64,000 nucleotides of DNA, taken from Steroidobacter gossypii. Its GTDB lineage: Bacteria; Pseudomonadota; Gammaproteobacteria; Steroidobacterales; Steroidobacteraceae. The stretch spans positions 1,302,001 through 1,366,000 of the forward strand of contig NZ_JAEVLS010000002.1 in assembly GCF_016801985.1 (NCBI RefSeq), read 5' to 3'. Below the pieces are notes generated by a model. That model was given only the letters and a program-made list of their open reading frames with translations, was not told where the DNA came from and did no database searches. A program made the translations under genes and the position numbers. Position 1 is the first letter of the stretch. Each line of letters starts with the position of its first letter. Below, one piece after another: positions 1-64,000 of the stretch.

Positions 1-491
1 AGCACTTCCGTGTGGAACATCACCGAGATGTGCCAGCGCTCGCCGGGCGCCGCTGCATAGGCGGCTGTCGCCACGACATCAGTGTTTGCAGCCGAAGCGC
101 TCGAGCCGCCGGTGTGCATATTCAACTTCTGTAACAGGCGCTCGCCCGCCGCAATGAGATCACCATCGTCCGCCTTGCCATCGGCAACGACGCCGACCAG
201 CCGCTCGATATGATCGCGGCACTCGAGCAATATGGCTGCAAGCGCTCGGTCCATTGGGAGCGCGGCGGCGCGCACTCGATCCAGCACGCTTTCCACCACA
301 TGCGTAAAGGCGACGATGCCGTCGAGGCCGAACAGGCCGGAGGAGCCCTTGATCGTGTGAGCTGCGCGGAAAATGGCGTTCACCGCTTCCGGGCCGGCGT
401 TGCCCTGCTCGCACTCGAGCAGGGCCACCTCCATCTCGGCAAGCAACTCGCGGCTCTCCGCGATGAAAGTGGGCAGTGCTGTATCCGTCAT
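1..491 (-). CDS. CheA-type chemosensory histidine kinase, N-terminal part (runs off the window)
   Basis: The minus-strand reading frame starts with ATG at 491 and is still open at base 1, so only about 163 codons are visible. It opens with a histidine phosphotransfer domain containing A-H-T-I-K-G-S near residue 45; His45 is the expected phosphoacceptor. After a short alanine-rich linker the frame begins a W-H-I-S-V segment like the one that follows the first HPt in CheA-type proteins. CheA passes phosphate from chemoreceptors to response regulators. The start codon overlaps the stop of the upstream STAS gene as ATGA, so the two are probably translationally coupled. The kinase core and any receiver domain lie outside the window, so flagellar or alternative chemosensory use cannot be decided. 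Confidence 0.85.
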   Translation of the reverse strand, partial: MTDTALPTFIAESRELLAEMEVALLECEQGNAGPEAVNAIFRAAHTIKGSSGLFGLDGIVAFTHVVESVLDRVRAAALPMDRALAAILLECRDHIERLVGVVADGKADDGDLIAAGERLLQKLNMHTGGSSASAANTDVVATAAYAAAPGERWHISVMFHTEV

Positions 492-811
492 GCCGTCGCT
501 CGCTCCGAATCCATGCTCTGCTCGGCGTGCTGAGGAACGTTGCACAGCTTCAGCACGTCCATGACAGCTTCGCTCGGCCGCACCACATCGAGGCGATGCC
601 CGCTCGCCGCTGCGATGCGACGAGCCATCAACACCACCTGCAAACCCGCCGTGTCGAACTCGGTGACATTCGACAGATCGAGGCGCACGTCGCCGTCCTG
701 CGTGCGCACGGCGGCGAACAAGGTCTGTGCGACCTCGCTAGCCCGATAGATGGTCATCTCACCATCGATGCGGACTTCGCCACGCGGTGAGCTCGTTTGT
801 TGCGAGAGCAT
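488..811 (-). CDS. STAS-domain protein (anti-sigma factor antagonist-like)
   Basis: This short protein of 107 residues is a single STAS domain. It has the L-D-L-S-N-V-T-E-F-D-T-A-G-L-Q signature in which a Ser or Thr in the D-[ST]-[AS]-G turn is normally the phosphorylation site; here it is Thr in F-D-T-A-G-L. STAS proteins act as switchable partners of kinases or anti-sigma factors. The ATG at 811 was chosen because AAAGGAAC lies just upstream; the frame extends to 943 without a better start. Overlap with the CheA gene suggests that it belongs to that chemosensory cluster. Its actual partner cannot be told from this sequence. Confidence 0.82.
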   Translation of the reverse strand: MLSQQTSSPRGEVRIDGEMTIYRASEVAQTLFAAVRTQDGDVRLDLSNVTEFDTAGLQVVLMARRIAAASGHRLDVVRPSEAVMDVLKLCNVPQHAEQSMDSERATA

Positions 812-1032
812 GAATCGTTCCTTTGTCAGCACGGCCCGTATCGGCTGCGCGCGATGCGATATAAAGTGCGGACAATCCCTGAATGTCTCTCGGGCAGGTC
901 GTGTAGGTCCGCCTAAGACATTGCCCTGAGCTTGATCGAGCACTGTGCTGCCGAGTTGCGCTTGTAGTTGGTTCTTCTATTCGGGGCGTCGGCTGAGGTA
1001 CCTTTGGCCGGACCTAGATCACGGAACAGCAC

Positions 1033-1674
1033 ATGACCCAGTTGCAACTCGTCGGGCGACGCAGCTCGCATTTCACACGACTCGCACGCATCTTCGCCGA
1101 GGAGCTCGGCGTGGCTTACGAGATCCAACCCGTCTACGACATGACCGCGCGCACGCCGCAGATCTATGCCAACAACCCGGCGCTCAAGCTGCCGATTCTG
1201 CGTGCAGGCGAGGAAGTCGTCTTCGGAACGGAGAACATTTGTCGCGCCCTCGCCGACCGTGCGGGCGCCGGCGAGGAGATCGTCTGGCCGGAGCGGTTAC
1301 GGTCGACGGTATCGAGGAACGCGCAGGAAATGGTCTGGCATTGCATGACAGCACAGGTGCAGATCGTGTTCGGCGCGCAGGTGTGCAAGCTGCCCGACGA
1401 CAATTCTTATTTCGAGAAGGCGCGCAACGGCTTCGAGGGGGCGCTTGCGTGGTTGGACGAGCACGTCGGTGAGGCGTTGGATGCGCTGCCGGCGAATCGG
1501 CGACTCAGCCTGTTCGAGGCTTCGTTGTTTTGCATGATCGACCATCTGCACTTTCGCAAGACGGTGCCGGTCGAGCATCACTCAGCGTTGCAGGCGTTCG
1601 TACGCTCGTTTGCTGCCCGGCCGTCCGCGCAGCGCACGCCGTACCAATTGGAAGTGCCACCTGCGAGCGGCTGA
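1033..1674 (+). CDS. Glutathione S-transferase family protein
   Basis: This 213-residue protein has the length and layout of a cytosolic glutathione transferase. An N-terminal thioredoxin-like half contains N-P-A-L-K-L-P-I-L at about residues 48-56, where the cis-proline motif sits, and F-G-T-E-N-I near residue 69 in the glutathione-binding position. A mostly helical C-terminal half follows. The substrate is unknown, and no residue pins down a GST class. The start at 1033 has GGAAC upstream. The gene stands alone between the divergent STAS-cheA pair and a fructokinase-like gene that converges on it, separated by only three bases. Confidence 0.8.
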   Translation: MTQLQLVGRRSSHFTRLARIFAEELGVAYEIQPVYDMTARTPQIYANNPALKLPILRAGEEVVFGTENICRALADRAGAGEEIVWPERLRSTVSRNAQEMVWHCMTAQVQIVFGAQVCKLPDDNSYFEKARNGFEGALAWLDEHVGEALDALPANRRLSLFEASLFCMIDHLHFRKTVPVEHHSALQAFVRSFAARPSAQRTPYQLEVPPASG

Positions 1675-1677
1675 TCG

Positions 1678-2592
1678 TCACACTCGCAAAGTGCGCGCGG
1701 CTTGCTCGGCCAGGAGGAATGCGCCGGTGATGCCCGCACTGACGCCCAACTCCGGCGTGCGGATGTATTCATCCAGCACGCCGGGTTGGCTGAGCGGCTC
1801 CAGATAGCCTTTGAGAGCGTTGGCGGCTGCCGCCCGAATGTGAGGCAGCAATAGCCCGTTCGCCATCACGCCGCCGCCAAACACCACGCGCTCGACGGAA
1901 AGCATGAGTGCGATCGAGGCCGCCAGCTGCCCGAGATAACCGCCGATGATGGACCACGCTTCGTGGTGCGGCGGCAAGGCATCGAGCTGACAGCGCCAGC
2001 GCGCCTGAATCGCCGGGCCGCTGGCAAGTCCTTCCAGACAGTCGCCGTGAAATGGACACACGCCACCGAAGTCCTTATCGCGCGCATCGCGTCGTACGAA
2101 GATATGTCCCATCTCAGCGTGCATGAGGCGGCGCGTCGCCAGATCGTTGGGCGCCACGCCGCCGCCGATTCCGGTGCCGACCGTGACATACGCGATCGAG
2201 CCCAAGCCACGTCCGGCGCCCAATCGCCATTCGGCAAGCGATGCGGCGCCGACGTCAGTGTCCAGGAGGATCGGCGCCTTGAATCGAGCGCGCAGTGGTG
2301 CGAGCAGATCGACGCGGGACCAGCCGGCCTTGGGCGTGGCGAGCATCTGCCCGTAACCGGGCTGGTGTGAGCGCAAATCGATCGGGCCGAAGCAGCCAAA
2401 GCCGAAGGCATCGATGGGTCCGAATCTACGCTCCGCGGTGCTGAAGAACTCAACGCACGCGGCGAGCGTGACGGTAGCGCTCGAGGTTGGCAGCACGACA
2501 CTGTCCTGCACGTCGGCAGGCGATGTGCCCACCGCGCACACGAACTTGGTTCCGCCGCCTTCGATGGCTCCGTAGAACACTGCACGTCCCAC
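1678..2592 (-). CDS. ROK-family sugar kinase, probable fructokinase
   Basis: This 304-residue protein is a ROK kinase. It has the ATP-binding G-G-G-T-K-F near the N-terminus, a D-T-D-V-G-A-A-S-L-A-E-W catalytic segment, G-T-G-I-G-G-G, and the zinc-site region H-A-E-M-G-H followed by C-P-F-H-G-D-C-L-E-G. The Cys-x2-His-x2-Cys form of the zinc site is typical of the bacterial fructokinase branch (ScrK, Mak or YdhR-like) rather than of glucokinase or NagC-like members. The expected reaction is ATP-dependent phosphorylation of fructose. There are no linked sugar genes, so the substrate is inferred from family resemblance only. Confidence 0.85.
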   Translation of the reverse strand: MGRAVFYGAIEGGGTKFVCAVGTSPADVQDSVVLPTSSATVTLAACVEFFSTAERRFGPIDAFGFGCFGPIDLRSHQPGYGQMLATPKAGWSRVDLLAPLRARFKAPILLDTDVGAASLAEWRLGAGRGLGSIAYVTVGTGIGGGVAPNDLATRRLMHAEMGHIFVRRDARDKDFGGVCPFHGDCLEGLASGPAIQARWRCQLDALPPHHEAWSIIGGYLGQLAASIALMLSVERVVFGGGVMANGLLLPHIRAAAANALKGYLEPLSQPGVLDEYIRTPELGVSAGITGAFLLAEQAARTLRV

Positions 2593-2683
2593 CTTAGATT
2601 GACGTTCTCAATATAGCGTGTCGGGGCGTTCGGGGTGTCCCTGAAGCTCGCGCTCGGCGCATTTCGGGAATCCCTCACTTGAG

Positions 2684-4402
2684 GTGATGAGCCTCTCAGT
2701 TCAGCAATACGCGCCCGGCCACAATTTCAGCGCTGCCCCTTGCTGCCGAAAAGTTAGCATGTCTGCCCGCATTCCCGCTCCAGCGCCCGATCTGGATCCC
2801 CTCGCCCTGGCGCAAGAGCTGGGTTGCACGCCTGCGCCTCATCCGGCCAATGAGCACGCGCGGCTGTTGTCGTTGCAATCTTATGAAGTGCTCGACAGTC
2901 ACGCAGAGTCGCGCTACGACGACATCACACTGCTTGCATCCCGCATCTGTGACGCACCGATCGCATTGATCACCCTGGTCGATGAGCACCGGCAGTGGTT
3001 CAAATCCAAGGTGGGCCTGACTGGCTCCGAAGCGCCGCGCGCCTGGGGGTTCTGTCCGCACGCCATCCTGGTTCCAGATGAAGTGCTTACCGTGCCTGAC
3101 ACGAGGCTGGACCCACGCTTCGCGACCAACCCATACGTAACTGGCGAACCGCATGTGCGCTTTTACGCCGGCGCACCGCTGGTCTCGCCCGACGGCCATG
3201 CGCTCGGCACGTTGTGCGTCATCGATCGCGAGCCGCGACAGCTTAAGAAACATCAGACGGAAGCACTGCAGGCGTTGTCACGGCAGGTCATGGCGCTGCT
3301 CGAAGAGCGCCGGACGTCGACGGCACTGCGTGTGGCGATGCAGGCACTGACGCGCAGTGAGATTTTGTTTCGCGAGGCGTATGAGAATGCGCCCATCGGC
3401 ATTGCGCTGGTGTCGCCGGACGGTGACTGGCTGCGGGTCAACCAGTCGTTGTGCGACCTGCTGGGCTATTCGGCCGAAGAGCTCACGCGCACGACGTTTC
3501 AGGCCATCACCCATCCGGAGGACCTGGAGAAGGATCTGCAGCAGGTCCGGCAGATGCTGGCGCGCGAGCTGCGCAGCTATCAGATGGAAAAGAGATATCT
3601 GCACAAGGCCGGCCATCCGGTCTGGACGCAGCTGAGCGTGTCGCTGGTGTGGGACAAACAGCGGCCGCTGTATTTCATTTCGCAGATCCAGGACATTCAC
3701 GAACGCAAGACCATGGAGCAGGCCAAGGCGGAGTTCCTGACCATGGTGAGCCATGAGTTGCGCACGCCCGTGACGGCGCTGCGCGGCGCGCTCGGAATTC
3801 TGACGGCGGGCGCCGCGGGTGAGTTGCCTCCCAAGGCCCAGGCGCTGACCGCATTGGCGGATCGCAATGCCGAGCGGTTGCATCGCCTGGTGAACGACAT
3901 CGTGGATATCGAAAAGCTCGAGGCCGGCGGGTTTGCCTTCCGCTATGTGGATCTGGATTTGAATCAACTGGTCGCGCAGGCAGCGCTCGAGCTCAAGGCG
4001 TATGCGGATCAATACCAGGTGCAGATCGAGGTTCGCTCCGATCTGCCCCGGGCGTATCTGCATGCCGATGCGGATCGCTTGATGCAGGTCCTCGCGAACC
4101 TGCTCTCCAACGCAGTGAGATACTCACGGCCGGGCGGCAAGGTCGACGTGCACGTGAGCCGCACCGCGCAGCATCTGCGAGTGAGTGTCACTGACTACGG
4201 CGAAGGCATCCCGGAAGAGTTCCGCCGCCATATTTTCGAGAAGTTCGCCCAGGCCAATTGGACTGCCACCAACCCCAAGGGCGGCTCCGGCCTCGGCCTG
4301 CACATCAGCCGAGCCATCATCGCCCACCACGGCGGCACCCTCTCCTTCCATACCAAGCTCGGCATCGGCTCGACATTCTATTTCGATCTGCCGGTGCTGT
4401 GA
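2684..4402 (+). CDS. Sensor histidine kinase, GAF-PAS-HisKA-HATPase
   Basis: The 572-residue protein has a GAF domain at about residues 70-200, a PAS domain at about 225-345 (ending D-I-H-E-R-K), a HisKA dimerisation helix with M-V-S-H-E-L-R-T-P (phosphoacceptor His near 357) and a HATPase domain with N-L-L-S-N-A, D-Y-G-E-G-I and G-S-G-L-G-L boxes. No transmembrane segment is visible, so it is probably a soluble sensor. No response regulator is adjacent, making it an orphan kinase here. The start is uncertain: GTG at 2684 and ATG at 2687 open the frame, while ATG at 2759 would drop 25 residues before the first conserved segment. None has a strong ribosome-binding site. The signal sensed is unknown. 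Confidence 0.88.
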   Translation: MMSLSVQQYAPGHNFSAAPCCRKVSMSARIPAPAPDLDPLALAQELGCTPAPHPANEHARLLSLQSYEVLDSHAESRYDDITLLASRICDAPIALITLVDEHRQWFKSKVGLTGSEAPRAWGFCPHAILVPDEVLTVPDTRLDPRFATNPYVTGEPHVRFYAGAPLVSPDGHALGTLCVIDREPRQLKKHQTEALQALSRQVMALLEERRTSTALRVAMQALTRSEILFREAYENAPIGIALVSPDGDWLRVNQSLCDLLGYSAEELTRTTFQAITHPEDLEKDLQQVRQMLARELRSYQMEKRYLHKAGHPVWTQLSVSLVWDKQRPLYFISQIQDIHERKTMEQAKAEFLTMVSHELRTPVTALRGALGILTAGAAGELPPKAQALTALADRNAERLHRLVNDIVDIEKLEAGGFAFRYVDLDLNQLVAQAALELKAYADQYQVQIEVRSDLPRAYLHADADRLMQVLANLLSNAVRYSRPGGKVDVHVSRTAQHLRVSVTDYGEGIPEEFRRHIFEKFAQANWTATNPKGGSGLGLHISRAIIAHHGGTLSFHTKLGIGSTFYFDLPVL

Positions 4403-4411
4403 GCATCGGCT

Positions 4412-5212
4412 TCAGATGAAGCCGATCATCCGCCCGCCCATCGCCACACTGAACCACATCGCAAGCGAGATGCCCACGCTGGCGCGGGCGAGCGCCGGGC
4501 TCGCCGAAGTCTGCGAGGCGGTCTCTCGAAACAGCGACAGCTGCAGTACGACGGCCACGAACAACAGCAGCATCTTCAGTCGGCTTCGCTGCGATCGACC
4601 GTTATCGTTCTTCAGGCGGTCGATGCTGACGTTCACGAAACCGTCGTCGCCGAGGCCAGTCGCGATGTTTCCGAGTAGCTGATGCGTTTCGCCGCCACCA
4701 TCGGAGTAGCCGCCGTAGCGGCCACCGAGCTCGCTGTGCGACGCATCTTTACGCAATACGATGTTGATCACGCCGGCGATGGCGTCCGAGCCATACTGAG
4801 CCGCGGCGCCATCGCGCAGCACCTCGACGCGCTCGATGGCGTTCACGGGAATGGTGTTGATGTCGACCACCTGTGCGGCCGGCCACGGGTCGGTGCCCGA
4901 GAGCTGTGCGGACAGGTGACGTCGCTTGCCGTTCACCAGCACCATGGTGTATGCGGGTCCGACGCCACGCAGCGATGCAGAGCGCACGCCCTGCCCCTTC
5001 ACTGCATTCTGGCCTTGGGGAAAGTTGAACGAGGGATGGAGCTTCGACAATGCCTGGTTGGTTGTGATCGCTCCCGACTCACGCAGCTGTTCGACGTGTG
5101 CAGCGGCGATGATGCCGGCACGCAGTTGGATGGGGGACGGGAGCGCTGATAGGCGCTCGAGAAAGATGTGATCGCTTTCTAACCGGGCGACGACCTGAAG
5201 CCGCTTGGATCG
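4412..5212 (-). pseudogene. Chimeric remnant: TonB-dependent receptor plug fused to a membrane-protein tail
   Basis: The minus-strand frame is open from the TAA at 5213-5215 down to 4412, with no convincing start codon before the conserved part (first ATG at 5050). From about 5130 to 4583 it encodes a TonB-receptor plug and the first barrel strand: V-L-V-N-G-K-R-R-H, I-P-V-N-A-I-E-R-V-E-V-L-R-D-G and Q-Y-G-S-D-A-I-A-G-V-I-N-I-V-L. It then switches without a stop to a hydrophobic tail, about 4577-4412, ending S-V-A-M-G-G-R-M-I-G-F-I. That tail looks like the C-terminus of a small multi-pass membrane protein of the DUF6644 type. There is no signal peptide or TonB box and the roughly 700-residue barrel is missing. 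I read this as a deletion that joined two genes. The rest of the 5213-5373 gap shows nothing recognisable. Confidence 0.65.
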
Positions 5213-5373
5213 TTACCTGCAAGCCTTCGGCGCGATCGCCGTAACCGTGGTGGAACTTCGTGAGTGCGGGGCTGTTATTGGGTCGGCCGGCGGTTCGACG
5301 GGCTATTGGCGTCCAGGCGCGCAAGGCCGTCGGGCGCTGCGCGGTTTAACGAGATTGCAATCTTTTTCGCCTC

Positions 5374-5407
5374 GCGTCACAAAAACGTAACAAAAGCTTC
5401 ATAGGAT
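5374..5407 (+). promoter_or_regulatory. PHO-box-like direct repeat with a -10 element
   Basis: GCGTCAC (5374-5380), a 4-base AT spacer and ACGTAAC (5385-5391) form a 7-4-7 direct repeat, the geometry of a PhoB box (CTGTCAT-like repeats with an 11-base period). Ten bases downstream, TAGGAT (5402-5407) can serve as a -10 element, the usual arrangement in PhoB-activated promoters, where the box replaces the -35. It lies 33 bases before the start of the phosphate-type porin. The match is imperfect and is an inference from spacing plus the function of the next gene. Confidence 0.45.
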
Positions 5408-5439
5408 GCCGCCGGTCGAAGCCTGGGGATCGATACCCG

Positions 5440-6909
5440 ATGAAAAAACACGCTCCGCTCGCGCCCATCGTGGCGCTGGTCCTGGCCGCCGCCACACCGT
5501 CCGAATCGGCCGAGACGCTCGAGCTCTACATGGATATGCAGACCAAGCAGCTCTATGCCGAGCCCGGTCCGAACCGCGTCCGCTTGGGTAGATTCCGCTC
5601 GATCGATGAATCCGCCCCCGAAGCCACCGCCCAAGCGCCGGCTGAGACGCCCCCACGACCGGAAGCCTTGGAGCAGCGACTGGAGCGCAGCGAGGCGAAG
5701 CTCGCCGAGCTCGAAAAGCACAACGACGACGAGTCACGCAGTCCGTTCACCGATCGATTCGAAATTCGCGGTTATCTGCAGACCCGCTACACCGAGATGC
5801 TCGGCGGCGATGACGGCATCAATCTCTGGTCGGACCGCTCGGTCGGCGACCAGAACTCCCTGGGCGATGCCGATAAAAATTACCTGATCCGCCGCGCTCG
5901 TCTGGTGTTCCAGGGCGACGTGGGCGATCGTCTCTCCTTCTACATCCAACCCGACCTTGCAAGCTCTGCCGGCACCACGGGCAACGTGGTCCAGATGCGC
6001 GACGCTTATGGCGATGTCTATCTCACAACCGATCGCGTGCACCGCCTGCGCGTTGGCCAGTCGAAAGTGCCCTTCGGTTGGGAGAACCTGCAATCGAGCT
6101 CCAATCGACTCGCGCTCGATCGCGCCGACGCCATCAACAGCGGCGTGCGCGATGAACGCGACCTGGGCGTGTTCTATTACTTCACGCCTGAACAGGTGCA
6201 GGAGCGCTTCAGCGAGATCAACAAGCTCGGCCTCAAGCACAGCGGCAATTACGGCATGTTCGGACTTGGTCTGTACAACGGCCAGGGCGCGAACCGCGGC
6301 GATCGCAACGACAATCAGCACGTCGTGGCCCGCCTGAACTATCCGTGGCAGTTGTCGAATGGCCAGTTCTTCGAGGCCGGCATTCAGGCCTACAGCGGCG
6401 AATACGTGCCCAGCACCGCCGCGTATCGAGCCGTGGGTGATGTGAGTCTCACGCCCACCATCGCCAGTGAATTCCGCCGTGGTTACGAAGATGAGCGCGT
6501 GGGTGTGAGCGCCATCTGGTATCCACAGCCTTTCGGCCTGCAGGCGGAATGGAACTGGGGCACGACCCCCGCGCTCGACCTTGCCAGCAACAGCATCGTC
6601 GAGAAGAGCCTCAACGGCGGCTACGTGCAGGCGATGTACAAATTCGATCACTCGTTCGGCACGTTTCTGCCGTTCGTGAAATGGCAGTATTTCGACGGCG
6701 CCAACAAGGCCGAGAACAACGCCCCGATCAACGAGGTGAACGATCTGGAGATCGGCGTCGAATGGCAGATCGCGGCGCCGCTCGAGCTCGCCGCCATCTA
6801 CCATCGCATGAAGCGCAACAACCTCGTCACCGGCAACCGCGCCGGCCGGATCGACTACGAACGTTTCGATGCCGAGGCGTTGCGCCTGCAGTTGCAGATG
6901 AACTTCTGA
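5440..6909 (+). CDS. Outer-membrane porin of the phosphate-selective OprO/OprP type
   Basis: The 489-residue protein starts with a Sec signal peptide (M-K-K-H then a hydrophobic stretch ending S-E-S-A-E). A short linker and a coiled-coil segment at about residues 75-100 (R-L-E-R-S-E-A-K-L-A-E-L-E-K) follow, as in OprP/OprO-family trimeric porins. The remainder is alternating beta-strand sequence, with F-E-I-R-G-Y-L-Q-T-R-Y beginning the barrel and L-R-L-Q-L-Q-M-N-F ending it in a terminal Phe, the outer-membrane assembly signal. The family covers phosphate, polyphosphate and general anion porins. Selectivity cannot be read directly, but a PHO-box-like element precedes it and a phytase-like gene follows 130 bases later. 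Confidence 0.85.
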   Translation: MKKHAPLAPIVALVLAAATPSESAETLELYMDMQTKQLYAEPGPNRVRLGRFRSIDESAPEATAQAPAETPPRPEALEQRLERSEAKLAELEKHNDDESRSPFTDRFEIRGYLQTRYTEMLGGDDGINLWSDRSVGDQNSLGDADKNYLIRRARLVFQGDVGDRLSFYIQPDLASSAGTTGNVVQMRDAYGDVYLTTDRVHRLRVGQSKVPFGWENLQSSSNRLALDRADAINSGVRDERDLGVFYYFTPEQVQERFSEINKLGLKHSGNYGMFGLGLYNGQGANRGDRNDNQHVVARLNYPWQLSNGQFFEAGIQAYSGEYVPSTAAYRAVGDVSLTPTIASEFRRGYEDERVGVSAIWYPQPFGLQAEWNWGTTPALDLASNSIVEKSLNGGYVQAMYKFDHSFGTFLPFVKWQYFDGANKAENNAPINEVNDLEIGVEWQIAAPLELAAIYHRMKRNNLVTGNRAGRIDYERFDAEALRLQLQMNF

Positions 6910-7039
6910 TGTGGGATGCGCCGGCGACGAACCGTCGCATTTCAGTCATGCAATAGAAATACCCCGGCACGATTATGTCGCCCGCCGCTCGTCCCTAACG
7001 CGTCGAGGTCGGTGCGTGAGCGTGCCGGAGTCAACAACG

Positions 7040-8479
7040 ATGAAGTGTCTGAACCACCCGCTGCGGTCCGCCCTGGCGATGCTCGCCGTTGGCGCTCCGC
7101 TCTTGCAAGCGCATGCCGCGGAGCTGCTGGAGCGCGCGGTGTTGCCGAGCGCCAGCTTCTCCACCGGCCCCACCTCGGGGCAGTTCGCCACCGGCGGCAA
7201 CGGCGTCGTCACACCGTTCATCAACAAACAACCGGTGCAGGGCTTCTCGGCCGTGCTGCCCGGCGCACAGGACGGCACCTTTCTCGTGATGTCCGACAAT
7301 GGCTTCGGCAACAAAGCCAATTCCAACGATGCGCTGTTGCGCGTGTATGCGGTTCGGCCGAACTTCAAGGAAGGCACGGTGACGCCGGTGAATCGCTTCA
7401 CGGGCGAAGAACTGAGCGATTTCACCTCCGAAAGTTACATCACGCTGAGCGACCCTTGGCACAAGGTGCCTTTCGCCATCGTCGCGGACGGCGATGTGTA
7501 TCCGAGCACGCCGGTGGGCGGTGGCGCCGCGATCCCTGTCGATCCCACGATCAAGGCCCATCGTCTGCTGACCGGCTCGGACTTCGACATCGAGTCCATC
7601 CGTCGCGCCGCCGACGGCACGCTTTGGTTCGGCGACGAGTTCGGCCCGTATCTGATTCACACCGACAGCAAGGGGCGCGTGCTCGAAGCGCCGATTCCGC
7701 TGCCCAATTTCCGCAAGCTGCCCAGCACGCTCGGCGGCTCCGAGGTGAATCCGCTGATCCAGGCGGTGAGCAATCCGCAACGCACGTTGCCGGCGAATCT
7801 CGCCGATTCCGGCGGCTTCGAAGGCATGGCATTGAACGCGAGCCGCACCAAGCTGTATGCGTTGCTCGAGAAGGCGGTCACCGGCGATCCCGTACGTGAG
7901 CGTCTGCTCATCAACGAGTTCAGCCTCAAGGAGCGTAAGTACACGGGCAAGACGTTCGCCTATCCCATGGAGAGCGCCAACCACGCCATCGGCGATTTCA
8001 CCGCGCTAACCGACACGCAGTTCCTGATCATCGAGCGTGACAGCGGCCAGGGTGTGGCCACCGACCCCCGCTTCAGCAATCCAGCGCGCTTCAAAAAGAT
8101 CTACAAGATCGACCTGAAGCGCGTCGATGGCAACGGCTTTTTGATCAAGGAAGAAGTGGCCGATCTGATGAACATCTATGATCCGCGGGATGTGGCCGGT
8201 GACGGCAAGACCGATACCGTCTTCACCTTCCCCTTCACCACCATCGAAGATGTGCTGGTGCTCGATAACAATCGCCTGCTGGTCATCAACGACAACAACT
8301 ACCCGGGCTCGGCGGGGCGTGAGTTCGGCGTGCCCGACAACAATGAGTTCATCGTGATTCACACGGCGCCGCTGCTCGACTGCGATGGCGGACGCAAGCC
8401 CGATCGCGCCGATCGCGAGTACGGCTGGAAGGATGGTCGTGGCCGTGACGATAAGGAGTGTCGGCCGGCGAAGGAGTAG
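7040..8479 (+). CDS. Secreted esterase-like protein of the phytase family
   Basis: The 479-residue protein has a signal peptide (M-K-C-L-N-H-P-L-R, hydrophobic core, cleavage after A-H-A) and resembles the esterase-like-activity-of-phytase family, a beta-propeller group. Segments such as V-M-S-D-N-G-F-G near residue 90, D-I-E-S-I-R-R-A-A-D-G-T-L-W-F-G-D-E-F-G-P and G-G-F-E-G-M-A-L-N support that fold. The ATG at 7040 was chosen because the signal peptide begins there; the frame is open back to 6911, but that part is not protein-like. Members are thought to act on phosphate or other esters in the periplasm; the true substrate is unknown. Its place 130 bases after the phosphate-type porin suggests a shared phosphate role. 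Confidence 0.78.
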   Translation: MKCLNHPLRSALAMLAVGAPLLQAHAAELLERAVLPSASFSTGPTSGQFATGGNGVVTPFINKQPVQGFSAVLPGAQDGTFLVMSDNGFGNKANSNDALLRVYAVRPNFKEGTVTPVNRFTGEELSDFTSESYITLSDPWHKVPFAIVADGDVYPSTPVGGGAAIPVDPTIKAHRLLTGSDFDIESIRRAADGTLWFGDEFGPYLIHTDSKGRVLEAPIPLPNFRKLPSTLGGSEVNPLIQAVSNPQRTLPANLADSGGFEGMALNASRTKLYALLEKAVTGDPVRERLLINEFSLKERKYTGKTFAYPMESANHAIGDFTALTDTQFLIIERDSGQGVATDPRFSNPARFKKIYKIDLKRVDGNGFLIKEEVADLMNIYDPRDVAGDGKTDTVFTFPFTTIEDVLVLDNNRLLVINDNNYPGSAGREFGVPDNNEFIVIHTAPLLDCDGGRKPDRADREYGWKDGRGRDDKECRPAKE

Positions 8480-8504
8480 CGCGTTCGATCACGCGCGGCT
8501 CGGC

Positions 8505-8536
8505 GGCTGCCGGGAGGATGAACCTCCCCGGCAGCC
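8505..8536. terminator. Strong hairpin between convergent genes
   Basis: GGCTGCCGGGAGG (8505-8517) pairs with CCTCCCCGGCAGCC (8523-8536) across a 5-base loop, leaving one unpaired C. It sits between the phytase-like gene and the convergent TfpX-like gene. Neither side has a T-tract, so termination would be bidirectional and not classically intrinsic. Confidence 0.55.
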
Positions 8537-8565
8537 AGTCGATCAGAGGTTGCCAGCTGGCCGGC

Positions 8566-9324
8566 TCACGTCTCGTATGGATCGACGGGAATGTAGCCGA
8601 GCAATTCGCCGGTGTCGGCGTCCAGCAGCACCGTCCAGAACGAGCGGGTGCCGCGGATCGGCAGCCAGCGCAGTTGCTCGTCCGGCGCCTTGATGTTTTC
8701 ATCCTCGATGAGCCGCCGGGCTTCCGGATGACGTTTGTATAGCGCCGCCATGGGCTTGCCGATCTCTTTGACCGCGGCGGCGACCTGCTCGTAAGGCACG
8801 AAATAGCGCGGGAAATTCTGCAGGTCCTTGCCTTCCATGGCGGCGAAGATCAGGTTGTTCAGCTCTTCCCGATCGGTCGGGCGCTGTGTGCCGATCAGGA
8901 TCGGTCCCCACTTCGGCCGGGTGCGGTACGGCGCCCGAGCGTCCTGCAGATCTTTGTCGGCCAGGTCCTCCGCGATCACCACTTCGAAGCGATCCTTCAC
9001 GAACGCGATGTACGCCGGGCGCGCGTTCGAAATCGACATGACGCCGTAAACGAACGCCGCCACCTGCACGATGCCGACCACGGTGTAATCGAAGATCAGC
9101 GCTCGCCGCGTCTTCTTGCTGTTGTAGATGATCAGCGAAGTCAGCGGTCCGAGCACCAGGTCGCAGACCGTGATGAGCACAAAGAAGCGCGTGCCGCCCA
9201 GCATGGCCTGGAACGGATCGGGGTACCAGACCACGAAGATCAGCGCGGCGGCGGCGACGGCCATCGCCAGGGTCACCAGGAAGTGCAACAGCACAGCACG
9301 AAATTTTTCGCGCCAGGCAATCAT
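8566..9324 (-). CDS. TfpX/TfpZ-like type IV pilin accessory membrane protein
   Basis: The 252-residue protein begins with a membrane-rich N-terminal third: three hydrophobic segments at about residues 12-33, 44-66 and 75-97, the second ending T-S-L-I-I-Y-N-S-K-K. A soluble domain follows with Y-R-T-R-P-K-W-G-P and W-T-V-L-L-D-A-D-T-G-E-L-L-G-Y-I-P-V-D-P. This matches the TfpX/TfpZ (FimB-like) accessory proteins, which help assemble or protect specific type IV pilins in the inner membrane. No pilin gene is adjacent, so it is displaced from its usual partner. The assignment rests on overall pattern. Confidence 0.7.
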   Translation of the reverse strand: MIAWREKFRAVLLHFLVTLAMAVAAAALIFVVWYPDPFQAMLGGTRFFVLITVCDLVLGPLTSLIIYNSKKTRRALIFDYTVVGIVQVAAFVYGVMSISNARPAYIAFVKDRFEVVIAEDLADKDLQDARAPYRTRPKWGPILIGTQRPTDREELNNLIFAAMEGKDLQNFPRYFVPYEQVAAAVKEIGKPMAALYKRHPEARRLIEDENIKAPDEQLRWLPIRGTRSFWTVLLDADTGELLGYIPVDPYET

Positions 9325-9552
9325 CGGACATCGGCTCCTATAACCTGCCAGCCGCGAATTATCCGATGCTCGAGCGGCGCACGGGAAGTTTCCGGCCTCG
9401 CGCAGCGCTGCGGCTTGTGCGATGGATCACATCCGAGGCGAGGACGCCCGGGCTCCGGACGGTTTACCGACATCTGGAGGGTTACTTGTCCCGAGGCGGC
9501 AGGTTGGATATACACCAGCGACGCCCATTCAGGCGCTGGGGGACGATAAAGA

Positions 9553-11172
9553 ATGCTCGCTGCGACCAACGACCTCGGGGCGCCGTTACGCAGTTGTCTG
9601 CGGATGTTGATCGCGATGACGCTGGCGGCAGCACCGCTGGCCACCGCCGACGAGGCGGACACGCGCTCGTTGAGCGAGCTGCGCGCCGATCTGGATGCCC
9701 GGAAAACCACGTCCGTCGAGCTGGTCCAGGCGCTGACCCGACGGATCGAGGCGATCGATCGCAACGGTCCGCAGCTGCGCTCGGTCATCGCCATCAATCC
9801 CGACGCCCTGAATCAAGCGCGTGCGCTCGATAAGGAGCTGCAAAGCAAGGGCGCACGCAGCCCACTGCACGGCATCCCAGTGCTGGTGAAGGACAACATC
9901 GAGTCCGCCGATCCCATGCCGACCACCGCCGGTTCGCTCGCGCTGATCGGCAACGTGACCAAGCGCGACGCCCCCATCATCGCCAATCTGCGCAAGGCCG
10001 GCGCAATCATCCTCGGCAAGACCAACCTGAGCGAGTGGGCGAACTTCCGTTCGCGCAGTTCGATCAGCGGTTGGAGCGCGATCGGCGGGCTGACCCGCAA
10101 TCCGCACGTGCTCGATCGCACACCTTGCGGATCGAGCGCAGGCAGCGGCGTTGCGGTCGCCGCGGGGCTCGCGCCCGTGAGCATCGGCACCGAGACCGAC
10201 GGCTCCATCGTCTGTCCATCGGCGATGAACGGCATCGTCGGCTTGAAGCCGACGTTGGGCCTGCTCTCGGGCAAGTACATCATTCCCATCGCCCACAGCC
10301 AGGACACCGCGGGGCCGATGACCAGCAACGTAAAAGACGCGGCGTTGTTGCTGACGGCGCTGGTGGGCGAAGCGCCAGCGTGCGATCCGCCCTCCGCCGG
10401 GTGCGCCAAATCCGATTACACCAAGGGTCTCGTGCCCACGGCGTTGAATGGCAAGCGCATCGGCGTGTGGCGCTTCGAGCCGGGTCGCAATGCGTATCTC
10501 GATCCCGTCTACGAACGTGCCCTCAAGCACCTGAAGGAAGCGGGTGCAACGCTGATCGAAGTGCCGACTCCCAAGGTGGCCCGAGTCGATGAGGCCGAGG
10601 ACATCGTTTTGCATGCGGAGTTCAAAGCGGATCTCAATGCCTACCTGGCCGCTACTCCCGCCAAGATTGCGGCGCGAACGCTGGAGCAGCTCATCCAGTT
10701 CAATCGACGTACGCCCGCGGAGCTGGCGCTGTTCGGTCAGGAGACATTCGAGAAAGCCAACGCCATGCCGCCGCTGAGCGATACCAAATACCTTACGGCG
10801 CGAGCCGACGCCAAACGTCTGGCGGGGGTCGAAGGCATCATGCGCAATCTGGCCGAGCATAAGCTCGATCTGATCGTCGCGCCGACCACGGGTGTCGCGC
10901 CCCGCGTCGACTCCATCAATGGCACGCGCTCGCCCGGCTCCTTCAGCTCGTTGCCGGCCGTGTCCGGTTATCCGCATCTCACCGTCCCGATGGGTGAGTT
11001 GAAGGGCCTGCCGCTCGGCATCTCCTTTATCGGCGCGCCCTGGTCGGAGGATGTGCTGCTCGCCGCGGGCTATGCGTTCGAGCAGCGCGCCAAGGCGCGA
11101 GTGACGCCGAAGTTCATTCCTTCGATCGAAGCGCAGGAGAAGGCGTTCGCGCCGGCGATGGCCTCGCCATAG
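9553..11172 (+). CDS. Amidase (amidase-signature family), exported
   Basis: This 539-residue amidase-signature hydrolase has the full Ser-cisSer-Lys triad: Lys113 in P-V-L-V-K-D-N, cis-Ser194 in C-G-S-S-A-G-S-G, and nucleophile Ser218 in T-E-T-D-G-S-I. The 24-residue gap between the serines is typical. An N-terminal hydrophobic stretch (M-L-I-A-M-T-L-A-A-A-P-L-A-T-A-D) acts as a signal peptide. ATG at 9553 has GGGGGA eight bases upstream; ATG at 9604 is an alternative giving a more classical signal peptide. The family hydrolyses amides, including short-chain, peptide and aryl amides; the substrate is not evident. It stands alone. Confidence 0.88.
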   Translation: MLAATNDLGAPLRSCLRMLIAMTLAAAPLATADEADTRSLSELRADLDARKTTSVELVQALTRRIEAIDRNGPQLRSVIAINPDALNQARALDKELQSKGARSPLHGIPVLVKDNIESADPMPTTAGSLALIGNVTKRDAPIIANLRKAGAIILGKTNLSEWANFRSRSSISGWSAIGGLTRNPHVLDRTPCGSSAGSGVAVAAGLAPVSIGTETDGSIVCPSAMNGIVGLKPTLGLLSGKYIIPIAHSQDTAGPMTSNVKDAALLLTALVGEAPACDPPSAGCAKSDYTKGLVPTALNGKRIGVWRFEPGRNAYLDPVYERALKHLKEAGATLIEVPTPKVARVDEAEDIVLHAEFKADLNAYLAATPAKIAARTLEQLIQFNRRTPAELALFGQETFEKANAMPPLSDTKYLTARADAKRLAGVEGIMRNLAEHKLDLIVAPTTGVAPRVDSINGTRSPGSFSSLPAVSGYPHLTVPMGELKGLPLGISFIGAPWSEDVLLAAGYAFEQRAKARVTPKFIPSIEAQEKAFAPAMASP

Positions 11173-11280
11173 GGCGCTCGCGGCTCACCGGCCTGGATGC
11201 TCCTGGGCATCCCTGCGCCCGCACCATCCGGGCTTGCTGCCCATCTTCTTTTCGGGCTGCATCTACGCCAGAATTCCCGG

Positions 11281-12282
11281 ATGCCCGCCCCTGCCAAGTC
11301 AGTTCCGCACGCGCCGCGCGCGTCCATCAGCGTCATCGTGCCGAGCTACAACGCCGCTCGCTTCATCGGCGAGGCGCTCGATTCCATCCTCGCGCAAACG
11401 TTGCAGCCCGAGCAGATCATCGTGGTCGACGACGGCTCGAGCGATGGCACTGCGGAGGTGGTCCTGCGTCATAACGATCGACGCATTCAATACATCCGAA
11501 CCGAGCACGCCGGCGTCGCGAGCGCTCGTAACGTCGGCTTGGACGCCGCGCGTTGCGAGTACATCAGCTTTCTCGATGCGGACGATCGCTGGCGGCCGAT
11601 CTTCCTCGAGATGATGCATGCGTTTCTGTCGGACGATCCGACCGCCGCCTCGGTGTTCGGCAATTTCGTGCGCTTCCAACATCCGAGCGGAGAATTGCTG
11701 GGCGATCAGTTTCGGTCCTATCCCGAGATCAAACGTCCGAAGCTGCTCGAGGGCGCGCCCTATGCGCACGGCCGGATCCCCAGAGAGAAAGCGTTCAGCG
11801 CCCTGGTCGCCTGCAGCGACATCCCGGCCTACACGCAGGTGATGATGTTTCGACGAAGCATGATCGAGCACCTGCGCTTCGAGCCCACCTTGAGCTTGGG
11901 CGAGGACACCAATTTCGTGCTCAAGGCGTATCTCGCGGGCGGCGTGATATTCACCGATGTGGTGCTGGCCGACGTGCGTCGTCATGACGCCAACGCCACC
12001 CGCCATCCCGACGAAATGGTCATTCATGATCTGAACGGTTTGAAGGCGCTCGCGCCGCACGTGACGCGCGAAAGCGACCTGCGCGCGTACCGCGACCGGC
12101 TGATAAGAGCGCACATCGACGCCGCCGTTTATCAAGCCCGGCATGGCCGGGTGCGCGCCGGACTGCGCACCTATCGAGAAACGTTCAGCGTGCCAGGCTC
12201 CCGGTGGCGCAAGCTGAAGGGATCGATGCGCATGGCCCTCTGCCTCCCCCGCGGTCTTGCCAGCCCCAATCCGACAAACTAG
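11281..12282 (+). CDS. Glycosyltransferase family 2
   Basis: The 333-residue protein is a GT-A fold glycosyltransferase. It begins I-S-V-I-V-P-S-Y-N-A near residue 17, then I-I-V-V-D-D-G-S-S-D-G-T, A-R-N-V-G-L-D-A-A and the metal-binding F-L-D-A-D-D-R-W near residue 100. A further E-D-T-N-F segment near 205 resembles the catalytic-base region. ATG at 11281 was preferred over 11197 because the conserved fold starts immediately after it. It would transfer a sugar from a nucleotide donor. With the next two genes it forms a small glycan-assembly group; donor and acceptor are unknown. Confidence 0.88.
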   Translation: MPAPAKSVPHAPRASISVIVPSYNAARFIGEALDSILAQTLQPEQIIVVDDGSSDGTAEVVLRHNDRRIQYIRTEHAGVASARNVGLDAARCEYISFLDADDRWRPIFLEMMHAFLSDDPTAASVFGNFVRFQHPSGELLGDQFRSYPEIKRPKLLEGAPYAHGRIPREKAFSALVACSDIPAYTQVMMFRRSMIEHLRFEPTLSLGEDTNFVLKAYLAGGVIFTDVVLADVRRHDANATRHPDEMVIHDLNGLKALAPHVTRESDLRAYRDRLIRAHIDAAVYQARHGRVRAGLRTYRETFSVPGSRWRKLKGSMRMALCLPRGLASPNPTN

Positions 12283-12296
12283 GGCCGACAAACTAG
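12271..12296 (+). repeat. Short tandem duplication at the end of the GT2 gene
   Basis: CCGACAAACTAG occurs at 12271-12282, where its TAG is the stop codon of the GT2 gene, and again at 12285-12296, a 14-base period. It is a slippage-type duplication just past the stop codon. Confidence 0.85.
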
Positions 12297-12321
12297 CGCC
12301 AGGCACCCTCCGGTTGCCGCA

Positions 12322-12355
12322 AGCCGCGGCCCCCATCCATTGTCGCGGCTGTTTC
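12322..12355 (+). terminator. Weak terminator-like hairpin after the GT2 gene
   Basis: AGCCGCG (12322-12328) can pair with CGCGGCT (12344-12350) over a 15-base loop and is followed by GTTTC. The stem is short and the T-run brief, so it may or may not end transcription before the aminotransferase gene. Confidence 0.3.
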
Positions 12356-12431
12356 GAATTGACCTCGACGACGCAACCAACCACGCTGGTGCGGCATTGA
12401 GCCGTGGCGGTTGAACAAATAATGGGGAGCA

Positions 12432-13586
12432 TTGCCTTTGAGTGACTGGCGCGTGCCGTTGTCCGTGCTGGATTACGGCGTCGAAGAGGCCGAAGCCGCG
12501 CAACGCGTCATCGGCCATCGGTGGTTGTCGATGGGGCCTGAAGTGCTGGCGTTCGAGCGCGAGTTCGCCACCCTGCAGTCCTCGAAACATGCCTTTGCCG
12601 TGTCCAACGCCACAGCCGCCCTGCACCTGGCGATGCATACGGTCGGCATCGGTCCGGGCGATGAAGTCATCCAGCCGGCCATCAACTTCGTCGCGTCCGC
12701 CAACATGACCTTGCTCGCCGGCGCGACGCCCGTGTTCGCGGACATCTGCAGCCTCGATGAGCCGACCATCGATCCACAGCACGTCGCACAGCTCATCACG
12801 CCGCGAACCAAGGCGATCGTGCCCATGCACTACGGCGGCAATCTCGCTCGCATGAGCGAGCTGCTGGAGATATGCAAACGCCACGGCCTCGTGATGATCG
12901 AAGATTCATGTCACGCGGTGGGCGCCTCGTACCACGACGGACAAGGCCGCACTCCGCATGGAACGATGGCCGGCAGCATCGGCGACATCGGCACCTTCTC
13001 CTTCTATGCCAACAAGAATCTGGCTTGCGGAGAAGGCGGCATGCTGGTCACCGACCGTGACGATCTCGCGACGCGCATCCAGATGCTGCGCAGTCATGGC
13101 ATGACGCGCTCATCCTGGGAGCGGCATGGCCGCGCTGGCTCCTATGACATCGCCCTGCCCGGCTTCAACTATCGACTGGATGAGCTGCATGCCGCGATCG
13201 GTCGGGCGCAGCTGGTCAAACTGCTCGATGGCAATGCGCGTCGCCGCCAGTTGCTGGCCCGCTATCGTGATGGGCTGGCAGGCGCCGAGCGTTGGACCAT
13301 GGTCTTCGCCGGGCAAGTGGAACATTCCGCCGGGCACCTGATGGTCGTGGTCGCGGATTGCTCGGAGACTCGCAGCGCAGGCATCGAGGCATTGCGGGCG
13401 ATCGGCGTGCAAACGAGCATGCACTACCCATCCATTCTGGAGTTCAGCGGCTATCGCGAGCGATTCACCGCGCACCTGGAGATCACTCGGCAATTCGCCA
13501 GGCGCGCGATCACTTTGCCGCTGCATCCCAATCTGTCCGTCGAGCACGTCGACGAGATCGTGCACACCCTGCGTGCGGTCCAGTAA
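12432..13586 (+). CDS. DegT/DnrJ/EryC1 (ArnB-type) PLP-dependent sugar aminotransferase
   Basis: The 384-residue protein has the hallmarks of the nucleotide-sugar aminotransferase family: S-N-A-T-A-A-L-H-L near residue 58, P-M-H-Y-G-G-N, E-D-S-C-H-A-V-G and F-S-F-Y-A-N-K-N, in which the last Lys is the expected PLP-binding residue. The family makes amino sugars for glycans by transaminating keto-sugar nucleotides. TTG at 12432 was chosen as the start because GGGGAG lies just upstream and no ATG is available; TTG at 12438 is a close alternative. The flanking glycosyltransferases suggest that the amino sugar goes into a cell-surface glycan. Confidence 0.85.
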   Translation: MPLSDWRVPLSVLDYGVEEAEAAQRVIGHRWLSMGPEVLAFEREFATLQSSKHAFAVSNATAALHLAMHTVGIGPGDEVIQPAINFVASANMTLLAGATPVFADICSLDEPTIDPQHVAQLITPRTKAIVPMHYGGNLARMSELLEICKRHGLVMIEDSCHAVGASYHDGQGRTPHGTMAGSIGDIGTFSFYANKNLACGEGGMLVTDRDDLATRIQMLRSHGMTRSSWERHGRAGSYDIALPGFNYRLDELHAAIGRAQLVKLLDGNARRRQLLARYRDGLAGAERWTMVFAGQVEHSAGHLMVVVADCSETRSAGIEALRAIGVQTSMHYPSILEFSGYRERFTAHLEITRQFARRAITLPLHPNLSVEHVDEIVHTLRAVQ

Positions 13587-13614
13587 CGCACGCTCGCAAG
13601 GAGCGCGCCCGGCC

Positions 13615-14781
13615 ATGAAAGTCACCATGTTCGCAGCCCCCTTCGGCCAGGGCGGTCAGATGCACATCCACTGTCGCCGCTACATCCGGTTACTGCAGCT
13701 AGCCGGCTGCGCCATCACCCTGGTCGAGCACAGCGGCTTTCAATCCGATCCGATTCCGGGCGTCGTGCAGTTGAGATATCCGCGTCGCATGCGACGTCTC
13801 GACGGTCCGTTGACGGGGACGGTGCTGTCGTTTCTTCACAAGCAGCGACTCGGTCCATTGCTGCGTCGGGCGCAGTCCGATCTGTGTCATGTGCAATGGC
13901 TGGACGAGCGCGTCCTCGATGTGAGTCGAACCGGCGCCCGTCCGCTCATCGCGACGGCCTGGGGTAGCGACTTGAATGTACCCGCACAATCGCCGCCCGA
14001 GGATCCGGGGCGTCGGCGCATTGGCGCAGCGCTGCGTGAGCTGGACCTTCTCATCGTCGATTGCGATGACATCGCCGCAACCGCGAATCAACTCGCGGGC
14101 ACGCAGATCCCTACGGCCATGCTGCCCATCGGCATCGATACGAAATTGTTTCGGCCTGAGCTGCCCGAGGAACGACGTCAATGGCGCGAGCGACTGCAGA
14201 TCGAGCCGGACGCCGTCGTCTTCCTGTCAGCACGCCAATTGGGCGCGATCTATCGGCCCGGCGAGATCATCGCCGCCTTCGCCGCCATGCCCGCAAGCGC
14301 GCGTGAGCGTTCGTATCTGCTCATGAGGACCTTCGGCCACAGTGTAGGAACTTCTCTGCCGTCGCTGCAGCGGGCGACCGAAGAGCTCGGCGTGGCTGCG
14401 CGTGTGCGCTGGGTGGACAGCATGGCCTACGAGTTGCAGCCCGGCTTGTATGTCGCCGCCGATGTCGCGGTGAATTTCCCACAGATGGACGCATTCCCCG
14501 TGACCATTCTGGAGAGCCTCGCGTGTGGCGTGCCGGTCATCACCAACCCGTTGCCGGCGTACCAATCCAATGGCGTGGCGCCCTATCTGCAATTCACCCG
14601 CGAAGACTCGGTGCCTGCGCTGAGTGCGGCGATGACTTCGGCGGTCAATGACTTGGAAGGCTTGCATACTCAGGCGGCGCAAGGTCGCAAGCACGTCGTG
14701 CGCTACTTCGATGAGCGCGTGAGCGCCGCGCGACTGAAAGAGATCTACGAAGAGCTGCTGCTTCGCGCTCGCCAGGGCTGA
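13615..14781 (+). CDS. GT-B fold glycosyltransferase (GT4-like)
   Basis: The 388-residue protein has the two-domain arrangement of GT-B enzymes. The N-terminal half starts K-V-T-M-F-A-A-P-F-G-Q-G-G. The C-terminal half contains L-P-I-G-I-D-T-K-L-F and the donor-binding F-P-V-T-I-L-E-S-L-A-C-G-V-P-V-I, with the E of S-[LM]-x7-E-type motifs present as I-L-E-S. ATG at 13615, preceded by AAGGAG, was chosen over an in-frame GTG at 13573 inside the previous gene. It is the third member of the glycan group. The sugar transferred is unknown. Confidence 0.83.
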   Translation: MKVTMFAAPFGQGGQMHIHCRRYIRLLQLAGCAITLVEHSGFQSDPIPGVVQLRYPRRMRRLDGPLTGTVLSFLHKQRLGPLLRRAQSDLCHVQWLDERVLDVSRTGARPLIATAWGSDLNVPAQSPPEDPGRRRIGAALRELDLLIVDCDDIAATANQLAGTQIPTAMLPIGIDTKLFRPELPEERRQWRERLQIEPDAVVFLSARQLGAIYRPGEIIAAFAAMPASARERSYLLMRTFGHSVGTSLPSLQRATEELGVAARVRWVDSMAYELQPGLYVAADVAVNFPQMDAFPVTILESLACGVPVITNPLPAYQSNGVAPYLQFTREDSVPALSAAMTSAVNDLEGLHTQAAQGRKHVVRYFDERVSAARLKEIYEELLLRARQG

Positions 14782-14914
14782 CGCGTTCGGCGCCGCCGTC
14801 TCGCTCGGTGGCACGGGCACGGAACTGTAGGAAAGCCGACCCGTTTGTTCCTTGTTCAGTCGCGCCGCTCTCGGCGCGGCCGTCGGAAAAACACCGAAGA
14901 GCGAGGGTACAACC

Positions 14915-15691
14915 ATGGCACTGAGAGATTTATTTCGAGGCGGACGCCGCGAGCGCGACGAAGACCGTCAGCGCTATCCGCTGGACCCGCTGTCGCGGGA
15001 CTCATGGCGCGACGAATCCGAGGCACGCTACGGCGCACACGCTTATCGGGACTTCGACGACGAGCGGCAGCAGTTCAACGATCGCTGGGAGAATTCCTAT
15101 TCCGGCGCGGGCCACGGCAGATTCTCCGATGAGGATCGGGGTCGCCGATCCTTCGAGGAGGACCGCGGTGAGACGCGCTATGGTGGCTCGACCGGCAATC
15201 CGTTCTACGGCGATCGTCCGCTGATGAACGCCGGCTCCACTTATGATTCGAGCTACTTCGGCTCCAAGTACGGGCTGCCCATGAAGCCCTGGCGCAACGA
15301 GAGCGAGAACGAGGAGATCGAGGAACTGGTGTACGGCGGCCGCTCCTTCGACGCCGATGCCTCTTCCACTCAGCGTCGCGGCCAGTTCAGCGGTCGCGGA
15401 CCGCGCGGCTATCGCCGCTCTGACGAACGTATCAAGGAGGATGTGTGTCAGTGCCTCACTGACGATGAGCACATCGACGCCAGCAACATCGAAGTGACCG
15501 TCAACGATCGCGAAGTGATGTTGACGGGCACAGTGTCTTCTCGCATGCAGAAGCGTCACGCGGAAGACATCATCGAGCGCTTGCCTGGCGTTCGTGATGT
15601 GATCAACAGCCTGCGTGTCCAGACCGAGACGCAAGGAGCTCAGTCGCAAGGCACTCAGTCGACCACGCGGTTGGGTGGCACGTACCGTTGA
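14915..15691 (+). CDS. BON-domain protein with a long disordered N-terminus
   Basis: The 258-residue protein has a C-terminal BON domain at about residues 175-240: D-E-R-I-K-E-D-V, then I-E-V-T-V-N-D-R-E-V-M-L-T-G-T-V and I-E-R-L-P-G-V-R-D-V-I-N-S-L-R-V. The first 170 residues are low-complexity, rich in Arg, Asp, Gly, Ser and Tyr, with no signal peptide. BON domains bind membranes or ligands and are common in stress and envelope proteins (OsmY-like), but those are usually exported; this one looks cytoplasmic. ATG at 14915 was chosen because GAGGG precedes it and the upstream frame is not protein-like. Confidence 0.8.
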   Translation: MALRDLFRGGRRERDEDRQRYPLDPLSRDSWRDESEARYGAHAYRDFDDERQQFNDRWENSYSGAGHGRFSDEDRGRRSFEEDRGETRYGGSTGNPFYGDRPLMNAGSTYDSSYFGSKYGLPMKPWRNESENEEIEELVYGGRSFDADASSTQRRGQFSGRGPRGYRRSDERIKEDVCQCLTDDEHIDASNIEVTVNDREVMLTGTVSSRMQKRHAEDIIERLPGVRDVINSLRVQTETQGAQSQGTQSTTRLGGTYR

Positions 15692-15704
15692 GCGATGAGC
15701 ATGC

Positions 15705-15737
15705 GAGCTGGGCGCGCGCATAGCGCGCGTCCAGCTC
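15705..15737 (+). terminator. Long near-perfect hairpin after the BON gene
   Basis: GAGCTGGGCGCGCG (15705-15718) pairs with CGCGCGTCCAGCTC (15724-15737), one G-U pair, 5-base loop. No T-tract follows (GGGTTCGC), so it is a strong 3'-end hairpin but not a textbook intrinsic terminator. The 15738-15871 stretch shows nothing else. Confidence 0.5.
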
Positions 15738-15871
15738 GGGTTCGCTAACCTAAATCAAGAACAGCGCCGCCCTCGTCCGCGCCGACCTTGATATAACCAC
15801 TCCGAAATAGACATGGCGCGCGCACGAGTGCAGCATGCGCCTTCGTCTCCTCAACGACGAGGGTCCGTCGC

Positions 15872-16882
15872 ATGCATTGCTGGCTACTGTTTCATCGGGA
15901 ATTGCGCCGCGACGTTCCGGAAGCGGCCGAAGTGTTTCGCTTTCAGCAGTCCGCGGCGCAAGCTGGCATTCGCCTCGAGGTGTTGAACCCACGCGACTTC
16001 GAGCTCATCGTCGACTCCACCGAAGGCTGGTCGGCGGTGTATCAGGGGCGCAAGCTCGCCAAGCCCGATCTGATCATTCCTCGCACCGGCAGTGAGACCA
16101 GCTATTTCACCCTGGCGGTGTTGCGCCATTTCGAACGCCAGGGCATCGCCATGGTGAACAGCCCCGCGGCCGTCGAAGCGGTGGCCGACAAGCTGCAAAC
16201 TTTGCAGATCCTCTCTGGCGCGGGCATTCCCATTCCCAAAACCATCCTGGGCAAGTTCCCGGTGGATGTGAGCGTGATCGAGCGCGAGCTCGGCTTCCCG
16301 GTGGTCGTGAAAACTTTGCGTGGTACTCGCGGCAATGGCGTGTTGTTGTGCGTGAATCGGGAGCAGTTTCACGATCTGGCCAACCTGTTGGGTGGCGCGC
16401 AGTCCAGCTCCGATTTCATTTTTCAGCAATATATCAAAGCGAGTCATGGTCGCGACGTGCGCGTGCTCGTAATCAACGGCCGCGCTGTCGCCGCCATGGA
16501 GCGCCGCTCGAGCGATGGCAGCTTCAAATCGAACATATCTTTGGGCGGCGTCGGCGTGGCGTTCGAACCCCCGCCGGAGATGGCGGAGTTGGCCGTGCGC
16601 GTGGCCAATGTGCTCGGGCTGGACGTGGCCGGCGTCGACATCCTGCTCGATGCGGAGGGCTACCGCATTTGCGAAGCCAACTCCTCGCCTGGCTTCCAGG
16701 GACTGGAGAGGGCCTGCCGCATCAGCGTGCCGGATGCGATCTTCAGCGCCATGCGCGAGCGGCTCGGCCTGCCCGCCAGCACTCGTCGCCGCACCTCCTG
16801 GCAGCGCCTGCTCGACTCGCTACGCAATGCCGTGAGGCTCGACAGCCGGGCGGCGCCGACCACGGTGCGCGAGCCGAGCTGA
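15872..16882 (+). CDS. RimK-type ATP-grasp alpha-L-glutamate ligase
   Basis: The 336-residue protein has the RimK layout. An N-terminal domain contains P-D-L-I-I-P-R-T-G-S, then A-D-K-L-Q-T-L-Q-I-L. The ATP-grasp core has F-P-V-V-V-K-T-L-R-G-T-R-G-N-G-V, F-Q-Q-Y-I-K-A-S-H-G-R-D-V-R, the metal-binding A-G-V-D-I-L and I-C-E-A-N-S-S-P-G-F near residues 245-270. RimK adds glutamates to ribosomal protein S6; close relatives make gamma-glutamyl or other amino-acid conjugates. The target here cannot be read. The C-terminal 45 residues after R-L-G-L-P are an extra basic tail. No ATP-dependent zinc-protease partner, sometimes seen with rimK, is adjacent. Confidence 0.83.
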   Translation: MHCWLLFHRELRRDVPEAAEVFRFQQSAAQAGIRLEVLNPRDFELIVDSTEGWSAVYQGRKLAKPDLIIPRTGSETSYFTLAVLRHFERQGIAMVNSPAAVEAVADKLQTLQILSGAGIPIPKTILGKFPVDVSVIERELGFPVVVKTLRGTRGNGVLLCVNREQFHDLANLLGGAQSSSDFIFQQYIKASHGRDVRVLVINGRAVAAMERRSSDGSFKSNISLGGVGVAFEPPPEMAELAVRVANVLGLDVAGVDILLDAEGYRICEANSSPGFQGLERACRISVPDAIFSAMRERLGLPASTRRRTSWQRLLDSLRNAVRLDSRAAPTTVREPS

Positions 16883-19021
16883 TCACTGAGCCTTGGCCGA
16901 GCCGCCGATGTTCAGCAGCGGCCAGATGCTGCTGTATTGATCCGTCCAGCCGGCAAACGACTGGTCGGCGACGGCTTCGTAGGTGTTGCGGTTCTGAAAT
17001 TCCGGCCGGGCCAACAGCGCGTCGTTCGAAGTGACGATGACCCACACGCTGGTGTCGTACGTCCCATCGCTCATACTGTGCACCACGCGGGCGGTTCGAT
17101 TCACATGCTCGGCCGAGCGCGCGCATACCGGCGCCAGATCGACGAATCGGTTCGAGATGTGCACGGCCAGCACGCCGTCGGGCTTCAGGTGTTTGAAGTA
17201 CAGATCGAAGGCTTCCTTGGTCAAAAGATGCGTCGGGATCGCGTCGCTCGAAAAGGCGTCAATGGCGAGCAGATCGAACTGCTGTGGGGCCTGTCGCTCC
17301 AGCGTGAGTCGCGCATCGCCGAGCAGCACGTCCACGTCCGCGCCCGTTTGTCTGGCCACCGGCAGGAAGGAGAAGTGACTTTCGGCGATGCTGACCACGT
17401 CGGGATTGATTTCATACAACCTCATGTAGTCGGCCGGACGCACATAGCCCGAGAGCACCCCCACGCCCAGGCCGACGACGCCCATTCTCACCGGCTTCTC
17501 CGACTGCAGCGCCGTGATCGCAAGTCCCACGCCCGATTGCCTGGAGAAGTACGATGCCGGCGTGAATCGATGCTTGGTGTTCAGATATTGATAGCCATGG
17601 CTGATGGTGCCGTGGATCAGATAGCGACGGGCCAGCTCGCTGAGCGGCGGATCGTCCTGCACGCTCAACACGCCATAGAAGTTTCTCTGTACCAGCTCGC
17701 TCTCCCGGCGGGTCTGGATCTCCGAGAGCGTGAGATGGATGAACAGCGTGATGACGCCCGCAATCATGGTGGCTCTCACCAACCATAACGTCCGGCGCGA
17801 GCCGCGCCGGTGCCATTGCAAGAGCACGTACAGCTCCGCGATGACGACCAGCAGCACGGGCAGCTCGATGTAGGTGGTGAACACGGCGGGCGCGATCAAC
17901 CCCACGAAAGCGCCGCCCAGGACGCCACCGAGCGAGATCAGCAGATAGAAGCGCGTCAGATACGGCCCCGCCGGTCGCCGCAGCACCAACTCGCCGTGGC
18001 AGGCCATGCACAGCACGAACAGACTCGCCAGATACAACGGAATCACGTACTGAATCGGATGATTCTCGATCCGTTGCGTGTACAGATACGCAAGGCAGCC
18101 GAGCGACAGCGCCACCAGTGGAAAGAACCATGTCGGGTGATACACCCGGTGATGTCCGAAGGCCAGAATGAATGTGAGCAGGTACAGCGCGAGCGGCACC
18201 ACCCACAACAGCGGAATCGGCGCCACGTTGGCGCTGAGATTGGCGGACACCGCGACCAGCAGCCCTGAGGCGCATGCGGATAACAACAGCCAGAGCGCCA
18301 TGTGACCCACGCTTGGCGCGGCGGCGCCTTGCTCGGCGGTGGCGGTCATGGATTGCTCGGCATCCGAGCGCGTTTGTTTGCTGTTCAAATAGGCGGCGCC
18401 GGCGCAGAGCACGGCGAACACGACGAACACCGCGCTCCAGCCGATGGCAAGCGCGTGCGAGGTGAACGCAGGCTCCAGCGCCAGGGGAAAACTCAGCAGC
18501 GCAAGCAGCGAGCCGGCGTTGGAGAGTGCGAACAGCCAATAAGGCGGCTCGCTGCCCGTGCGCCGCATGTACCACACTTGCAGCAAGGGACTGGTCGAGC
18601 TGAGCACGATCGATGGCAGGCCCACGGTCACCGTCAGCAACAGCAGGATTTGCCAGGTGGGATCGTCCGTCGCGTCCGGCCGCAAGGCATCCGCGGGCAG
18701 AATGGGCATCATCAGACAACTGCCCAACAGCAACGCGACGTGGATCAGACTTTGCCGCCGCGGCGAAATGCGAGTCGTGAGCCAATGGGCGTAGCTGTAG
18801 CCAGCCAGCACGCATGCCTGGAAAAACACCAGCGCTGCGCTCCAGACCGAGGACGTGCCGCCGAACCAGGGCAAGATGATTTTTGCGATCAGCGGCTGAA
18901 CGAGGAACAACAGACAGGCGCCGACGATCACTGTCACGGCGTAGAGCGGCGTCCAGCGCGGCTGCGTGACGGACCAGGATTCGGCAGTGACGGGCTGTGG
19001 GTCGAGGGACGGGGCGCTCAT
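16883..19021 (-). CDS. Fused membrane domain / spermidine-synthase-like protein
   Basis: Of about 712 residues, the first 430 form an MFS-like membrane domain of about a dozen hydrophobic segments. The last 280 form a Rossmann methyltransferase-like domain of the spermidine synthase family, with V-G-V-V-G-L-G-V-G-V-L, Y-E-I-N-P-D-V, G-D-A-R-L-T and L-L-A-I-D-A-F-S-S-D-A-I-P-T-H-L-L. Such fused proteins are widespread, but their product is uncertain; true polyamine synthesis is not established for them. ATG at 19021 starts a normal N-terminus; ATG at 19039 would add six residues. It is divergent from the PQQ-type dehydrogenase gene over a 69-base gap and converges directly on the RimK gene. 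Confidence 0.82.
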   Translation of the reverse strand: MSAPSLDPQPVTAESWSVTQPRWTPLYAVTVIVGACLLFLVQPLIAKIILPWFGGTSSVWSAALVFFQACVLAGYSYAHWLTTRISPRRQSLIHVALLLGSCLMMPILPADALRPDATDDPTWQILLLLTVTVGLPSIVLSSTSPLLQVWYMRRTGSEPPYWLFALSNAGSLLALLSFPLALEPAFTSHALAIGWSAVFVVFAVLCAGAAYLNSKQTRSDAEQSMTATAEQGAAAPSVGHMALWLLLSACASGLLVAVSANLSANVAPIPLLWVVPLALYLLTFILAFGHHRVYHPTWFFPLVALSLGCLAYLYTQRIENHPIQYVIPLYLASLFVLCMACHGELVLRRPAGPYLTRFYLLISLGGVLGGAFVGLIAPAVFTTYIELPVLLVVIAELYVLLQWHRRGSRRTLWLVRATMIAGVITLFIHLTLSEIQTRRESELVQRNFYGVLSVQDDPPLSELARRYLIHGTISHGYQYLNTKHRFTPASYFSRQSGVGLAITALQSEKPVRMGVVGLGVGVLSGYVRPADYMRLYEINPDVVSIAESHFSFLPVARQTGADVDVLLGDARLTLERQAPQQFDLLAIDAFSSDAIPTHLLTKEAFDLYFKHLKPDGVLAVHISNRFVDLAPVCARSAEHVNRTARVVHSMSDGTYDTSVWVIVTSNDALLARPEFQNRNTYEAVADQSFAGWTDQYSSIWPLLNIGGSAKAQ

Positions 19022-19090
19022 CGCGCCAGGATAACGCATATACTTGCCGCCCAGACCTACCCACGCCACGAGACATTCGACGGACATCGT

Positions 19091-20365
19091 ATGCAACTGA
19101 CGTACACGCACTCATCGCTGCTGAAAGTCGCCACCTTGTCGCTGCTCGCTCTTTGTGCCGCCTGTTCGCGCGAGGCTGCCTCCCCTGCGCCGGCTGGCAA
19201 CGGCGCTGCGTCCGCCGACGCACCGGCCGGCGCGCCATTGGAGACTCGCGACGCCAACGGCAAAGACTACAAGCCAGCGTTTGCGGGCCAGACTCGCGCG
19301 CCCGGAGTGAAGAGCGACGTGGCGATTGACGTGACCGTGGTGGCGAAAGATTTGAAGTCGGCATGGGCGTTCGAGTTCCTGCCCGATGAGCGCATTCTGG
19401 TCACCGAGCGTGAGGGCAACCTGCGCATCGTCGGAAAGGACGGCGCGGTGTCGGCGCCGCTCAAAGGTCTGCCGAAAGTCTATTTCCAAGGCCAGGGCGG
19501 CTTGCTCGATGTGGCCATCGATCCGCAGTTCGCCAGCAACCGGACCATCTATTGGACCTATGCCGAGCCGCGCGAAGGCGGCAACGGCACCGCGCTCGCC
19601 AAGGGCGTGCTGTCGGCCGACGACAGCGCCGTCGAGAAGGTGCAGGTCATCTTCCGGCAGATGCCCACGTTCGAATCGAACCTGCACTTCGGCTCGCGCA
19701 TCGTGTTCACGCCCGACGGCAAATTGTTCCTGGCCTTGGGCGAGCGCTCGGTGCCTGAGGCGCGCGTGCAGTCGCAGGATCTGAACAGCCACTTCGGCAA
19801 GGTCGTGCGACTGAACCTCGATGGCAGCGTGCCCGAGGACAACCCGTTCGTCGGCCGCAACGACGCGAAGCCCGAGATCTGGTCGTACGGTCATCGCAAC
19901 ATCCAGGCGGCGGCGCTGGATGCGTCCGGCACGCTGTGGGTCATCGAACATGGCCCGCGCGGTGGCGATGAGTTGAATCAGCCGCAAGCCGGTTTGAACT
20001 ATGGCTGGCCGGTCATCACCTACGGCATCGAGTACTCGGGCCCGAAGATCGGCGAGGGGCTCACCGCCCAGGAAGGCATGGAGCAGCCGGTGTACTACTG
20101 GGATCCGGTGATCGCTCCTTCCGGCATGATCGTGTACGACGGCAGCATGTTTCCGGAATGGCAAGGGAATATTTTCGTGGGCGGTCTGGCCAGCATGAGG
20201 CTGGTGCGCCTGCAAATGCAGGACGGCAAAGTCGCGGGCGAAGAATGGCTGTTGCAGGATCGCGGCCGTCGCATTCGCGACGTGCGCCAGGGTCCTGATG
20301 GCGCGATCTACGTCGTCACCGAAGCGGCGGACGGTGAGTTGCTGAAGATCTCTCGCAAGAGCTAA
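19091..20365 (+). CDS. PQQ-dependent aldose sugar dehydrogenase (Asd/YliI-like), lipoprotein
   Basis: The 424-residue protein has a lipoprotein-like signal (L-S-L-L-A-L-C-A-A-C near residue 22) and a six-blade propeller of the soluble glucose dehydrogenase / YliI family. Signature segments are G-G-L-L-D-V-A-I-D-P-Q-F, N-L-H-F-G-S-R-I-V-F, S-Y-G-H-R-N-I-Q and E-H-G-P-R-G-G-D-E-L-N. The family oxidises aldoses in the periplasm using PQQ and calcium. ATG at 19091 was chosen because the signal peptide begins there; the frame is open another 260 codons upstream, but that part is antisense to the spermidine-synthase-like gene. No PQQ biosynthesis genes are in the window. Confidence 0.87.
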   Translation: MQLTYTHSSLLKVATLSLLALCAACSREAASPAPAGNGAASADAPAGAPLETRDANGKDYKPAFAGQTRAPGVKSDVAIDVTVVAKDLKSAWAFEFLPDERILVTEREGNLRIVGKDGAVSAPLKGLPKVYFQGQGGLLDVAIDPQFASNRTIYWTYAEPREGGNGTALAKGVLSADDSAVEKVQVIFRQMPTFESNLHFGSRIVFTPDGKLFLALGERSVPEARVQSQDLNSHFGKVVRLNLDGSVPEDNPFVGRNDAKPEIWSYGHRNIQAAALDASGTLWVIEHGPRGGDELNQPQAGLNYGWPVITYGIEYSGPKIGEGLTAQEGMEQPVYYWDPVIAPSGMIVYDGSMFPEWQGNIFVGGLASMRLVRLQMQDGKVAGEEWLLQDRGRRIRDVRQGPDGAIYVVTEAADGELLKISRKS

Positions 20366-20376
20366 AGAGCGATCCG

Positions 20377-20411
20377 GTGCGCCGGCGGTGACGCTGCCGG
20401 CGCACGCTTTT
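20377..20411 (+). terminator. Intrinsic terminator after the sugar dehydrogenase gene
   Basis: GTGCGCCGGC (20377-20386) pairs perfectly with GCCGGCGCAC (20396-20405) across a 9-base loop, followed by GCTTTT. Confidence 0.8.
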
Positions 20412-20426
20412 CGGGAGTCATTGACG

Positions 20427-23165
20427 TTAGCCCTGCAACCCTTGCGGCGCGAACGCCAGGCATTGAATGACAGCGAGGCTCCACTGCGCGGCCTCGTTGG
20501 TGGAGACCCAGGCCGCCTCGTCTACCGGATTCAATACCGCGGGTCCAGAGATTCGCTGCGATTCGAAGCGTTGATCGGGCGCGAAGCCCGCCCGTCCTTC
20601 GAAGAACTCTTTCCAGGCTCGACGCGCAAGCTCGTCATCGCGCAGGATGCTGGCGGCGTAAGCCGTCAGGCGCGAATGACCCTGCTGCAAGTTGAGCTCG
20701 CCAAGCGGCTCTCCCAACTCGGCGCGCTGCTGTTCGGCCGGCGCGTTGTACAAGATGCAGTATTGCAGCCACGCCTGCTTGAACTTCGGCACATCCAGCA
20801 GCTGAATCAACTCCGCGCACACCTCCGGCAAGCCGAACGCGGCGCTCAGGTGAGAGACGTTGATGGCTCGGTCGGTCGCGATCTCGAACGCGCCGGTCTG
20901 CAGATTCATTCGGCCGCCGCCCGTGAAGAAGCCTCTGGGCTGCGCACCGATGGTTCGCATGCTGGCGAGCAACCGATCGCGCATCGGCCGCGACCTGGTG
21001 CGTTCCCATTCGGTGAGCCAGGCGCCCGCGATCGAACCCCAATCGGTGCCGAAGCCGAGCCGCGCGTGCTCCCCGTCGGGCGTTTCTTTTCGCCTGCCCT
21101 GCATCTTCGGCAATTTCCTTTCGGGCACGATAGCGCGCAGCGTGCGCGCCGCTTCCAGCTGCTCACGTAACAGATCGCCCACGCGCTCATCGGCGGTGAG
21201 GAAGTAGTAATAACGACGGTTCAGCGCCGTGCTGATGCGCAGCTGCTTGGCGCTGCAGCCCCAATGCATCACGTTGTGCCTGGAGCCCAGCGGCGCAAAT
21301 CTGCCCAGATGATGCACGTCGACTTCGCCGGTGTGACGCGTCATGGCCTCGGCGAATCGATAGACGTCCGCGCGCCCGGTTCTCAGGAAATACAGCCAGA
21401 GCCAGATGTCGGTCGACAGCTCGGAATTGTCCCAGGCATAGCCACCCACGTCATAGCGCCATGTGTGGCGATCCGGATCGTAGGTGTGCATGACGTCGCC
21501 ATAGTTCCAGAAGCCGTACCAGCCGTGCTGATCGCGCTGTTGCTCGTAGAACTCGAACAACCAATCCAGTTGTTGTTCCAGTCGCGCGCGTTGGCGGGTC
21601 GATCGATCAGGCAATGCAAACGTACCGCCGAAGACGCCGGCGCGATGAATCGTTTGCGGGACGGCCGCCATGACGGCAGGCGCGCGCACCGCCTCCGCCA
21701 GCTGCACCAGACGCTCGCGACCAGGCGTGGATTCAAGCAGCCACAAACGCATCTCGCTGGTCCGCGCGACGCCCATCGGCGTGCCGAATCCGGGCTCATA
21801 ATCTTCGTAGGTGATGTTGAGGCCCTGCAGCTGCTTCTCGTGCGTGTCCTGACCCAGACCATCGTGATAGAAGCGCAGATCCATCGGCCGCGCGTCCGGC
21901 GCCCATAGCCACAAAGTGACCGCAGCTCGATCTGTACGAGCGTCCCGAATGTCGATCTGCGCGGGATGGCTTTGCCAGAAGTTCTGAATGCCGAAAGCGA
22001 CGCCGCCGCCCGGTCCGCCGATATAGCCCAAGCCGGAGGCGCGACGCCCGCGGGCCGAATCCAGCCAGGCATGCCCTGCCGCGGTTCGCTTGCGGATCTG
22101 AAACGAGTCCGCGCCGGCTTGAAGCAAGGTCCAGTCGCCAAAGGCAGGGATGAGATCGAGGCCTTTCTCGACGTTCGCCGCGATGGAAGTCACGGCGCGA
22201 CCGTCGATCTGCGCTGCGCGCGCCTCGGCTCCCGGATTGCGCCGCAAGCCGGTGAGGCCGCGCACCGCTTCGGCAAACAATCCGTCGCCCTCACCAACGA
22301 AGCGAACGTGCCGATCATGGAGCGGGTCGGTGAGTGGCGCCTCGAAGCGCACGCCAATGCCCCGAATGAAGTCCCGCGACTCATTGCCGTCGAAAACAAA
22401 TGTATGCAGGACGCGGACATCGTGGCCGCCGGCATAGAAGTACAGCCGCAGCGTAAAGGGCAACCAGCGGCGGCCGTTCGCATGGGCGTGTCGCCCTGTG
22501 ATCTTCACGACCGCACGCAGCGGGCCTTCATGCTCCACGATCGCCTGCTCGATCTCACATTCGAATGTTTCCTGGTTGATGACGCCGTCTTCTCGCTCCG
22601 CCGGCGCATCTTGCCTGAGCACCACCAGTCGGCCGGCGCGAAGCAGCTCTTTATCGCCACGTCGAATGGATTCGATACATACCGGACCCTGGCGCAGCAC
22701 CCGGCAGACAATCGTGCCCGTGTCGATATCGATGGCGGTGGCATCCTGCTTCAGCTTGATGGCCACTGCAGGCGCCGGCGACTTTTCACCGGGCACGACC
22801 TCGAAGGCGCTGCTTGCGGAAGTCACATTCGGTGCCAGCGCATGCGCCGTCCATTTGAGCGAGCCGTCGGGCCAAAAGGCGAGCGGCCACGTCTGCATCG
22901 GCAAGCGTTGGCCATCGCGGTCGCGTAAAGAAAACGTGGTCTTCGGCGAATGTTTGCTCCGCGGCCAGGGCATGCCCCAGGTGACGCCCACCCCAATGTC
23001 CGGCGCGCGCTGGTCGAGCCAATGACACCACGCACCTTCCGGAAATCCGTGCTCCAGCGGCCGCGCCGGCGTAGCCGCAGATGAGGATTTCGCAGCACCG
23101 CCGAGCGCGGCCGAGGCCAAGGCGCTCGCGGCGATGAAGCGCCGGCGCGAGATGCCCTGAGTCAC
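20427..23165 (-). CDS. Exo-rhamnogalacturonan lyase-like protein (PL26/PcRGLX type), Tat-exported
   Basis: The 912-residue protein starts with a twin-arginine signal (S-R-R-R-F-I-A-A-S-A-L-A-S-A-A-L-G-G) with Ala-rich cleavage at about residue 30. The mature part resembles the large three-domain exo-rhamnogalacturonan lyases of the PcRGLX group. An N-terminal beta-rich domain has W-G-M-P-W-P-R and W-P-D-G-S-L-K-W-T-A. A helical (alpha/alpha)6-like core contains W-Y-G-F-W-N-Y-G-D, W-D-N-S-E-L and H-H-L-G-R-F-A-P-L-G-S-R-H-N-V-M-H-W. These enzymes release unsaturated galacturonosyl-rhamnose from rhamnogalacturonan I. The assignment is from pattern; it fits the divergent TonB receptor, RhaM, GH105 and transporter genes. 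The catalytic residues were not identified individually. Confidence 0.75.
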   Translation of the reverse strand: MTQGISRRRFIAASALASAALGGAAKSSSAATPARPLEHGFPEGAWCHWLDQRAPDIGVGVTWGMPWPRSKHSPKTTFSLRDRDGQRLPMQTWPLAFWPDGSLKWTAHALAPNVTSASSAFEVVPGEKSPAPAVAIKLKQDATAIDIDTGTIVCRVLRQGPVCIESIRRGDKELLRAGRLVVLRQDAPAEREDGVINQETFECEIEQAIVEHEGPLRAVVKITGRHAHANGRRWLPFTLRLYFYAGGHDVRVLHTFVFDGNESRDFIRGIGVRFEAPLTDPLHDRHVRFVGEGDGLFAEAVRGLTGLRRNPGAEARAAQIDGRAVTSIAANVEKGLDLIPAFGDWTLLQAGADSFQIRKRTAAGHAWLDSARGRRASGLGYIGGPGGGVAFGIQNFWQSHPAQIDIRDARTDRAAVTLWLWAPDARPMDLRFYHDGLGQDTHEKQLQGLNITYEDYEPGFGTPMGVARTSEMRLWLLESTPGRERLVQLAEAVRAPAVMAAVPQTIHRAGVFGGTFALPDRSTRQRARLEQQLDWLFEFYEQQRDQHGWYGFWNYGDVMHTYDPDRHTWRYDVGGYAWDNSELSTDIWLWLYFLRTGRADVYRFAEAMTRHTGEVDVHHLGRFAPLGSRHNVMHWGCSAKQLRISTALNRRYYYFLTADERVGDLLREQLEAARTLRAIVPERKLPKMQGRRKETPDGEHARLGFGTDWGSIAGAWLTEWERTRSRPMRDRLLASMRTIGAQPRGFFTGGGRMNLQTGAFEIATDRAINVSHLSAAFGLPEVCAELIQLLDVPKFKQAWLQYCILYNAPAEQQRAELGEPLGELNLQQGHSRLTAYAASILRDDELARRAWKEFFEGRAGFAPDQRFESQRISGPAVLNPVDEAAWVSTNEAAQWSLAVIQCLAFAPQGLQG

Positions 23166-23379
23166 GCGTTGCCTCGGTCGGGTTCAGGTCGTTGGCGATT
23201 GAAATTGATCATTTGGGCCCTTATTTTGCGCCGCAAAGACAATTGCGCAGACAAATCATTGCAAATTCGATCAAAGAAGCGCAAATATTAGCAACGGCGC
23301 GCGGGCCGTCGTGCCGGGTTGTTACCGGTGTCAGCGGCCGCGCGCTAACCAGAACAGCGAACGAGATCCGGGGGATTGC

Positions 23380-26184
23380 ATGCCGACTATTCGTAACCAT
23401 CGCGGCTCGCACCATGGAACGGGCGGGTCTTTGGCGGCGACGGCCGCCTCCATGTTATTGCTGCAGGGATGGACGTCGATCGCCAACGGCGCCGAGCAGG
23501 ACGATCGGGGCGAGCAGCTCGAAGAAGTCGTGGTGACCGGCATTCGCGCCGGCCTGCGCTCCTCGATGGAGGTCAAGCGCGAGGCCCTTCAGGTCGTCGA
23601 CGCGATTTCCGCCGAGGACATCGGCGACTTTCCCGACAAGAATCTGAGTGAAGCGCTCCAGCGCATCACTGGCGTGCAGATCAGTCGCCAGGATGGCGAA
23701 GGTCGTGGCGTCAGCATCCGCGGCGCCGAGCCCGGTCTCAATCGAGTCGAAATCAACGGCATCACCGCCCTGTCGCTCACCGTCACCGGCGGCCGCGATG
23801 TCGACTTCCGCGATCTGCCGGTCGAGTTCGTCTCGCGTCTGGAAGTGGTCAAGTCCGCTACGCCCGACATGACCGAAGGCGGCATCGGCGGCACAGTGCG
23901 CGTGATCACGCGTCGGCCTCTGGATAGCGCCGAGCCCTATCTCGCCGGTTCCACGCAAATGGTCTACAGCACCCTCGCCAAAGAGTACGACCCGAAGTTC
24001 GCGTTGATCGGCAGCCGTACTTTCCTGAACAACACCGTGGGTCTGCTCGGCGCCGTCTCGTATGAAGAGCGACATCTCGACAGTCACAATGCCCGCACGA
24101 CCGGCTGGCTGCGTCGCGCGCCCACCGCCACCGGCGCGGGCGCCACGCCGGGTCGCGGCACCGACGTGAATGGCGATGGCACGCTCGATTGGATTCCAGA
24201 GATTCCGCGCTATGGGCTGGATCGACGCGAAACGCGCCGGCCGGCGTTTCTGGGCATCGTCGAATGGCAGCCGACCGATGCGGTGAAATTGTTCGCCGAG
24301 GGCACCTACGCGCACGCCAAGGAAGAAGTGAGCAGCATGTACATGCAGTTGGGCGCCGCCACTGGACTGATCGACTACGCCAACAGCGTGGTCGGCCCCG
24401 ACAACACGGTGACGCACCTGGAGGTCGTTTCTTCATCTGGCTTTCCCATCGAGCTCGCCTATCGCAACATCAATGGCTCGCTCGAGCGTGAGCAGTACAC
24501 GACCGCCCTCGGCGGCGAATGGGATCTCGGGCAGTTCAAGCTCGACGGTCGGCTGACCTACGCCTCGGCCGAAGTGCAAAATGATGAAAAGAACTCAACG
24601 GCGACCGTGTTCGGCGTGCCTCGCGCCATCATCGATTACAACAACGGCCAGCGCGCGCCAAACTTCACATTCCCCGGACTGGACACCACCACCGCGCAGG
24701 GCGTGAACAACCTTGCGGCCGTGTTCAATCCCAGGACCAACGCTCAGGAGGAGACCAGCGCGCAGTTCAACGTCGAATATCAGCCCGAGAGCAGCTGGCT
24801 TACCTCCATCAAGACGGGCTTCGACCTGCGAGAGCTCACCATGGACAGCCTGCTGTTCTCGCGCACGATTCAGATCACCAGCCGCACCTCGCCGCCTGCG
24901 AGCAGCGGCGCCACGATCACCGTGCCCGTGGCGCAGTCGGTGATCCAGGACATCGTGGACACTCATTCCGGCATCAACGACGTGCGCTTCTTCGCCACGG
25001 GCGACATCGGCTTCGGCGGCGGCGTGCGGCATTGGAACGACAATGGCGACGCCACCTACAACGCCACCATCGCCGCCAGCGGCCTAGGGAACATCGATCC
25101 GTACGCATTCAACCCCAACACCGGCACCAACAACAGCTTCCAGAATTACCTGGACACCTGGGACGTCGAAGAGAAAACGCGCGCTGCCTATCTGCAGGGC
25201 TCGTTCAACTTCGACTCGCTGCCGATCCCGATTTCCGGCACCCTGGGTGCGCGGTATGTCGATACCGAGACGCTGTCCACCGGTTTCACGCGCACCAACC
25301 AGGGTGGCGTCTTCACTTTCGGGCGGGCCTCGCGCGATGGCGGCTACAGCAAGTGGCTGCCCTCGTTGAACATGCGCTTCGAGTTGAGCGATCAGCTGGT
25401 GGCGCGCATGACCGCGGGCAAGGTGCTCGCCCGTCCCAACCCGAGCCAGATGGCGTTCCGCAGGACGCTGGACACGTCGGTCGGCAGCACCGGCTCGCGC
25501 GGCAATCCGGACCTGAAGCCCTATGAGGCCAACCAGTACGATCTCGGTCTGGAGTGGTATTTCTCACCGGATGGTTTCGTCTCCGCCACGGCGTTCCGCA
25601 AGGAGATCTCGAACTTCGTGATCAACACCACGGTCAGAGAGGAAGCTGACGGCAGTCCGAGCGACAACTCGGGCGATGAGTTCACGCTGACGGTGCCGGT
25701 CAACGGCGAGGAGGAAGTGACCATCAACGGCATCGAGGCTGGCGTGCAGTACGCCTTCGACTTTCTGCCGCAGCCCTTCAACGGCTTCGGCGCACTCGCC
25801 AACGTGACGTATCAGAACGACGACGGCTACAAGGGCGTCAACGTGATCACCGGGGAGGCGCTGCCGTTTCCGGGGCTGTCGCGACTCAGCTACAACTACT
25901 CGCTCTACTACGAGAACCAGCGCTTCAGCATCCGTGGCTCGTACAACTGGCGCGAGAAGTGGCTGACGACGCCTTCGGGGCGCGGCGCGCTGGCGGAGTT
26001 CAATGAAGACTTCGGCTCGCTCGATGGCTCGCTCAACTTCACCATCGTGCCGGATGTCACGGTGTTCCTCGAGGCCATCAACATCCTCGACGATGTGCGC
26101 ATCGAGCACAATCATCCGTTACGGCGCATTGCCAACGAGACTTACGGATCGCGCTACTTCCTCGGAGTGCGAGCGCGACTGTGA
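23380..26184 (+). CDS. TonB-dependent outer-membrane receptor (probable rhamnogalacturonan oligosaccharide uptake)
   Basis: The 934-residue protein has an N-terminal signal region, a TonB-box-like L-E-E-V-V-V-T-G near residue 50, a plug domain (D-A-I-S-A-E-D-I-G-D-F-P-D-K-N-L-S-E-A-L, T-P-D-M-T-E-G-G-I-G-G-T-V) and a long beta barrel ending Y-F-L-G-V-R-A-R-L. The F-P-D-K-N-[LV]-x-E-[AS]-L plug motif is typical of the Caulobacter-type carbohydrate receptors. ATG at 23380 was chosen because GGGGAT precedes it and the signal peptide follows. It is divergent from the lyase gene over a 214-base AT-rich gap and is followed by rhaM, GH105 and an MFS transporter on the same strand. The substrate is inferred from this context. 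Confidence 0.88.
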   Translation: MPTIRNHRGSHHGTGGSLAATAASMLLLQGWTSIANGAEQDDRGEQLEEVVVTGIRAGLRSSMEVKREALQVVDAISAEDIGDFPDKNLSEALQRITGVQISRQDGEGRGVSIRGAEPGLNRVEINGITALSLTVTGGRDVDFRDLPVEFVSRLEVVKSATPDMTEGGIGGTVRVITRRPLDSAEPYLAGSTQMVYSTLAKEYDPKFALIGSRTFLNNTVGLLGAVSYEERHLDSHNARTTGWLRRAPTATGAGATPGRGTDVNGDGTLDWIPEIPRYGLDRRETRRPAFLGIVEWQPTDAVKLFAEGTYAHAKEEVSSMYMQLGAATGLIDYANSVVGPDNTVTHLEVVSSSGFPIELAYRNINGSLEREQYTTALGGEWDLGQFKLDGRLTYASAEVQNDEKNSTATVFGVPRAIIDYNNGQRAPNFTFPGLDTTTAQGVNNLAAVFNPRTNAQEETSAQFNVEYQPESSWLTSIKTGFDLRELTMDSLLFSRTIQITSRTSPPASSGATITVPVAQSVIQDIVDTHSGINDVRFFATGDIGFGGGVRHWNDNGDATYNATIAASGLGNIDPYAFNPNTGTNNSFQNYLDTWDVEEKTRAAYLQGSFNFDSLPIPISGTLGARYVDTETLSTGFTRTNQGGVFTFGRASRDGGYSKWLPSLNMRFELSDQLVARMTAGKVLARPNPSQMAFRRTLDTSVGSTGSRGNPDLKPYEANQYDLGLEWYFSPDGFVSATAFRKEISNFVINTTVREEADGSPSDNSGDEFTLTVPVNGEEEVTINGIEAGVQYAFDFLPQPFNGFGALANVTYQNDDGYKGVNVITGEALPFPGLSRLSYNYSLYYENQRFSIRGSYNWREKWLTTPSGRGALAEFNEDFGSLDGSLNFTIVPDVTVFLEAINILDDVRIEHNHPLRRIANETYGSRYFLGVRARL

Positions 26185-26194
26185 GTGCGGTTCG

Positions 26195-26240
26195 AGGCGG
26201 CGCGAGGCATGACAGCCCCCTTTCATGTCGCGCGCCGCCT
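26195..26240 (+). terminator. Hairpin between the TonB receptor gene and rhaM
   Basis: AGGCGGCGCG (26195-26204) pairs perfectly with CGCGCCGCCT (26231-26240) across a 26-base loop. Only TTG follows, so it may attenuate read-through or stabilise the receptor mRNA rather than end transcription fully. Confidence 0.45.
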
Positions 26241-26315
26241 TGTAACCGATTTCACCGCCTGGAAAAGCCCGCTATGATGCCCTGTTCGTTCAGCCCCTGC
26301 AGTGAGTGACACGCC

Positions 26316-26639
26316 GTGAGCACCGCGACCACCATCGCCTTCCGCATGCAGCTCAAGCCTGGCAGAGTCGAGGAATATCGGCGCCGCCACGACGAGATCT
26401 GGCCCGAGCTGGTCGAGACGCTGCGCGATGCGGGCATCTACGATTACTCGATTTTCCTCGAGCCGGCCACGCTGCAGCTGTTCGCGGTGCTCAAGCTCAC
26501 GCCCGATCATCGCCGCGAGGAGTTGCCCGATCATCCCGTCATGAAGCGCTGGTGGCTGTACATGGCGGAGCTGATGGAGACCGAGCCCGATCTGCGCCCG
26601 CGCGAATGGCCGCTCGAGCCTATGTTTCATCTGGATTGA
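26316..26639 (+). CDS. rhaM: L-rhamnose mutarotase
   Basis: The 107-residue protein is the right length for RhaM and carries its dimeric ferredoxin-like pattern: E-Y-R-R-R-H-D-E-I-W-P-E-L near residue 19, I-Y-D-Y-S-I-F-L, and K-R-W-W-L-Y-M-A-E-L-M near residue 76. The enzyme interconverts alpha- and beta-L-rhamnose so that rhamnose isomerase can use it. GTG at 26316 is the start that includes the full first strand; the next ATG (26346) would remove it. The gene ends 10 bases before GH105, so the two are probably co-transcribed. Rhamnose is the sugar that lyase and GH105 action on rhamnogalacturonan would release. Confidence 0.9.
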   Translation: MSTATTIAFRMQLKPGRVEEYRRRHDEIWPELVETLRDAGIYDYSIFLEPATLQLFAVLKLTPDHRREELPDHPVMKRWWLYMAELMETEPDLRPREWPLEPMFHLD

Positions 26640-26649
26640 AGGAAGATTC

Positions 26650-27756
26650 ATGTCCGTTTCGCTTCGTGACTACGATACGCCGCGTCTGCATCGCACGGTT
26701 CAGCTGCTGATTTCCAATCTGGTCGACCTGAAGGACACCTCCGGCGAGTTTCTGCTGCGGCTGGACGACGGTCGCGTCATCGACACCAAAGGCTGGAACG
26801 ACTGGGAGTGGACCCACGGCATCGGCCTGTACGGCATCCATCAGTACTATCAGCTGAGCGGCAACCCGCGCTGCCTGGAGATCATCAAGGACTGGTTCAG
26901 CAATCGTTTCGCGGCCGGCACGCCGACCAAGAACGTCAACACCATGGCGCCGTTTCTCACCCTCGCCAATCTGTACGAGGCGAGCGGCGAGCCCACCTAC
27001 CTGCCCTATCTCGACGTGTGGGCCGAATGGGTGATGAACGACATGCCGCGCACCGAGGAAGGCGGCCTGCAACACATCGTCTTCAACTCGGAGAATCCGC
27101 AGCAGCTGTGGGACGACACGCTGATGATGTGCGTGCTGCCGCTTGCGCGCATCGGCCAGGTGCTCGGCCGCCCCCAGTATCTCGAAGAGGCGCGGCGTCA
27201 GTTCCTGCTGCACATCAAATATCTGCACGATCGCCGCACCGGCTTGTGGTTCCATGGCTGGACCTTCGACGGCCGACACAACTTCGCCGAGGCGCGTTGG
27301 GCTCGCGGCAACTGCTGGGTGACCATTGCGATCCCGGAGTTCATCGAGATGCTCAATCTGCAGCCGGGCGATGCGTTGCGTGAGTTCCTGATCGACACGC
27401 TGGAGGCGCAGGTGCGAGCGCTCGAGAAGTATCAGGACGCAAGCGGCCTGTGGCATACGCTGATCGATGATGAGTCGTCTTATCTCGAGGCCTCGGCGGC
27501 AGCGGGCTTCGGCTACGGCATTCTGAAGGCCGTGCGCCGACGCTATCTGCCGCAGCGCTATGCCGAGACCGGCCTGCGCGCCGTGCAGGGGGTGCTTGCG
27601 AACATCGCCGACAATGGCGAGCTGCGCAATGTTTCCTTCGGCACCGCCATGGGCTCGGACCTGGAGTTCTATCGCCAGATTCCGTTGACGCCCATGCCCT
27701 ATGGTCAGGCGATGGCGATGCTGTGCCTGGGTGAATATCTGCGCACGCGCATCTGA
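26650..27756 (+). CDS. Unsaturated rhamnogalacturonyl hydrolase, GH105 (YteR-like)
   Basis: The 368-residue protein has the (alpha/alpha)6-barrel pattern of GH88/GH105 enzymes: D-W-E-W-T-H-G-I-G-L-Y-G near residue 55, W-D-D-T-L-M-M-C-V-L near residue 157 (the Asp region used for hydration of the substrate double bond) and F-A-E-A-R-W-A-R-G-N-C-W-V near residue 215. It hydrolyses the unsaturated uronic acid-rhamnose disaccharide left by rhamnogalacturonan lyases. There is no signal peptide, so it acts in the cytoplasm. AAGGAAG precedes the ATG. It sits between rhaM (10 bases) and the MFS gene (6 bases). Confidence 0.9.
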   Translation: MSVSLRDYDTPRLHRTVQLLISNLVDLKDTSGEFLLRLDDGRVIDTKGWNDWEWTHGIGLYGIHQYYQLSGNPRCLEIIKDWFSNRFAAGTPTKNVNTMAPFLTLANLYEASGEPTYLPYLDVWAEWVMNDMPRTEEGGLQHIVFNSENPQQLWDDTLMMCVLPLARIGQVLGRPQYLEEARRQFLLHIKYLHDRRTGLWFHGWTFDGRHNFAEARWARGNCWVTIAIPEFIEMLNLQPGDALREFLIDTLEAQVRALEKYQDASGLWHTLIDDESSYLEASAAAGFGYGILKAVRRRYLPQRYAETGLRAVQGVLANIADNGELRNVSFGTAMGSDLEFYRQIPLTPMPYGQAMAMLCLGEYLRTRI

Positions 27757-27762
27757 AGCGTC

Positions 27763-29301
27763 ATGAGCACTCGCACGGTTCGATTCGGCCACTATCTCGC
27801 GTACGGCAGCAATGACTTTCTGGGCGCCGGCGCGATGGCCGTCATCAGCGGCTGGATCCTGTTCTTCTACACCACGTTCTGTGGTCTGACCGTCACGCAG
27901 GCCGCTGCGATCTTCGCGATCGCGCGGCTGTTCGATGCCGTCGCGAGTCCGTTGATCGGTTATCTGTCCGATCATTTCCATCGCACCGCCGCCGGCCGAC
28001 GCTTCGGGCGCCGGCGGTTTTTCATTCTGCTCGCGGTGCCGCTGTTGCCGAGCTTCTCGCTCATGTGGATCGACGGCATGAGCTTCTGGTACTACCTGGT
28101 CACCTACGTGTTCTTCGAGGTCGTCTATGCGATGGAGCTCATTCCGTACGAGACGTTGGCCGCGGAGATGTCGCCCGACTACAAGGTGAAGGCGAAGTTC
28201 GCCGGCGCGCGCATCCTGTTTGGCCAGGTGTCGGCGATTCTGGCGGGCGTGCTGCCGGGGCGCATCATCGAGGCCTTCGGCAAAAGCTCGGCCGAGACGT
28301 TCTTCTATCTGGGCGTGATCTTCTCGGTGATTTTCATGCTGGTGGCGCTCGCCGTGTTTACTTTCAGCTGGGAGCGGCCCCGCGAGGAGATCGAGAGCAT
28401 CGCTGTCGATCGCAGCGATCAGGCGGCGTGGCGGCGCTTGACGCAGCTGTATTCGGATCTGATCGCCACGCTGCGAATCCGCGCCTTCCGGCTGCACCTG
28501 GGCATGTATCTGGGCGGCTATATCAGTCAGGACATCTTCAACGCGGTGTTCACATACTTCATCGTGTTCGCCCTCGGCAGCACCGTCGTGACCGCATCGA
28601 ATCTGTTGGGCACGATGGCGTTTGCGCAGCTGGTCGCTGTGGCGGTGTTCATTCCGTTGTGCCTGCGCCTGCACCCTGCCCCTTCGTATCGGATCGCGGT
28701 CAGCCTGTATGGCGCGGCCGTGCTGCTGTTCCTGGGGTTGTATCAATCGCACCCGGTGCCCGCGTGGTGGATCTATGTGCCCGTGCTGATCGCAGGTCTC
28801 GGCCGCGGCGGGCTCAACTACATTCCCTGGAGCACCTACAACTACATGGCGGACGTCGATGAGATCGTCACGGGCCGGCGTCGCGAAGGCGCGTTTGCCG
28901 GGGTCATGACTTTCATCCGCAAGACGTCTCAAGCGGCCGCCGTGATGGGCGTCGGCGTGTTGTTGAAGGCCGGCGGCTTCCTCTCCGACCAGTCGACGCA
29001 GTCGCCCGAGGCCGTGCGGACCATCGTGCTGGTGATGACGTTCGGCACGCTCACCCTGCTCGCCTTCGGGTGGCTCGTCTCGCTGCGCTTCCGTCTTGAT
29101 CGCGACACTCATGCAGTGCTGATGCGCGAGATCCAGCGCTTCAAGGAAAGGCCCGACACGGTGCCCGACCCCGAAAGCCGTCGCATCGTCGAGGACCTGT
29201 CGGGTTGGCGCTACGAAGAGCTCTGGGGCAAGGGGCGCGCGTCCACAAAGCTGCCGCCTGCCGCGACGGGGGCGGTCGCGGCGCCCACCGGCCAGGAGTA
29301 A
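27763..29301 (+). CDS. MFS sugar transporter (GPH-like)
   Basis: The 512-residue integral membrane protein has about twelve hydrophobic segments. It resembles the glycoside-pentoside-hexuronide cation symporters, with I-A-R-L-F-D-A-V-A-S-P-L-I-G-Y-L-S-D in the first loop and a basic stretch R-R-F-G-R-R-R-F-F. A soluble C-terminal tail of about 70 residues follows the last helix. Six bases after GH105, it probably imports the unsaturated disaccharide or rhamnose across the inner membrane. The substrate is inferred from operon position only. Confidence 0.85.
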   Translation: MSTRTVRFGHYLAYGSNDFLGAGAMAVISGWILFFYTTFCGLTVTQAAAIFAIARLFDAVASPLIGYLSDHFHRTAAGRRFGRRRFFILLAVPLLPSFSLMWIDGMSFWYYLVTYVFFEVVYAMELIPYETLAAEMSPDYKVKAKFAGARILFGQVSAILAGVLPGRIIEAFGKSSAETFFYLGVIFSVIFMLVALAVFTFSWERPREEIESIAVDRSDQAAWRRLTQLYSDLIATLRIRAFRLHLGMYLGGYISQDIFNAVFTYFIVFALGSTVVTASNLLGTMAFAQLVAVAVFIPLCLRLHPAPSYRIAVSLYGAAVLLFLGLYQSHPVPAWWIYVPVLIAGLGRGGLNYIPWSTYNYMADVDEIVTGRRREGAFAGVMTFIRKTSQAAAVMGVGVLLKAGGFLSDQSTQSPEAVRTIVLVMTFGTLTLLAFGWLVSLRFRLDRDTHAVLMREIQRFKERPDTVPDPESRRIVEDLSGWRYEELWGKGRASTKLPPAATGAVAAPTGQE

Positions 29302-29391
29302 GCGCTACGTTTGATGGGGGACTGGCCGGCCCGGCTTGACTCTCCTGCTACGTGAGGGTGCAAGCTACGATCTCGCAACGGCGAGGTCGGC

Positions 29392-30225
29392 ATGTTCCGG
29401 ATCGGCGATTTTTCGCGGCTGGCTCGGGTCACCATCAAGACGCTGCATCACTACGATGAAGCCGGTCTGCTGCAGCCGCTGCATGTGGATCGACACACCG
29501 GCTATCGTTATTACGACGCGCGCCAGCTGCAGACGTTGCACCGGATCCTGCTGCTGAAGGATCTGGGCTTCGCGCTCGATCAGATCCGCGACTTGTTGAA
29601 CGCAGACGCGGCGTCGCTCGCATCCGTGTTGGCCAGGCGTCGTGAAGAGCTCGCGGCAAGCATCGCCGCCGATCAGTCCCGCCTTCGTCGACTCGAAGCG
29701 CTGCAACTCGCGGTCGATGAGCGCAGCGATGCGAGTCAGCCAACGGTCCTGTTGCGAGAGTCGCCGGCGGTCGAGGTTTACTCCATTCGCAAGCGCGTTC
29801 CTCACTTCGGCGCGCCGATGCAGGCGCTCTTCGAAGCGGCCGAAGCTACTGTCGCGGCCGCGCAGGCGCGCAGTCCTGCAAGTCCCTTCACCATCTTTCA
29901 TGATCTGGACTACCGCGAGCAGGACGCCGACGTCGAAGTTTGTATTCCAGTAAAGCACGGTGCCGGGCTCGAGATTCATTTGCTGCCCCGATGTGCGGCG
30001 ACCGCCTCCATCACCTATCAAGGCCCATACGAACAGACGCCGATCGCTTATGCGGCGCTGCTGAACTGGATGAGTCGCAGCGGCATGCGACTCTCCGGGC
30101 CGCTGCGCGAGGTGTATCACCGCTATGGCGCCGATCAGATCGGCTACTCGCTGCCCGCGGCAGTGCTGACCAGGAACAGTGTCGAATTCGTCACCGAGTT
30201 GCAGGCGCCCGTTACGTCCATCTAG
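29392..30225 (+). CDS. MerR-family regulator with a GyrI-like ligand-binding domain
   Basis: The 277-residue protein starts with the MerR helix-turn-helix and wing (F-R-I-G-D-F-S-R-L-A-R-V, L-H-H-Y-D-E-A-G-L-L, G-Y-R-Y-Y-D), continues through a dimerisation helix, and ends in a GyrI/BmrR-type effector domain at about residues 120-275 (V-Y-S-I-R-K-R-V-P and Y-Q-G-P-Y-E-Q-T-P). Such regulators bind hydrophobic or cationic drugs and twist the spacer of their target promoters. The alpha/beta hydrolase gene starts 14 bases after it on the same strand and may be a co-transcribed target. Confidence 0.88.
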   Translation: MFRIGDFSRLARVTIKTLHHYDEAGLLQPLHVDRHTGYRYYDARQLQTLHRILLLKDLGFALDQIRDLLNADAASLASVLARRREELAASIAADQSRLRRLEALQLAVDERSDASQPTVLLRESPAVEVYSIRKRVPHFGAPMQALFEAAEATVAAAQARSPASPFTIFHDLDYREQDADVEVCIPVKHGAGLEIHLLPRCAATASITYQGPYEQTPIAYAALLNWMSRSGMRLSGPLREVYHRYGADQIGYSLPAAVLTRNSVEFVTELQAPVTSI

Positions 30226-30239
30226 ATCAGGAGACGACG

Positions 30240-31316
30240 ATGAAGTGCACGCTTCAAGCGATCACGGCGCTGACCGTCCTTGCCCTTTCGCTCGCTCAAA
30301 CCAATGCGATGGCCGCGCGAGCTCCCGAGAGCCATCCAGACATCGAGACCTCCTATGGAACCTTGACGCTGCCGGATGGCGTCGAGCTGCAGACTGTCGT
30401 CACCAAACCGGCGGCGGTCAACGGCCGGCTACCCGCCATTCAGTTCGTGCAATGGTTGTCGTGCGACACGATCGCCATCTCGGACAACCCGCGCGATGGC
30501 TGGTCGGCGATGTTGAGGGACATCGTGCGACGTTCGAATGCGCTGGTGTGGCGAACGGAAAAGCGCGGCGTCGGCGCCAGCAAAGGCAACTGCGCCACGA
30601 TGGATTACGACACGGAGCTTGCGGATCATCGCGAAGCGCTCGCGCAGCTGCGAGCGCGCGATGACGTCGACCCCAATCGCATCGTCATCTTCGGCGGCAG
30701 CATCGGTGGCACCTATGCACCGCTGCTCGCAGCGGACGAGCGCGTCGCCGGTGTGATGATCTGGGGTGCCGGCGCGACGACGTGGGCCGAGCGCATGCTG
30801 AAGTTCGAGCGCAACGCCTTGGAGCTTGGCGGCTCGCCGCCCTCGCAACTTGCGCAGGAGATGACGCTGCGTCTGCAGTTCATGGAGAGGTATCTGGTCC
30901 GTGACCAAACGCCTGCCGAGATCATGAAGGCCGATCCGAAGGTGGGCGCGGTATGGTCACGCATCGTGGGCACGAGCGCCCAAGGCCAGTACGGTCGACC
31001 GTTCGCCTTCCATCAACAGGCACAGAAAGCCGACTGGGCCGCCGCGTGGTCCCAAGTGAACGCGCCCGTTCTCGCCCTGTATGGGGAATACGACTGGTTC
31101 GAATCTCGCGACGCCACCACTCTCATCACGCGCATCGCGAACTCAGCATCCGCCGGTCGCGGCACCTTCGCCGAGATCCCTCGCATGAACCATCACTTCT
31201 CGCAATTCCCGAACGCGACCGCGGCCTTCGCCGAGAAGGACGGCCAAGTGAATCCCGAGCCTGCGGTCAGCGTGATGCTCGCGTGGCTGGAGAAGATTTT
31301 CGGTCGCGCGACGTAG
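30240..31316 (+). CDS. Exported alpha/beta hydrolase
   Basis: The 358-residue protein has a signal peptide (M-K-C-T-L-Q, hydrophobic core, cleavage near A-M-A-A-R) and an alpha/beta hydrolase fold. The nucleophile elbow is G-G-S-I-G-G (Ser154), a likely acid is in Y-G-E-Y-D-W-F and the catalytic His in M-N-H-H-F-S. W-R-T-E-K-R-G-V-G-A-S-K-G fits the oxyanion-side loop seen in CocE/dienelactone-like peptidases and esterases. ATG at 30240 with AGGAG upstream was chosen; the frame is open back to 29940 but overlaps the regulator there. The substrate is unknown. Confidence 0.83.
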   Translation: MKCTLQAITALTVLALSLAQTNAMAARAPESHPDIETSYGTLTLPDGVELQTVVTKPAAVNGRLPAIQFVQWLSCDTIAISDNPRDGWSAMLRDIVRRSNALVWRTEKRGVGASKGNCATMDYDTELADHREALAQLRARDDVDPNRIVIFGGSIGGTYAPLLAADERVAGVMIWGAGATTWAERMLKFERNALELGGSPPSQLAQEMTLRLQFMERYLVRDQTPAEIMKADPKVGAVWSRIVGTSAQGQYGRPFAFHQQAQKADWAAAWSQVNAPVLALYGEYDWFESRDATTLITRIANSASAGRGTFAEIPRMNHHFSQFPNATAAFAEKDGQVNPEPAVSVMLAWLEKIFGRAT

Positions 31317-31374
31317 CGGGCGTGTTCGCAGGCGTGGCCGCGCAGTAGAGCGGCGCTGGATGATTGGATCGATC

Positions 31375-31448
31375 TGGAGGCTCGGGCCGGAATCGAACCG
31401 GCGTAGACGGCTTTGCAGGCCGCTGCATAACCACTTTGCTACCGAGCC
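31375..31448 (-). tRNA. tRNA-Cys (GCA)
   Basis: On the minus strand the 74-base sequence folds as a tRNA: acceptor stem GGCTCGG/CCGAGCC, anticodon GCA in C-C-T-GCA-A-A, T-arm GGTTCGATTCC, discriminator U and an encoded CCA end (31375-31377). A U discriminator is the expected cysteine identity element. Confidence 0.95.
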
Positions 31449-31539
31449 GTAGGAGTGGGTAGGAGTGGTGAACCCCAGCTCCTGCGCGTGCCGCCGAAAC
31501 TTTATTCGGCTTCTAAGTTGCTGGCGGCACGAGAGAAAT

Positions 31540-31615
31540 TGGAGCGGGAAACGAGGCTCGAACTCGCGACCTTAACCTTGGCAAGGTTACGCTCTACCAA
31601 CTGAGCTATTCCCGC
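31540..31615 (-). tRNA. tRNA-Gly (GCC)
   Basis: On the minus strand the 76-base sequence has acceptor stem GCGGGAA with its complement TTCCCGC, D-arm GCTCAGTTGGTAGAGC, anticodon GCC in C-T-T-GCC-A-A, and encoded CCA (31540-31542). It lies between pgsA and tRNA-Cys, the order glyW-cysT known downstream of uvrC-pgsA in enteric bacteria. The rest of 31317-31705 holds only these two genes and short spacers. Confidence 0.95.
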
Positions 31616-31705
31616 TTCGAGTCCGGCGGGCGTGGCCACCGGAGAGGCCGCTATTCTAGGGTCAGCTTCGAAACTGTCAATACAAGTTGTGCATTTCGCA
31701 CAACA

Positions 31706-32302
31706 TTATCTTGTGCTCGAACGCATCAGGTCCGGCCAGGCGGCCCGTAGGTAAACCACCATGGACCACAGGGTCAGCGCCGCGGCCGCCACCAGGCAGT
31801 AGAAGCCGAGCTCGAATGCGGGGATGAACCACACGTCGTCCCGGAACAGCATCATCGACAGGCCGGTCATCTGGAAGATGGTCTTGAGCTTGCCGATGTT
31901 GGATACAGCGACCTTGGCCCGCGCGCCCACCTCCGCCATCCACTCGCGCAGCGCCGAGATGGTGATCTCCCGGCCGACGATCACCGTCGCCGTCAACGCG
32001 ATGATGGTGTGCGGATCGAACTTGATGAACTCCAGCATCGGCGGGTCGTAGCTCACCAGCAGGATCAGCGCGACCGCGACCATCAGCTTATCCGCGACGG
32101 GATCGAGGAACGCGCCGAGCGCCGAGGTCTGCCCGAGCTTGCGCGCCAGATAGCCATCGAGCGAATCGGTGACCGCAGCCAGGATGAAGACCCACCCGGT
32201 GGCCGCCATGGCCCAGGACTGAGGCATGTAGAAGAGGACGACCACCAGCGGAATCATGATGATCCGCGCCACGGTCAGGATGTTCGCGATGGGAAAAGTC
32301 AC
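31706..32302 (-). CDS. pgsA: CDP-diacylglycerol-glycerol-3-phosphate 3-phosphatidyltransferase
   Basis: The 198-residue integral membrane enzyme makes phosphatidylglycerol phosphate, the first step to phosphatidylglycerol and cardiolipin. It carries the full CDP-alcohol phosphotransferase motif, D-S-L-D-G-Y-L-A-R followed by G-A-F-L-D-P-V-A-D-K, and R-E-W-M-A-E. GTG at 32302 (T-F-P-I-A-N-I-L-T-V-A-R) lines up with known PgsA N-termini; the frame is open to 32350, which would overlap uvrC by 26 bases. The gene follows uvrC directly and precedes two tRNAs, a conserved gammaproteobacterial order. Confidence 0.92.
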   Translation of the reverse strand: MTFPIANILTVARIIMIPLVVVLFYMPQSWAMAATGWVFILAAVTDSLDGYLARKLGQTSALGAFLDPVADKLMVAVALILLVSYDPPMLEFIKFDPHTIIALTATVIVGREITISALREWMAEVGARAKVAVSNIGKLKTIFQMTGLSMMLFRDDVWFIPAFELGFYCLVAAAALTLWSMVVYLRAAWPDLMRSSTR

Positions 32303-32324
32303 TGGGGAGAATTGTAAGGACTTT

Positions 32325-34145
32325 TCAGCCGTTCGCGTGGAGAGTGTCATAGATCGATTGCGCCAGTTTACGACTGATGCCGTGCACTTTGGCTAAATCA
32401 TCGATGCCTGCACGACTGACCCCTTGCAGACCCCCGAACTGGCGCAGCAGTTCCCTGCGTTTGCGTGGACCGAGGCCGGGCACGGTTTCGAGCACCGATT
32501 GGGTGCGCGCCTTGGCCCTGCGCTGGCGATGGCCGGTGATGGCGAAGCGATGCGCCTCGTCGCGCACGCGCTGGATGAGGTGCAGCGCCGGCGAATCCGG
32601 CGGCAATAACGTCGGCAGCTCGTGACCGGGCAGGAACAGGCGCTCCTGTCCGGGCCGACGGTCCGCGCCCTTGGCGACGCCCGCGATCAACACATTGTCG
32701 ATGTCGTACTCCTTCAACACTTCGCTGGCCTGCGCCAGCTGCCCCGGTCCGCCGTCGATCAGCAGCACATCGGGCGTCGGCGCCTCGCCCTTCTTGATCC
32801 GGGCGTAGCGACGCGACAACGCCTGCCGCATGGCCCCGTAATCGTCGCCGGGCGCGATGCCCTCGATGTTGAAGCGGCGATAGTCGCTCTTGAGCGGACC
32901 TTCGGGGCCGAACACCACGCAGGAAGCGACGGTGCGCTCGCCCATGGTGTGGCTGATGTCGAAGCATTCTATCCGAGCCGGTGGGTTGGGGAGATTGAAC
33001 ACTTCCTGCATGGCTTGGAGCTGTTCGACGCCGGTCGCCTCGGTCGCCCGACGCATCTTCACGCCGAGCTCGGCATTGGTGCGCGCCATTTCGAGCCAGC
33101 GAGCTCGCACGCCTCGCACGTTGCTGCGAATCTTGACCGAGCGCTCCATGCGCTCGCTCAACGCCTGCTCCAGGGTGTCGGCGTCTTCGATCTGTTCGTT
33201 GATCAGGATCTCACCCGGCGCCTCGCGACCCAGGTAGTACTGCGTGAGGAACCCGGAGAGCAACTCGCCCGCCTCCGCGATGCCCGGCTTCGGGAAGAAG
33301 TTGTTGCTGCCGAGATTGCGGCCGCCACGCACGAACACGATCGACACGCAGTGATCGCTGCCATGGGAGACCAGTGCGACCGCATCGATGTCCTCGGTGG
33401 CGTTGCGCGTGACCGATTGTGTCGAGTGAATTGCCTTGATGCCGTTGATCTGATCGCGCAGGCGCGCAGCCTTCTCGAACTCCAGCTCCTGGGAGGCGTG
33501 CTCCATGCGCTGGGCCAGATCGTCGATCAGCTCGGCGCCCTTGCCTTCCAGCACTTTGATCGCGTCGTTCACATCCTGCCGATACTCCTGCGGCGAAATC
33601 AGTCGCACGCACGGTCCGGAGCACCGTTTGATCTGGTGTTGCAGGCACGGCCGCGAGCGATTGGCGAAGAAGGTGTCGCTGCATGGACGCAGCAGGAACA
33701 ACTTCTGCAGCAGCAGAATGGTTTCGCGCGTCGCTCTTGCATTCGGATACGGACCGAAAAATCGCCCCGGCAGTTTGCGACTGCCCCGGTAGAAGCTGAT
33801 GCGCGGATACTCGTCCTGAGTGGTCACGTACAGGTAGGGAAAGCTCTTATCGTCCCGGAGCGTGACGTTGAAGCGCGGCCGATGCCGCTTGATCAAGTTG
33901 TACTCGAGCAGCAGCGCCTCGGTCTCCGAGGCCGTCACCGTCACTTCCACGTTCGCCACCTGCGAGACCATCGCCATGGTCTTGGCGGCCTGCGCCTTGC
34001 CCACGAAGTAGCTGGTCAGGCGATTCTTCAGATTGCGCGCCTTGCCGACGTACAGCACCTCGCCGTCCGCGCCTATCATCCGATAGACACCCGGGCGCTG
34101 GCTGACATTGGCGAGGAACAGCTTGGAATCGAAGGCGGCGCTCAT
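32325..34145 (-). CDS. uvrC: Excinuclease ABC subunit C
   Basis: The 606-residue protein makes the two incisions beside a lesion in nucleotide excision repair. The N-terminal GIY-YIG nuclease is visible (P-G-V-Y-R-M-I, V-L-Y-V-G-K-A-R-N-L-K-N-R). The UvrB-binding UVR region follows near residue 205, then the RNase H-like second nuclease (C-F-D-I-S-H-T-M-G, D-G-G-P-G-Q-L). A tandem helix-hairpin-helix ends the protein (V-P-G-L-G-P-R-K-R-R-E-L-L). It is full length. ATG at 34145 lies 135 bases from the divergent toxin-antitoxin module. Confidence 0.96.
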   Translation of the reverse strand: MSAAFDSKLFLANVSQRPGVYRMIGADGEVLYVGKARNLKNRLTSYFVGKAQAAKTMAMVSQVANVEVTVTASETEALLLEYNLIKRHRPRFNVTLRDDKSFPYLYVTTQDEYPRISFYRGSRKLPGRFFGPYPNARATRETILLLQKLFLLRPCSDTFFANRSRPCLQHQIKRCSGPCVRLISPQEYRQDVNDAIKVLEGKGAELIDDLAQRMEHASQELEFEKAARLRDQINGIKAIHSTQSVTRNATEDIDAVALVSHGSDHCVSIVFVRGGRNLGSNNFFPKPGIAEAGELLSGFLTQYYLGREAPGEILINEQIEDADTLEQALSERMERSVKIRSNVRGVRARWLEMARTNAELGVKMRRATEATGVEQLQAMQEVFNLPNPPARIECFDISHTMGERTVASCVVFGPEGPLKSDYRRFNIEGIAPGDDYGAMRQALSRRYARIKKGEAPTPDVLLIDGGPGQLAQASEVLKEYDIDNVLIAGVAKGADRRPGQERLFLPGHELPTLLPPDSPALHLIQRVRDEAHRFAITGHRQRRAKARTQSVLETVPGLGPRKRRELLRQFGGLQGVSRAGIDDLAKVHGISRKLAQSIYDTLHANG

Positions 34146-34222
34146 TGCACGCGCATTTTAGTGGATGTACCCGGTCAATGCTGGTCAGCCTTGGCGGCCG
34201 GGGCCTGTGACCGTCCGGACTG

Positions 34223-34266
34223 TTGAGACGCGGCCCGGCATGACTATAATGACCATCGTAGTCATT
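34223..34266 (+). promoter_or_regulatory. Promoter and operator of the Phd-VapC module
   Basis: TTGAGA (34223-34228) and TATAAT (34245-34250) are separated by 16 bases, a near-consensus sigma-70 promoter. Overlapping and following the -10 are AATGAC (34248-34253) and its inverted copy GTCATT (34261-34266), with another ATGAC at 34240-34244. These repeats are a good candidate operator for autoregulation by the antitoxin. Confidence 0.65.
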
Positions 34267-34280
34267 TTGGGGTGCCTCCC

Positions 34281-34535
34281 ATGGCCGCCGATCAGTGGAC
34301 TGTCGCAGAAGCCAAGGCGAAGCTGAGCGAGGTGATCGACCACGCTCAGAATGAAGGGCCACAAACCATCACCCGGAATGGCCGGCGAGCCGTTGTGGTC
34401 GTTGATATCGAAGAATGGGAGCGCAGAACCAGGCGCAGCGGGAATCTTGCGGAGTTTTTCTCGGCATCCCCACTTCGTGGTTCCGGCTTGAAAGTGCGTC
34501 GATCCAAGGACCGTCTGCGGCCGACGGGGCTGTGA
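34281..34535 (+). CDS. Type II antitoxin, Phd/YefM family
   Basis: The 84-residue protein has the Phd/YefM N-terminal DNA-binding fold: W-T-V-A-E-A-K-A-K-L-S-E-V-I, then G-P-Q-T-I-T-R-N-G-R-R-A-V-V-V-V. The C-terminal tail is basic and probably wraps the toxin. ATG at 34281 was chosen over an in-frame GTG at 34272. Its stop overlaps the toxin start by four bases (GTGA), so the two are translationally coupled. It likely represses the palindrome-containing promoter just upstream. Confidence 0.88.
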   Translation: MAADQWTVAEAKAKLSEVIDHAQNEGPQTITRNGRRAVVVVDIEEWERRTRRSGNLAEFFSASPLRGSGLKVRRSKDRLRPTGL

Positions 34536-34951
34536 GCTTTCTACTCGACACCAACGTGGTCTCGGAGTGGACCAAGCCTCGGCCGAATCCTGGCGTCATC
34601 GACTGGCTCGCGAACGTCGACGAGGATTCGGTGTATCTCAGCGTGGTCACGCTGGCGGAGCTGCGCTATGGGATCGAGCGATTGGCGGGCGGCAAACGTC
34701 GAACTCGACTGGATGAGTGGCTGCGTGCCGATCTGCCCCTGCGCTTCGAGCACCGCATTCTTCCTGTCGATGCAGCCGTCGCGGATCGATGGGGTCACTT
34801 GGTTGCGCGCCGCGAGTCGAAGGGTCGGCCCATCCATGCAATGGACGCTCTGATCGCCGCCACAGCCGAAGTGCATTCGCTCACGCTTGTAACAAGAAAT
34901 GCCGCGGACTTCGCGGAAGCCGCCAGAGCCATTGTAGATCCTTGGAAATAG
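34532..34951 (+). CDS. Type II toxin, VapC-like PIN-domain ribonuclease
   Basis: The 139-residue PIN-domain protein has the acidic active site in order: Asp in F-L-L-D-T-N-V-V-S-E, Glu in T-L-A-E-L-R-Y-G, and Asp in H-A-M-D-A-L-I-A-A-T-A. VapC-type toxins cut specific RNAs such as initiator tRNA when freed from the antitoxin. GTG at 34532 is fixed by the four-base overlap with the antitoxin stop; the frame continues upstream to 34415, but that would overlap the antitoxin fully. All catalytic residues are present, so the toxin is probably active. Confidence 0.9.
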   Translation: MSFLLDTNVVSEWTKPRPNPGVIDWLANVDEDSVYLSVVTLAELRYGIERLAGGKRRTRLDEWLRADLPLRFEHRILPVDAAVADRWGHLVARRESKGRPIHAMDALIAATAEVHSLTLVTRNAADFAEAARAIVDPWK

Positions 34952-34987
34952 CCAGCGGCGCGGATCGCCAGACCGCTCCAGTTGAGA

Positions 34988-35773
34988 TCAGTCCGCCATC
35001 AGAGCCTTCGCGCGAGCAAAGACGGCTTCGAACATGTCCGTCGTCAGGCGGCCGGTGTTGGTGTTGTATCGGCTGCAGTGGTAGGAGTCGATCAGCCACT
35101 GGCCGCCGGGGAGCTTGAACTCCGCGCCGTGGCCGAATTTGTAGTCGCCGACTTTCAGGCCCAGGGTGCGCAGGCAGGCGTTGTGTCCGATGGAGCCTAA
35201 CGCCAGCAGCACCACGTTCTTCGGTGCGGCGGCGAGCTCGGCTTGCAGATAGTGATTGCAGGTCGTGATCTCGACGGGCAACGGCTTGTTCTCGGGTGGC
35301 ACGCACTTCACCGCGTTGGTGATACGAGCACCGGTGAGCTTCAGGCCGTCATTGCGATGAATGGACTCGGGTTTGTTGGCGAAGCCGAACTTGTGAAGGG
35401 TTTGATAGAGCAGCACGCCGGCGTAGTCGCCTGTGAACGGCCGGCCCGTCGCGTTGGCGCCATGAAAGCCCGGCGCGAGTCCGACGATGATGAGCTTCGC
35501 TTTGCGGTCGCCAAAGGGAGCCACTGGCGCGCAGTAGTAGTCGGGATATTGCTTGCGGCCCTCCTCCAAAAACGCCGCCAGCCGCGGACAATCCGTGCAC
35601 GTGCGATCGAAGACCACGCCGTCTGAGGGCCACAAACCGTTCGCGGTTTTCTCCTCCCCCAGCGCGACCTGTTGAACGGAGCTGCGTTTGGTGCTGCGAG
35701 GAATCGAGATGGGATCGGCGACGCCGGACTTTGCTGGCTTGGCGAAGGCCTTGCGGGCGGATGACTTGCTCAT
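34988..35773 (-). CDS. Uracil-DNA glycosylase, family 5 (UDGb type)
   Basis: The 261-residue protein removes uracil, and often other deaminated bases, from DNA. It has the family motif G-L-A-P-G-F-H-G-A-N-A-T-G-R-P-F-T-G-D and four cysteines placed for a 4Fe-4S cluster: C-T-D-C near residue 60, then Cys-x14-Cys (C-V-P-P-E-N...T-T-C). The second motif is Y-H-C-S-R-Y-N-T-N-T-G-R. ATG at 35773 was chosen because conserved residues begin later and the longer start at 35812 adds only low-complexity sequence. It lies downstream of and convergent to the VapC gene. Confidence 0.87.
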   Translation of the reverse strand: MSKSSARKAFAKPAKSGVADPISIPRSTKRSSVQQVALGEEKTANGLWPSDGVVFDRTCTDCPRLAAFLEEGRKQYPDYYCAPVAPFGDRKAKLIIVGLAPGFHGANATGRPFTGDYAGVLLYQTLHKFGFANKPESIHRNDGLKLTGARITNAVKCVPPENKPLPVEITTCNHYLQAELAAAPKNVVLLALGSIGHNACLRTLGLKVGDYKFGHGAEFKLPGGQWLIDSYHCSRYNTNTGRLTTDMFEAVFARAKALMAD

Positions 35774-35820
35774 CCGCCCATTGTAGCGGCGACCGCTGCC
35801 CGCGGCCGCCACGTCATCGA

Positions 35821-36594
35821 TTACGCCTGACGACGGCGACGGCCCAGCGCGACGCCGAGTACGCCCATTGCGAACAGTGCGAGCGCGCCTGGCTCCGGCA
35901 CGCGTGCAGTGGAGATGCTGAGCGAGTCGATAGAGAAATACGTGTAGGTGCCCAGGCCTGTCACGCAGTCATTCGCCGCCGCAAAACAGTGGCCCGTCAC
36001 CTCCTGGTAGTAGCCGATCGGTGTTGTCGCGGCGAGCACGGGGATGAGACTCAGCGGATCAAAGCCGTTCAGCAGATCGATCAGACCCCGGTCGGCATCC
36101 GACCAATACAGCGCGAGTTCGCGGAACAGATACGTGCCGTCCGGGAGCGGCGCTTCGCCGGGCGCTACCCAGTATTGGGTGGAGGCATCACCGACGCGTA
36201 CGATGTCGGGCCCGAGATTCGGACCGGAGTGAAATTCCATTCCGTCGACAAAGCCTGTGGCACCAGCAAACGCCGCGGCATCGTAGGTTACGCCGCCGAT
36301 GGTCAGTTCGCTGGTAATCGCCTCGCCCGTTTCGCTGAGCGTGGTCCTGCGCTGAACCGGATACATATCGGTACGTGCCAGCAGCTGGTCGGTTTCTACC
36401 GTGATGCGTCCGATCACCGTTTGACCCGACATGTGCGGATGAGGCGTATTGATGCCGCCGAAATCAAGATCGTAGGACTCGGTCACCGTGCCCGTGAAGT
36501 CGAACACGATGGGCACCGCATGCGCCGCGCCCGCCACCATGCTGAGGGCCGCAATCATCATTGCGCGCGCTGTCGCGATCTTCGTTCGCATCAT
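35821..36594 (-). CDS. PEP-CTERM sorting-domain protein, exported
   Basis: The 257-residue protein has a signal peptide (cleavage near G-A-A-H-A) and ends with a complete PEP-CTERM signal: V-P-E-P-G-A-L-A-L-F, a hydrophobic helix, then R-R-R-R-Q-A. Proteins of this kind are recognised by an exosortase (EpsH/XrtA type) and sorted to the surface or extracellular polysaccharide. The middle is Gly-, Thr- and Asp-rich beta-type sequence with no recognisable enzyme motif. No exosortase or EPS genes are next to it, so it is a dispersed target. The specific function is unknown. Confidence 0.83.
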   Translation of the reverse strand: MMRTKIATARAMMIAALSMVAGAAHAVPIVFDFTGTVTESYDLDFGGINTPHPHMSGQTVIGRITVETDQLLARTDMYPVQRRTTLSETGEAITSELTIGGVTYDAAAFAGATGFVDGMEFHSGPNLGPDIVRVGDASTQYWVAPGEAPLPDGTYLFRELALYWSDADRGLIDLLNGFDPLSLIPVLAATTPIGYYQEVTGHCFAAANDCVTGLGTYTYFSIDSLSISTARVPEPGALALFAMGVLGVALGRRRRQA

Positions 36595-36750
36595 CCATCG
36601 CTCCTATCCGTAGTCGAAGGCGCACAGTCTATCCACGCGCAGGATGGTCTGGCGTCAAACCAGACAATAAGAATGGAAGGTGCGTTTGTTTGTAAAGCAC
36701 GCCGACACTCCAGAAGGCATCGGCGTTTCAGATACAACCTGCGAGAGGTC

Positions 36751-36810
36751 TGCAGGCTTCCCGTCACTTCCTGCTCATGCTGTGGCGTTAGAGCGGACGG
36801 GAAGCCTGCA
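36751..36810. repeat. Perfect 15-base inverted repeat with a 30-base loop
   Basis: TGCAGGCTTCCCGTC (36751-36765) is matched exactly by GACGGGAAGCCTGCA (36796-36810). It lies between aceA (stop at 36828) and the PEP-CTERM gene, both read leftward. It may end the aceBA transcript, but no T-tract follows on either strand. Confidence 0.8.
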
Positions 36811-36827
36811 TGTCGATCATGCGCCGA

Positions 36828-38114
<1,287 letters not shown>

Positions 38115-38156
38115 AAAAACCTCGATTGGAATCTGACCCATGAGTCGAAATAGGAT

Positions 38157-39761
38157 TCAGTGAATGACCCGGTAGGCTGGCAAAGTGATAAATGTCTCGA
38201 ACTCGGGCGCCGTGGTGATCTCATCGATCAACGCAGCGGCGCGCTCGAAGTTGCCGCTGAGAAAGGCCTTTTCACCGACCGCGGCGCGCAACTTGCCCAA
38301 CTCCTCACGCATGACGGCCCGGAACAGCTCGCTGGTGACTTTCCGACCGTCCTCGAGCACGCCGGCGGGATGTTTGATCCACTGCCAGATCTGCGCTCGT
38401 GAGATTTCCGCGGTGGCGGCGTCTTCCATCAGGTTGTTGATCGGCACGCAGCCGAGCCCCCCGAGCCAGGCGGCGAGATACTGAATCGATACGCTGACGT
38501 TGCTGCGCAGGCCCGCCTCGGTGATCGTGCCCTGCGGAATCTGCAGCAGATCCTTCGCGGTCACTTCGTCCCCAGGCGTCTTGCTCAACTGATTCGGGCC
38601 AGGCATCAAGCGATCGAACACCTCCATCGCCACCGGCACGAGTCCCGGATGCGCCACCCAGGTTCCATCGTGCCCGTCGCCCGCCTCGCGCTCCTTGTCC
38701 GCGCGCACCTTCGCCAAGGCCTCTTCATTGGCTTTGGGATCGCTCTTGATCGGGATCTGCGGCGCCATGCCGCCCATCGCGAACGCGCCCCGTCGATGAC
38801 ACGTGCGGATCAGCAGCTTCGAGTAGGACCGAAGAAAATGCGTGGTCATGGTGACCTGCTGGCGGTCTGGCAACACGAAATCCGCTCGGCGGCTGAACTT
38901 CTTGATGAAGCTGAAGATGTAGTCCCAGCGGCCGCAGTTGAGCCCGACGATGTAGTCCTTGAGCTCGAACAGGATCTCATCCATTTCGAACGCCGCCAGG
39001 ATGGTCTCGATCAACACCGTGACCTTGATGGTCTGTGGCGCAAGACCCAGCGTCTGCTCGGCGTGGCGGAAGACATCGGCCCACAGCCGCGCTTCGAGGT
39101 GACTTTCCAACTTCGGCAGATAGAAATAAGGCCCGGTGCCCCGCGCTTTGAGCTCGGCGTGGTTGTGAAACAAATAAAGACCGAAATCGACGAAGGCGCC
39201 CGGCGCACGGCGTCCGTCCACATAGATATGTTTCTCGAACAGGTGCCAGCCGCGCGGCCGCACCATCAAAGTGGCGATCTGCGGATTGAGCCGGTACTGC
39301 TTGCCGTCGGGGTTGGCGAACGAAATGCTGCGATCGACCGCATCGCGCAGATTGATCTGCCCTTGCACCACGTTGTCCCAGGTCGGCGTGAGCGAGTCTT
39401 CGCAGTCCGCCATGAACACCTTCGCGCCCGAGTTCAGCGCGTTGATGATCATCTTGCGATCGGTCGGTCCGGTGATCTCGACGCGGCGATCCTGCAGATC
39501 CGCGGGCACCGTGGTGACGCGCCATTGCCCTTCACGAACGTGACGTGTCTCGGCGAGGAAGTCGGGTAATGCGCCGGCATCGAGTTGCTTCTGGCGGGTT
39601 GCGCGCGCATCGAGCAACCCGGTGACACGATCGCCAAAACGACGGCAGAGATCGGCGACGAATTCGAGCGCGGCCGGAGTCAGGATGCCCTCGTAACCTG
39701 GACGCATCGCGCCCCGAATCTCCACCCTGATGCTCGAAGTCTCCGCAGGATTGGTCGCCAC
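38157..39761 (-). CDS. aceB: Malate synthase A
   Basis: The 534-residue enzyme condenses glyoxylate and acetyl-CoA to malate. Its length and motifs match the A isoform: F-M-A-D-C-E-D-S-L-T-P-T-W near residue 115, V-R-P-R-G-W-H-L, I-E-T-I-L-A-A-F-E-M and G-R-W-D-Y-I-F-S-F. First gene of a two-gene operon with aceA. A divergent LysR-type gene begins 111 bases upstream and is the obvious candidate regulator. Confidence 0.96.
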   Translation of the reverse strand: MATNPAETSSIRVEIRGAMRPGYEGILTPAALEFVADLCRRFGDRVTGLLDARATRQKQLDAGALPDFLAETRHVREGQWRVTTVPADLQDRRVEITGPTDRKMIINALNSGAKVFMADCEDSLTPTWDNVVQGQINLRDAVDRSISFANPDGKQYRLNPQIATLMVRPRGWHLFEKHIYVDGRRAPGAFVDFGLYLFHNHAELKARGTGPYFYLPKLESHLEARLWADVFRHAEQTLGLAPQTIKVTVLIETILAAFEMDEILFELKDYIVGLNCGRWDYIFSFIKKFSRRADFVLPDRQQVTMTTHFLRSYSKLLIRTCHRRGAFAMGGMAPQIPIKSDPKANEEALAKVRADKEREAGDGHDGTWVAHPGLVPVAMEVFDRLMPGPNQLSKTPGDEVTAKDLLQIPQGTITEAGLRSNVSVSIQYLAAWLGGLGCVPINNLMEDAATAEISRAQIWQWIKHPAGVLEDGRKVTSELFRAVMREELGKLRAAVGEKAFLSGNFERAAALIDEITTAPEFETFITLPAYRVIH

Positions 39762-39850
39762 CGTCTCTCCCCCATCACCAGCCGGCCAGAACTGCTCCGA
39801 ACCTTAGCGATTTCCCGCCTGTGGGTAAAATATATGGTGAGTTAGAAATC

Positions 39851-39867
39851 GATATCTGATAAATATC
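39851..39867 (+). promoter_or_regulatory. Candidate LysR operator in the aceB/lysR divergent region
   Basis: GATAT-CTGATAA-ATATC is an inverted repeat in an AT-rich patch five bases before the LysR gene start. LysR proteins commonly bind such interrupted palindromes next to their own promoter. Assignment is by position only. Confidence 0.35.
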
Positions 39868-39872
39868 TCATC

Positions 39873-40787
39873 ATGGAACTCAGGCATCTGCGCTACTTCG
39901 TTGCTGTTGCTGAAGAAAAGCACATGACGCGAGCGGCCGAGCGACTCGGCATTCAGCAGCCGCCGCTCAGCATGCAGATTCGAGCCCTCGAACAGGAGCT
40001 CGATGTCCAGCTATTCCGCCGCCAGCCGCGCGGGGTTGAGTTGACCGAGGCGGGCCTCGCGTTCCTGGATCGCGCCCGGGTCATCCTCGATCAGGTCGAC
40101 CGGGCGGTCGCGACCACCCGCAGGACGGCGCGCGGTGAAGAAGGCCGCGTGGTGGTGGGCTTCACCAGCTCTGCCCCCTTTCATCCTTTCGTGCCCCGTG
40201 TGTTACGCGCGTTTCGTGAAGCGGCGCCGCTGGTCTCGCTGGTGCTCGAGGAAAGTGGCAGCAGCGAGTTGGTGCAAGGTCTGCACAACGAAGAGATCGA
40301 TGCGGCGTTCATTCGCTCGCCGGTGGCCGACGTGGTCGGTCTCACCGTGCAGCCACTGCTGGAGGAGAAGATGCTGGTGGCCTTGCCTACCGGTCACATC
40401 TTCGCTCGACGCAGCAGCTTCAGCCGCAGCGTGCTGCTGCCCTTGTCGGAGCTCGCCAAAGAAACATTCGTGCTCTACAAGCGCCCGGGCGGCCCCGGTC
40501 TGTACGACACCATCATCGCGGCCTGCAAGACCTCCGGCTTCAGTCCCCGGGTTGGACAGGAAGCGCCGCGTATCATCTCGACATTGAATCTGGTGGCCGC
40601 CGGCATCGGCGTGTCGATCGTTCCCGCATCGCTGCAGCGCTTGCAGATGGACGGCATCGTGTATCGCAAGCTCGAGGACATGCCGCAGCTCACCGCGCCT
40701 CTGATCCTGGCGTGTCGCCATGGCGAAAACGCCGCGGCCGTGCAACGCTTTCTCGATCTCGTGCGCAGCGCCGCCGACAACATTTGA
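39873..40787 (+). CDS. LysR-family transcriptional regulator
   Basis: The 304-residue protein has the N-terminal winged helix-turn-helix (M-E-L-R-H-L-R-Y-F-V-A-V-A-E-E, A-A-E-R-L-G-I-Q-Q-P-P-L-S-M-Q-I-R) and the periplasmic-binding-like effector domain (V-V-V-G-F-T-S-S-A-P-F near residue 92). The A-x-R-L-G-I-Q-Q-P-P-L-S pattern is close to the catabolic CatR/BenM subgroup. It is divergent from aceBA over 111 bases and is probably their regulator. rluE begins four bases after its stop. No ribosome-binding site is obvious before ATG 39873. Confidence 0.9.
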   Translation: MELRHLRYFVAVAEEKHMTRAAERLGIQQPPLSMQIRALEQELDVQLFRRQPRGVELTEAGLAFLDRARVILDQVDRAVATTRRTARGEEGRVVVGFTSSAPFHPFVPRVLRAFREAAPLVSLVLEESGSSELVQGLHNEEIDAAFIRSPVADVVGLTVQPLLEEKMLVALPTGHIFARRSSFSRSVLLPLSELAKETFVLYKRPGGPGLYDTIIAACKTSGFSPRVGQEAPRIISTLNLVAAGIGVSIVPASLQRLQMDGIVYRKLEDMPQLTAPLILACRHGENAAAVQRFLDLVRSAADNI

Positions 40788-40791
40788 TTCG

Positions 40792-41412
40792 ATGAACGCT
40801 CCCGCCCTGCTGCTGCTGAACAAGCCCTATCGCGTCCTCACCCAGTTCACGAGCCAGGATGGCAAGGCGACGCTGCGCGATTACGTGCACGCGCCCGGCA
40901 TGCGCCCCGCGGGACGGCTGGACTACGACAGTGAAGGGCTGGTGTTGTTGACCGACTCGGGCTCTCTACAAACCCGACTCGCCGATCCGCGCTGGAAACA
41001 GGAAAAAAGCTATCTGGTGCAGGTCGAAGGTGAGATTGACGACCAGGCGCTCGAGCGCTTGCGTCGCGGCGTGAACCTGAACGATGGCATGACGCTGCCG
41101 GCCGACGCCGAGCGCATCGATGAGCCCGCCTGGTTGTGGCCGCGCGATCCGCCGATTCGGTTTCGGAAGGCCATTCCTGCGAGCTGGCTCGAGCTCACCA
41201 TTCGCGAAGGCCGCAATCGTCAGGTCCGGCGCATGACCGCGGCCGTGAACTTGCCGACGCTGCGTTTGATTCGCTGGTCGGTCGGGCCCTGGACGCTCGA
41301 AGGTCTTGCGCCGGGACAATCGCGAGCCGTGGAGGCCCGCGACGTGCAGAACTTCCTGAAGCAGATTACGTCCCGGTATCGACCAGCTTCTTCTCGCGCA
41401 ACACGACGATGA
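40792..41412 (+). CDS. rluE: 23S rRNA pseudouridine synthase, RluE type
   Basis: The 206-residue protein converts a uridine of 23S rRNA (2457 in E. coli numbering) to pseudouridine. It has the RsuA/RluE catalytic motif with the essential Asp in A-G-R-L-D-Y-D-S-E-G-L, preceded by L-L-L-L-N-K-P-Y-R-V-L, and the later E-G-R-N-R-Q-V-R-R-M-T-A. The S4 domain of RsuA is absent, as in RluE. Its last 47 bases overlap the end of the convergent EamA gene. Confidence 0.88.
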   Translation: MNAPALLLLNKPYRVLTQFTSQDGKATLRDYVHAPGMRPAGRLDYDSEGLVLLTDSGSLQTRLADPRWKQEKSYLVQVEGEIDDQALERLRRGVNLNDGMTLPADAERIDEPAWLWPRDPPIRFRKAIPASWLELTIREGRNRQVRRMTAAVNLPTLRLIRWSVGPWTLEGLAPGQSRAVEARDVQNFLKQITSRYRPASSRATRR

Positions 41413-42274
41413 ACACGCCGATCAGGGTCACGGCGCCCCCGAGCAACATGCGCGTCGTCAGCTGATCGTTCAGCAACGTCACGCCGAAGAAGATACCGAA
41501 CAAGGGCGAGAGCAGCGTGATCGGCGACAGGCTGGTCACCGGGTACTTGCTGATCATGTAATACCACGCGGTGTGCGCGACCAGGCTCGACATCACCGCC
41601 GTGAAGGCCAGCGCCACCCAACCTTTCCAGTCGGCGTTCTGCGCCGCCTGCCACTGTCCCGTCTCGAACAGCAAGCTGAACAGCAGCAGCACCGAGCCGC
41701 CGGCGAGCGCGATCCAGGCCTGCAACTCCAGGGGACGAATGTTCTTCAAACGCTTGACGAAGATGGTGCCGAGCGACGCAAAGAACGTGGACGCGACCAC
41801 CAGCGCCATGCCTTCCCAGTACGCGAACACGCGCGGATCGAAGCTGATGATGACCATGCCGCCGAACGCCAACGTGATGCCTAGCGTGCGTCGCCAGCGA
41901 ATGGTCTCGCCCAGCAGCCAGATGGACAGCAGCGTGGACATCGGCACGCCCATCTGGCTTGCGATGGCGACCGTCGCCGCATCCTCCGCGTACGACAGGC
42001 CCAGAAACAGCAACGAGAACGCCGCCGGGCCGGTGAGCATCGCCGCCAGGAACAAATTGCCCATCTGGCCGCGATGGATCTTCAGCAGCGGCAGCAGGAA
42101 CAGCGCCACCGAGCCGAAGCGCAGCGCCGTGAAAAAAATCGGCGGAAACTGACCGACCCCGATCTTGGAGGCGATCAGGTTCAACCCCCAGATGAGGTTC
42201 ATCAGCACCAGTACGATGAGATGCTTGGGGGCGATCGATGTGGCGTCCGCCACGGGAGGTGAGCTTGCGACCAT
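41366..42274 (-). CDS. DMT-superfamily (EamA) transporter
   Basis: The 302-residue membrane protein has ten hydrophobic segments in two repeated EamA halves (M-N-L-I-W-G-L-N-L-I-A-S-K at the start; A-F-T-A-V-M-S-S-L-V-A-H-T-A-W-Y-Y-M in the second half). Such proteins export amino acids, metabolites or drugs; the substrate is unknown. ATG at 42274 begins four bases after the end of the aminopeptidase gene, so they are co-transcribed. Its 3' end overlaps rluE. Confidence 0.87.
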   Translation of the reverse strand: MVASSPPVADATSIAPKHLIVLVLMNLIWGLNLIASKIGVGQFPPIFFTALRFGSVALFLLPLLKIHRGQMGNLFLAAMLTGPAAFSLLFLGLSYAEDAATVAIASQMGVPMSTLLSIWLLGETIRWRRTLGITLAFGGMVIISFDPRVFAYWEGMALVVASTFFASLGTIFVKRLKNIRPLELQAWIALAGGSVLLLFSLLFETGQWQAAQNADWKGWVALAFTAVMSSLVAHTAWYYMISKYPVTSLSPITLLSPLFGIFFGVTLLNDQLTTRMLLGGAVTLIGVFIVVLREKKLVDTGT

Positions 42275-42277
42275 CAA

Positions 42278-43666
42278 TCAACGCACATATCGCTGCTTGA
42301 GGAACGCATATAACGCACGAACCGTCTGCGGTTCCGCACCGACCGGGCGACCCGGACGCTCTTTGCCATTCCAGGCGTACAGATCCAGGTGCAGCCAGGC
42401 GCGGGCGTGGCTCACGAAGCGCCGTAAGAACAAGGCGGCGATGATGGAGCCGGAGAAGCCTGAAGCCGATACATTGTTCATGTCGGCGATTTTGCTCGAC
42501 AGCTCATCGTCGTACCCGGTCCATAAGGGCATGCGCCACATCGGATCGGCCTCGGCCCCGCCAGCGCGCAGCACTTCGTCGGCGACATCATCATCGGTGC
42601 TGTACAGCGCCGGCAGCTCCGGCCCCAGGGCCACGCGTGCGGCGCCGGTGAGCGTTGCGGTATCGATGAGCAGGTCCGGTTGTTCTTCGTCGGCGAGCGC
42701 CAGCGCATCGCAAAGAATCAGTCGGCCTTCAGCGTCGGTGTTGCCCACCTCCACCGTGAGCCCTTTACGCGTGCCGAGCACGTCGCCAGGACGAAACGCG
42801 TTGCCCGCGATCGAGTTCTCGACCATCGGCAGCAACACACGCAAACGCACCGGCAGCTTCGCGTCCATGACGGTCTGCGCCAACGCCAGCGCCACGGCGG
42901 CGCCACCCATGTCTTTTTTCATGAGCAGCATGGAGGCGCCGGGCTTGATGTCCAGCCCGCCGGTGTCGAAGCACACGCCCTTGCCCACCAATGTCACTTT
43001 CGGATGGGATGAATCGCCCCATTCGATATCAACGAGTCTTGGCGCCACCGCGGCGGCGCGGCCCACCGCGTGAATGGCAGGCAGGCGCTCCTTCAACAGA
43101 TCGTCACCGATGACGACGCGGTGCCTTGCGCCGTAACGACGCGCGACTTCGACGGCCGCTTGCGCCAGCGCCTCGGGCGACATGTCGTTGGCGGGCGTGT
43201 TGACCAGATCGCGCGCAAGCGTGCTGGCCGAACGCAATCTTTCCACCTCCGAGGCATCGGCGCCTTCCGGCAGTTGCAACTGCACCGAGCGCTGTGGACC
43301 GCCGCGCCGGTAGCGTTCGAAGCGATATTGTCCGTAGCCCCACCCTGCGGCGAATCGAGTCGCGGCATTGGCGGGCAATGCATGAGCGAGATGGTACTGA
43401 CCATCGGGCAGCCGATCGGCGAGCGCCGCGCCGAGCCAGAAGCTCATCTCCTCGCGCGGATTGTGCTTGCCTGCACCGACGATCACGCGCTCCGGTCGGC
43501 CCTGCGGCCCTGGCAGCAGCAGCGTTTTGTTTCGTTCGGCCTTGAAGCCGTGCGTTGCGGCCCAGTTGCGCACCGGCTCGTCTTGAGCGGCCCGCCACTG
43601 CTCGAACTCATCTTCGTGCAGCAGCTGTAACGGGATCGACGAGTGATTGGCGTTGGAGACAGTCAT
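42278..43666 (-). CDS. Leucyl aminopeptidase family (M17) peptidase
   Basis: The 462-residue cytosolic metallopeptidase has the M17 catalytic signature N-T-D-A-E-G-R-L-I-L near residue 320 and the metal-site K-G-V-C-F-D-T-G-G-L-D-I-K and M-K-K-D-M-G-G-A-A. It removes N-terminal residues from peptides. It is shorter than PepA and closer to the PepB-like group. It precedes the EamA gene without a gap and is divergent from the ilv leader across about 230 bases. Confidence 0.9.
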   Translation of the reverse strand: MTVSNANHSSIPLQLLHEDEFEQWRAAQDEPVRNWAATHGFKAERNKTLLLPGPQGRPERVIVGAGKHNPREEMSFWLGAALADRLPDGQYHLAHALPANAATRFAAGWGYGQYRFERYRRGGPQRSVQLQLPEGADASEVERLRSASTLARDLVNTPANDMSPEALAQAAVEVARRYGARHRVVIGDDLLKERLPAIHAVGRAAAVAPRLVDIEWGDSSHPKVTLVGKGVCFDTGGLDIKPGASMLLMKKDMGGAAVALALAQTVMDAKLPVRLRVLLPMVENSIAGNAFRPGDVLGTRKGLTVEVGNTDAEGRLILCDALALADEEQPDLLIDTATLTGAARVALGPELPALYSTDDDVADEVLRAGGAEADPMWRMPLWTGYDDELSSKIADMNNVSASGFSGSIIAALFLRRFVSHARAWLHLDLYAWNGKERPGRPVGAEPQTVRALYAFLKQRYVR

Positions 43667-43714
43667 GGCCGCAAGTGAGCCCCTGGTGGATCGTGTGGGC
43701 TCGATGGTTCACGT

Positions 43715-43728
43715 GTCACGATCGTGAC
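43715..43728. promoter_or_regulatory. Perfect 14-base palindrome between pepB-like and ilv leader
   Basis: GTCACGATCGTGAC is a perfect palindrome, 49 bases before the M17 gene start and about 170 bases before the ilv leader peptide. It looks like a dimeric operator; the regulator is unknown. The remaining part of 43667-43897 shows no gene. Confidence 0.4.
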
Positions 43729-43897
43729 GCAGCGCTCATAAGAGTAGCGCAGCTTGACAAGCAGCGCAGCCCTATGGTGCCATTCGCGGGCTTTATTGCA
43801 CACAATCCGACGCACGCACCGTTTGTTAAGCCCCGTTGTTAGAAACCAGGTCATGCCTGCAGCCACGCTCGCTTCCGCCGAATCCCTCGGCCACACG

Positions 43898-43978
43898 ATG
43901 ATCGCCGCGATCATTGTAGTAGAGCGTGTAGTCGTCTCCGGCCTGCTGCGGCGGGCTGGGTGCGGGACCGGCGTCTGA
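43898..43978 (+). CDS. ilv leader peptide (regulatory)
   Basis: This 26-codon frame encodes M-I-A-A-I-I-V-V-E-R-V-V-V-S-G-L-L then R-R-A-G-C-G-T-G-V. Eleven of the first 17 residues are Ile, Val or Leu, the products of the pathway that follows. An in-frame ATG at 43853 would give 41 codons; neither start has a strong ribosome-binding site. Its role is to stall ribosomes when branched-chain aminoacyl-tRNA is scarce, which controls the attenuator just downstream. Confidence 0.8.
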   Translation: MIAAIIVVERVVVSGLLRRAGCGTGV

Positions 43979-44027
43979 TCACCACAGGATAGAGATTCGC
44001 CATACGAACCCCGCACCGGCCAGCCCG
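43952..44027 (+). promoter_or_regulatory. Antiterminator of the ilvC attenuator
   Basis: CGGGCTGG (43952-43959) can pair with CCAGCCCG (44020-44027), and GTGCGGG (43960-43966) with CCCGCAC (44010-44016), leaving a 3-base bulge. The 3' arm overlaps the left arm and loop of the terminator at 44004-44040, so the two structures exclude each other. The 5' arm lies in the end of the leader peptide, beyond the Ile/Val codons, as ribosome-mediated attenuation requires. Confidence 0.7.
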
Positions 44028-44050
44028 AGGCGGGGTTCGTTCGTTTTTGT
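44004..44050 (+). terminator. Attenuator terminator before ilvC
   Basis: ACGAACCCCGC (44004-44014) pairs perfectly with GCGGGGTTCGT (44030-44040) across a 15-base loop and is followed by TCGTTTTTGT. The structure ends 51 bases before the ilvC start. Confidence 0.88.
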
Positions 44051-44101
44051 CACACTCGTTTTGTACACAAGCTCATCAAGCTTAAATTCGGAGAGAGCGA
44101 A

Positions 44102-45097
<996 letters not shown>

Positions 45098-45118
45098 TCT
45101 TTCTTCGAGCCACGCGAG

Positions 45119-45147
45119 TCGGCCCCGGGACGATCTTCCGGGGCCGA
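45119..45147 (+). other. Intercistronic hairpin between ilvC and ilvE
   Basis: TCGGCCCCGG (45119-45128) pairs perfectly with CCGGGGCCGA (45138-45147). No T-tract follows, so it more likely stabilises or segments the transcript than ends it. Confidence 0.6.
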
Positions 45148-45183
45148 TCGGGCGGCGGCGGAATCATCGAACAGGAGCCTCAC

Positions 45184-46143
45184 ATGCCCATCAATGCCGC
45201 GAAACATATCTGGTACAACGGCAAGCTCGTGCCCTGGGACAAAGCCCAAGTGCACGTACTGGCCCACGCGCTGCACTATGGCTCCACGGTATTCGAAGGC
45301 GAGCGCGCCTATCCGACGCCGCATGGCCCGATCATTTTTCGTTTGAAGGATCACACCCGGCGTCTGTTCGACTCCGCCAAGATCTATCACATGGAGATTC
45401 CTTACACGCCGGATGAAATCAGCGCCGCGTGCAAGGAGATCATCAATGTCAACGGCCTCACCAAGGGCGCCTATCTGCGGCCCTTCGCGTTCCGTGGCTA
45501 TGGCGAGATCGGCGTTGCGCCGAAGATTTCTCCGCCCATCGAAACGGTGATCGCCGCGTTCGAATGGGGCGCGTACCTGGGCGCCGAGGGCCTGGAGAAC
45601 GGCATCGATGTGATGGTGTCTTCGTGGCAACGCCTCGCACCCAACACCATCCCTGCGATGGGCAAGGCCGCGGGCAATTATCTGTCGAGCCAGCTCATCA
45701 GCATGGAAGCCAAGCGGCTCGGCTTTGCCGAAGGCATTGGCCTGGGGGTAGACGGTTCGGTCAGCGAGGGCGCCGGCGAGAATCTGTTCGTGATTCGCGA
45801 CGGCGTGATCTATACGCCGGGCCTGGCGAATTCGATTCTCCAGGGCATCACACGCGACACGGTCATCACCCTCGCCCGTGCTCACGGCTTCGAGGTGCGT
45901 GAGCAGGCGATTCCGCGGGAATTCCTGTACCTCGCCGATGAAATGTTCATGACCGGCACCGCAGCGGAAGTCACGCCGGTGCGCTCGGTGGACAAGGTCA
46001 CCATCGGCGCCGGCAAGCGCGGGCCGATTACTGAGGCCATTCAGACGGCGTTCTTCGGATTGTTCACGGGCAAGACCGCGGACAAGTGGGGCTGGCTCGA
46101 GCCCTGCGAGGACGGCGGCGCGAAGCAGGTTGCGACGGGCTGA
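45184..46143 (+). CDS. ilvE: Branched-chain amino acid aminotransferase
   Basis: The 319-residue class IV PLP enzyme makes the last step to valine, leucine and isoleucine. Recognisable are H-Y-G-S-T-V-F-E-G-E-R-A-Y near residue 36, the PLP-Lys region M-G-K-A-A-G-N-Y (Lys near 160) and V-S-E-G-A-G-E-N-L-F near residue 195. ATG at 45184, 86 bases after ilvC and after AGGAGCC, was chosen; the longer frame upstream is antisense-like. It is followed by a 144-base gap with a short GCGCCGC/GCGGCGC hairpin before leuC. Confidence 0.95.
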   Translation: MPINAAKHIWYNGKLVPWDKAQVHVLAHALHYGSTVFEGERAYPTPHGPIIFRLKDHTRRLFDSAKIYHMEIPYTPDEISAACKEIINVNGLTKGAYLRPFAFRGYGEIGVAPKISPPIETVIAAFEWGAYLGAEGLENGIDVMVSSWQRLAPNTIPAMGKAAGNYLSSQLISMEAKRLGFAEGIGLGVDGSVSEGAGENLFVIRDGVIYTPGLANSILQGITRDTVITLARAHGFEVREQAIPREFLYLADEMFMTGTAAEVTPVRSVDKVTIGAGKRGPITEAIQTAFFGLFTGKTADKWGWLEPCEDGGAKQVATG

Positions 46144-46287
46144 GCGCCCGGCTTGTGATCGAACGGGGGCGCCGCTGCAAGGGCGGCGCTCCATCTCTTC
46201 CGACGATGCCCCCTTCGGCAATCGTCAACCCGGCAAATCGACCGCCCTGGCATCCTTTGGAGCCTCGCCAGCCACTGGTCTAGCTCC

Positions 46288-47694
46288 ATGTCCGCCAAGA
46301 CCCTGTTCGAAAAAGTCTGGGAACAGCACCAGGTCGTGCCGGAAAGCGCCGACACGCCGGCGGTGCTTTATATCGATCTGCATCTGGTTCACGAAGTCAC
46401 TTCTCCGCAGGCCTTCTCCGTTCTGCGTTCGCAGAACCTCAAAGTCCGGCGCCCCGAGCGGGTGCTCGCGACCATGGATCACTCGACGCCGACCGATCCC
46501 GATGAAGTCTTCGGTCGCGTGCCGATCAAGGTCGAGTCCGCCGCCCGACAGGTGAAAGAGTTCGAGAAGAACTGCAAGGAGTTCGGCATCGAGCTCATGG
46601 GCCTGGGCAGCGAATATCGCGGCATCGTGCACGTGATCGGGCCTGAGCTTGGTGCGACGCAGCCGGGCAAGACCATCGTCTGCGGCGACAGCCACACCGC
46701 AACGCACGGCGCGTTCGGCGCCCTCGCCTTCGGCATCGGCACCACCGAAGTCGGTCACGTGCTCGCGACCCAATGTTTGCTCCAGCGTCGGCCTAAAACG
46801 CTTGCTATCGAAGTCACTGGCAAGCTGCGTCCTGGCGTCACGGCGAAGGATTTGATTCTCGCCATCATCGGTGAGATCGGCGTGTCCGGCGGCACCGGCT
46901 ACGTGATCGAATATCGCGGCTCCGCGATCGAAGCGCTCTCGATGGAAGAGCGCATGACTGTGTGCAACATGTCCATCGAGGCCGGTGCGCGCGCCGGCAT
47001 GATCGCACCGGACGAAACTACCTTCGCGTACCTCAGAGGCCGTCGCTTCGCTCCACAGGGCAAAGCATGGGACGAAGCCGTCGCGCGTTGGCGCGAGTTG
47101 AAGACCGATCCGGGCGCGAAGTTCGATCGCGTCGTCACCATCGACGCCGACAAGCTCGAGCCCATGATCAGCTACGGCACGCATCCCGGCATGGTCGTGC
47201 CGATCACCGGCACCGTGCCGGACATCGCCAACGATCCGGTGCACGCCAAAGCGCTCAACTACATGGGCCTGCAGGGTGGCGAGGCGATGGTCGGCAAGCC
47301 CATCCAGGTGGTGTTCATTGGCAGCTGCACCAACGGTCGTCTGTCGGATCTCGAGCTCGCCGCTGGCGTGCTCAAGGGCCACAAGGTGGCAGGCGGCGTC
47401 CGCATGCTCGTCGTGCCGGGCTCGCAACAGGTCAAGCGCGAGGCCGAGCGGCTTGGTCTCGATAAGATCTTCACCGAAGCGGGCGCCGAGTGGCGCGAGT
47501 CCGGATGTTCCATGTGCATCGGCATGAATGGCGACACCGCGGGCCGTGGCCAGTATGCGGTGAGCACCAGCAATCGCAATTTCGAAGGCCGCCAGGGCGC
47601 GGGTGCTCGCACGTTGCTCGCAAGCCCTGCGACCGCCGCAGCCGCCGCGATCGCTGGCAAGATCGCCGATCCCCGCGCCTTCCTTCCTCATTGA
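46288..47694 (+). CDS. leuC: 3-isopropylmalate dehydratase, large subunit
   Basis: The 468-residue protein is the iron-sulfur subunit that isomerises isopropylmalate in leucine synthesis. Cluster ligands are in G-S-C-T-N-G-R near residue 345 and C-S-M-C-I-G-M-N near 408; [14 protein letters not shown] marks the aconitase fold. It needs LeuD, encoded 10 bases downstream. leuA is not in this window. Confidence 0.97.
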
Positions 47695-47704
47695 GTGCCC
47701 GACC

Positions 47705-48283
47705 ATGCAACCCATCCGCACGATCGAGTCTCGCACCGTCGTCATTCCGGTGACGAACATCGACACCGACCAGATCATTCCCGCCCGTTTTCTCACGACC
47801 ACCACGCGTGAAGGTCTGGGCAAGCAGGCGTTCGCCGACTGGCGCTACGACGCCAACGGCGCGGTGAAGAGCGATTTCATTTTGAACAAGCCGGAAGTCA
47901 CAGGGGCCACCGTGCTGGTGGCCGGCCGCAACTTCGGCTGCGGCTCATCGCGCGAGCATGCGCCCTGGGCCCTGCTCGACTTCGGCTTTCGCGCCGTCAT
48001 CAGCACCGAGATCGCAGACATCTTCCGCAACAACTCGTTGAAGAACGGCCTGCTGCCCATCGTCGTCGATGAGCAGACGCACCACTGGCTGCTGGACAAT
48101 CCCGGCGCTCGGGTGAACATCGACCTGGAAACGACCACGCTGACGTTGCCTACCGGCGCCACGGCCAAGTTTCCGATCGAAGGCTTCGCACGCGTGTGTC
48201 TGTTGAACGGCGTCGATGAGCTCGGCTTCCTGCTGCAACAAGCGCCGGCCATCGAGCGTTACGAAGCGGCTCGCATGTTCTGA
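47705..48283 (+). CDS. leuD: 3-isopropylmalate dehydratase, small subunit
   Basis: The 192-residue protein completes the dehydratase with LeuC. It has [13 protein letters not shown] near residue 18 and the substrate loop [17 protein letters not shown] at 47705, 10 bases after leuC, was chosen; the frame is open further upstream only as a shadow of leuC. Confidence 0.96.
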
Positions 48284-48305
48284 TCATCCATTACTTATAA
48301 TCCTC

Positions 48306-49367
48306 ATGAAAGCAAGCATCGTGGTTCTGGGCGGCGACGGCATCGGTCCCGAAGTCACCCAACAGGGCGTGCGCGTGCTGGAAGCCGTTGCCAGCCGTTT
48401 CGGACACGAATTCAAGTTTGAATCGCACCTGATCGGCGGCGCGGCGATCGACGAGACGCAGAGCGCTCTGCCCGCTCAAACCACCTCTGCGTGCGGCACG
48501 GCCGACGCGGTGCTGCTCGGCGCGGTCGGCGGTCCGAAATGGTCCGATCCGAATGCCAAGGTTCGCCCCGAGCAAGGGCTGCTGGCGCTACGCAAAGCGC
48601 TCGGTTTGTTCGCGAACCTGCGTCCGGTGTCGCTGCATGCTGAACTGCTCGATGCTTCTCCGTTGAAACCCGAAGTGCTCCAGGGCACCGACATCGTGGT
48701 GGTGCGCGAGCTGACCGGCGGCATCTACTTCGGTGAGAAGAAACGCACCGAAGATTCGGCGAGCGATCTGTGCACTTACACCGTGGAAGAGATCGCCCGC
48801 GTGACGCGTGTAGCGGGCAACCTCGCCCGCGCCCGCCGAAAATCCATCACGTCGGTGGACAAAGCGAACGTGTTGGAAACATCGCGTCTGTGGCGCAGCA
48901 CGGTGGAGAAGGTGCTGAGCGAAGAATTTCCCGACGTGAAGCTCGAACATCAGCTGGTCGACTCGGCCGCCATGCTGCTGATCCGCAAGCCCGCAAGCTT
49001 CGATGTGATCCTCACCGAAAATATGTTTGGTGACATTCTCACTGACGAAGCTTCCATGCTCGCAGGCTCGCTCGGGCTGCTGCCCTCCGCTTCCCTTGGC
49101 GCGACCAAGCTCGGTTTATATGAGCCGATCCACGGCTCGGCGCCTGACATTGCCGGCAAAGGCATCGCCAATCCCTACGGCACCATCCTGAGTGTCGCGA
49201 TGCTGTTGAGGCACTCGCTCGAACTGAACGAAGAGGCGCAGACGGTCGAAAAGGCGGTCCAGCAGGCCATCGCCGAGGGGGTTCGGACGGCCGATATCGC
49301 CGCCAGCGGCAAGCCTGCAAGCACCGCCGAAGCGGGCGATGCGGTCCTGGCCAAGATCCTGGGCTGA
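48306..49367 (+). CDS. leuB: 3-isopropylmalate dehydrogenase
   Basis: The 353-residue NAD-dependent enzyme oxidatively decarboxylates 3-isopropylmalate. Signature residues include G-G-D-G-I-G-P-E-V near the start, [10 protein letters not shown] and [14 protein letters not shown] near residue 240, then [10 protein letters not shown]. It is the last gene of the ilvCE-leuCDB group, 22 bases after leuD. The start ATG has no strong ribosome-binding site. Confidence 0.97.
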
Positions 49368-49426
49368 TTCGGTAAGTCTCTGATTTTATTGGTTCGATAA
49401 AGAATTTATCCGACCGCAGAATAATC

Positions 49427-49457
49427 TTGACCACAATCCGGCCGAACCGGTTATGAT
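49427..49457 (+). promoter_or_regulatory. Promoter for the candidate small RNA
   Basis: TTGACC (49427-49432) and TATGAT (49452-49457) are near-consensus elements; the 19-base spacing is slightly long (18 if TTATGA is used). It lies about 60 bases past leuB and is followed by no gene on this strand. Confidence 0.5.
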
Positions 49458-49463
49458 CTGTCC

Positions 49464-49667
49464 CAAGCGTCGGATTCGATCTCTTCCGGCGCTTCCGCCT
49501 TCGGGCAAATCTCCATGTCTCGACCGCTACGGTCGAGGTGTCTTTGGTGGAAACGGGACTCGTGTCGGGTTAGTCCCCAAGGTCGGCGTCGGCTCAAACC
49601 GGCGCCGCCACGACAGCAAGTCTTAAGTTGCCACATCCCAGGCCGGCCTTGCGCCGGCCTGTTTTTG
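49464..49667 (+). ncRNA. Candidate free-standing structured small RNA
   Basis: A promoter at 49427-49457 and a strong terminator at 49639-49666 bound about 200 bases with no convincing protein. The stretch holds several clean hairpins: CTCGACCG/CGGTCGAG with a 3-base loop near 49519-49537, GGGACT/AGTCCC near 49555-49578, and GGCGTCGG/CCGGCGCC with a 6-base loop near 49584-49605. The leuB gene ends before it and the next gene, a nitronate monooxygenase, is on the other strand, so it is not a leader of anything. It does not clearly match 6S, tmRNA, SRP or RNase P RNA. The remaining 49668-49899 shows nothing recognisable. Confidence 0.5.
49639..49666 (+). terminator. Intrinsic terminator of the candidate small RNA
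   Basis: CAGGCCGGC (49639-49647) pairs perfectly with GCCGGCCTG (49653-49661), 5-base loop, followed by TTTTT (49662-49666). Confidence 0.85.
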
Positions 49668-49899
49668 TCTGCAGCTTTTCGCCCGGCCCTCCTGTCGCCA
49701 CCCACGCCGGGCTTGAGCGTAATTCTTGTACATCTTCGCCCCAGGCCGGCCGCGCATCTGCGGGCATTCACTGCGCTGCGGCAGGTGCTAGGTAGACCCA
49801 TTCCAAGGGACCGCTGGACTGGCGAACGGCGGTGGACCAGGGACCGTCCGGGGTGCTGCCGATTTTGCCTAATCAAGGTCGATCCGGGGGACGGGTGCT

Positions 49900-52080
<2,181 letters not shown>

Positions 52081-52084
<4 letters not shown>

Positions 52085-53097
52085 TTGACATCTCCAGCAG
52101 GCGATAGCGCGCGAGTGAACACTTCGCGCAAGGCTTGTGTCTCTTTCAGGAACGCATCGTGGCCGTAGAGCGAGGTGAGCTCGGCCAGGTGCGCCGGGCC
52201 ACCGAGCGAGCGCTTGAGGGCGCGCATATCTGACAGCGGCACCAGCTGATCCTCCGCTACCGCGACGAGCCAGGTCGGCACACGGATCCTGGCCGGATCG
52301 ACCTGATGCAGATCGATGGACTCCGACAGGCACACGAACGCTTCGGGGATGTAAGCCGCGGCATAAGCATCGCCCCGCGAGAGCAGATAAGACTCGACCG
52401 GGAACTGAAAGCGCCCGTCGACCCGCGTCGCGCGGCCTGCGAAACGCTGCTCGAATTCAGCGGGGCTGCGATAGGTCGCCATCGCGAGCGCACGCGCGAG
52501 ACGCAAGCCTTCCGCGCCCTGCCCGCTCTGAGTTGCGAATCGAACGACTGCACGTTGCACGCTGCGCCAGGCGGTCGCCATGGGATGCGGCCGATGCGCC
52601 GCGCTGATGACGACGATGCGCTTGGCGAGCTCCGGCCAACGCTCGGCGAACGCGAGCGCGACCATGCCGCCATAGGACGCGCCGACGATGGCTTCCAACG
52701 GCGGAAGTTTCAGGTGCGCGATCACGCGTCGGAGAATCTCGGCCTGATCCTGGGAGGCGATCGACGGGAAATCACTCTGTCCGGCACGCGGGCCGGTGGT
52801 GCCGCCGCTGCCGCCCAGGAAGTCGATGCCGAGTACGCGGTAACCCGTCGTGTCGAGCGCTCGGCCGGGACCGACGATGTCACTCCACCAGCCTTTCTCA
52901 TCGCCCGCATCGACCACGCTGCGCCCGGCAGAAATACCGCCGAGCGCCGCGATGACGGGCGCGTCCGGATCTCCGACCAGTCGCCATGCGACTCGAACGG
53001 ACTCCAGGCGGCCGCCAAAGTGCAGCGACAAGCCTTCTTCAAGCTCCAGCACGCCCTCGTGGACAGCCACGCGAGTGGGCTCGGGCACAGCATTCAT
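52081..53097 (-). CDS. metX: Homoserine O-acyltransferase (MetX, probably succinyl-type)
   Basis: The 338-residue alpha/beta hydrolase-fold acyltransferase has the nucleophile in V-G-A-S-Y-G-G-M-V-A-L, an acid in V-A-E-D-Q-L-V-P-L and His in Y-G-H-D-A-F-L-K-E. It activates homoserine for methionine synthesis. The fold is MetX, not MetA. Its short length and L-G-G-I-S-A-G segment resemble the MetX proteins of Xanthomonas relatives, which use succinyl-CoA; acyl specificity is an inference. ATG at 53097 was chosen, and the SAM riboswitch ends about 150 bases before it. Confidence 0.88.
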
Positions 53098-53246
53098 GAA
53101 TTGAACACTCCGTATCGGCACCAGCACCGCGGCCGACGGCCGGGGCTGGACAGGTTTCGCGCATCGCAGAAACCCCACGGAGGTCCGTAGAGGCAGGTCG
53201 CCGTGACCGACCGCTCAAGGCCGAGCCTTGGGCAGCTTCACAGCAA

Positions 53247-53383
53247 CTCATCTGTCGGGTGTGTCAGCCGGGCGTGCACATGGCACGCGGCTTTTCCCGC
53301 AGGAGTTGGCACCTTTTCGAGGTGGTTAATCTCGACGGTTGCCCCGGCTTCAAAGGGCCTGACCCTCAGCCGGTCTCGATGAG
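53247..53383 (-). promoter_or_regulatory. SAM-I (S-box) riboswitch controlling metX-metB
   Basis: Read on the minus strand, CTCATC (53383-53378) and GATGAG (53252-53247) form the closing stem P1. Inside are the S-box core elements in order: CTGAGGGTCAGGCCCTTTGA, AGCCGGGGCAACC, then AAGGTGCCAACTCC and the P4 hairpin GCGGG...CCCG. These match the conserved SAM-binding core. Binding of S-adenosylmethionine should turn the metXB operon off. The roughly 150 bases between P1 and the ATG must hold the expression platform; a GC-rich hairpin near 53180-53205 is possible, but no clear terminator or sequestered ribosome-binding site could be fixed. Confidence 0.92.
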
Positions 53384-53391
53384 CATGCCAA

Positions 53392-53420
53392 AGTCTAGGG
53401 TCGCGGCCAGATCCGGTCAA
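53392..53420 (-). promoter_or_regulatory. Promoter of the metX-metB transcript
   Basis: On the minus strand TTGACC (53420-53415) and TAGACT (53397-53392) are separated by exactly 17 bases, just upstream of the S-box. Confidence 0.7.
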
Positions 53421-53455
53421 GAAAAGCCTTGCGCGGAGCGTGAACGCGGCATGAA

Positions 53456-53470
53456 AAATCGCTGCGATTT
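53456..53470. promoter_or_regulatory. AT-rich palindrome between the met and his promoters
   Basis: AAATCGC-T-GCGATTT is a perfect inverted repeat in the divergent promoter region. Its regulator and whether it acts on met, his or both are unknown. Confidence 0.35.
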
Positions 53471-53523
53471 CTTCGCCTTGGCTGCTCCTGCCCCAAGGTC
53501 GGGTTGCCGAAACCTGCGCTAAT

Positions 53524-53541
53524 GTATTAACGTGCTAATAC
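53524..53541 (+). promoter_or_regulatory. Candidate TrpR-like (YerC) operator of the his operon
   Basis: GTATTA-ACGTGC-TAATAC is an 18-base inverted repeat with perfect 6-base arms, 42 bases before the yerC start and overlapping a possible -10 region. TrpR-family repressors bind palindromes of this size. It is the best candidate for autoregulation of yerC-his. Confidence 0.5.
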
Positions 53542-53583
53542 GCTGATACACCACACCTGCAGCAGAACCAGCCACGGGATCCC

Positions 53584-53931
53584 ATGAAAGAGCATCGGGC
53601 ATTGACGCCGCGCCAGGAGGCGTTGGCGGAACGGGCGCTGTTCGGCGCCATCCTGACGTTACGCAGCGTGGAAGAATGCCGCGCGTTCTTCCGCGACCTG
53701 TGCACGCCGGCCGAGTTGCAGGCGCTGGCGGATCGCTGGGCCGTGGTCGCCCTGCTGCAGCAGGGAGTGCCCTATCGGGAAATACACAAGCAGACCGGCG
53801 TCAGTGTGACCACCATCGGTCGCGTGGCCCGCTATCTGCTCAATGGCAATGGCGGCTACACGCTGGCCGCCGAACGAATGAAAGGCTCTTCCGATTCCCG
53901 TTCACCTGATACAGGGCGCGCCCGACCATGA
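53584..53931 (+). CDS. TrpR-like regulator YerC/YecD
   Basis: The 115-residue all-helical protein resembles the TrpR superfamily YerC/YecD group, with L-C-T-P-A-E-L-Q-A-L-A-D-R-W near residue 39, followed by the helix-turn-helix L-L-Q-Q-G-V-P-Y-R-E-I-H-K-Q-T-G-V-S-V-T. It is the first gene of the his operon and overlaps hisG by four bases. In Gram-positive bacteria TrpR-like YerC homologues have been proposed as histidine-pathway repressors; its position here fits the same role. It lacks the Trp-binding context needed to call it TrpR. Confidence 0.88.
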   Translation: MKEHRALTPRQEALAERALFGAILTLRSVEECRAFFRDLCTPAELQALADRWAVVALLQQGVPYREIHKQTGVSVTTIGRVARYLLNGNGGYTLAAERMKGSSDSRSPDTGRARP

Positions 53932-54830
53932 TCGACAAAGCTACCCGCCTCAAAGTAGCCCTGCAGAAGTCCGGGCGCCTCACCGAAAACTCGCTGGACC
54001 TGATGGTCCGCTGCGGTCTGAAGTACAGCCGCGGCAAGGACCAGCTGATGTGCTACGGCGAGAACATGCCGCTCGACCTGCTGTTCGTGCGCGATGACGA
54101 CATTCCGGATCTGGTGCAGCAGGATGTTTGCGATCTGGGCATCGTCGGCCTGAATGTGATCGAAGAGAAGCGCCTCGCCTTCCAGGCCAAGGGCGTGCAG
54201 CCGCTGTTCGAGCAATTGATGATGCTCGACTACGGCAGGTGTCGCCTGTCGATCGCCGTGCCCGATGGCGTCGAATACAAGGACGCCCGCTCGCTGCACG
54301 GCAAGCGCATCGCAACCACGTATCCAAACATCCTCGCGCGCTATCTTCGTCAGCGCGATGTGCAGGCGGAGATCGTGACTTTGTCTGGCGCAGTGGAGAT
54401 CGCGCCCCGGCTCGGTCGCGCTGACTTCATTTGTGATCTCGTGTCGACCGGCTCGACGCTGCTCGCGAACCATTTGTGGGAGGCCGAGACCATCCTGGAA
54501 AGCCAGGCGGCGATCATCTCCACGCCGGTGCCGGTGTCGGCGGAGAAGCAGGACTGGATCCGCCGCATCCGGCTGCGCATCGACGGCGTGCAGCAGGTGA
54601 AGGAAAGCAAATACATCATGCTGCACGCGCCGCGCTCCAAGCTTGCTGACATTCGCAAGCTCCTGCCGGGCAGCGAGTCGCCCACCATCGTGCCGCTCGA
54701 TGGCACTGGCGATAAAGTCGCGGTGCATGCGGTGTGTCGTGAGAACGTCTTCTGGGAGACGCTCGAGAGCCTGCAATCCGCCGGCGCGAGCGCCATCCTG
54801 GTGTTGCCCGTCGAGAAGATGCTGGCGTGA
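53928..54830 (+). CDS. hisG: ATP phosphoribosyltransferase (long form)
   Basis: The 300-residue enzyme joins ATP and PRPP in the first, committed step of histidine synthesis. It has the catalytic core (A-L-Q-K-S-G-R-L, D-L-G-I-V-G-L-N-V, the PRPP loop D-L-V-S-T-G-S-T-L) and the C-terminal regulatory ACT-like domain of the long form, which is feedback-inhibited by histidine. ATG overlaps the yerC stop (ATGA). A 64-base gap with a hairpin separates it from hisD. Confidence 0.96.
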   Translation: MIDKATRLKVALQKSGRLTENSLDLMVRCGLKYSRGKDQLMCYGENMPLDLLFVRDDDIPDLVQQDVCDLGIVGLNVIEEKRLAFQAKGVQPLFEQLMMLDYGRCRLSIAVPDGVEYKDARSLHGKRIATTYPNILARYLRQRDVQAEIVTLSGAVEIAPRLGRADFICDLVSTGSTLLANHLWEAETILESQAAIISTPVPVSAEKQDWIRRIRLRIDGVQQVKESKYIMLHAPRSKLADIRKLLPGSESPTIVPLDGTGDKVAVHAVCRENVFWETLESLQSAGASAILVLPVEKMLA

Positions 54831-54853
54831 CGTTCTTCTCAGCAAATTCTCTT

Positions 54854-54872
54854 GGCGGGCCGCAGACCCGCC
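54854..54872 (+). other. Hairpin between hisG and hisD
   Basis: GGCGGG (54854-54859) pairs with CCCGCC (54867-54872) over a 7-base loop in the only sizeable gap of the his operon. There is no T-tract; it may set the hisG/hisD expression ratio. Confidence 0.45.
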
Positions 54873-54894
54873 GGATCATCGAAAGAGGTCGATT

Positions 54895-56208
54895 GTGACT
54901 CTCGCGTTGCTTGATTGGTCGGCTCTCTCCGCGGATCAACGGCAGGCTGCTTTGCGGCGGCCGGCGCAGGCGGATGCCGAGGGCTTGCATCGACGCGTCA
55001 GCGAGATCATCAAGGATGTCCGCAGTCGCGGCGATCAGGCGGTGCTCGAGCTCACCGAGCGCTTCGACGGTGTGAAGCTCCCTTCCCTGGAAGTGAGCGC
55101 CGCTGAATTCGCCGCCGCTGAAACCGCATTGAGCACCGAGCAGCGCGCGGCGCTCGAGCGCGCCATCGCCAACGTAAGACGCTTCCATGAAGCGCAGCTC
55201 GGCAGCACGCTGCGAGTAGAAACATCGCCCGGCGTGGTCTGCGAGCGCCACTTCCGCGCAATTGATGCCGTCGGCTTGTATGTTCCCGCGGGCGTCGCTC
55301 CCCTGCCCTCCGCGGCCATCATGTCTGCCGTGCCCGCAAGCATCGCCGGCTGTCCCACTCGAATCATGTGCACGCCACCGCGCAAAGACGGCACCGCCGA
55401 TCCTGCGGTGCTCGTAGTCGCGAAGCTGTGCGGCGTCGATCGCGTGTTCAAGGCCGGTGGCGCACAAGCGATCGCCGCGATGGCCTATGGCACGCAGAGC
55501 GTTCCGAAGGTCGATAAAGTATTCGGTCCCGGCAGTGCTTGGGTTACGGCTGCGAAGATTCTTGCTGCGAATGATCCAGAAGGCGCGGCCCTCGATCTGC
55601 CGGCCGGTCCCTCTGAAGTGCTGGTGATCGCCGATGAGCGTGCGAACGCCGAATTCGTCGCCGCTGACCTTCTGGCGCAAGCCGAGCACAGCGCCGATGC
55701 GCAAGCGATTCTTGTCACAACTTCCCGTGCGCTCGCCGAGGCCGCTATCGAGCAGCTCGAAGCGCAGATGCGAAGGCTCGGACGCGAAAGCACGTTGCGA
55801 GAGTCCATCGATCACGCCCGATTGTTTCTGGTCGACTCGTTGCCCTGCGCCTTCGAGCTGAGCAACGCCTATGCGCCGGAGCATCTGATCGTGCAAGTAG
55901 GCAATGCGCGCGATTGGCTGCCAAGCATCCGTAATGCCGGCTCCGTGTTCCTCGGCGCCTGGACGCCCGAAACCATGGGCGATTACTGCAGCGGCACCAA
56001 CCATGTGCTGCCCACCTACGGCTTCGCCCGGGCCTACAGTGGCCTGTCGCTGGTCGACTTCCAGAAACGGATGACGGTGCAGGAGCTCACGGCCGAGGGT
56101 CTGCGCGATCTCGGTCCGACCGCCGTCACCATCGCGGGCCTCGAAGGCCTCGATGCGCACGCCAATGCAGTGCAAGTGCGCCTGCGCCAACTCTCGAATC
56201 CCTCATGA
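54895..56208 (+). CDS. hisD: Histidinol dehydrogenase
   Basis: The 437-residue zinc enzyme oxidises histidinol to histidine in the last two steps. Typical segments are G-L-Y-V-P-A-G near residue 128, F-K-A-G-G-A-Q-A-I-A-A-M-A-Y-G-T, D-L-P-A-G-P-S-E-V-L-V-I-A-D, A-Q-A-E-H-S-A-D-A-Q and S-G-T-N-H-V-L-P-T. GTG at 54895 was chosen because GAGGT precedes it and it matches known N-termini; the upstream frame is only a shadow of hisG. Confidence 0.96.
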   Translation: MTLALLDWSALSADQRQAALRRPAQADAEGLHRRVSEIIKDVRSRGDQAVLELTERFDGVKLPSLEVSAAEFAAAETALSTEQRAALERAIANVRRFHEAQLGSTLRVETSPGVVCERHFRAIDAVGLYVPAGVAPLPSAAIMSAVPASIAGCPTRIMCTPPRKDGTADPAVLVVAKLCGVDRVFKAGGAQAIAAMAYGTQSVPKVDKVFGPGSAWVTAAKILAANDPEGAALDLPAGPSEVLVIADERANAEFVAADLLAQAEHSADAQAILVTTSRALAEAAIEQLEAQMRRLGRESTLRESIDHARLFLVDSLPCAFELSNAYAPEHLIVQVGNARDWLPSIRNAGSVFLGAWTPETMGDYCSGTNHVLPTYGFARAYSGLSLVDFQKRMTVQELTAEGLRDLGPTAVTIAGLEGLDAHANAVQVRLRQLSNPS

Positions 56209-57281
56209 ACCCCATTCTCAAACTGGCCCGGCCCGACATCCTGTCGCTGCAACCTTATCAGCACGCGGCGTGGGAGCCGACGCTCGAGCGCATGCACGCC
56301 AACGAAATGCCCTGGCGCGCGGATGGAGATCGCTCGGGCGCCGGGCTCAATCGTTATCCGGAACCGCAGCCCGATGCGCTCATCGAGCATCTGGCGAAGT
56401 TGTATGGGGTCGCGGCGAAGAATGTGATCGCTGGACGCGGCAGTGACGAAGGCATCGATCTGCTGGTGCGCGCCTTCTGTCGCGCGGGCGTCGATGACGT
56501 GCTGATCTGCCCGCCTACCTTTGGCATGTACAAAGTGTCGGCTCGCATTCAAGGCGCAGGCGTTATCGAAGTGCCCCTCATCAAAGAGCGCGGCTTTGCG
56601 CTGGACACCGAGTCGGTGCTCGCCGCCTGGCGCGAGACCGTCAAGCTCGTGTTCGTCTGCACGCCCAACAACCCCACGGGCAATCTGCTCGATCGCGCAT
56701 CTGTTGAACGGCTTTGCAAAGAACTGAGCGACAAGGCGCTCGTCGTGGTGGATGAGGCTTATATCGAATTCGCTGGCGTCCCCAGCATGGCAGCGCAGCT
56801 CGAGCGCTTTCCCAATCTCGTCATTCTGCGCACACTTTCCAAAGCGTATGCGCTGGCCGGCGCTCGCTGCGGCGCTCTGATCGCACACGAGGACATCGTG
56901 AGTCTCCTGGCGCGTGTCATCACGCCTTACGCGCTGCCGACGCACACGATCGATGCGGTGCTCGAGTTCACCAACGACGCGCACGTCGCCGAGTCGAAGC
57001 AGCGTATCGACCTGATCCTGTGTGAGCGCGCCCGGCTCATCGAGCGCCTCGCGCCTCTGCCATTGATCAAGAAGGTGTGGTCGAGCGACGCCAACTTCAT
57101 TCTCGTAGATTGCAACGATGCGGACGCGGTGCTGCGCGCGGCGCTCGCTGCCGGCTTGATCATTCGTGATCCTCGTTCACAGCTCGGCCTTGGCGACAGT
57201 CTGCGCATTTCCATCGGCACACCGGAACAGAACGATCGATTGGTGCGCGGTGTGGCTCGAGCTTCGGGAGTTGCGGCATGA
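56205..57281 (+). CDS. hisC: Histidinol-phosphate aminotransferase
   Basis: The 358-residue class II PLP aminotransferase has L-N-R-Y-P-E-P-Q near residue 46, [21 protein letters not shown] and the PLP lysine in [14 protein letters not shown]. It transfers the amino group to imidazole-acetol phosphate. ATG overlaps the hisD stop, and its own stop overlaps hisB. Confidence 0.96.
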
Positions 57282-58354
57282 GCGGCCAGCGCGTTTTGTT
57301 CATCGATCGCGACGGCACGATCATCGTCGAGCCGGCGGACAAGCAGATCGACAGCTTGCAGAAGTTGCGCCTGGTCCCCGATGTGATCGCCGGTCTGCAG
57401 CGGCTGCGCGATGCAGGCTATACGCTCGTCATGGTGAGCAATCAGGATGGCCTGGGCACCGAGAGCTTCCCCGAGCCCACCTTCCGCGAGCCGCACGAAT
57501 TCCTGCGCGAGTTGCTGGCCTCGCAAGGAATTCGCTTCGCCGAAGAGTTCATCTGCCCGCACAAGCCTGCGGACAACTGTCACTGCCGCAAGCCCAAGAC
57601 CGGGCTGCTCGATGATTACTTGCGCGAGCATCCCATCGATCGCGAGCACAGCTATGTCATCGGCGATCGTGAGACCGATCTGGAGCTTGCCCGCAATCTC
57701 GGCATCCAAGGCATACGCGTGCGCACCGAAGAAACACCGGGCGAGACGTGGCCCGAGATCGTGGCCCGCCTCACATCGCAGACTCGCGTTGCCTCGGTGG
57801 TCCGAAAAACCAAGGAAACCGACATCAAGGTCGAAGTGAATCTCGATCGCGAGTCACCGATCCACATCAGCACGGGCCTGGGTTTTTTCGATCACATGCT
57901 CGAGCAGATCGCCAAGCACGGCGGCTTCTCGCTGCAGCTCTCCTGCCAGGGCGACCTGCACATCGATGAGCATCACACGGTGGAGGATTGCGCGCTCGCG
58001 CTCGGGCAGGCGTTGAAGCAGGCGCTCGGCGACAAGCGCGGGATCCATCGCTATGGATTTCTGCTGCCGATGGATGAGGCGCTCGCGCAGGTGGCCATCG
58101 ATCTCTCGGGCCGACCCTACTTCGTGTTCGAAGGCCAGTTCGGCCGCGATCAGGTCGGACAGTTGCCTACCGAGCTCGTGCCGCATTTCTTCCGCTCGCT
58201 GGCCGAAACGCTGGGCGCGGCCATCAATCTGAAGGTTCAGGGTGACAACACCCATCACATGATCGAAGCTTGTTTCAAAGGCGTCGGTCGCACATTGCGC
58301 CAGGCATTTCGGATCACCGACACCGAGCTGCCGAGCACCAAGGGCACGCTGTAA
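57278..58354 (+). CDS. hisB: Bifunctional histidinol-phosphatase / imidazoleglycerol-phosphate dehydratase
   Basis: The 358-residue fusion has an N-terminal HAD phosphatase (F-I-D-R-D-G-T-I near residue 7; zinc-type [11 protein letters not shown]) and a C-terminal dehydratase starting near residue 168, with [12 protein letters not shown] and [10 protein letters not shown] metal sites. The fusion is typical of gammaproteobacteria; most other bacteria encode the two activities separately. It overlaps hisC, and its TAA shares an A with the hisH start (TAATG). Confidence 0.96.
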
Positions 58355-58959
58355 TGCAACTCGTGATCATCGACAGTGGCGGCGCCAACATCGCATCGTT
58401 GCGCTATGCGATCGACCGCCTCGGCGTGGCCTCGGAGCTGACCACCGACCCGAACAAGGTCCGCGCAGCCTCGCACGTGATTCTGCCCGGCGTGGGCGCC
58501 GCGGCGGACTGCATGGGTCGGCTGGAGAAGATCCCCGGTCTGGTCGACACGATTCGCAAACTGCGTCAGCCGATGCTCGGCATCTGCGTCGGCATGCAGC
58601 TGCTCTTCGAATCGTCCGAAGAAGGCGAAGTGCCGTGTCTGGGGCTGCTGCCCGGCCGCGTGCGACGCTTCGCCGATCGCGACGATCTGCCCGTGCCGCA
58701 CATGGGCTGGAATCAACTCGAGTTCGATGCGACCTCGCCGCTGCTCAGGGACATTCAGCCCGGCGATCACGTTTATTTCGTGCACAGCTATTCGGCGCCG
58801 GTCGGTCCGCTGACCCTGGCCACCGCCACCTACGGCGAGCAATTCTCCGCACTGGTTCAAAGCGGCAATGTGTTTGGCGCGCAGTTCCACCCGGAACGTT
58901 CGGCCCGCATCGGCTCGCTGCTGCTGCGTAACTTCCTGCAACTGCAACCGACTCACTGA
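58354..58959 (+). CDS. hisH: Imidazole glycerol phosphate synthase, glutamine amidotransferase subunit
   Basis: The 201-residue class I glutaminase supplies ammonia to HisF. The catalytic Cys is in L-G-I-C-V-G-M-Q near residue 78 and the His-Glu pair in F-H-P-E-R-S near residue 180. The N-terminus V-I-I-D-S-G-G-A-N-I-A-S-L is typical. It starts inside the hisB stop and is followed six bases later by hisA. Confidence 0.96.
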   Translation: MQLVIIDSGGANIASLRYAIDRLGVASELTTDPNKVRAASHVILPGVGAAADCMGRLEKIPGLVDTIRKLRQPMLGICVGMQLLFESSEEGEVPCLGLLPGRVRRFADRDDLPVPHMGWNQLEFDATSPLLRDIQPGDHVYFVHSYSAPVGPLTLATATYGEQFSALVQSGNVFGAQFHPERSARIGSLLLRNFLQLQPTH

Positions 58960-58965
58960 GCATCC

Positions 58966-59724
58966 ATGGAGCTGATTCCCGCCATCGATTTGAAAGACGG
59001 CCGCTGCGTGCGGCTGTTGAAGGGCGATTTCTCCGCCGAGACGGTGTATTCCAACGATCCGGCCGAGATTCTCGCGCGCTATCGCGGCTTTGGCGCCCGG
59101 CGCGTTCACGTCGTCGATCTCGACGGCGCGAAAGACGGCACGCAGGCGAATCGCGATGTGATCATGAAGTTCGCAAGCGATCCTTCCGTCAAGCTGCAGG
59201 TCGGCGGCGGGCTGCGCTCGCTCGATCGAGTGAAGGCATTGCTGGAGGCAGGCGTGGAGCGCGCTGTGATCGGCAGCGTCGCGATCAATTCGCCCGAGGT
59301 GGTTGTGTCGTGGCTTTCGGAAGTCGATCCGACGCGTGTCGTGCTGGCGCTCGATGTTCGTCTGGATGACTCGGGCCTGCCGATGCTCACGACCCACGGC
59401 TGGCAGCAAACCAGCGGTGTGTTGCTGTGGACGGCGGTCGAGCGCTTCGTGCGCGTCGGCTTGTCTCATGTGCTCTGCACGGATGTGGCGAGAGATGGCG
59501 CTCTCACCGGTCCGAACTTCGAGCTGTATGCCGAAGCGGTGCGTCGGTTTCCAGAGCTGCAGTGGCAGGCGTCGGGCGGTGTCGCTACCGCGCGCGATCT
59601 GATTGCCCTGCGCGATTGCGGCGTCGCTGCCGTGATCAGCGGCAAGGCGCTACTGGAAAACAAGATTTCTTCTCAGGAGTTGCGGCCATTCTTGCCAAAC
59701 GCATCATCCCCTGTCTCGATGTAA
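58966..59724 (+). CDS. hisA: Phosphoribosylformimino-5-aminoimidazole carboxamide ribotide isomerase
   Basis: The 252-residue TIM-barrel isomerase has its catalytic Asp pair in [13 protein letters not shown] at the N-terminus and in T-D-V-A-R-D-G near residue 175, plus V-G-G-G-L-R-S near residue 80. The last 37 bases overlap the start of hisF. Confidence 0.95.
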
Positions 59725-60455
59725 GAGACGGGCAGGTCGTCAAGGGCGTGCGCTTCCGCGATCACGTGGTCGTGGGCGACATCCTGCAGCTCGCGACGCG
59801 CTATCGCGACGAGGGTGCGGACGAGCTGGTGTTCTACGACATCACCGCGAGCCCCGATGGGCGCACCGTGGATCGCAGCTGGATCAGCCGGATCGCGCGC
59901 ATCCTGGATATTCCTTTTTGCGTGGCCGGCGGTATTCGCAGCGTCTCCGACGCGGAGGAAGTTCTTGGCGAAGGCGCCGAGAAAGTCTCCATCAACTCGC
60001 CTGCCCTTGCGGATCCGGAGCTGATCAGCCGGTTGAGCGCTCGCTTTGGCGCGCAATGCGTGGTCGTTGGCATCGACAGTCAAACTGTCGATGGCGAATA
60101 TCAGGTGTATCAGTTCACCGGCGATCCCACGCGCACCCGTAACACCGCTCGCAAGACGCTCGATTGGGTGCGCGAGGTGCAGGAGCGCGGCGCGGGCGAG
60201 ATCGTGCTCAACTGCATGGCGAGTGACGGCGTTCGTAAAGGTTATGACATCGCTCAACTGGCCGCCGTCCGTGCGCAGTGTCGCGTGCCCTTGATTGCCT
60301 CTGGCGGCGCTGGGGCCAAGGAACATTTCGCGAGCGTGTTCAATGAGGCGAGGGTCGATGGGGCGCTCGCGGCGAGTGTCTTCCACACCGGCGCGTTGCC
60401 GATTCCTGATTTGAAGAGTTACCTGCGAGAGTCTGCGATCGAGGTCCGACCATGA
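59688..60455 (+). CDS. hisF: Imidazole glycerol phosphate synthase, cyclase subunit (AUU start)
   Basis: The 255-residue cyclase subunit has the catalytic Asp in [10 protein letters not shown] near residue 11 and the second in N-C-M-A-S-D-G near residue 180. The family N-terminus is normally [12 protein letters not shown]; here the aligned codons are ATT-CTT-GCC-AAA-CGC, and no ATG, GTG or TTG exists in frame nearby. AGGAG (59675-59679) is placed eight bases before ATT 59688. I therefore call an AUU start, overlapping hisA by 37 bases. A start at the next in-frame GTG would lose the catalytic Asp. Confidence 0.9.
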
Positions 60456-61081
60456 AACTCGATCAGATCGAATCGTTCGACTGGAACAAGGGCGACGGCC
60501 TGCTTCCCGCCGTGGTTCAAGAGGCGAGCACCGGCAAGGTGCTCATGCTCGGCTACATGAACCGGGAGTCGCTGCGCAAGACGCTTGGTGAGAAACGTGT
60601 GACCTTCTACAGCCGCAGCAAACAGCGACTCTGGACCAAAGGTGAGACCTCGGGTCACTTCCTGCACTTGGTCGATGCCGCCATCGATTGTGACAACGAC
60701 ACGCTTCTCATCACCGCGCGTCCCGATGGTCCCACGTGCCACAACGGCACCGACAGCTGCTTCGGCGATGCCATTGGCGCCACCGCCTCTCACCTCGCCT
60801 TCCTCTCTCGCCTGGAGACCGTCATCGAAAAGCGCGTCGCCGAGCGCCCCGAAGGCAGCTACACCGCCCGCCTCTGGGCCGAAGGCAAGACTCGGATGGC
60901 TCAGAAGGTCGGCGAAGAAGGCGTCGAGGTAGCGTTGGCCGCCGTCACGCAGGCAGATGACAAGCTCGTCGGCGAAGCCGCGGATTTGCTGTTTCATCTG
61001 ACGCTGCTGCTGAAGAGTCGGCAGCTGTCGTTGGCTCACGTGGTGGCTGAGTTGGAGCGGCGGCACGCGGCTAAGAAGTAA
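60452..61081 (+). CDS. hisI: Bifunctional phosphoribosyl-AMP cyclohydrolase / phosphoribosyl-ATP pyrophosphatase
   Basis: The 209-residue fusion (HisIE) has the cyclohydrolase domain first ([20 protein letters not shown] with the zinc-site Asp/Cys residues D-C-D-N-D-T) and then the pyrophosphohydrolase domain ([19 protein letters not shown]). It catalyses steps two and three. It overlaps hisF by four bases and is the last gene of the operon; no terminator is obvious after it. Confidence 0.96.
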
Positions 61082-61130
61082 GGTTTGCCGGGTTGCTCCC
61101 CGCTACGATGATTAGCGGCCTTAAGAGCCA

Positions 61131-61358
61131 TTACAGCAACTCAGTCACAATCTTTTCATCTGATAGACCGCGATGCCACCAGTGCCTCTCAGGTTCTGGC
61201 TCCGCCCGCCTTCGCCGCTTATTGAAGTCATCGAGACTGCGTGCGAACAGTTTTCGTGGCGGATGACGTTTCTGCGGGAACGCCGAATGTAAAATAGCGT
61301 ATCCAGCCATCGCGTCGTAACGCCAATCCGCAACATCGACTGCCATGAGCGTTCTCAT
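61131..61358 (-). CDS. Small hypothetical protein, probably a remnant
   Basis: This 75-codon frame encodes a protein with an aromatic-rich start (D-V-A-D-W-R-Y-D-A-M-A-G-Y) and a basic, charged tail. I do not recognise it. A second minus-strand frame, open from the ccdB stop at 61488 and reading L-Y-L-A-G-M-M-S-L-G-Y-P-E-A-P-A-Y-E-N, overlaps its beginning, as if one gene had been split by a frameshift near 61340. It lies downstream of ccdAB on the same strand. The 61082-61488 stretch holds nothing else that I can name. Confidence 0.3.
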   Translation of the reverse strand: MRTLMAVDVADWRYDAMAGYAILHSAFPQKRHPPRKLFARSLDDFNKRRRRAEPEPERHWWHRGLSDEKIVTELL

Positions 61359-61488
61359 AAGCCGGCGCTTCCGGATATCCCAACGACATCATTCCTGCGA
61401 GATAGAGCCGGCAGCTCTCGTGGGCTCCATCATTATTCCGAAGCGATTCCAGCCGCCGTTTCAGAAGTCGGCGGCGCTCGATAGCGCC

Positions 61489-61806
61489 CTACGCACCCGT
61501 AATCAGCAGATCGAGCGCAGAGACAATCACTGTTCGTTGCTCGGCCAGATCGCCAACCTCAACCCCCAGCTCCGATCGTGAAATACCCGCGAGCTGGGGC
61601 GTCATCAGCAGATAGCGTTCGCCATTGACTTCCATGGGTGGCGTCAGGCGAGTAATAGGCCGTTTCAGCAGGGTAGTCGCCTTCGTCAGCGGAATGACAA
61701 CTCGCGTCTGGAGCCCATCGAGAAGCTCTGCCTGAACATCCAACAGCAGCGGATACGTCGCCCTACTTCGCGGATTCTTGTTCTTGTACACCCGGAACTG
61801 AGCCAT
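61489..61806 (-). CDS. ccdB: CcdB-family toxin
   Basis: The 105-residue protein matches CcdB in length and ends: M-A-Q-F-R-V-Y-K-N-K-N near the start, Y-P-L-L-L-D-V-Q-A-E-L-L near residue 18 and S-A-L-D-L-L-I-T-G at the end, near where CcdB toxins contact gyrase. CcdB poisons DNA gyrase unless bound by CcdA. It starts inside the ccdA stop (TGATG), so translation is coupled. It appears intact. Confidence 0.9.
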   Translation of the reverse strand: MAQFRVYKNKNPRSRATYPLLLDVQAELLDGLQTRVVIPLTKATTLLKRPITRLTPPMEVNGERYLLMTPQLAGISRSELGVEVGDLAEQRTVIVSALDLLITGA

Positions 61807-62048
61807 CAGAAGCTCCGGCTGTCGTCAGAAAAGACTCCATGTTTCTCCACATGTTGGTTATAGGCGGCGATCGCTTCAAGGTTGTCGTCTCGCCATTGTT
61901 GCTGCTGCGCCTCCTGCAACTTCTCGATCAAAGCCTGTTCGAGGGTGGCAGACAGGTTGATCTTCGAGGCGCGTGCAGCTTCCAGCAACTCCCGGCGGAT
62001 GCTGACGTTCGTGGCGGTTTTCGCCTGGGCACGGGTGGCGGGGGGCAT
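61806..62048 (-). CDS. ccdA: CcdA-family antitoxin
   Basis: The 80-residue protein has the ribbon-helix-helix N-terminus of CcdA (T-A-T-N-V-S-I-R-R-E-L-L-E-A-A-R) and a C-terminal toxin-binding tail (Y-N-Q-H-V-E-K-H-G-V-F-S-D). ATG at 62048 was chosen (M-P-P-A-T); a start at 62060 would add four residues. The promoter just upstream contains a palindrome over the -10, the likely autoregulatory operator. Confidence 0.9.
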   Translation of the reverse strand: MPPATRAQAKTATNVSIRRELLEAARASKINLSATLEQALIEKLQEAQQQQWRDDNLEAIAAYNQHVEKHGVFSDDSRSF

Positions 62049-62079
62049 GCTCGGCTCCAACTATGACAAGGCAGGGCCA

Positions 62080-62111
62080 ACATTGTAATGTGGGTTGCTC
62101 ATGCGCATCAA
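62080..62111 (-). promoter_or_regulatory. Promoter and operator of ccdAB
   Basis: On the minus strand TTGATG (62111-62106) and TACAAT (62087-62082) are 18 bases apart. ACATTGTAATGT (62080-62091) is a perfect palindrome covering the -10. A further AATGTGGG (62087-62094) and its inverse CCCACATT (62115-62122) frame the region. Confidence 0.6.
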
Positions 62112-62121
62112 TGGCCCACAT

Positions 62122-62778
62122 TCATCTCCTGCCGGGCGACCACATGCGAGAAACGACGCTCCTCTCCGGAAACCGCGATGCACGCGTTGCCGGAAGAATC
62201 CAGCAAGGCGTTCCGCGGGAACCGACGGGGACGCATGCGTCGGCTTCGGCCGACTCCTTCAGCGCGCCGCCAACATTCATCTCACCCGTGGTGACGTAGT
62301 TGATTGCGATGTTGACGCCGACATCGAGCACGAACTTCGCCGCGAAGTTCAGGAGCTCCCCATCCGGGTCGACGTACTTGTAGGGGTTGTTGTTGACGTA
62401 TGCGTAGCGGTTGAAGCTCACCGGGTTCGATTCGACGGACCCAACGGGATCGGGTGACATGAAGCGACCCAGGTGTGGGTCGTAGTAACGCGCGCCGAGG
62501 TTGGTAAGCCCCAGCACCGTATCGTGAGGCTTGCCCGTGTAGCCGAGTTTTTCGGTATCCGGAGTCTGATCGATCTGATCGCCGAATGGCGCGTACTCCT
62601 TGCGCCAGAGCAGCTCGCCGGACGGGTTGGATGCTGCGACAACCGAGCCGAGTCCGTCAGTGTGGTAGTACGTGGTCTCGCGCGCGGCCTCTGCGGGGGC
62701 TGCAAGGGTGATCAGCGCAACGACCGCGGACAGCGCAATTGCGACCGACTGCCAAAACATTTTGGACATGGCGCTCAT
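62122..62778 (-). CDS. Short RHS-repeat core protein with signal peptide, 3' end altered
   Basis: The 218-residue protein has an N-terminal signal peptide (S-V-A-I-A-L-S-A-V-V-A-L-I-T-L-A, cleavage near A-E-A-A-R). The C-terminal RHS core follows: T-Y-Y-H-T-D-G-L-G-S-V-V, Y-A-P-F-G-D, G-L-T-N-L-G-A-R-Y-Y-D-P-H-L-G-R-F and S-P-D-P-V-G with P-Y-K-Y-V-D-P-D-G. RHS cores normally end a large protein and precede a variable toxin or effector tail. Here the core stands alone behind its own signal peptide, and after G-A-L-K-E-S-A the tail becomes basic and unlike the family. It is probably a remnant. Confidence 0.7.
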   Translation of the reverse strand: MSAMSKMFWQSVAIALSAVVALITLAAPAEAARETTYYHTDGLGSVVAASNPSGELLWRKEYAPFGDQIDQTPDTEKLGYTGKPHDTVLGLTNLGARYYDPHLGRFMSPDPVGSVESNPVSFNRYAYVNNNPYKYVDPDGELLNFAAKFVLDVGVNIAINYVTTGEMNVGGALKESAEADACVPVGSRGTPCWILPATRASRFPERSVVSRMWSPGRR

Positions 62779-63005
62779 TGTTGCCCCTCCGTGCCGAGAT
62801 CCGCGTCCGTCGTAGGCTCGGTGACTGTAATCGTGACGGTCTGCGTCGCTTGCCGTCCGTTGCTGTCGCTGACGGACGCTGAGATGGCATGCGCACCCAC
62901 TGCGAGCTCGCTGACACTGAGCGATGCGCCGGTTCCAAGATCGCCCATCAGGTCCGATGACCATTCGGCAAGATGCCCGTCGCACTGCCGTGGGAGCATT
63001 GGCAT
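62775..63005 (-). pseudogene. C-terminal remnant of an Ig-like or PKD-like domain protein
   Basis: The last 60 residues, G-D-L-G-T-G-A-S-L-S-V-S-E-L-A-V-G-A-H-A-I-S, then V-S-D-S-N-G-R-Q-A-T-Q-T-V-T-I-T-V-T, form one bacterial Ig-like or PKD-like beta-sandwich repeat. The preceding sequence lacks a credible start and signal peptide, so the N-terminal part of a larger secreted protein is missing. Its stop overlaps the RHS-core start (ATGA), as if both were once one polycistronic unit. Confidence 0.55.
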
Positions 63006-63090
63006 CGGCCGCTGGATGGTCGACGGTCCCCTATTTGATCAGCGCGACCGCCGTCACGGCAGGCGTGCTGATCCTCGCGCTTTCGCGATA

Positions 63091-64000
63091 CTACCGATCA
63101 GCCGCAGCAAGCGATTCCGTGGCCGCCCGAACGCGAGGCCGGGGGTCTGCAGCGATGCAGGTATTGCCCTGGCGTTGATAGCCACGATCGCATCGCCACT
63201 CGTTTCCCGAATATGCGAGGTGGGCGTTCTCCGGCAGCTCGATCCTCTCGCACCCATCCCCTTCTCTTCGGAAGCCGCGCTCGCATTGCCAGCGCCGGCC
63301 GGATGAGTCCAGGAATGCGTTCTGCGGGACCACCACTGCAACGCATGCGTCGCCCTGCGCTCGATAGCCGCGCTTGCATTCCCACCCAGGGCCGAATGGC
63401 TCATAGGTTTCGTAGGCGTTCGCAGGCACTTGAACACGGCGACACTCACCACCGACCTCTCGATAGCCGGGATCACATTCCCACCCGCGCCCATACAGAC
63501 GATAGGTGCGGTGTGCATTCGCAGGCGGTTGGATCGCTACGCAACCCTCGCCGCGACGCTCATATCCGGGGATGCATTCCCAACCGGGGTCGTCGGAGCG
63601 GAGACTCAGACGGGCATTCTGTGGAAGCTTCACTTCTACACAGGTGTCGTCCACGGCTCGATAGCCAGGCTCACAATCCCAACCGCGACCGTAGGGCAAA
63701 TCGGTGAAGTATCCGTGCGCCGGCAGCTGGATGGGCACGCACTCATTGCCTTGCTGTCGGTACCCACGTTCGCATCTCCAACTGCTGCCGTACGTATCCA
63801 GATAGGCGTGAGCGGGCACCTGGATCTCGACACAGGCATCACCTTGCCGCACATAACCCCGATCGCACTCCCATCCGTCCCCGAACACCGAAGGATGCGC
63901 ATGCGCCGGCATGGCGGCGCCGCGCGAAATCTCGACGCTTGCTGCCGCTGAGCGACTGCACCCGAGCATCAACAGGACCACAACCCCAAGATATGCGACG
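63091..64000 (-). CDS. Probable lipoprotein of eight two-cysteine repeats (5' end beyond window)
   Basis: The minus-strand frame is open from the window edge to 63091, about 303 codons. The N-terminal part is hydrophobic (V-A-Y-L-G-V-V-V-L-L-M-L-G-C, cysteine at the end), a lipoprotein-like signal whose start codon lies beyond 64000. Counting the GTG at 63981 as residue 1, eight repeats follow with Trp at 37, 68, 101, 134, 167, 200, 231 and 262. Each has the form W-x-C-x2-G-[YF]-x6-C followed by a [VLP]-P-x-[NH]-A-type link, so the spacing is 31-33 residues. The paired cysteines probably form one disulfide per repeat, making an extended surface chain. I do not recognise a named family. Confidence 0.7.
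   Translation of the reverse strand, partial: VAYLGVVVLLMLGCSRSAAASVEISRGAAMPAHAHPSVFGDGWECDRGYVRQGDACVEIQVPAHAYLDTYGSSWRCERGYRQQGNECVPIQLPAHGYFTDLPYGRGWDCEPGYRAVDDTCVEVKLPQNARLSLRSDDPGWECIPGYERRGEGCVAIQPPANAHRTYRLYGRGWECDPGYREVGGECRRVQVPANAYETYEPFGPGWECKRGYRAQGDACVAVVVPQNAFLDSSGRRWQCERGFRREGDGCERIELPENAHLAYSGNEWRCDRGYQRQGNTCIAADPRPRVRAATESLAAADR

Follow-up and report, generated by a model that had tools for sequence, protein, structure and literature searches.

A probable ribosome-mediated attenuator before the ilvC-ilvE-leuCDB genes of Steroidobacter gossypii and its relatives

Does the short frame rich in isoleucine, valine and leucine that lies before ilvC in Steroidobacter gossypii, together with the hairpins behind it, amount to a leader-peptide attenuator, and how does it compare with those of other bacteria? 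In the ilv and leu attenuators of Escherichia coli and Salmonella, a leader peptide of branched-chain codons, with biased control codons, is coupled to alternative terminator and antiterminator hairpins. These systems, namely those of ilvGMEDA, ilvBN and leu, are known (PMC1183508). For the window, i.e., the whole 64,000-nucleotide stretch analysed here, which is part of a 7.1-Mb genome in 32 contigs, a first-pass annotation had proposed a comparable arrangement ahead of the gene order ilvC-ilvE-leuC-leuD-leuB. That order is borne out by curated protein profiles:

44102..45097, + strand: ilvC, ketol-acid reductoisomerase (TIGR00465, NF004017)
45184..46143, + strand: ilvE, branched-chain aminotransferase (TIGR01122; start chosen in this analysis)
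46288..47694, + strand: leuC (TIGR00170)
47705..48283, + strand: leuD (TIGR00171; start chosen in this analysis)
48306..49367, + strand: leuB (TIGR00169; start chosen in this analysis)
49639..49671, + strand: terminator-like hairpin 3' of leuB, the likely end of the operon

Eight terminator-like sites were counted between 43600 and 50000 against 4.9 expected in shuffles, the hairpin at 49639 being the best of the eight. The nearest named loci belong to Steroidobacter, with the IlvC of S. agaridevorans (L002) sharing 93% identity. Upstream of the leader lies a divergent cytosol aminopeptidase gene on the - strand; hence, the terminator at 44004-44040 serves no upstream gene. The best match in the genome to the operon-type LeuA, at 29% identity, is a yeast-type LeuA (L167 on contig C11; TIGR00970 at 815.5 bits, cut-off 697.4) encoded outside the ilvC operon, unlike in many relatives, which carry the other LeuA type inside it. 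Farther downstream in the window, a SAM riboswitch (RF00162, 78.1 bits; 53245-53385, - strand) lies upstream of an ORF for an alpha/beta hydrolase (52081-53178) and one for a Cys/Met PLP-enzyme (50918-52333). Beyond it, a Trp-repressor-family gene (53584-53931) overlaps the start of hisG (53928-54830) and is perhaps a histidine regulator.

The device itself is real: a frame rich in branched-chain codons, an 11-bp terminator, an antiterminator overlapping it and a protector hairpin are found together ahead of ilvC-ilvE-leuCDB. Its parts, with the putative promoter, are as follows:

43754..43783, + strand: candidate promoter, TTGACA, 18 nt, TGCCAT (read by eye)
43853..43978, + strand: predicted leader frame of 41 codons plus stop, MPAATLASAESLGHTMIAAIIVVERVVVSGLLRRAGCGTGV (its ATG shared by the five closest species)
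43895..43917, + strand: 10-bp hairpin or palindrome over the first Ile codons (from folds and the five-species clade)
43901..43948, + strand: control codons, Ile 17, 20 and 21; Val 22, 23 and 26-28; Leu 31 and 32
43937..43960, + strand: protector hairpin of 10 bp, strand 1 at 43937-43946 and the strand 2 side at 43951-43960
43952..43966, + strand: strand 2, the 5' side of the antiterminator, its core GTGCGGG (43960-43966) inside the leader frame
44004..44014, + strand: strand 3, the left arm of the terminator
44030..44049, + strand: strand 4, the right arm (44030-44040) and an interrupted U-tract

A consensus promoter scan of 43600-50000 found none, and the candidate at 43754-43783 was not among its output; five congeners (L004, L088, L089, L090 and L091) have TTGACA at the same place, with TGCTAT or TGCGAT 18 nt on. 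The terminator reported in the first-pass annotation is indeed a perfect 11-bp stem (44004-44014 with 44030-44040), as read directly from the letters, and is followed by TCGTTTTTG; the T-run reported with it holds in part, since the U-tract is interrupted (TCGTTTTT), a feature that counts against an attenuator. The 15 pairs of the antiterminator, too, are present in the window: eight (43952-43959 with 44020-44027) and seven (43960-43966 with 44010-44016), separated by a 3-nt bulge, which together take up CCCGC from the left arm of the terminator. Conservation is confined to the inner part, as the core GTGCGGG/CCCGCAC is retained in close relatives and the outer eight pairs are specific to the window (S. 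agaridevorans has TCGA where the window has CTGG). The protector helix had been missed in the first-pass annotation. The fold of the leader as a whole has a z-score of -2.66, with 2 of 200 dinucleotide shuffles equally stable. The antiterminator duplex alone, compared with mononucleotide shuffles, gave p = 0.18 and 0.06 for two slightly different segments; it is unexceptional for such GC-rich sequence, and its support is comparative. Rfam covariance models gave no match in the window leader at gathering scores, and across 11 loci, including three asnB loci, there was none up to E 0.1.

The frame first described for the leader, 26 codons from ATG 43898 to TGA 43976-43978, is nested in a longer one that begins at ATG 43853. 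Its richness in isoleucine, valine and leucine stands, and its start does not: two of the five closest species (L002 and L082) have ACG in place of ATG 43898, whereas ATG 43853 and an AGG shortly 5' of it are present in all five, that of the window included. Because the upstream ATG is kept in this five-species clade and the inner one is not, the predicted leader probably comprises the 41 codons from ATG 43853. A frame with 7 of 9 residues being isoleucine, leucine or valine and ending at most 80 nt before the terminator arose in 2 of 2000 dinucleotide shuffles. Further, its codons are biased: of the six Val codons in the leader three are GTA, whereas its share among the Val codons of 34 long ORFs from the window is 2.8%. 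The same preference runs through the leaders of relatives when set against ilvC of the same loci, be it GTA among Val codons (48/131 vs 61/1293), CTT (82/335 vs 67/1608) and CTA (21/335 vs 17/1608) among Leu codons, or ATT among Ile codons (24/54 vs 131/742). A frame open merely by chance leaves this bias unexplained.

The relatives were drawn from 110 loci, i.e., 80 named ones, that of the window, and 29 from 60 related genomes, of which 56 have ilvC (30 loci were among the matches listed). A strong terminator (better than -14 kcal/mol) precedes ilvC in 76 of the 110. From these, 25 were left out by hand, a choice that favours the structure in the 51 that remain: repeats of other loci or cut-off ones (L083, L084, L086, L097), eroded congeners (L004, L087, L088, L090, L091, L094), loci with other or misplaced hairpins (L008, L011, L013, L014, L020, L039, L045, L048, L052, L054, L092, L095, L098, L103) and one divergent locus (L057). 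Omitting the alphaproteobacterial L037, L064 and L080, 48 of the 51 rows (47 distinct) were aligned. In this comparison of the regions upstream of ilvC, which the first-pass annotation had proposed, 49 of the 51 hand-picked relatives have a frame that ends before the terminator and in which isoleucine, leucine or valine fill 5 or more of 9 residues, and the terminator is paired in 99.3% of cells of the alignment, with covariation above all 500 shuffles. The protector likewise covaries above 500/500 shuffles (51 cells changed on both sides vs 29 in shuffles); it is formed in 64% of cells, and a slide by -3, i.e., one codon, scores nearly alike. Covariation of both helices was among the tests named in the first-pass annotation, and it is found for the terminator; within this alignment the antiterminator has none (75.2% of cells paired vs 74.6% in shuffles), because its core hardly varies between rows. 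Conservation of the peptide end (CG, SG) could be an alternative cause of that near-invariance.

The pairing of strand 2 with strand 3 was also assessed in 59 leaders, a set that takes in alphaproteobacterial and other members of the class. Here, pairing of the leaders with their own arms surpasses that in each of 5000 permutations (mean -22.7 vs -20.9 kcal/mol), and 36 of the 59 duplexes are more stable than shuffled versions of themselves at p 0.05, though for the median leader 36% of foreign arms are better partners than its own arm, and kinship among rows inflates these and all the preceding comparative tests. The set includes L177, with a misassigned stop, and L057, with a stop set by hand; it is without L107, where no leader frame was found. 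Frames of the type CIIRDSVV before ilvC in L011, L013 and L095 were rejected as leaders, in L011 and L013 because the block that encodes them, TTGCAT-17 nt-TGCTAT, reads better as a putative promoter. This conserved promoter-like block recurs upstream of ilvC in L011, L013, L014, L020 and L098, so near a GC-rich terminator as to leave scarcely any room for a leader peptide; the arrangement is perhaps another kind of attenuation.

How might such a leader switch? The earlier suggestion to fold the leader with and without a ribosome yields one answer for the nascent RNA and another for the completed one. In a model of nascent RNA ending just before the right arm, with an assumed ribosome footprint, a ribosome on codons 1-30 leaves an antiterminator fraction of 0.84-1.00, apart from codons 5-8 (0.57-0.62). 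The fraction then drops to 0.55 at codon 31, 0.46 at codon 32 and 0.26 at codon 33, and between codon 34 and the stop it does not exceed 0.01. Thus, in this model, the antiterminator is lost as the ribosome passes the last Leu codons, 31 and 32. The leader of a locus from another genus (L102) shows a dependence on ribosome position like that of the window. In contrast, equilibrium folds of the full-length leader with a ribosome mask give the terminator at every ribosome position and were dropped, as uninformative, as a test of the switch. When no ribosome is present and the RNA stops short of the right arm, the partner of strand 2 is strand 3 and not strand 1; hence, the protector would have to act kinetically. 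With the terminator always winning at equilibrium and the antiterminator beating the protector in ribosome-free RNA, the modelled switch as a whole must be kinetic, which is beyond what folds alone can prove.

We consider it very probable that the device is a classical ribosome-mediated transcription attenuator. When charged Ile, Val and Leu tRNAs are ample, the leading ribosome would reach the stop at 43976 and cover strand 2 (43952-43966); strands 3 and 4 would then pair, and RNA polymerase would halt at the U-tract. When they are scarce, the ribosome would wait on the ATT, GTA, GTC and CTG codons and keep strand 1 unpaired. With strand 1 blocked, strand 2 would pair with strand 3 before strand 4 exists, and the antiterminator so formed would let transcription continue into ilvC-ilvE and probably leuCDB. 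This reading is the best supported because of the conserved place of the element, the covarying protector, the conserved core of antiterminator and terminator, the biased codons and the switch that the model places at the last Leu codons, and with it the first-pass proposal that ribosome stalling at branched-chain codons controls the operon gains support.

The congeners allow this reading to be weighed against another, that the hairpin is a premature terminator, constitutive or under control of some other kind, and the frame no sensor. The complete attenuator is present in five of the 12 congeners with a readable upstream region, which form one clade (100/100 support). Six of the 12 (L004, L087, L088, L090, L091 and L094) keep the terminator behind a leader poor in isoleucine, leucine and valine, as a premature terminator would allow; antiterminator pairing exceeds shuffles in two of these, L087 (p 0.022) and L088 (p 0.032), and does not in the other four (p 0.29-0.74). 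In L089, no terminator was found upstream of ilvC. The want of antiterminator covariation in the alignment of 48 rows speaks for the same alternative, but the branched-chain-rich frames before ilvC in nearly all the chosen relatives, their codon bias and the dependence of the switch on ribosome position in the modelled nascent RNA render it unlikely. More doubtful still is that the palindrome at 43895-43917 is a protein-binding DNA site contributing to control: the five-species clade retains it and shows one compensatory change in it, and there are six genomic sites for AYGATCGNNNCGATCRT (five besides 43895-43917) vs none for a reversed control, yet it is not evident in the other seven aligned congeners and fits a hairpin equally well. 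Least likely of all, by analogy with the Trp leader peptide of S. meliloti, whose action in trans is described in PMC7298713, the released leader RNA or peptide might additionally act in trans, a notion that the high conservation of the leader core in the intact clade would suit, though a cis role predicts the same conservation and the N-terminal half varies.

We built a covariance model (R1) from the 48 aligned rows. Of 396 genomes from the order, 288 have a match to it at E 0.01, and the best 30 matches are all located immediately ahead of ilvC, on its strand. The gene following ilvC in these best 30 is leuA in 26 and ilvA in three, with one cut off. The operon order ilvCE-leuCDB holds for the window as annotated, and most relatives have leuA as well: leuA, in some cases with ilvG and ilvA, commonly stands between ilvC and ilvE or leuC in the examined loci, and L005, L008, L011, L014 and several congeners are, like the window, without it there. 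In the genome of S. gossypii, the ilvC leader is the only strong match (75 bits), the second-best (L112) having 30 bits and an E-value of 0.007. In a sample of the class, R1 matches 20 of 369 genomes at E 0.001, of which five are from the order, S. gossypii included. The class-level matches L176, L189-L193 and L198 were rejected, as they have no amino-acid-rich leader and are probably due to chance.

The class-level matches also include Asn-rich leaders before the gene for asparagine synthase B (asnB) in another family of the class (f28); loci of this kind are L185, L196 and L199-L228, and the match L187 lies just before an asnB match. A search with AsnB matched 56 of 60 genomes of the family, with 30 loci among the matches listed, 26 of them untruncated; in 24 of the 26, the search applied recovered both a terminator and a frame, and it missed L199 and L206, although both elements are visible there. 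Among these 24 readable leaders, one of them (L221) read at a wrong hairpin, 21 have at least four Asn within a stretch of 12 residues. The frame exceeds shuffles at about 0.01 in 23 of the 24, and antiterminator pairing exceeds them at 0.05 in 15. AAT accounts for 63 of 134 Asn codons in the leaders vs 15 of 189 in asnB. A possible interpretation is that these leaders are asparagine attenuators, a type for which we found no description in open-licence full texts. Other leaders were seen around 1501-1620 of their loci. That of L180, MVNVLFNTRVIIRIIVVVISPTLCGALR, stands with a terminator before a gene for a BrnQ-like branched-chain transporter (TIGR00796 at 227 bits, below the cut-off of 243), and those of L179, L183 and L188, with runs of Thr, Ile and Val and a terminator, precede ORFs of 418-439 aa that gave no NCBIfam match at 1e-30. 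Somewhat on balance, we favour the idea that a module with strand 2 in the last leader codons is widespread and has been re-used with other codons, including those for Asn before asnB, and that the genus Steroidobacter preserves stages of its erosion.

That leader peptides attenuate ilv and leu operons has long been known (PMC1183508), and the ilvC leader described here is a well-supported addition to this kind. Vitreschak et al. in 2004 reportedly predicted ilv and leu attenuators in proteobacteria, Xanthomonads included, as the first-pass annotation also has it, and may already have covered relatives of this ilvC element. With the attenuators of E. coli and Salmonella, the element shares the leader peptide, the alternative hairpins and the biased control codons. 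It differs from them in the operon served (ilvC first, with leuCDB), in having strand 2 within the last leader codons, and in matching no Rfam family. Another counterpart is ilvBNC of Corynebacterium glutamicum, where a terminator, an antiterminator and an anti-antiterminator were demonstrated by mutation (PMC11857589); the likeness, drawn from description and not from sequence, lies in a set of three hairpins before ilv genes, there established by mutation and here computed, in another phylum and another gene order. Versions of leader-peptide attenuation before ilvB are described in Actinobacteria (PMC1262725 and PMC11857589), and the excerpt of PMC2965389 names no ilv gene.

These observations extend branched-chain attenuation to the order of Steroidobacter, with a usable RNA model. 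The strong preference of the leaders for GTA, CTT and ATT, along with the many related leaders, provides material on control-codon bias, for which plain rarity has been called an oversimplification, sensitivity to starvation being what matters (PMC1183508). If borne out, the asnB leaders would add asparagine to the amino acids sensed by leader-peptide attenuation. Finally, though the congener tree is compatible with varying numbers of losses and with regain, the staged loss within one genus lets one ask what replaces attenuation.
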